DNA from: Deltaproteobacteria bacterium
GTDB taxonomy: Bacteria > Bdellovibrionota_F > JAHFAK01
Length of the DNA stretch: 19,181 nt
Direction of reading: 5' to 3'
Assembly: GCA_023250585.1 (NCBI GenBank)
Contig: JAHFAK010000007.1
Location: 1-19,181, forward strand
The notes beneath the pieces were generated by a model that saw only the letters and a program-made list of their open reading frames with translations, made no database searches and was not told the DNA's origin. Within the stretch, counting starts at the first letter, position 1. The number at the start of each line of letters is the position of its first letter. Below are positions 1 to 19,181 of this stretch, one piece after another. The position numbers and the translations under genes are program-made.

Positions 1-679
1 GTATGCTTCAGCTGATGATCCGACGTTTACCTTTACCATATCGGGAGATAAATCGAGCAAATACTCTGCAGGTATGAGAGTCAAACTCACACAAACGACT
101 GCAAAGTATTTTATCATAACAGCTGTTGCATACGCAGCTCCGAATACTACTATAACGGTGTATGGCGGTACTGATTATGACTTGGATAATGCTTCTATAT
201 CGAGTCCTTTTTATTCAGGTATTAAGGCTCCCGTTGGATTCCCTCTCGATCCTCTTAAATGGACAGTAGAAACAAAAGATACTACGTTAAGAACTCAATC
301 AAGTCCTGCCCAAAACACGTGGTATAATCAAGGATCAATTTCTATTGTAATTCCGATAGGTATTTGGAATGTTTCTTATCATGTAGTAGCCGATGTTTAT
401 GACAGTGATAATGTTTCAGAGGTGAGTATGCGCACTACGTTTTCAACGGCTAATAATTCAGAAAGCGATTCTGATTTTACTGCTTGGATATATTCATATA
501 CTACTTCCACACAAGGCCGACAAGTAATAGATACTCTTTATAGAACTAAGACATTAAATCTAAATTCAAAGACTACTTATTATCTTAATTCAAAAACCTC
601 TCTTAGTGGAATGTCGCATCTAAGATTTGATAATGACACTTCTCCTGCAATCATCCGCGCAGTCTGTGCTTATTTGTAA
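1..679 (+). CDS. Phage-type virion/tail structural protein, C-terminal part (5' partial)
   Basis: The frame is already open at base 2 and closes with TAA at 677-679, so the start lies outside the window; the ATG at 74 is internal. The visible 226 or so residues are rich in Ser, Thr, Tyr, Asn and Asp, have no membrane segment and read as alternating beta strands. The stretch SGDKSSKYSAGMRVKLTQT, followed by YGGTDYDL and APVGFPLDP and by a Trp/Tyr-rich C-terminal half, resembles from memory a protein type common in tailed-phage and prophage structural modules. I infer a receptor-facing or baseplate-associated virion protein, or a cellular adhesin built from that fold. No other phage gene is visible, so it may be the edge of a prophage lying to the left or a domesticated remnant. 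The function is uncertain; the coding call is safe. Confidence 0.6.
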   Translation, partial: YASADDPTFTFTISGDKSSKYSAGMRVKLTQTTAKYFIITAVAYAAPNTTITVYGGTDYDLDNASISSPFYSGIKAPVGFPLDPLKWTVETKDTTLRTQSSPAQNTWYNQGSISIVIPIGIWNVSYHVVADVYDSDNVSEVSMRTTFSTANNSESDSDFTAWIYSYTTSTQGRQVIDTLYRTKTLNLNSKTTYYLNSKTSLSGMSHLRFDNDTSPAIIRAVCAYL

Positions 680-709
680 AAATAACTTCAGGGGGCTTTT
701 ACTTATTTC

Positions 710-737
710 TTGACGATTGAGGCATTCTCATTATTAT
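710..737 (+). promoter_or_regulatory. Sigma-70-type promoter, probably giving a leaderless mRNA
   Basis: TTGACG (710-715) and TATTAT (732-737) are separated by 16 bases, each matching 5 of 6 consensus positions. The expected start point at about 743-745 falls 1-3 bases before the ATG at 746, and no Shine-Dalgarno sequence precedes that ATG. It would drive the coiled-coil gene and, by read-through, fumC. Confidence 0.5.
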
Positions 738-745
738 AGATACAT

Positions 746-1210
746 ATGAAATCTAAAAAGGCACAGCCTAGCAAAGAAAAATATAAGGATACATTTAGTG
801 CTCAAGAAGTCGGAGTGATGCTTGAAGGTATTAAAAGTGATTTTAGTATTCTTTCTGAAAAAGTTGAAAGCTTAGAGGAAAAGTTTTCTGAAAAAGTTGA
901 TGGCTTAGAGGAAAAAATCGTTAACCTTACCGACAGTGTAAATATTATTGCTATTAATCAGACAAAGACATTAGACAGAGTTGCTGCTCTCGAAGTCGGT
1001 CAGAAACTTCTCATACAAAGAGTTGATATGCTAGAGAAGAAAATTAATGCACTTGAAACGGATATGAATCGACGATTTAATAAAGTCGATGCTGATATTA
1101 AAGAAATAAAAGATTCCTTAAAAATACAGGTAGATCTCCATAAATTTATTGTATTAGAAAGTCGTGTAACCAAAATAGAAAGTCAACTTTCCTCATTTCT
1201 TGCAAAGTAG
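746..1210 (+). CDS. Small coiled-coil protein, function unknown
   Basis: A 154-residue soluble protein, highly charged (Lys/Glu) and almost entirely predicted helix. From about residue 25 to the end it carries regular hydrophobic positions typical of long coiled coils, with a tandem 11-residue repeat ([11 protein letters not shown], then [11 protein letters not shown]). The C-terminal half ([19 protein letters not shown] onward) continues the pattern. There is no signal peptide, membrane segment or catalytic motif. It ends 2 bases before the fumC start, suggesting co-transcription and possibly coupled translation. It lacks a Shine-Dalgarno sequence and sits 8 bases after a good -10 box. The pattern fits an oligomerising scaffold or phage-associated coiled coil; I do not recognise a family. 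Confidence 0.8.
853..918 (+). repeat. In-frame tandem 33-bp duplication
   Basis: Two adjacent 33-bp units start at 853 and 886 and share an almost identical stretch (TTCTGAAAAAGTTGA, two variable bases, GCTTAGAGGAAAA). Each encodes an 11-residue hendecad of the coiled coil. The near-identity at DNA level indicates a recent duplication. Confidence 0.8.
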
Positions 1211-1212
1211 TT

Positions 1213-2604
1213 ATGACCATGAACCATCGTAGTGAAAAAGACAGCATGGGAACGATAGAAGTTCCATCGGATAGATATTGGGGAGCTCAGACCCAGAGAT
1301 CACTCGAGAATTTCAAAATCGGCGGCCAGAAAATGCCTCTTGAATTAATTCATTCATTTGCAATCCTTAAAAAAGCTGCAGCGCTTACGAATGTTGAATG
1401 TGGAGTTTTGTCAAAAGACAAAGCTGCTAGTATTGCAAAGGTTTGTGATGAAATTTTGGCAGGAAAACTCGATGATCACTTTCCCCTTGTGGTGTGGCAA
1501 ACGGGATCTGGTACCCAAACCAATATGAATGTCAATGAAGTGATCTCTAATCGTGCAATTGAAATTCTTAAAGGCGAAATGGGTTCGAAAAAGCCCATTC
1601 ATCCGAATGATGATGTCAATAAATCTCAATCATCCAATGATACCTTTCCTACAGCAATGCATATAGCAGCATATCGAGTAGTGGTTGAACAAACACTGCC
1701 AGCTCTTGAAATTTTGCAGAAAACATTTGCACAAAAATCAAAAGAATTTATGCATATTGTGAAAATCGGCAGAACGCATCTCATGGACGCGACGCCGTTG
1801 ACATTGGGACAGGAATTTTCAGGATATGCCGCGCAAATTCAAACGGGGATTGAGGTTCTCAAAAATAGCCTTCCACATCTTGCGGAACTTGCATTGGGAG
1901 GAACTGCAGTTGGCACCGGCATTAATACACCTCCACAATTTGCCGAAAAAGTTGCAAAAAAAATTGCTGAATTAACAAAGCTTCCATTCACTTCTGCAAA
2001 AAACAAGTTTGCAGCGCTTGCAAGCCATGATGCGCTCATGGAATTATCTGGCGCACTCAAAACAATTGCAGGAGGACTTATGAAAATTGCAAACGATATT
2101 CGTCTACTTGGCTCAGGTCCTCGCTGCGGCATTGGTGAAATTAACTTACCTGAAAATGAGCCAGGATCATCAATCATGCCGGGTAAAGTAAATCCTACAC
2201 AAGTTGAAGCAATGACAATGGTATGCGCACAAATAATTGGTAACGATACCGCAGTAAGTATTGGAAATATGCAAGGCCAATTTGAACTGAATGTATATAA
2301 GCCACTTATTATTTATAATATTCTTATGTCACTTCGTTTACTTACTGATGCTTGCACATCGTTTGAAAAAAATTGCCTCAGTGGAATAACGCCCAATTTA
2401 AAACGCATTAAAGAAAATCTTGAAAATTCTCTTATGCTGGTTACGGCGCTGAACAATCATATTGGCTACGATAAAGCAGCAGAAATAGCAAAGAAAGCCC
2501 ATAAAGAAGGACTAACGCTGCGTGAAGCTGCAAAAAAACTCGGTTATCTGACCGAAGAAGAATTCACTAGACTCGTTGTCCCCGAAAACATGGTGGGAAG
2601 ATAA
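1213..2604 (+). CDS. fumC: Fumarate hydratase, class II (FumC)
   Basis: This is a 463-residue fumarase of normal class II length. It interconverts fumarate and malate in the TCA cycle without an iron-sulfur cluster. Visible family motifs are the N-terminal [11 protein letters not shown] and [19 protein letters not shown] (97-106), [11 protein letters not shown] (140-150), [16 protein letters not shown] (186-201, with the His equivalent to E. coli H188 at 189), and the mobile-loop signature [11 protein letters not shown] (318-328) carrying the catalytic Ser. The fold (aspartase/fumarase superfamily) is intact and the protein should be active. Aspartase and argininosuccinate lyase share the fold, but the HLMDATPL segment and overall pattern fit fumarase. 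The start is ATG 1213 or ATG 1219; neither has a Shine-Dalgarno sequence, and translation may be coupled to the gene that ends 2 bases upstream. Confidence 0.96.
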
Positions 2605-2643
2605 GATTTATACTCGCTGTACAACACGAGAGTATGAAAACTT

Positions 2644-2668
2644 TTCTCAGCTGTTTCTTAGTTGAGAA
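2644..2668 (+). terminator. Probable terminator hairpin after fumC
   Basis: TTCTCAGCT (2644-2652) pairs with AGTTGAGAA (2660-2668), giving nine pairs including one G-U, around a 7-base loop, 40 bases after the fumC stop. The downstream T-run is short and interrupted, so termination would be weak or factor-assisted. Confidence 0.4.
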
Positions 2669-2773
2669 TAGGAACTTTTATAACATTCTAATATTATTAC
2701 GAAGAATATTCTTTCTTTTGGCATTCTTTTTGCATAACTCTCAAATATGGAATAAATAAAGGAGTTAATAACT

Positions 2774-3793
2774 ATGAAGATACTTATTTCAGTGTTGTTT
2801 TTACTTTTCAGTAGTATTTTTAATGCTTTTTCCCATGAGGGACATTCTCAATCCGATGATGAAGTCTTACAACAACAGGCTTGTGAATCATTTATTAAAG
2901 CTGAGTGGTTTCAACAACAAATCATAGAAAAAGGGAAAGAAAAACTTGGTATTAAGAGTAGTGATGAGCTTCCTTTACTTGATCCAAGTGATTATCTTGA
3001 ATTAGCATACATGTTGAATTTACACGGAGCAGCAGCTCAAGCTTTAGTTGAACCTTATTTAGATCTATTGTCGAGGGCAGGAAAGCTGAATAAGAAACCC
3101 CAAAAAGAAGGAATAGCGATTAAGGTGTGGATATACGAGGCTCTGATGGAATCTTTACCAAAATTGAACCTTAAGGATAAATGCGGGGAAGCACTACATA
3201 GAATTATAAAAGATTTGTTAGAAGTATACCGTAGAGATAAAGCTGTAATGCAGGCATCAAAAGCAAAGCAACCTCAACAATCTCAGAGAAAAGACAGTAG
3301 TAAACCCGGATCACTTGGAGCTTTTGCTGTTTACCCTGATCATGATAAGAAAAAAGATAATACTGAGGATGCATCTTCTCATAAATCGCAGTCACCAAAA
3401 GAGTACGCAAGATATGAAAAGAAGACTTTTGGATTTGATACACAAGAGCTTTTTATCGTTGTCACTATAACTTGTCCACCTTGCCACAAAATGATGAAAG
3501 AGATTGCTCAATTGAAGAGAAAAGGATGGAACGGAAAGGTTACCATATATTACATGATTGACTATATGCAGACGTCCCAGACATATGAAGGTGAAAAAGT
3601 GTGGCTCAAGACATTGGGTCTCTTGGAATTTGTAGAGAAGGATCCTGAGGACAATTATCCTGGAGGACATGCAGGAATTAAAATATATAATGATTATCCA
3701 TCTTGGTACCCAGATACTATGGGTGGTACCCCAAGTGGAATGATAGACGGAAAAATATTTATAGGTAGATTAGAGGCAATCTTTGAGCGATAA
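2774..3793 (+). CDS. Exported protein with C-terminal thioredoxin-like CPPC domain
   Basis: A 339-residue protein with a clear Sec signal peptide (residues 1 to about 20, ending NAFS) followed by HEGH. Residues 30-155 are helical, with Cys37 and Cys137 the only cysteines there. Residues 160-215 form a low-complexity Gln/Ser/Lys linker. Residues 225-339 look like a thioredoxin-fold domain: a hydrophobic strand leading into TCPPCHKMM (CPPC at 234-237) at the start of a helix, then GGTPSG with the expected cis-Pro at 320 and a closing strand KIFIGR. This fits a periplasmic thiol-disulfide oxidoreductase or isomerase of the DsbC/DsbG or glutaredoxin-like type; CPPC is not the usual DsbA/DsbC dipeptide. 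The ATG has a good AAGGAG ribosome site. No redox partner such as DsbD is in the window, so the substrate is unknown. Confidence 0.8.
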   Translation: MKILISVLFLLFSSIFNAFSHEGHSQSDDEVLQQQACESFIKAEWFQQQIIEKGKEKLGIKSSDELPLLDPSDYLELAYMLNLHGAAAQALVEPYLDLLSRAGKLNKKPQKEGIAIKVWIYEALMESLPKLNLKDKCGEALHRIIKDLLEVYRRDKAVMQASKAKQPQQSQRKDSSKPGSLGAFAVYPDHDKKKDNTEDASSHKSQSPKEYARYEKKTFGFDTQELFIVVTITCPPCHKMMKEIAQLKRKGWNGKVTIYYMIDYMQTSQTYEGEKVWLKTLGLLEFVEKDPEDNYPGGHAGIKIYNDYPSWYPDTMGGTPSGMIDGKIFIGRLEAIFER

Positions 3794-3808
3794 AAAGAAA
3801 TTTGATTC

Positions 3809-4180
3809 TTACCCTAAGCTCATAAGTTTCTGAAAATTCGCCAGATACTTTGGAAGTTTTTCATAGAGTTCATCTGCACGTGCTTCTTTATACATATGCG
3901 CTATTGCATTTCGATCATCAGTCATGTGTATCCATAAAGAATCATATTCAATGAGCTGTAATTTATAAGCTTCTCTAAAACATTTTTTCGGAGATGCTAC
4001 AATTACACCATGAATTTCTTCGAGATGTGTCTTTAGAAATTTCCAACTTAAATCAAAGCAAAATTCAAACCGTTGAATTGCAGAATCTCGTATGAATTCA
4101 TTTTTTGGTTGTTTCAATACTTCTTCAAGCCTTAAAACTGCTGCTTGAAATTCTTTTTTGAGTACGTCTAATTTTGTCAT
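3809..4180 (-). CDS. hepT: HEPN-domain toxin, HepT / HI0074 family
   Basis: A 123-residue helical protein of the nucleotidyltransferase-substrate-binding (HI0074) HEPN family. Family landmarks are FEFCFDLSWKFLK (38-50), CFREAYKLQLI (67-77) and DRNAIAHMY. The last contains the HEPN RNase motif R-X4-H (Arg90, His95) followed by X-Tyr (Tyr97), the RX4HXY pattern of HepT toxins. In characterised MntA-HepT pairs that Tyr is AMPylated by the partner to silence the RNase. The gene starts one base after the MNT gene ends on the same strand, a bicistronic antitoxin-then-toxin order. No Shine-Dalgarno sequence precedes the ATG, so coupled translation is likely. All key residues are present, so the toxin appears intact; activity is inferred. 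Confidence 0.85.
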   Translation of the reverse strand: MTKLDVLKKEFQAAVLRLEEVLKQPKNEFIRDSAIQRFEFCFDLSWKFLKTHLEEIHGVIVASPKKCFREAYKLQLIEYDSLWIHMTDDRNAIAHMYKEARADELYEKLPKYLANFQKLMSLG

Positions 4181-4181
4181 A

Positions 4182-4490
4182 TTATTTAATTTCTTCTATA
4201 TTTTGTAGAGCCAGTTTCCGAAATTCATCGGAGACAGTAGAAAAATCTATCACTTCGATTGTATAAAGTATTGGTAAATTTTCAATATCTTCCTGTATTG
4301 CTACAACAATAGTTGGATCAATAGGGTTTGTACCGTATAGCCCAATATCGATATCAGATCGATCACTTCCTTTTTCGGTTACACGAGAACCAAAGTAAAA
4401 TATTTTATATTCTTCGAGACAGAGGTATTTTCCAAAGATATTTAAGAGCGACTTATTAAGAACTTCTTGGTTAAGATGCTGCAACCTCAT
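4182..4490 (-). CDS. mntA: MNT-domain nucleotidyltransferase antitoxin (MntA type)
   Basis: A minimal nucleotidyltransferase of about 102 residues, partner of the HEPN gene immediately downstream. The catalytic signature GS-X10-DXD is visible as FGSRVTEKGSDRSDIDIG, with the metal-binding Asp pair at residues 46 and 48 of this reading. By analogy with MntA it would AMPylate the HepT Tyr and neutralise the toxin. I choose the ATG at 4490 because the protein then begins MRLQHL, as many relatives do, and because a promoter (TTGTCA at 4526-4521, TAGTAT at 4503-4498) lies directly upstream. A TTG at 4526 would add 12 residues but overlaps that promoter. No Shine-Dalgarno sequence is seen at either start; the predicted transcript begins almost at the ATG. 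Confidence 0.82.
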   Translation of the reverse strand: MRLQHLNQEVLNKSLLNIFGKYLCLEEYKIFYFGSRVTEKGSDRSDIDIGLYGTNPIDPTIVVAIQEDIENLPILYTIEVIDFSTVSDEFRKLALQNIEEIK

Positions 4491-4497
4491 ATAAACT

Positions 4498-4526
4498 ATA
4501 CTACAAAATTCTTTTATACTTGACAA
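4498..4526 (-). promoter_or_regulatory. Promoter for the MNT/HEPN pair, leaderless geometry
   Basis: On the minus strand TTGTCA (4526-4521) and TAGTAT (4503-4498) are separated by 17 bases, matching 5/6 and 4/6 positions. The expected start point is 1-2 bases before the ATG at 4490. The -35 overlaps the -35 of the divergent RHH/RelE promoter. Confidence 0.42.
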
Positions 4527-4548
4527 GGTTCATCAGATATGGTACACT
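4520..4548 (+). promoter_or_regulatory. Promoter of the RHH/RelE module
   Basis: A perfect TTGACA (4520-4525) is followed by 17 bases and TACACT (4543-4548, 4/6). Transcription would start near 4555, giving a short leader with a good GAAAGGAG ribosome site before the ATG at 4575. Confidence 0.55.
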
Positions 4549-4574
4549 TATTTTAATAATGAAAGGAGCATAGT

Positions 4575-4805
4575 ATGCCTACAAAGCAACCTCGCCTTAA
4601 TATAGTGGTTGAGCCATCTTTATATGAACTCATCGGTAAACTTGCAGCAGAAGATAAGGTTTCTCTTTCATTGAAAGCAAGAGATCTCTTGCGTATGGCA
4701 CTTGAGTACAACGAAGACCTCTATTGGATTTCAGAAGCGTACCAACGTGAAAAGACATTCAATAGAAAAAAAGCACTCTCTCATAAAGCTGTTTGGGGAA
4801 AATAA
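4575..4805 (+). CDS. Ribbon-helix-helix antitoxin (RelB-like)
   Basis: A 76-residue protein with an N-terminal strand PRLNIVVEPSLYELI and two helices (ELIGKLAAEDKVS; LKARDLLRMAL) in ribbon-helix-helix arrangement, followed by an acidic, aromatic C-terminal tail ending SHKAVWGK, the part expected to wrap the toxin. The next gene begins at the base after its stop codon, and that gene encodes a RelE-family toxin. RHH antitoxins normally dimerise, bind the operator overlapping their own promoter and repress the operon; the short region 4526-4574 is the likely operator. The ATG at 4575 has a strong AAAGGAG site. Confidence 0.85.
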   Translation: MPTKQPRLNIVVEPSLYELIGKLAAEDKVSLSLKARDLLRMALEYNEDLYWISEAYQREKTFNRKKALSHKAVWGK

Positions 4806-5081
4806 GTGTCTTATAAATTAATCTACCACTCTGCAGTTCTCAAAGAAGATTTGCCTCAGATTTCATCGGAAATAAAATTAAGAATCAAAGCGGTAATTGA
4901 AACTAAGCTTTTACACGAACCAGAGATTTATGGTAAACCTTTACGTCAGAGTTTAAAAGGGCATAGAAGTCTTCGAGTGGGAGATTATCGTATTATCTTT
5001 AGAATCAGTGGGAATGAAATTATTATTTTAAAAATTGGCAATCGAAGGGGTGTGTATACTCGATTTACGAGAAGCGTATAA
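4806..5081 (+). CDS. RelE/ParE-superfamily toxin
   Basis: A 91-residue basic protein with the compact RelE/ParE pattern: an N-terminal strand YKLIYHSAVLKEDL, a helix to about residue 35, EPEIYGKPLRQSLKGHRS, then the beta-sheet core LRVGDYRIIFRI (56-67) and EIIILKIGNRRGVYTR (71-86). Basic residues Lys51, Arg54, Arg57, Arg62, Arg80 and Arg81, with Tyr84 near the C-terminus, suit RNA cleavage in the ribosomal A site as in RelE, although gyrase poisoning as in ParE cannot be excluded from sequence. It uses a GTG start directly abutting the antitoxin stop, so translation is probably coupled, keeping the toxin below the antitoxin. The gene looks intact. It converges on the second MNT gene with an 11-base gap. 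Confidence 0.87.
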   Translation: MSYKLIYHSAVLKEDLPQISSEIKLRIKAVIETKLLHEPEIYGKPLRQSLKGHRSLRVGDYRIIFRISGNEIIILKIGNRRGVYTRFTRSV

Positions 5082-5092
5082 AATTCAGCGCA

Positions 5093-5434
5093 TTAAGCTG
5101 CAATTTTATAGATTTCTTTTCCAGTAGCAGATATTTCATCCCAGAAAATACTCTTCCCATTTTTATCTTTTACTTCATCGGGTGTATAGCCAATAACTTC
5201 GAGTGGAGCATTAATTGAAAGAGTTGCTTGAGATAAAAAGCTCAGCCGTTCGGGAAAATTAAATTTCTCTAAGTCTTTTGCAATTATGATAATATCAATA
5301 TCACTGTCTTTTCTTTCATGCCCCTTTGCATACGAACCAAAGAGAATAACACGTTCAACCGAGACTCCTTTATTAGCTAGGATTTGTATATACTCGCTAA
5401 TTATTTTTTTGATAAAAGATAATCTTTCAGCCAT
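5093..5434 (-). CDS. MNT-domain nucleotidyltransferase (second HEPN/MNT module)
   Basis: A 113-residue minimal nucleotidyltransferase. The motif LFGSYAKGHERKDSDIDI gives GS-X10-DXD, with Gly33-Ser34 and Asp45/Asp47 all present. It overlaps the upstream HEPN gene by 34 bases on the same strand. Its ATG is preceded inside that gene by GGAGGA at good spacing, supporting this start. Gene order (HEPN first, MNT second) is the reverse of the pair at 3809-4490 and the proteins are only distantly alike, so this is a separate acquisition rather than a duplication. The expected role is antitoxin to the overlapping HEPN protein, probably by nucleotidylation; this is inferred from the family. Confidence 0.85.
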   Translation of the reverse strand: MAERLSFIKKIISEYIQILANKGVSVERVILFGSYAKGHERKDSDIDIIIIAKDLEKFNFPERLSFLSQATLSINAPLEVIGYTPDEVKDKNGKSIFWDEISATGKEIYKIAA

Positions 5435-5796
5435 TGAAATAGTTCCTCCGTATCATTAATAATCTTGTGCACAAACTTTTCACTATACGTTTGATGTAGC
5501 TTTCGAATATCTTCAGGGTATTTTGTCCCGATATAGTGAGGCAAAATGTTTAATAGCTTTAGTTTTTGGTCTTCAGCGAGAGGTATCTTCCCTTGTTCCC
5601 ACAGAATCTTGAAGTTATGAGTATATCGTGGAAATTCATCAGTATATTCTTGAATAATTGCTTTGAGTATTTTTTCAAGTGCTTGATGGCAGAAATGAAC
5701 AGCATAATGGAGCCGATTTTTATTTGAGAATATATTTTTGGCGAATTCTAAATCACTATCGGCAAGTTCGAGCCAGTTTTTAGATTTTTCTTTCAT
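5401..5796 (-). CDS. HEPN-domain protein (second HEPN/MNT module)
   Basis: A 131-residue all-helical HEPN protein. Typical features are the N-terminal WLELADSDLEFAKNIF, the central HYAVHFCHQALEKILKA (30-46), and the C-terminal YPEDIRKLHQ and EELFQWLKDYL segments. Unlike the HEPN protein at 3809-4180, it has no RX4HXY motif; the only R-X5-H (Arg28-His34) sits in the wrong place for the usual active site. RNase activity is therefore doubtful, and it may be a substrate-binding or regulatory HEPN. It is followed, with a 34-base overlap, by its MNT partner. The ATG at 5796 lacks a Shine-Dalgarno sequence and is nine bases downstream of a TATACT box. Confidence 0.83.
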   Translation of the reverse strand: MKEKSKNWLELADSDLEFAKNIFSNKNRLHYAVHFCHQALEKILKAIIQEYTDEFPRYTHNFKILWEQGKIPLAEDQKLKLLNILPHYIGTKYPEDIRKLHQTYSEKFVHKIINDTEELFQWLKDYLLSKK

Positions 5797-5805
5797 GATA
5801 TTTAA

Positions 5806-5834
5806 AGTATAGCCTAAATGTAATCATCCTACAA
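5806..5834 (-). promoter_or_regulatory. Candidate promoter of the second HEPN/MNT pair
   Basis: On the minus strand TATACT (5811-5806, 5/6) lies 17 bases after TTGTAG (5834-5829, 3/6). The expected start point near 5799 would leave a leader of only about three bases before the ATG at 5796, which has no ribosome site. Confidence 0.4.
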
Positions 5835-5849
5835 GGACTTAAAGAGTAT

Positions 5850-6569
5850 TTAATTTGTTTCCTCTAAATCCACATTCACTGCTCTTCTGTTATCAAAAAC
5901 AAAACATGTGCCTTCATAATGAGCGCCGCCGCAGTCTTTTAAGTATTGTAAAATTCCGCCGTGGAGTTGATACACATTTTTTAAGCCTGATTTGAGCGCA
6001 TATGCAGTAGCTTTTTCGCAGCGAATCCCGCCGGTGCAATACATGACTATCGTTTTTTGATCGAGCTCATTTTTTATTTCGTCAAAGAATTTTGGAAAAT
6101 CACGAAAATGTGAGATGGGTAATGTTCTTGCATTTTTAAAAGCGCCCATTTCAGTTTCATAGGTATTGCGCGTGTCGAGCAATACAATCTCCATATTGTT
6201 ATCGAGCCATTCTTTAAGTGTTTGCGGACTTACGTAAGTGCCTGTTAATTCGTTGGGATGAATATCGTCCGAATCAAAGGAAATAATGCTATCCTTAATT
6301 TTTACTAATAACTTTCTATAAGGAATTGTCTCAGAATAGCTTTCTTTAAAATTGAGTGCAGAAAATGCCTGTTCGCTGAGTAGGAGTGATTTCATATCTT
6401 GAATTGCATAAACTTCTCCCGCAAGATAACCATTAATACCTTCAGGCGCGAGTAGAATTGTTCCTAGGATACCTCGCGTGGTGCAATACTCGAGATACCG
6501 CTTCTGTAAAATTTCTAGGTTTGTCAGGGGAGTGAACATATAAAATGAAATGTTTAAAATTGAATCCAC
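5850..6569 (-). CDS. trhO: tRNA uridine(34) hydroxylase TrhO (rhodanese family, YceA-like)
   Basis: A 239-residue protein of the TrhO/YceA family, which hydroxylates U34 of certain tRNAs to 5-hydroxyuridine, the first step towards cmo5U/mo5U. The N-terminal domain carries GTILLAPEGINGYLAG (36-51). The rhodanese domain carries LLDTRNTYE (130-138) and the catalytic loop MYCTGGIRCEKA, with the active Cys at 178 and a second at 184, then YQLHGGILQYL and GTCFVFDNRRAV near the end. It is about 100 residues shorter than E. coli YceA, lacking the C-terminal extension, a length I believe also occurs in other bacteria. The start is GTG 6569, since an in-frame stop lies just upstream; ATG 6539 is an alternative. 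An extended -10 promoter precedes it. It is divergent from the aminopeptidase gene. Confidence 0.9.
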   Translation of the reverse strand: MDSILNISFYMFTPLTNLEILQKRYLEYCTTRGILGTILLAPEGINGYLAGEVYAIQDMKSLLLSEQAFSALNFKESYSETIPYRKLLVKIKDSIISFDSDDIHPNELTGTYVSPQTLKEWLDNNMEIVLLDTRNTYETEMGAFKNARTLPISHFRDFPKFFDEIKNELDQKTIVMYCTGGIRCEKATAYALKSGLKNVYQLHGGILQYLKDCGGAHYEGTCFVFDNRRAVNVDLEETN

Positions 6570-6587
6570 GGATCTTAAATATCATGA

Positions 6588-6596
6588 ATTATAGCA
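6588..6596 (-). promoter_or_regulatory. Extended -10 promoter for trhO
   Basis: The minus strand reads TGCTATAAT (6596-6588), a perfect TATAAT with the TG extension, so the absence of a good -35 is not disabling. The start point would be near 6581, leaving a leader of about 12 bases before the GTG at 6569. Confidence 0.45.
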
Positions 6597-6612
6597 GTGT
6601 CAATGGTAACAG

Positions 6613-6755
6613 CTCAGTTAATGGGGGAGTTTAGGGTGTAGGCATGTTCTCAAAAAGTATTTATATCGACGTCGCTTCCATAATAGTATTAAGAACAGGA
6701 AAGCGCGCTCGATAGAAATTCTTTTTGAGAACATGCCTACACCCTCATAACTGAG
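6613..6755. repeat. Palindromic element family B, copy 1
   Basis: Perfect 25-bp inverted arms (6633-6657 and 6721-6745) enclose a 51-bp core (6664-6714), bounded by TATCGA and TCGATA. A further 8-bp outer stem (CTCAGTTA 6613-6620 with TAACTGAG 6748-6755) continues the hairpin across an asymmetric loop. The core matches copy 2 at 48 of 51 positions on the opposite strand, but the arm sequence is largely different. It lies between the divergent trhO and aminopeptidase genes and would be a long cruciform or RNA hairpin. Confidence 0.85.
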
Positions 6756-6781
6756 GGATTACGTGTCAATATTGGAAGTAC

Positions 6782-6816
6782 TTGACAATAATGCTGCAAT
6801 GTATTACAGCTGTAAT
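6782..6816 (+). promoter_or_regulatory. Candidate promoter/operator upstream of the aminopeptidase gene
   Basis: A consensus TTGACA (6782-6787) is followed by a perfect 14-bp palindrome ATTACAGCTGTAAT (6803-6816) where the -10 should fall. The palindrome contains TACA-NN-TGTA, the half-site arrangement of BlaI/MecI/CopY-type operators. The -10 itself is unclear (TACAGC at 17-bp spacing is poor), so promoter placement is tentative. No regulator of that family is in the window. Confidence 0.4.
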
Positions 6817-6853
6817 TTAATTATTTGCATAATTCATTTTTAAGGGACTTATC

Positions 6854-8383
6854 ATGAAATCATTTATTATTTCGTTTTTGCTATTTTTCTCGAGTGTTTT
6901 TTATCCATTATTAGTTTCAGCACAAACATGTCAGCAGGCAAAATCTATGGATAATGAAGTATTTAAAGAACGCCGTGAGATCTTGATGAAGCAGATGAGA
7001 GACTTTTCAATTGCACTCATTAAAGGCGGAGATATCGTGATGGATAACCATGATGATGATATTCCTTTTCGTCAAAATAATAATTTCTATTATCTTACTG
7101 GTTTCGATAATCCGAAGGCATTTCTTATTCTCATTAAAGATAGAGTTTCTCGATCAATTTTGTTCACAGATATTTTGCCGCTTGGTAATCAATATGATAA
7201 AGGTCCACACAGCGTTGAGGAAGTGATGAAAGCAACGGATATTGATGAAGCTTATAATATATCTGAATTTGATAAACTTTTTGGTGAAATAGTTAATTAC
7301 ATTCAAGTCCAAGATGAGGGGAATAAAAAATTAACAATTTACTATAATCGTTTAGATAAAGATCTTGAGAAAATGATCCTTGATCTTTCAAAACGCGATA
7401 TTGGCAAAGATAGACAATCAAATATTACGGCTGAAATAAGCATGCTCGATAGTTTGCCTCTTATTCATTCGATGAGAAGAATTAAATCATGTGCCGAAAT
7501 TGAGATGCTCGAAACAGCCATATGTATCACTGGTGCTGCAATACATAAGACGCTCCAAGGACTGCCGTCATTTTTTCATGAACGAGAAATTAAAGCTACA
7601 CTTGGATATGAATATGCCTTAGAAGGAGCGGTGAGAGAAGGATTTGCATCCATTAGTGCTTCTGGACCTGACACGCTGATTGTTCATGATACTAAGTTTG
7701 GCCGAGAATTACGTGAACATGATATGGTTGTTCTCGATATTGGGGCTGATTATAATTACTATACCGCAGATATTTCTCGTACAGTTCCTAAAAATGGAAA
7801 ATTTACTCAAGAACAATCAGATATTTATACCGCTGTATTAAAAGTTCAGGAAGAAATAATATCACGCATAAAACCTGGTATTTCTGGAATGGGACTTCAT
7901 GATCAATCAATAAAACTCATTGCTTACGAATTATATCAGTTAAAGCTTATCACTGATGAAAAAAGTAAATGGCAATATTTATTGTACTATCCCCATGGTA
8001 TTGGACATAAACTTGGAATGAATGTCCATGACGTTGGTGGATGGAAGAACCCCGATGATACATATGCAACATATCAAGAAAATATGGTAGTAACCGTTGA
8101 GCCAGGTATATATGTCAGCCTTCTCGTACTTGAGAAAGCAAAAGAAGTTTTAGGATATTTTAAACCATTTTTTGATGATGATCCTACTCTAAAATTTGAA
8201 ATTCCGAGCGATGAAGAACTGAAAACTTTTAAAGATACCGTGCACGCCGCTGTAGAAAAATATAATGAAATTGGAGTTCGGATTGAAGATGATATTTTAG
8301 TTACGAATGATGGATACCGTAATTTGTCAGGCTTCATTCCTAAGACAATTCCTGATATTGAAGCATTAATGACAGGTAAATGA
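6854..8383 (+). CDS. pepP: Exported Xaa-Pro aminopeptidase (peptidase family M24B)
   Basis: A 509-residue metallopeptidase removing N-terminal residues that precede proline. A Sec signal peptide (1-23, ending VSA) suggests periplasmic or secreted location, unlike cytosolic E. coli PepP. The aminopeptidase-P N-terminal domain spans roughly 35-180 (FRQNNNFYYLTGF, DILPLGNQYDKGPHS). The pita-bread catalytic domain supplies all five dinuclear metal ligands: Asp295 (VLDIGADYN), Asp306 (TADISRT), His385 (YPHGIGHKLG), Glu416 (TVEPGIY) and Glu478 (VRIEDD). His392 (VHDVGG) is also conserved. Between the last two ligands there is an acidic insertion (about 421-470) longer than in E. coli PepP. A GGGA-type ribosome site precedes the ATG. 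It converges on the cytochrome gene with one base between stops. Role: extracytoplasmic peptide scavenging, inferred. Confidence 0.92.
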   Translation: MKSFIISFLLFFSSVFYPLLVSAQTCQQAKSMDNEVFKERREILMKQMRDFSIALIKGGDIVMDNHDDDIPFRQNNNFYYLTGFDNPKAFLILIKDRVSRSILFTDILPLGNQYDKGPHSVEEVMKATDIDEAYNISEFDKLFGEIVNYIQVQDEGNKKLTIYYNRLDKDLEKMILDLSKRDIGKDRQSNITAEISMLDSLPLIHSMRRIKSCAEIEMLETAICITGAAIHKTLQGLPSFFHEREIKATLGYEYALEGAVREGFASISASGPDTLIVHDTKFGRELREHDMVVLDIGADYNYYTADISRTVPKNGKFTQEQSDIYTAVLKVQEEIISRIKPGISGMGLHDQSIKLIAYELYQLKLITDEKSKWQYLLYYPHGIGHKLGMNVHDVGGWKNPDDTYATYQENMVVTVEPGIYVSLLVLEKAKEVLGYFKPFFDDDPTLKFEIPSDEELKTFKDTVHAAVEKYNEIGVRIEDDILVTNDGYRNLSGFIPKTIPDIEALMTGK

Positions 8384-8384
8384 A

Positions 8385-8645
8385 TTAGTTCATCTTCACT
8401 TTTTGGTTAAGAAGAGTAATCATCTCGCGCTCTTCAGTGTTTAATTGGATTCGCTTTTCATGTTCTTGTATCTTTTTCTTCCATGTATCAAAAGAATATT
8501 TTTCAATATTTCTAATTTGGTGACAAGCTCCACATTTTGCAAGGTAGATTTTTCCGCCGGGAATTTGAGAATATTTTTTATATAAAATATTTCCCGTACA
8601 TGAGCTAAAGAAAAGGATAATAAAGAATGCAGTGAAACGATTCAT
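8385..8645 (-). CDS. Small c-type cytochrome lipoprotein
   Basis: An 86-residue predicted lipoprotein. The signal MNRFTAFFIILFFSSC ends in a lipobox-like FSSC (acylated Cys16). The mature part contains one heme-attachment motif KCGACHQI (Cys38, Cys41, His42), preceded by GGKIYLAK, as in small monoheme cytochromes. After it come a Trp (55) and a charged helix. There is no Met at the position I would expect for the sixth ligand; His62 stands there, with Met75 and Met85 as alternatives. It would carry electrons at a membrane surface facing the periplasm. I chose ATG 8645; the frame runs upstream to an ATG at 8672, but that would put nine residues ahead of the signal and start inside a repeat element. 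No cytochrome maturation gene is in the window. Confidence 0.72.
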   Translation of the reverse strand: MNRFTAFFIILFFSSCTGNILYKKYSQIPGGKIYLAKCGACHQIRNIEKYSFDTWKKKIQEHEKRIQLNTEEREMITLLNQKVKMN

Positions 8646-8661
8646 TATTTTATTATATATA

Positions 8662-8757
8662 CTGTACGACATAAATATTTGCGCATACGCAATGACATAA
8701 CGAGCAGACCAAGGCGCGACGAAATCGAGGAATGAGGCGTATTGTCATTGCGTACAG
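8662..8757. repeat. Palindromic element family C, copy 1 (short form)
   Basis: A 12-bp stem (8686-8697 with 8743-8754, TACGCAATGACA) closes a core at 8699-8742 that reads ACGAGCAGACCAAGGC and ends GAGGCGTAT. The core differs from copy 2 at five of 43 positions, all transitions. Just outside, CTGTACG (8662-8668) can also pair with CGTACAG (8751-8757). It fills the gap between the cytochrome gene and the outer-membrane protein gene. Compared with copy 2 it lacks about 55 bp before the right arm. Confidence 0.75.
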
Positions 8758-8762
8758 AGTTG

Positions 8763-9488
8763 TTAAATATGAATACCAATAAGAGCACGCGCATCTAAAT
8801 CATTGGCTTTATCAGTGAGTCCAAATACAACTCCTGTAGTGAGATATATGTTATCTCCTTTAAGTGAGATCGATGGGCCTATGCTTGCTGTTTGATCTTC
8901 ATGAAACTCTCCCCGCAATTGAAGTCCTGGTTCGATCCATGGTAAAACACTATAGCCAACAGCAGTGTCATATGCTATTTCCCATTCATTCTCGAATTGA
9001 TATTCTTCAGAAAAATTTAGCGCAAGGTGAAGATCATCTATATCTTTAGAAAATACCTGTTTTACTTCAACTTCATCTGCCTTACCGACAAAGCTTGTAC
9101 TCATAATGTATTCTACGTAGAGAAGGGGATCAATAAACCATTGGCCTGGCTCTGCAAGACGGTATTTACTCATTACCTTTATTTCATCGAAAGTTGTACG
9201 ATACTGAATAGAATTACTTCCATCGATAAACGGCTCAGTACTCCATGACTGATAGAGAGCCACACTTAATTTGTCAGTTACTCCATATTCGATTTCCAAT
9301 TGTTGACGCCAAGAATAGATGTTTTGTAAATCAAAATCAGGAAGAGCTGCATCGATGTAATACTCAAATTCCAGGTGCTTTTGCGGCAGAGTACGTGCCT
9401 GGTAGGTGTAAGGGAAATCTCGATAATCAGCAAATGCTGATCCCATAATGAGAAAAGATCCAAAGAACAATAACATTTTTTGTTTCAT
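8763..9488 (-). CDS. Predicted outer-membrane beta-barrel protein
   Basis: A 241-residue protein with a Sec signal peptide (1-20, ending SAFA before DYRDFPY). The mature part is made of alternating amphipathic strands with many Tyr, Trp and Phe and acidic turns (for example LEFEYYIDAAL, LEIEYGVTDKLSVALYQSW, IEPGLQLRGEFHED, ASIGPSISL, IYLTTGVVFGL) and ends ALIGIHI, consistent with a small outer-membrane barrel of about 10-12 strands. ATG 9488 has a strong AGGAGA site. It is divergent from a DtxR/MntR-family gene, and a DtxR-box-like palindrome overlaps its probable promoter, so I infer metal-responsive expression. I do not recognise a specific transport family, and the substrate is unknown. 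Confidence 0.75.
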   Translation of the reverse strand: MKQKMLLFFGSFLIMGSAFADYRDFPYTYQARTLPQKHLEFEYYIDAALPDFDLQNIYSWRQQLEIEYGVTDKLSVALYQSWSTEPFIDGSNSIQYRTTFDEIKVMSKYRLAEPGQWFIDPLLYVEYIMSTSFVGKADEVEVKQVFSKDIDDLHLALNFSEEYQFENEWEIAYDTAVGYSVLPWIEPGLQLRGEFHEDQTASIGPSISLKGDNIYLTTGVVFGLTDKANDLDARALIGIHI

Positions 9489-9522
9489 ACAATCTCCTAT
9501 AAGTTAGTTATTATTAATAAAG

Positions 9523-9558
9523 TTAGGGAACCCTAATAATAATTATTAATTCTGTCAA
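9523..9558 (-). promoter_or_regulatory. DtxR-box-like operator over the outer-membrane protein promoter
   Basis: TTAGGGAACCCTAA (9523-9536) has perfect 6-base half-sites around two bases, resembling the TTAGG...CCTAA core of DtxR/IdeR boxes. On the minus strand a perfect TTGACA (9558-9553) lies upstream, and a -10 at 17-bp spacing (TAGGGT, 9535-9530, 3/6) falls inside the palindrome. A repressor bound here would block transcription of the barrel gene. The divergent repressor gene begins at 9747. Confidence 0.6.
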
Positions 9559-9571
9559 GAATAATTTTGTA

Positions 9572-9601
9572 TAGACTAAGTTAGTTAGGGTAGACTATAC
9601 T
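9572..9601 (+). promoter_or_regulatory. Candidate promoter for the DtxR/MntR-family gene
   Basis: TAGACT (9572-9577, 4/6), 18 bases, then TATACT (9596-9601, 5/6). The start point near 9608 would fall inside repeat element A copy 1, giving a leader of about 140 bases dominated by its hairpin. A partial TTAGTTAGGG sequence lies between the boxes. Confidence 0.4.
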
Positions 9602-9602
9602 G

Positions 9603-9727
9603 ATACTAAGTTGCATTCAAACGCTAACTGCGTTGGCTTCGTCGTCGGCTCCTCAACGTACTCATTACGTACGTTTGCGTCGCCTTCTCCTTGCCGCCTT
9701 GTTATCATTTTGAATGCAACTTAGTAT
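9603..9727. repeat. Palindromic element family A, copy 1 (full length)
   Basis: A 125-bp element with perfect 19-bp inverted arms (ATACTAAGTTGCATTCAAA at 9603-9621, its complement at 9709-9727). An inner perfect stem (AACGTAC 9655-9661 with GTACGTT 9669-9675) sits in a core that reads, on the minus strand, as a purine-rich GAYAACAAGGCGGCAAGGAG-like half and a GACGAAGCCAACGCAGTTAG half. It lies between the promoter and ribosome site of the DtxR/MntR-family gene, in inverted orientation to copy 2. Confidence 0.85.
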
Positions 9728-9746
9728 GAATATATAAGGAGATGCA

Positions 9747-10196
9747 ATGATCGAGCATATTACCTCATCTCAAGAAGATTATTTGGAAGCAATTCTTTTA
9801 ATTCAAAAAGAAAAAAAAGTAGTGCGTGTAAAAGATATTGCGGAGTATTTTATCGTTAAGGGTTCAACCGTTAATGAAACACTCAATAATTTGAAAAAGC
9901 GTGGCTATATTATTCAGGAAAAATACGGTTATATCGAATTAACTCAAAAGGGCACGCGAATTGCTCGAAATGTATATCGTAAACATACGCTTTTAACAAA
10001 ATTTATACAAAATATTCTCGGTGTTTCTGCAAAGACAGCTGAAGATGATGCATGCAAGATAGAACATCATTTAAGTAAAGAAACACTCGATAATATCCTT
10101 CATTTTATTGAATTTACTGATCGAGAATTAAAACGAAAATACGATATCAAAAAAAACTTTCACGAATATATTCATACTAAGTTGGATTCAAAATGA
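9747..10196 (+). CDS. DtxR/MntR-family metal-dependent transcriptional repressor
   Basis: A 149-residue repressor of the short MntR type, without the SH3-like third domain. The N-terminal winged helix (about 5-70) includes SSQEDYLEAI, VRVKDIAEYF and the wing EKYGYIELTQKG. The dimerisation helices contain ARNVYRKH and DDACKIEHHLS. Probable metal ligands by alignment to B. subtilis MntR are Asp11, Glu14, His80, Cys103, Glu106 and His107. Cys103 replaces the MntR Glu99 and matches DtxR Cys102, while Asp11 is MntR-like, so Mn versus Fe selectivity is ambiguous. A DtxR-box-like palindrome in the upstream intergenic region suggests control of the divergent outer-membrane protein and possibly itself. 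A strong AAGGAGAT site precedes the ATG. The last six residues (TKLDSK) and the stop lie in repeat element A copy 2. Confidence 0.9.
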   Translation: MIEHITSSQEDYLEAILLIQKEKKVVRVKDIAEYFIVKGSTVNETLNNLKKRGYIIQEKYGYIELTQKGTRIARNVYRKHTLLTKFIQNILGVSAKTAEDDACKIEHHLSKETLDNILHFIEFTDRELKRKYDIKKNFHEYIHTKLDSK

Positions 10197-10293
10197 TAAC
10201 AAGGCGGCAAGGAGGAGGCGACGCAGACGTATATTTTAATACGTTGAGGAGCTTCAGACGCAGCCAACGAAGTTAGCGTTTGAATCCAACTTA
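10174..10293. repeat. Palindromic element family A, copy 2
   Basis: Perfect 15-bp inner arms (TAAGTTGGATTCAAA at 10178-10192, complement at 10279-10293) surround a core matching copy 1. Similarity to copy 1 on the left extends to about 10174. The inner stem is ACGTAT...ATACGT. Relative to copy 1 the outer arm has C-G replaced by G-C, and the inner stem has C-G replaced by T-A, so pairing is kept. The left arm is also the 3' end of the regulator coding sequence. It abuts element C copy 2. Confidence 0.85.
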
Positions 10294-10443
10294 TACACAA
10301 CGACATAAATAATTGCGTATACACGACGCAAGAACGAGCAGACCAAGGCACGACGAAGTCGAGAAGCGAGGCGTATGAAACAATACGCCGCAGTGACGAG
10401 ACGAGGAGTAACGAAGGTATGCGAAGTTATGGCGTCGTGTATA
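10294..10443. repeat. Palindromic element family C, copy 2 (long form)
   Basis: A 12-bp stem (TATACACGACGC at 10318-10329 with 10432-10443) closes a core sharing ACGAGCAGACCAAGGC...GAGGCGTAT with copy 1. Both copies also share ACGACATAAATA upstream of the left arm. Unlike copy 1 it holds an inner hairpin (GGCGTAT 10370-10376 with ATACGCC 10383-10389, loop GAAACA) and about 40 further purine-rich bases. Together with A copy 2 it fills the whole 254-base gap between the regulator and the porin stop codon; I see nothing else there. Confidence 0.78.
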
Positions 10444-10450
10444 GTATAAA

Positions 10451-11596
10451 CTACAGTTTGAATGCTACAGCGAGCAGCAATCCATCATTGTTGCCACGCT
10501 CAAGTGAACCACTGTTAAATTGATATTCTGATTTTAACTTAACTAATTGATAGGGATTATAGCCCAAACAAATACTGTAAGTGGTTTCTTCATTATTTTG
10601 AGCATTTTCAATTTTTCCACGATCATAACGGAATGAAATATTAACCCGTGAATCATGTGATACTTCTAAAAAATCTGGATACATAAAATAACTAACTTCG
10701 GTGTAGTATGAAGTTAGTTTATCAGGAAAGGGTAAGCCATCGGTTGAACTGATTCCTCCACTTATATCGTTTACAAGATATTCTCCCGTAACTTCAAATT
10801 CAAAAAGCCGAGCTGTGTAAGAAAAATCATATGCTGAAATTGATTCTGTCCCCCGTGGATCAAATTTTCCATAGTAATATGAACCTCCAAAAATTAATGT
10901 ATCAAATACATTGAATTCGACACGAGAAACGTATGATTTATCACTATTGGTATCTCCAAAATGTTGCTCTGCATTTTTAAATCCTTCTATCCCCGAGGAG
11001 ATGTTGTCGTTAAATCCATTAACGATATAGGCATTATAATTAAGTGATAAAAAATTATCTATAAGATCATATTTTCCCGTAAATCCAACTCCCAAATCAG
11101 ATAAGGGACTTGGAGCAATAATTTCAGCAAGCATTGGATGAGAAACGAGATTTAATTTATAATCTTCATAGTTGAGATTAAATTTTGTCAGCGGACTCAA
11201 AAAAATTCCGGCGCGAAAAACTAAGGCGGGCCAAAAAATAAAATCAATAAAGGAAGTAGTTACATCAATCTGCAACGTATCATTTCCTTGAGCATCTTGG
11301 ATGCCCTTGAGGCCAATTGTTGAGTGTAATTTAATGTGTTTGTCGATGCTGCTTTTGAGTTCGAGATCGAATAAAAAGGTATTAAACTCAAATGATGAAT
11401 TATTATATTTTTCAAAATGCAGCGAGCCAAATGAATTCAGGGTAGTTCCTTTATTTACGGCTTCCCAAAGAGCAGACTGTTCTTCTTTAATAATTTCGAT
11501 TTCATTATCATGGCGTTCAATTGATTCATCACCTTCATTGGCATATGCCGCATACGAAATTAAGAAGAGAATAATAGAGAAAATTTTTTTTTTCAT
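10451..11596 (-). CDS. Porin-like outer-membrane beta-barrel protein
   Basis: A 381-residue protein starting at ATG 11596, chosen because GAGGAAG lies at ideal spacing and a signal peptide (KKKIFSIILFLISYAAYA, then NEGDES) begins exactly there; the frame extends upstream but that part is not signal-like. A short acidic helical segment (HDNEIEIIKEEQSALWEAV) precedes about 330 residues of alternating strands rich in aromatic residues, e.g. SFGSLHFEKYNN, VVFRAGIFLSPL-like segments, FGGSYYYGKF, VNISFRYDRGK, VKLKSEYQFNSG, ending LLLAVAFKL. This resembles 16-strand phosphate-selective or general porins. The substrate is unknown. With the smaller barrel at 8763-9488 it flanks the DtxR/MntR-family gene, though I see no matching operator upstream of this one. 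Confidence 0.78.
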   Translation of the reverse strand: MKKKIFSIILFLISYAAYANEGDESIERHDNEIEIIKEEQSALWEAVNKGTTLNSFGSLHFEKYNNSSFEFNTFLFDLELKSSIDKHIKLHSTIGLKGIQDAQGNDTLQIDVTTSFIDFIFWPALVFRAGIFLSPLTKFNLNYEDYKLNLVSHPMLAEIIAPSPLSDLGVGFTGKYDLIDNFLSLNYNAYIVNGFNDNISSGIEGFKNAEQHFGDTNSDKSYVSRVEFNVFDTLIFGGSYYYGKFDPRGTESISAYDFSYTARLFEFEVTGEYLVNDISGGISSTDGLPFPDKLTSYYTEVSYFMYPDFLEVSHDSRVNISFRYDRGKIENAQNNEETTYSICLGYNPYQLVKLKSEYQFNSGSLERGNNDGLLLAVAFKL

Positions 11597-11696
11597 ATGC
11601 TTCCTCATAAATTGCTTACATATTATTTTTTTCCCATCATTAAAGTGAAGAGTCAAGATAATGCATAACCTCTTGTAATAAGATGAACAATTTCGA

Positions 11697-11724
11697 TTGA
11701 CATTTTTTCCATTGCTAGTATAAA
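11697..11724 (+). promoter_or_regulatory. Strong sigma-70-type promoter
   Basis: A perfect TTGACA (11697-11702), 16 bases, then TATAAA (11719-11724, 5/6). The start point would be near 11731, with a leader of about 30 bases carrying GGAGAG before ATG 11761. It probably drives the three small genes downstream and may read into tgt. Confidence 0.6.
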
Positions 11725-11760
11725 GTACGCTAGAATACACGATTTTACGTGGAGAGAACT

Positions 11761-12042
11761 ATGACTGAAATAATAAAATCAAATCAAATAAAAAAGAAAA
11801 AAACACAAAAAGTTAATGAAAAACAAAATCTCGCCGAAGAATTCTATGACTCACATGAAGAATCGAAAACCACGCAAAAGAAAAAGAAAGAATATGCAAT
11901 CACGAGAAGTCCCTATAAAGATCCAGGGTTCAAGAAAGCATTAAAGCAACTTGAAAGACCATGCTCTGTTCCCGGTTGTACATCGCGAGTAGGAAAAGGC
12001 TTGCGATTTTTATGTGATCTTCACTATCGACAAGGTGGTTAA
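11761..12042 (+). CDS. Small basic protein with C-terminal C-C-C-H zinc-finger-like motif
   Basis: A 93-residue protein starting at ATG 11761, preceded by GGAGAG; an in-frame GTG at 11749 would add four residues but overlaps that ribosome site. Residues 1-48 are Lys/Gln/Glu-rich and probably disordered. The C-terminus has Cys68-X4-Cys73-X11-Cys85-X2-His88 (PCSVPGCTSRVGKGL, then FLCDLHYRQGG), a spacing suited to one structural zinc. That suggests a small nucleic-acid- or ribosome-binding protein, but I recognise no named family. It follows a strong promoter and leads a run of co-directional genes. Confidence 0.72.
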   Translation: MTEIIKSNQIKKKKTQKVNEKQNLAEEFYDSHEESKTTQKKKKEYAITRSPYKDPGFKKALKQLERPCSVPGCTSRVGKGLRFLCDLHYRQGG

Positions 12043-12114
12043 GATTAGGTTAGCGGTTTTCGGTGAGCGCTTAGAAAAATTCTTCAGATGCTAATCTATA
12101 TTAAGGAGATAAAG

Positions 12115-12792
12115 ATGAAAAAATTGAGTAGTGTATTTGTATTGATTGGCCTCATTTCTTTTGCAGGTTGTGCGGCTAAAAGAATTGATAAATATGGAAG
12201 AGAAGAAGTGTATGGGTACGTTACCTTACATGATACAACAATTTATGAAACTTCTGAGGGAGTTAAAAATATTGGTTCACTGCCAAAGTTTTTTAGTTTT
12301 CGAGTTCCAAAAGAATCAATGGCTGTTGATAATGGGCTTATTTGTGTAGAATATGACAGTGGAGCAAATTATGATGAAGGCCATTCATTTCCAAAAGGAT
12401 GGATTAATCTCAACGATATAAAACTTCTTGCTGTTTGGGAATATCCTACTGTTGATATCACAACACAAGAAGAAGTATCTCAGCATAAATTTCCTATAAT
12501 AGCAGCTCAAGCCAGCCAAGTAATTGCTGATTTTAATAAAGAAGCAACCGCGTGGCCACAAGACTTTAAGGATGCTATCAAGCGTGGTGAAATTATGCTG
12601 AATATGACTACTGATATGGTTCTTTTATCAGTTGGTCTTCCAACAAAAATAAATAAAAATAAAGGTCCCGATGTTATTGAAGAACAATGGAGTTATTCCC
12701 GTGCTGGTCAAAAAACAAATTATATTTACTTTAAGAATGGAAAAGTAGTAAGTACCCAAATCGTGGGTGAAAATATAAAAGAAACTGAATAA
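12115..12792 (+). CDS. Lipoprotein with C-terminal BamE/SmpA-like domain
   Basis: A 225-residue predicted lipoprotein starting at ATG 12115, where AAGGAG has ideal spacing; the frame extends nine codons upstream but without a ribosome site. The signal KKLSSVFVLIGLISFAGC ends in a lipobox with acylated Cys18. The middle (30-135) is a strand-rich region with SH3-like character (VYGYVTLHDTTIYET, FPKGWINLNDIKLL), possibly ligand- or peptidoglycan-binding. The C-terminal part, GEIMLNMTTDMVLLSVGLP followed by a short strand, WSYSR, YIYFKNGKVV, matches the SmpA/OmlA (BamE) pattern of 'G-M-T-x-x-x-V-x-x-x-x-G-x-P'. It is longer than BamE and is not BamE itself. It may act in outer-membrane assembly or envelope integrity. 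The small basic gene follows 11 bases later. Confidence 0.78.
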   Translation: MKKLSSVFVLIGLISFAGCAAKRIDKYGREEVYGYVTLHDTTIYETSEGVKNIGSLPKFFSFRVPKESMAVDNGLICVEYDSGANYDEGHSFPKGWINLNDIKLLAVWEYPTVDITTQEEVSQHKFPIIAAQASQVIADFNKEATAWPQDFKDAIKRGEIMLNMTTDMVLLSVGLPTKINKNKGPDVIEEQWSYSRAGQKTNYIYFKNGKVVSTQIVGENIKETE

Positions 12793-12803
12793 TGGAGATT
12801 CAT

Positions 12804-12944
12804 ATGGCTTCAACAACAGCAAAAATTACGTTAATACGAAAAAGAAAAAAAACAAAAATGGGAAAAGAGAGAAAGCGAAAACTTCGTAAAGAAGGATCCA
12901 CTCCTAAATTTCCTATCCATCTTGAAGAATCGAAGAAACCCTAG
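12804..12944 (+). CDS. Very small Lys/Arg-rich protein (46 aa)
   Basis: A 46-codon frame with ATG at 12804, a GGAG site at 12794-12797 and stop TAG at 12942-12944, 11 bases after the lipoprotein gene. Its middle, RKRKKTKMGKERKRKLRKEG, is extremely basic; the tail GSTPKFPIHLEESKKP is proline-containing and mildly acidic. It has no membrane segment. The composition is like small ribosome-associated or nucleic-acid-binding proteins, with the GSTPKFPIHL tail as a possible family signature. Operon position and the ribosome site support it as a real gene. Function unknown. Confidence 0.7.
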   Translation: MASTTAKITLIRKRKKTKMGKERKRKLRKEGSTPKFPIHLEESKKP

Positions 12945-13028
12945 ATTCATCCCAAATCTAAGATATCTCTTATGGGCACCTCTAATAACTAAGTTTTTTA
13001 GGAACCTCTAAAAATTTATGGAAATGTC

Positions 13029-14096
13029 TTGGAATTTAAAGTAATTAAAACTTCAAATAAATCTAGAGCTCGGTTAGGTAAACTCATACTCAATTCAGGC
13101 ATTGAAATTGAAACTCCCGTTTTTATGCCGGTTGGAACATTGGCAACCGTAAAAGCGCTCACTCCTGACATGCTTCACCAAATTGGAGTAAAGATTATTT
13201 TATGTAATTCATACCATCTGTATTTGCGGCCTGGAATGTCGGTTTTAGAAAAATTCGAAAGTGTTCATAGTTTTATGAATTGGTCAGGCGCTATTCTAAC
13301 CGATAGCGGGGGATTTCAGATTTTTTCTCTTAAAGCCCTGCGAACGCTGGAAAATGACGGCGTTGTTTTCAACTCCCACATCGATGGATCAAAACATATG
13401 CTTACTCCAGAAAAAGTGATCGATATACAAAATATCATTGGATCTGATATTAAAATGGTACTCGATGATTGTGTTTCGTATCCTGCTTCACGAGAAGCAG
13501 TTGAAGCTGCTCTTAAAAGAACAATTACCTGGGCACGTCGATCTAAAGATTACTATACCAAAACTCAAAGCAACGGAAGCCTTTTTAGTATTGTCCAAGG
13601 CGGAATGCATAAAGACCTTCGCGAATCATGCGCTTTGCAACTTATCAATCTTGATTTTGATGGATATGCATTAGGAGGCCTTTCCGTAGGGGAAGAAAAT
13701 GAATTGATGTATGATATTGTTCATCACACCACTGATTTTCTTCCTGAACATAAACCTCGCTATTTGATGGGAGTTGGTACTCCTACTGATTTAGAGCAAT
13801 GTATTCATAGAGGCATTGACATGTTTGATTGTGTTCTGCCGACACGGAATGCTCGTAATGGCATGCTCTTTACTTCAGAAGGTTCGATTAATATCAAGCG
13901 CAAAGAATTTGATGTTGATACTCAACCAATCGAGACAGGGTGTACCTGTTATACGTGTACACATTTTTCACGAGCCTATCTTCGACACCTTTTTAAATCA
14001 AAAGAAATACTTGCATCTCTACTCAATTCCATACATAATGTGCATTTCTATTTTCGGAGTGTTGAAAAAATTAAAGATGAAATAAAAAGTGAATAA
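13029..14096 (+). CDS. tgt: tRNA-guanine transglycosylase, bacterial type (Tgt)
   Basis: A 355-residue enzyme exchanging G34 for preQ1 in GUN-anticodon tRNAs, the queuosine pathway entry at tRNA level. The start is TTG 13029: the product begins EFKVIKTSNKSRARLGKL as expected, and no in-frame ATG is available. Motifs: TPVFMPVGT (29-37), the catalytic TDSGGFQ with Asp92, MVLDDC, IVQGGMH, YALGGLSVGE, and the nucleophile loop FDCVLPTRNARNG with Asp267. The zinc site is Cys305-X-Cys307-X2-Cys310 with His336 in LNSIHN. PTRNARNG is the bacterial form, as opposed to the archaeal enzyme. It lies in the widespread tgt-yajC-secD-secF order, but here element B copy 2 separates tgt from yajC. All catalytic residues are present. 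Confidence 0.96.
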   Translation: MEFKVIKTSNKSRARLGKLILNSGIEIETPVFMPVGTLATVKALTPDMLHQIGVKIILCNSYHLYLRPGMSVLEKFESVHSFMNWSGAILTDSGGFQIFSLKALRTLENDGVVFNSHIDGSKHMLTPEKVIDIQNIIGSDIKMVLDDCVSYPASREAVEAALKRTITWARRSKDYYTKTQSNGSLFSIVQGGMHKDLRESCALQLINLDFDGYALGGLSVGEENELMYDIVHHTTDFLPEHKPRYLMGVGTPTDLEQCIHRGIDMFDCVLPTRNARNGMLFTSEGSINIKRKEFDVDTQPIETGCTCYTCTHFSRAYLRHLFKSKEILASLLNSIHNVHFYFRSVEKIKDEIKSE

Positions 14097-14115
14097 AGTT
14101 ACTTGTAAGTATTAA

Positions 14116-14240
14116 GTAGAGAGGAGAGAGCATATGTTCTTTTTTAATGGTATATCGATCGCGCTTTCCTGTTCTTAAAATTATTATGGAAGCGACGTCG
14201 ATATACCATTAAAAAAGAACATATGCTCTCTCCTCTCTAC
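14116..14240. repeat. Palindromic element family B, copy 2
   Basis: Perfect 43-bp inverted arms (14116-14158 and 14198-14240) enclose a 39-base loop. Arm tips plus loop form the 51-bp core (14153-14203) that matches copy 1 at 48/51 positions in opposite orientation. Outside the core the arm (GTAGAGAGGAGAGAGCATAT...) shows only weak similarity to that of copy 1. It sits between tgt (stop 14096) and yajC (ATG 14267). A transcript would fold into a very stable hairpin, so it may attenuate read-through. Confidence 0.9.
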
Positions 14241-14266
14241 ATGTAGATTATAATTAGGAGGTTTTT

Positions 14267-14587
14267 ATGTTTATAGAAGACGCATTCGCAATGGCCTCAC
14301 CATCAGCTGGACAAGGAGGAGCAAGTGGTTTTATTAATGCATTTCTTCCTTTGATCTTAATGTTTGTGGTATTTTATTTTATTCTTATTCGCCCTCAGCA
14401 AAAGAAAGCAAAAAAACATCAGGAATTTTTAACTCAGCTTACTAAAGGAGATTATGTGGTGACCAGTAGCGGGATGTATGGTCGTGTACATGGTGTAACT
14501 GATGCGGTAGTAATTTTAGAAGTTGGTGATAACGTTAAAGTAAAAATAGCAAAACCGTATATCGCAGGACGTGTTGAAGAAAAATGA
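14267..14587 (+). CDS. yajC: Preprotein translocase subunit YajC
   Basis: A 106-residue inner-membrane protein of the SecDF-YajC accessory complex. One transmembrane helix (about 22-41, FLPLILMFVVFYFILI) is followed by the family hallmark RPQQKKAKKHQEFL (42-55) and a small cytosolic beta domain GDYVVTSSGMYGRVHGV...VILEVGDNVKVKIAK. A strong AGGAGG site precedes the ATG. It stands directly upstream of secD and secF, separated from secD by repeat element A copy 3, which begins on the last base of its stop codon. Complete and normal in length. Confidence 0.95.
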   Translation: MFIEDAFAMASPSAGQGGASGFINAFLPLILMFVVFYFILIRPQQKKAKKHQEFLTQLTKGDYVVTSSGMYGRVHGVTDAVVILEVGDNVKVKIAKPYIAGRVEEK

Positions 14588-14661
14588 TACTCAATTATAT
14601 TCAAATGATAACAAGTCGATGACGAAGCCAACGAAGTTAGTGTTTGAATACAATTGAGTAT
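14587..14661. repeat. Palindromic element family A, copy 3 (internally deleted)
   Basis: A 75-bp derivative. The 19-base arms (14587-14605 and 14643-14661) pair at 18 of 19 positions. Core ends GATAACAAG and GACGAAGCCAACGAAGTTAG are kept, but about 50 bp including the inner hairpin are missing relative to copies 1 and 2. The outer arm ATACTCAATT differs from ATACTAAGTT in the other copies, with matching changes on the opposite arm. It fills most of the yajC-secD gap. Confidence 0.82.
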
Positions 14662-14683
14662 ATGATATTTTAAGGAGCCTGAC

Positions 14684-16417
14684 ATGAAATCAGCAACTAT
14701 AAAGTTTGTTTTGATAATCGCAATTACTGGTGCTGCTCTCTATTATTTGATTCCTTCCATACGAATCTTTATTAATCCGACGGCCAAAAAAACAAACGCA
14801 TGGTTCGAAGATTATCTTCCCGACAAGAATCTAAAACTAGGACTTGATTTACAAGGTGGTATTCATTTGGTTCTAGGAGTTGATACTGAACGTGCATTTG
14901 AGGGAGATATTGAAAAATATAGTGATGTTTTAAAGACATATTTAAAAGAGCAAAAAATTCCCGTGAAACAAATAGAAAAACCCTTAGACAAAAATATCAT
15001 AGCTATTGTCTTAGAAAATCAAAATGATAAAGATAGATTATTGCGCTTCATTAAAGATAAATTTACTATTTTTAATTATGATAGGGTTCAAAGTACTCAA
15101 TTAGGCGCTGACTCTATTGCTCTTTCACCTGAGCCTCGCTGGGAAAAACAAATTAAAAACCAAACACTTGAACAAGCCATACAGACTATTCGAAATAGAA
15201 TTGACGAATTTGGGGTTACTGAACCATCAATCCAACGGCAAGGCACTAATCGTATTGTTGTTCAGCTACCCGGCATAAAAAATCCTGATCGCGCTTTAGA
15301 AATCATTCGTAAGACTGCACTTCTCGAATTTAAACTCGTTGATGGATCAATGGTACAAAAGGATTTGGAGAATTTAATTGCTGGGGTACAAGATCAGCTT
15401 CCTCATGATTATACAGCAGAAGATGTTAATAAATTGCTTGCTGATAAATTACCTCCTGAATCTGCGGTATATTTTGAAGTACGACAAGATAAAACATCGG
15501 GCCAAACCAGAAAAATTCCCTGGCTTCTCAATAAAAAAACCTTACTTACCGGGGATTCAATTGAAGATGCTCGTGTGAGACAAGATTCTACGGGTATGGG
15601 TCAGGCATATGTTTCATTGCAATTTAGCCAAGACGGCGCTCTTCACTTTGAAAAAATAACCGAAGAAAATGTCGGAAAATTACTTGCTATTGTTCTTGAT
15701 GGTAATTTGAACTCAGCACCACGAATTCGTGAAAAAATATCTCAAGAATTTGCCCGCGCAGGAAATGTAAAAATTGAACTCAATACCTTGCAGAGTTTAG
15801 ATGAAATGTATGAAGAGGCTTCGAATCTCGTTATTGTTCTACGCGCTGGATCTTTGCCGGCTCCGATTGTCGTTGAAGAAAATCGAACCGTTGGTCCAAG
15901 TCTTGGAGCAGATTCTATTACTAAAGGTATGAACTCAGTGTATTTAGGTTCCCTTATTGTCGTACTTTTTATGCTTGTTTATTATGGTTTCTCGGGCTTG
16001 ATTGCTAATATTGCACTCATCATAAATTTGATTTTTATCTTTGCAATATTAGCCGCATTTCAGGCAACCCTGACATTGCCTGGCATAGCTGGAATAGCGC
16101 TTACGGTTGGTATGGCTGTTGATGGTAATATCATTATATTTGAACGAATCCGTGAAGAACTAAAAACTGGAAAAACACCTAAATCTGCAGTGGCGTTAGG
16201 ATTTGAGCGCGCCAATATTACCGTGTTTGATGCGAACCTTACAACACTCATTGCAGGCATTGTCCTCTATCAATATGGTACCGGGCCTGTTCAAGGTTTT
16301 GCAGTGACTCTCATGATTGGACTTGTTTGTACATATATCACCAATGTTCCTATTGCGCGAGCATTGTTTGATTTTTCTGTAGAGGTATTAGGTTTAAAAA
16401 AACTCAGTATTGGATAA
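14684..16417 (+). CDS. secD: Protein translocase subunit SecD
   Basis: A 577-residue RND-family membrane protein that, with SecF, uses proton motive force to help complete protein export. The first helix (about 7-24) is followed by LGLDLQGGIHLVL (52-64), the large periplasmic P1 region with RNRIDEFGVTEPSIQRQG (170-187) and IVVQLPG, the head domain (about 285-370), and LRAGSLPAPI leading into VGPSLG (403-408). Five C-terminal helices then follow (about 418-565), including GMAVDGNIIIFERIREEL (476-493) with the conserved Asp of the proton path. A GGAG site precedes the ATG. secF follows after 13 bases. Complete; slightly shorter than E. coli SecD. Confidence 0.96.
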   Translation: MKSATIKFVLIIAITGAALYYLIPSIRIFINPTAKKTNAWFEDYLPDKNLKLGLDLQGGIHLVLGVDTERAFEGDIEKYSDVLKTYLKEQKIPVKQIEKPLDKNIIAIVLENQNDKDRLLRFIKDKFTIFNYDRVQSTQLGADSIALSPEPRWEKQIKNQTLEQAIQTIRNRIDEFGVTEPSIQRQGTNRIVVQLPGIKNPDRALEIIRKTALLEFKLVDGSMVQKDLENLIAGVQDQLPHDYTAEDVNKLLADKLPPESAVYFEVRQDKTSGQTRKIPWLLNKKTLLTGDSIEDARVRQDSTGMGQAYVSLQFSQDGALHFEKITEENVGKLLAIVLDGNLNSAPRIREKISQEFARAGNVKIELNTLQSLDEMYEEASNLVIVLRAGSLPAPIVVEENRTVGPSLGADSITKGMNSVYLGSLIVVLFMLVYYGFSGLIANIALIINLIFIFAILAAFQATLTLPGIAGIALTVGMAVDGNIIIFERIREELKTGKTPKSAVALGFERANITVFDANLTTLIAGIVLYQYGTGPVQGFAVTLMIGLVCTYITNVPIARALFDFSVEVLGLKKLSIG

Positions 16418-16430
16418 TGAGGTAATTGCA

Positions 16431-17579
16431 ATGGAGCTTATTAAGAATACACTCAATATTGATTTTATGGGACAAAGACGAATATGGTTTTTTATCTCAG
16501 GATCATTAGTCCTTTTGAGCCTTCTTTCATTTATTATAAAAGGATTTAATTACGGAGTTGATTTTACCGGCGGTACGGAAATTCAAGTTAAAGTACTGAC
16601 GGATAAAAAAATAAATGTTGGAGAAATCAGAGATGCATTAGGGACGATCAAACTTGCCCAAAGTATGGTCCAAGAATTTGGTGATACTAATCCCGGAAAT
16701 GACTTTTTGATCCGGCTCGATAATAAAGCAAAAACGGTTGATCTCTCAGAAAAAGATATACTCCTAAAAATTAAAACAATGTTACCGAGCGCTCGATCAT
16801 TTGCTTTTAAAGCAGCTGATGATGCCTATATTACTTTTGCTGAATCGCAAGATGTTTCTCATATCAAAGAAGGCATTAACAGCCTTTCGATTCAGGGCTT
16901 TGAAGTTGAAACCGTCACTCAGTTTGGTAAAAAAGCCGAAAACGCGTATGTAATAAAATTTTCAGGAATTGCAAAAAAAATTGCGGCTGCTCTGGAAGAA
17001 AAATTTGGTAAAGATAAAGTAGAGATTTTGCGTGTGGAAGAAGTTGGACCAAAAGTCGGAAAAGAATTAAGAGAAAAGGGTTTATACGCGCTCTTTATTA
17101 CTTTTCTTTTGATCATGATCTATGTTGCTTTCAGATTTGATTTCAAGTTTGCTCCGGGGGCAGTTTTATGTTTAGTTCATGATACAGTTATTACCGCAGG
17201 AATCTTTTCACTATTTCAGATTGAATTTACTCTTACTATTGTAGCTGCACTTCTTACTATTATAGGATATTCGATCAATGATACGATTGTTGTCTACGAT
17301 AGAATTAGAGAGAATATGACAAAATTTAAATACAAAAACCTCGCTGAAATTTCAAATTTAAGTATCAATCAAACATTAAGTCGGACGATTCTAACATCTT
17401 TAACCGTAATGTTTGTAACTCTTGTTTTATTCTTTTTTGGTGGCAGAATGATTCGCGATTTTGCCCTTGCATTTACCATCGGAGTCGTTGTTGGGACATA
17501 TTCAAGCATCTACGTAGCAAGTGCACTTACGATCACCATTGATAACCTTAAGAAACGACCTGTTGAACAACAGAGATGA
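16431..17579 (+). CDS. secF: Protein translocase subunit SecF, with enlarged periplasmic region
   Basis: A 382-residue partner of SecD. I start at ATG 16431 because TGAGG lies 8 bases upstream and secD ends at 16417; an ATG at 16410 would overlap secD and lacks a ribosome site. Motifs: NYGVDFTGGTE (40-50), VGPKVGKELREKG (205-217) before helix 2, and GYSINDTIVVYDRIREN (279-295), plus six helices in total. The protein is about 60 residues longer than E. coli SecF (323). The extra length lies in the periplasmic region, where 50-97 and 131-178 show the same strand-helix-strand-strand pattern (QEFG...NDFLIRL and TQFG...NAYVIKF), suggesting a duplicated P1-like unit. recJ overlaps its stop by 4 bases. 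Confidence 0.95.
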   Translation: MELIKNTLNIDFMGQRRIWFFISGSLVLLSLLSFIIKGFNYGVDFTGGTEIQVKVLTDKKINVGEIRDALGTIKLAQSMVQEFGDTNPGNDFLIRLDNKAKTVDLSEKDILLKIKTMLPSARSFAFKAADDAYITFAESQDVSHIKEGINSLSIQGFEVETVTQFGKKAENAYVIKFSGIAKKIAAALEEKFGKDKVEILRVEEVGPKVGKELREKGLYALFITFLLIMIYVAFRFDFKFAPGAVLCLVHDTVITAGIFSLFQIEFTLTIVAALLTIIGYSINDTIVVYDRIRENMTKFKYKNLAEISNLSINQTLSRTILTSLTVMFVTLVLFFFGGRMIRDFALAFTIGVVVGTYSSIYVASALTITIDNLKKRPVEQQR

Positions 17580-19181
17580 ACGAAAAACGCTGGATTATAG
17601 CCGAAGAAAATGTTCCGTTAAGTGATTACATTGGCGAGAAATTCCATATAGACAAAGCTATAGCCCAAACACTTGTTAATCGCGGGTTCACTGATGAAAA
17701 AAATATAGAAACATATCTCGAAAAAAGTTTAAGCTCGCTTCCCGATCCTTCATTACTCGTTGATTTATCTAAAGCAACACAACGTATTATTGAAGCAATA
17801 ACGAATAATCAAAAAATAGCGATTCATGGAGATTACGATGTCGATGGAATAACATCAACGAGTGTACTCTATCGATTCTTACGAGAAGTTACTCCTCATC
17901 TTATGTACTATATTCCTGATCGTTTTACTGAAGGTTATGATATTCAACCTGTCGGCATTAATGCGCTCAAAGAGCTTGGTGTGAATCTGGTTATTACTGT
18001 TGATTGCGGATCAAATGCAAAAAGTGCCATTGAACTTTCGCAAAAACTTGGCATTGATATTATTATTACCGATCATCATGAAATCAAAGAAGTTATAAAA
18101 GAAGCATATGCAGTTGTTAATCCAAAAAGAGAAGAATGCCCCAATGAGTTTCGCGCATTGTGTGGTGCAGGGATAGCATTTTATCTGATTATTGAACTAC
18201 GTAAGGAGTTACGAAAATTAAATTTTTGGAAAAATAGCACTGAACCAAATCTGAAAAGCTATCTCGACATTGTTGCGATTGGTACGATCGCTGACGTTGC
18301 AGCGGCTACTGGATTAAATAGAATTTTAATTGAATGGGGAATTCGTGAATTAGAAACAACGACCAAAGAAGGAATCATTGCACTTAAATCAGTGAGTGGT
18401 CTTGATTCACAAAAAATCACCTATGGAAAAGTAGCTTTTGCACTTGCCCCACGCCTTAATGCTTCTGGCAGACTTGGAGATGCAAAGAGAGCCGTAGAGT
18501 TATTAATTACTGATAATGCCTTATATGCAAAACAGCTTGCATTGATTTTAGATACGGAAAATAAAACTCGCCGTGAAATTGAAGATCGCATATTACAGGA
18601 AGCATTGCTTATGCTTACTACGATTACTAACTTCAAAGATACACATACGATTGTGTTAGGTTCGGCTGATTGGCATGCGGGTGTTATTGGTATTGTCGCT
18701 TCTCGTTTGGTTGAGCGATTCCATAAACCAACCATTCTTGTTGCTTTCGATGGAGCAGAAGGGAAGGGTTCAGCCAGAAGTTTTAATTCAATTGATTTAT
18801 ATTCTTCAATTGCAGAATGTAAAGAGCATTTAATTGGCTTTGGGGGTCATACGTATGCTGCAGGAATAAAAGTGAGTAAAGAAGAGTTCCCTCATTTTGT
18901 TCGAGCCTTTGAAAATGCAGTAACAAAAAAAACTCAAAAAGAAGATTTTATTCCGATTGTAACCATTGAAGGCCAGCTGAATTTTCATGAAATTAATTAT
19001 AATCTTTTGCGTGATTTAAAAAAAATTGAGCCGTATGGTCCTTCAAATAGTGAGCCATGTTTTTGCACGTATGATGTAGAAATTCTCGATGCGCGTGTCG
19101 TGGGCGAAAAACATCTCAAATTGAGTTGTAAAAAAGATGATTCTCTATTTTCAGGTATTTGGTTTAATTGTATTGAAAATA
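17576..19181 (+). CDS. recJ: Single-stranded-DNA-specific exonuclease RecJ (3' partial)
   Basis: A 5'-3' single-strand DNA exonuclease of the DHH family, acting in recombination and mismatch or excision repair. 535 residues are visible and the frame runs off the right edge, so little is missing if it is of typical length (550-580). Metal-binding motifs: HGDYDVDGITST (84-95; Asp86, Asp88, Asp90), VDCGS (142-146), TDHHE (165-169), IADVAA (238-243). The DHHA1 part has LAPRLNASGRLGDA (290-303), GSARSF (398-403) and GFGGHTYAAG (421-430). The OB-like domain begins near 455 (IVTIEGQLNF). ATG 17576 overlaps the secF TGA as ATGA, indicating translational coupling. It is part of the secD-secF operon here. 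Confidence 0.95.
   Translation, partial: MNEKRWIIAEENVPLSDYIGEKFHIDKAIAQTLVNRGFTDEKNIETYLEKSLSSLPDPSLLVDLSKATQRIIEAITNNQKIAIHGDYDVDGITSTSVLYRFLREVTPHLMYYIPDRFTEGYDIQPVGINALKELGVNLVITVDCGSNAKSAIELSQKLGIDIIITDHHEIKEVIKEAYAVVNPKREECPNEFRALCGAGIAFYLIIELRKELRKLNFWKNSTEPNLKSYLDIVAIGTIADVAAATGLNRILIEWGIRELETTTKEGIIALKSVSGLDSQKITYGKVAFALAPRLNASGRLGDAKRAVELLITDNALYAKQLALILDTENKTRREIEDRILQEALLMLTTITNFKDTHTIVLGSADWHAGVIGIVASRLVERFHKPTILVAFDGAEGKGSARSFNSIDLYSSIAECKEHLIGFGGHTYAAGIKVSKEEFPHFVRAFENAVTKKTQKEDFIPIVTIEGQLNFHEINYNLLRDLKKIEPYGPSNSEPCFCTYDVEILDARVVGEKHLKLSCKKDDSLFSGIWFNCIEN

Follow-up and report, generated by a model that had tools for sequence, protein, structure and literature searches.

The hairpin between tgt and yajC

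We analysed a stretch of 19,181 nucleotides (the window) from contig JAHFAK010000007.1 of a Deltaproteobacteria bacterium, in which a hairpin at 14116-14240 occupies the gap separating tgt (13029-14096) from yajC (14267-14587), with secD and secF further downstream. When the single strand was folded, positions 14110-14245 formed one long hairpin with a z score of -15 against dinucleotide shuffles, and no match to any Rfam RNA family was found within the window. The hairpin, referred to here as class I, consists of the following features:

14116-14158, plus strand: left arm of the class I hairpin, 43 bp including TATCGA, perfect complement of 14198-14240
14153-14203, plus strand: conserved core of 51 bp, with about 43 bp between its TATC/GATA edges and 70 genomic copies
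14198-14240, plus strand: right arm of the class I hairpin, perfect complement of 14116-14158

The core holds an inner stem (CGCTT.CC/GGAAGCG) with an 18-nt loop. An earlier note on this DNA had reported that the core recurs reverse-complemented at 6664-6714 with 48/51 identity, that TATCGA/TCGATA bounds it at both sites, and that the arms are perfectly complementary, over 43 bp at 14116-14240 and over 25 bp at 6633-6657/6721-6745. Direct reading of the sequence confirmed all of this. The second copy belongs to a class II element with the following layout:

6597-6604, no strand: 8-bp target site duplication GTGTCAAT, left copy, read directly
6605-6631, plus strand: right-type end (RE) of the class II element, GGTAACAGCTCAGTTAATGGGGGAGTT
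6633-6667, plus strand: first arm of the class II hairpin, outer 25 bp perfect, 2 mismatches nearer the core
6664-6714, minus strand: conserved core in the opposite orientation, 48/51 identical to 14153-14203
6711-6745, plus strand: second arm of the class II hairpin
6742-6762, minus strand: left-type end (LE) of the class II element, GTAATCCCTCAGTTATGAGGG
6763-6770, no strand: 8-bp target site duplication GTGTCAAT, right copy, read directly

The arms of this copy (6605-6762) thus span about 35 bp with 2 mismatches. Its GTGTCAAT duplication at 6597-6604/6763-6770 was missed by the automated family test because of a 1-nt shift.

A family of about 70 hairpin repeats in one genome

A 19-mer taken from the core has 54 exact and about 75 near matches in the source genome (2.24 Mb in 164 contigs, 97% complete), where the control has 1. 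From the near matches we took 70 copies that were well resolved and usable for analysis. The feature at 14116-14240 is therefore a member of a MITE-like family of palindromic hairpin repeats with about 70 copies. Inverted arms of about 35 bp surround the core in nearly all 70 copies and are perfect or near-perfect in most, with zero mismatches over 35 bp in 45 of them. In class I, pairing ends abruptly 35-37 bp from the core. The arm consensus is approximately GAGGAGTGCATATGTTCTTTTTTTATTTTC in class I and AGGGAGTAGGCATGTTCTCAAAAAGTATTTC in class II, each followed by TATC, and the two classes can be aligned with each other. Regarding the description of the arms as locus-specific in the earlier note, they do differ from copy to copy; they are not private in origin, since they can be aligned across copies and go back to a common ancestor. 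The note had left room for such divergent common ancestry, and the arms of all copies indeed share it. The genome search with the core that it had proposed found arms complementary within copies, as anticipated, and arms related, not unrelated, between copies.

Class II hairpins sit within a larger element with the ends GTAATCCCTCAGTTAT (LE) and GTAACAGCTCAGTTAATGGGGGAGT (RE), which start with GTAAT or GTAAC (GTAAT...ATTAC), so that GTAA-type sequence is present on both sides. An 8-bp target duplication with at most 1 mismatch was detected in at least 23 of the 37 class II copies, compared with 0.6 by shuffling, and these copies thus have the short non-coding body, the inverted ends and the target duplication of a MITE. 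For class I copies, 14116-14240 included, direct repeats at the arm edges were at chance level, without the target duplication of a MITE. Class II copies were moved by ordinary transposition, and class I copies, including the one at 14116-14240, look older or moved in a different way.

No copy of the family was found in 40 other genomes searched, including one other genome of the same phylum, nor in the viral contigs or plasmids searched, and an exact 40-mer pattern had no copy in a wider collection of genome contigs. The family had no RNA-family match in the window and no sequence match in the collections searched. The tgt orthologues in the named genomes came from distant relatives only (at most about 55% identical) and so provided no empty sites.

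We also considered whether the core had entered a pre-existing palindrome and rejected it, as the only class-typical arms lacking a core were truncated remnants, one on contig C115 (L241) and one on C123 (L242). Both have lost an arm along with some or all of the core, as expected for deletion at hairpins. In one further class I copy (L238, C44:6429-6519) the core has diverged and still forms a hairpin, the inner stem now being GTGGTT/AACCAC and fully paired. Another class I copy (L240, near position 11640 of C44) contains a run of N, probably an assembly gap at the hairpin.

Arms are homogenised within copies

The two arms of a copy had a mean edit distance of 1.9% in class I and, counting the chimeras, 3.5% in class II; between copies the values were 32.5% and 20.4%, respectively. 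Among the arms analysed, the nearest arm was the arm's own partner for 125 of 140. Arms that are more alike within than between repeats, here with differences of about 1-3% versus 20-33%, are what characterises homogenised inverted repeats.

The stems covary. At positions 13-34 of class I, most positions show 3-4 types of Watson-Crick pair, with 0 G-U among 660 pairs; this count covers 30 of the 33 class I copies, as a small indel puts the remaining three out of register. Over about 2170 pairs within the arms of the family, only 10 G-U pairs were seen on the plus strand and 4 on the minus strand. Pairs have therefore changed directly from one Watson-Crick pair to another, with G-U intermediates almost absent, and runs of T, 4-8 in length, are mirrored across both arms in 30 of the 33 class I copies. 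The scarcity of G-U and the mirrored T-runs argue for copying at the DNA level and not for stepwise compensation under selection on RNA.

Five class II copies (L053, L067, L069, L075 and L077) look chimeric, with clearly mismatched arms from two lineages. As L053 has a perfect target duplication yet five arm mismatches, correction is not instantaneous. Together the five copies suggest exchange between copies, followed by a correction that needs time. As a side observation, 10 of the 12 arm mismatches in class I fall within 12 bp of the core, a clustering that class II does not show (6 of 13).

Target duplications as a clock

The two copies of a target duplication offer a clock against which the arms can be compared. 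Of the class II copies, 24 have a duplication that can be recognised and no more than 2 arm mismatches; in these, mismatches amounted to 15/192 in the duplications versus 6/840 in the arms (Fisher P ~1e-7). The difference was weaker when mismatched copies were kept (27 usable, P = 0.0016) than with chimeras excluded. Since arm mismatches are about ten-fold rarer than duplication mismatches in the non-chimeric copies, the arms have been corrected after insertion.

Divergence between copies, in the 23 class II copies with clear ends, was 0.173 for LE, 0.189 for RE, 0.192 for the arms and 0.092 for the core. The arms diverge at the rate of the element ends, as expected from unbiased conversion and not from purifying selection on pairing. 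Hypermutable arms, which we had also considered, are ruled out by the same equality of arm and end divergence. With the duplications giving about 0.08 for 2 mu T, and with arm mismatches at a level near 0.01, a rough estimate would put correction at about 200 mu per site, or about 200 times the per-base substitution rate.

Inversion and probable constraint of the core

Relative to LE and RE, the core of class II copies points both ways, in a ratio of 19:16. On a weakly supported tree of the ends and arms of 23 class II copies, its orientation changes 10 times (8-10 in bootstrap), no fewer than with shuffled labels, so flipping must be frequent. The ratio and the 10 changes represent the spacer inversion looked for in repeats homogenised by template switching.

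Conversion tracts enter the core in both directions, with three cores of the form GACGTCGC..GCGACGTC and one of the form GAGCGCGC..GCGCGCTC. They also cross the LE/RE boundary, as in L050 and L031, which have the shorter LE-type interior on both sides and keep the RE-type terminus on one. The asymmetric edges of the core were symmetrised in just 4 of 70 copies, which calls for selection or for something that keeps most tracts out of the core.

The core changes at a rate two to three times lower than the rest of the element. Over the 70 copies its positions are near-invariant, those beside the stem included, apart from three that vary freely (positions 3, 23 and 25) and an indel near positions 11-15. 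From this conservation pattern we infer functional constraint, and the core is probably recognised by something. It is conceivable, and in our opinion unlikely, that a dedicated enzyme recognises the core and opens or re-copies the hairpin. Such a reading is compatible with a core that is conserved in both classes, in either orientation and independently of the arm sequence; if true, the element would be a self-repairing palindrome, with correction and flipping as its active property and not as a by-product of ordinary replication errors.

How the arms stay complementary

We think it quite likely that the arms are rewritten in place by template switching during replication. Each copy is one long DNA hairpin made of an arm of about 35 bp, the conserved core and the complementary arm. 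The arms mutate at the rate of the rest of the element; differences between the two arms of a copy would be erased in situ, and one arm would serve as the template for rewriting its partner. Template switching at the hairpin (quasi-palindrome correction) is the likeliest route at the enzyme level, as far as we infer, and an intermolecular version of the same event would invert the spacer, which may account for the two orientations of the core with respect to the ends. Template switching is reported to homogenise the arms of inverted repeats and to invert their spacers (PMC8604942), and also to keep stems perfect (PMC8794818). Its published signature combines arm homogenisation with spacer inversion, so one process can explain both features; the spacer inversions in PMC8604942 comprise 2-5 substitutions and are much shorter than the 43-nt core here. 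That the arms are homogenised within each locus, one of two possibilities raised by the earlier note, thus finds support in the mismatches, the covariation, the rates and the core flips.

In-place homogenisation of DNA could also proceed if a cruciform were extruded and then resolved or subjected to mismatch repair. As the enzyme-level route, this competes closely with template switching, since it predicts both arm homogenisation and core flips and the arms are long and perfect; a 43-nt centre with a loop of about 18 nt generally disfavours spontaneous extrusion, however, and we hold this route to be unlikely. Were the arms perfected only at transposition, through a hairpin intermediate in which the second arm is synthesised from the first, new copies would be born perfect while differing from each other. 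The same non-chimeric copies, however, have far fewer mismatches in their arms than in their duplications, L053 combines an intact duplication with mismatched arms, and the 8-bp duplications imply that class II was moved by a conventional transposase, all of which makes perfection at transposition alone very unlikely. The other proposal of the earlier note, that insertion makes an inverted copy of the flanking target and so gives each locus private arms, could draw on outer arm positions 24-28, which share little information among class I copies. It is contradicted by the shared arm consensus and the fixed arm length of about 35-37 bp, and by class II, in which the arms lie inside the 8-bp duplications, with further element sequence in between. 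Given that the duplications flank the whole element, arms and ends alike, and that length and ancestry are common to all arms, the arms do not derive from the target, and we give this proposal practically no chance.

A different view would be that a transcribed hairpin matters and that compensatory mutations are selected to keep a perfect dsRNA stem. A conserved apical core on a variable stem does resemble functional RNA hairpins, and class I copies are packed tightly between genes, most of them about 8-60 bp from a gene and 21 of 31 between tandem genes. Relative to these tandem genes, however, the orientation of the class I core is random (about 10:10); G-U pairs are almost absent on either strand, the arms evolve no more slowly than the element ends, and no Rfam match was found in the window, so that we consider RNA selection quite unlikely as the source of the pairing. 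It is also unlikely that the perfect arms are an assembly artefact, as collapsible bubbles at usual k-mer sizes would need arms longer than the roughly 36 bp present here and the mismatched chimeric copies survive.

Comparison with known systems

ERIC and NEMIS/Correia are bacterial families of stem-loop MITEs. They can be likened to the present family in being non-coding, intergenic and 100-170 bp long, with dozens of copies that each form one long hairpin. In the family of 14116-14240 the centre is better conserved than the ends, and the stems covary within each copy; the stems of ERIC or NEMIS may behave alike. An IS66-type footprint consists of ends beginning with GTAA and an 8-bp target duplication. 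By this definition, the GTAAT/GTAAC ends and the 8-bp duplications of class II agree with an IS66-derived element; an IS66-type transposase (PF03050) had no match at E <= 0.001 in the element's own 97%-complete genome.

Chloroplast genomes have small inversions in hairpin loops, in which, as here, the loop between inverted arms flips repeatedly; unlike here, no dispersed repeat family is involved. In quasi-palindrome correction with spacer inversion (PMC8604942, PMC7202029, PMC8794818), arms are likewise made identical, several bases at once, and spacers invert. Known cases of such correction are mutational hotspots or short repeats at scattered sites, whereas here it would act on about 70 parallel loci of one family, with 35-bp arms, a 43-bp spacer and a target-duplication clock. 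The observation is real and strongly supported, and is best explained by a mutational process that is already known, at work in a family of hairpin repeats and on a natural scale that is unusually large; the system as such is not of a new kind.

Stems that stay perfect while their sequence changes are commonly taken as evidence of selected RNA structure. With about 70 replicates and an internal clock, the present family indicates that arm copying at the DNA level can yield the same covariation without slowing substitution, which is a caution for covariation-based RNA discovery in repeats. Its scale and built-in controls make it useful as a natural assay for template switching.

Other palindromic repeats

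The GTAA-type ends of class II also flank unrelated hairpins of the ATCCCGCGGTCAAGCCGCGGGAT type (L192, L196, L199 and L224), as though different palindromes were carried as payload by a single mobile frame. In addition, an element of about 70 bp near position 2312 of C70 (L212) has LE and RE ends and no hairpin core, with a perfect 9-bp duplication, GTCAAATTT. A second family of palindromic repeats, of the TTTGAATGCAACTTAGTAT type, is present in the window at 9596-9735, 10166-10293 and 14587-14661; its arms are about 85-95% complementary, and it is apparently less well homogenised than the family of 14116-14240.
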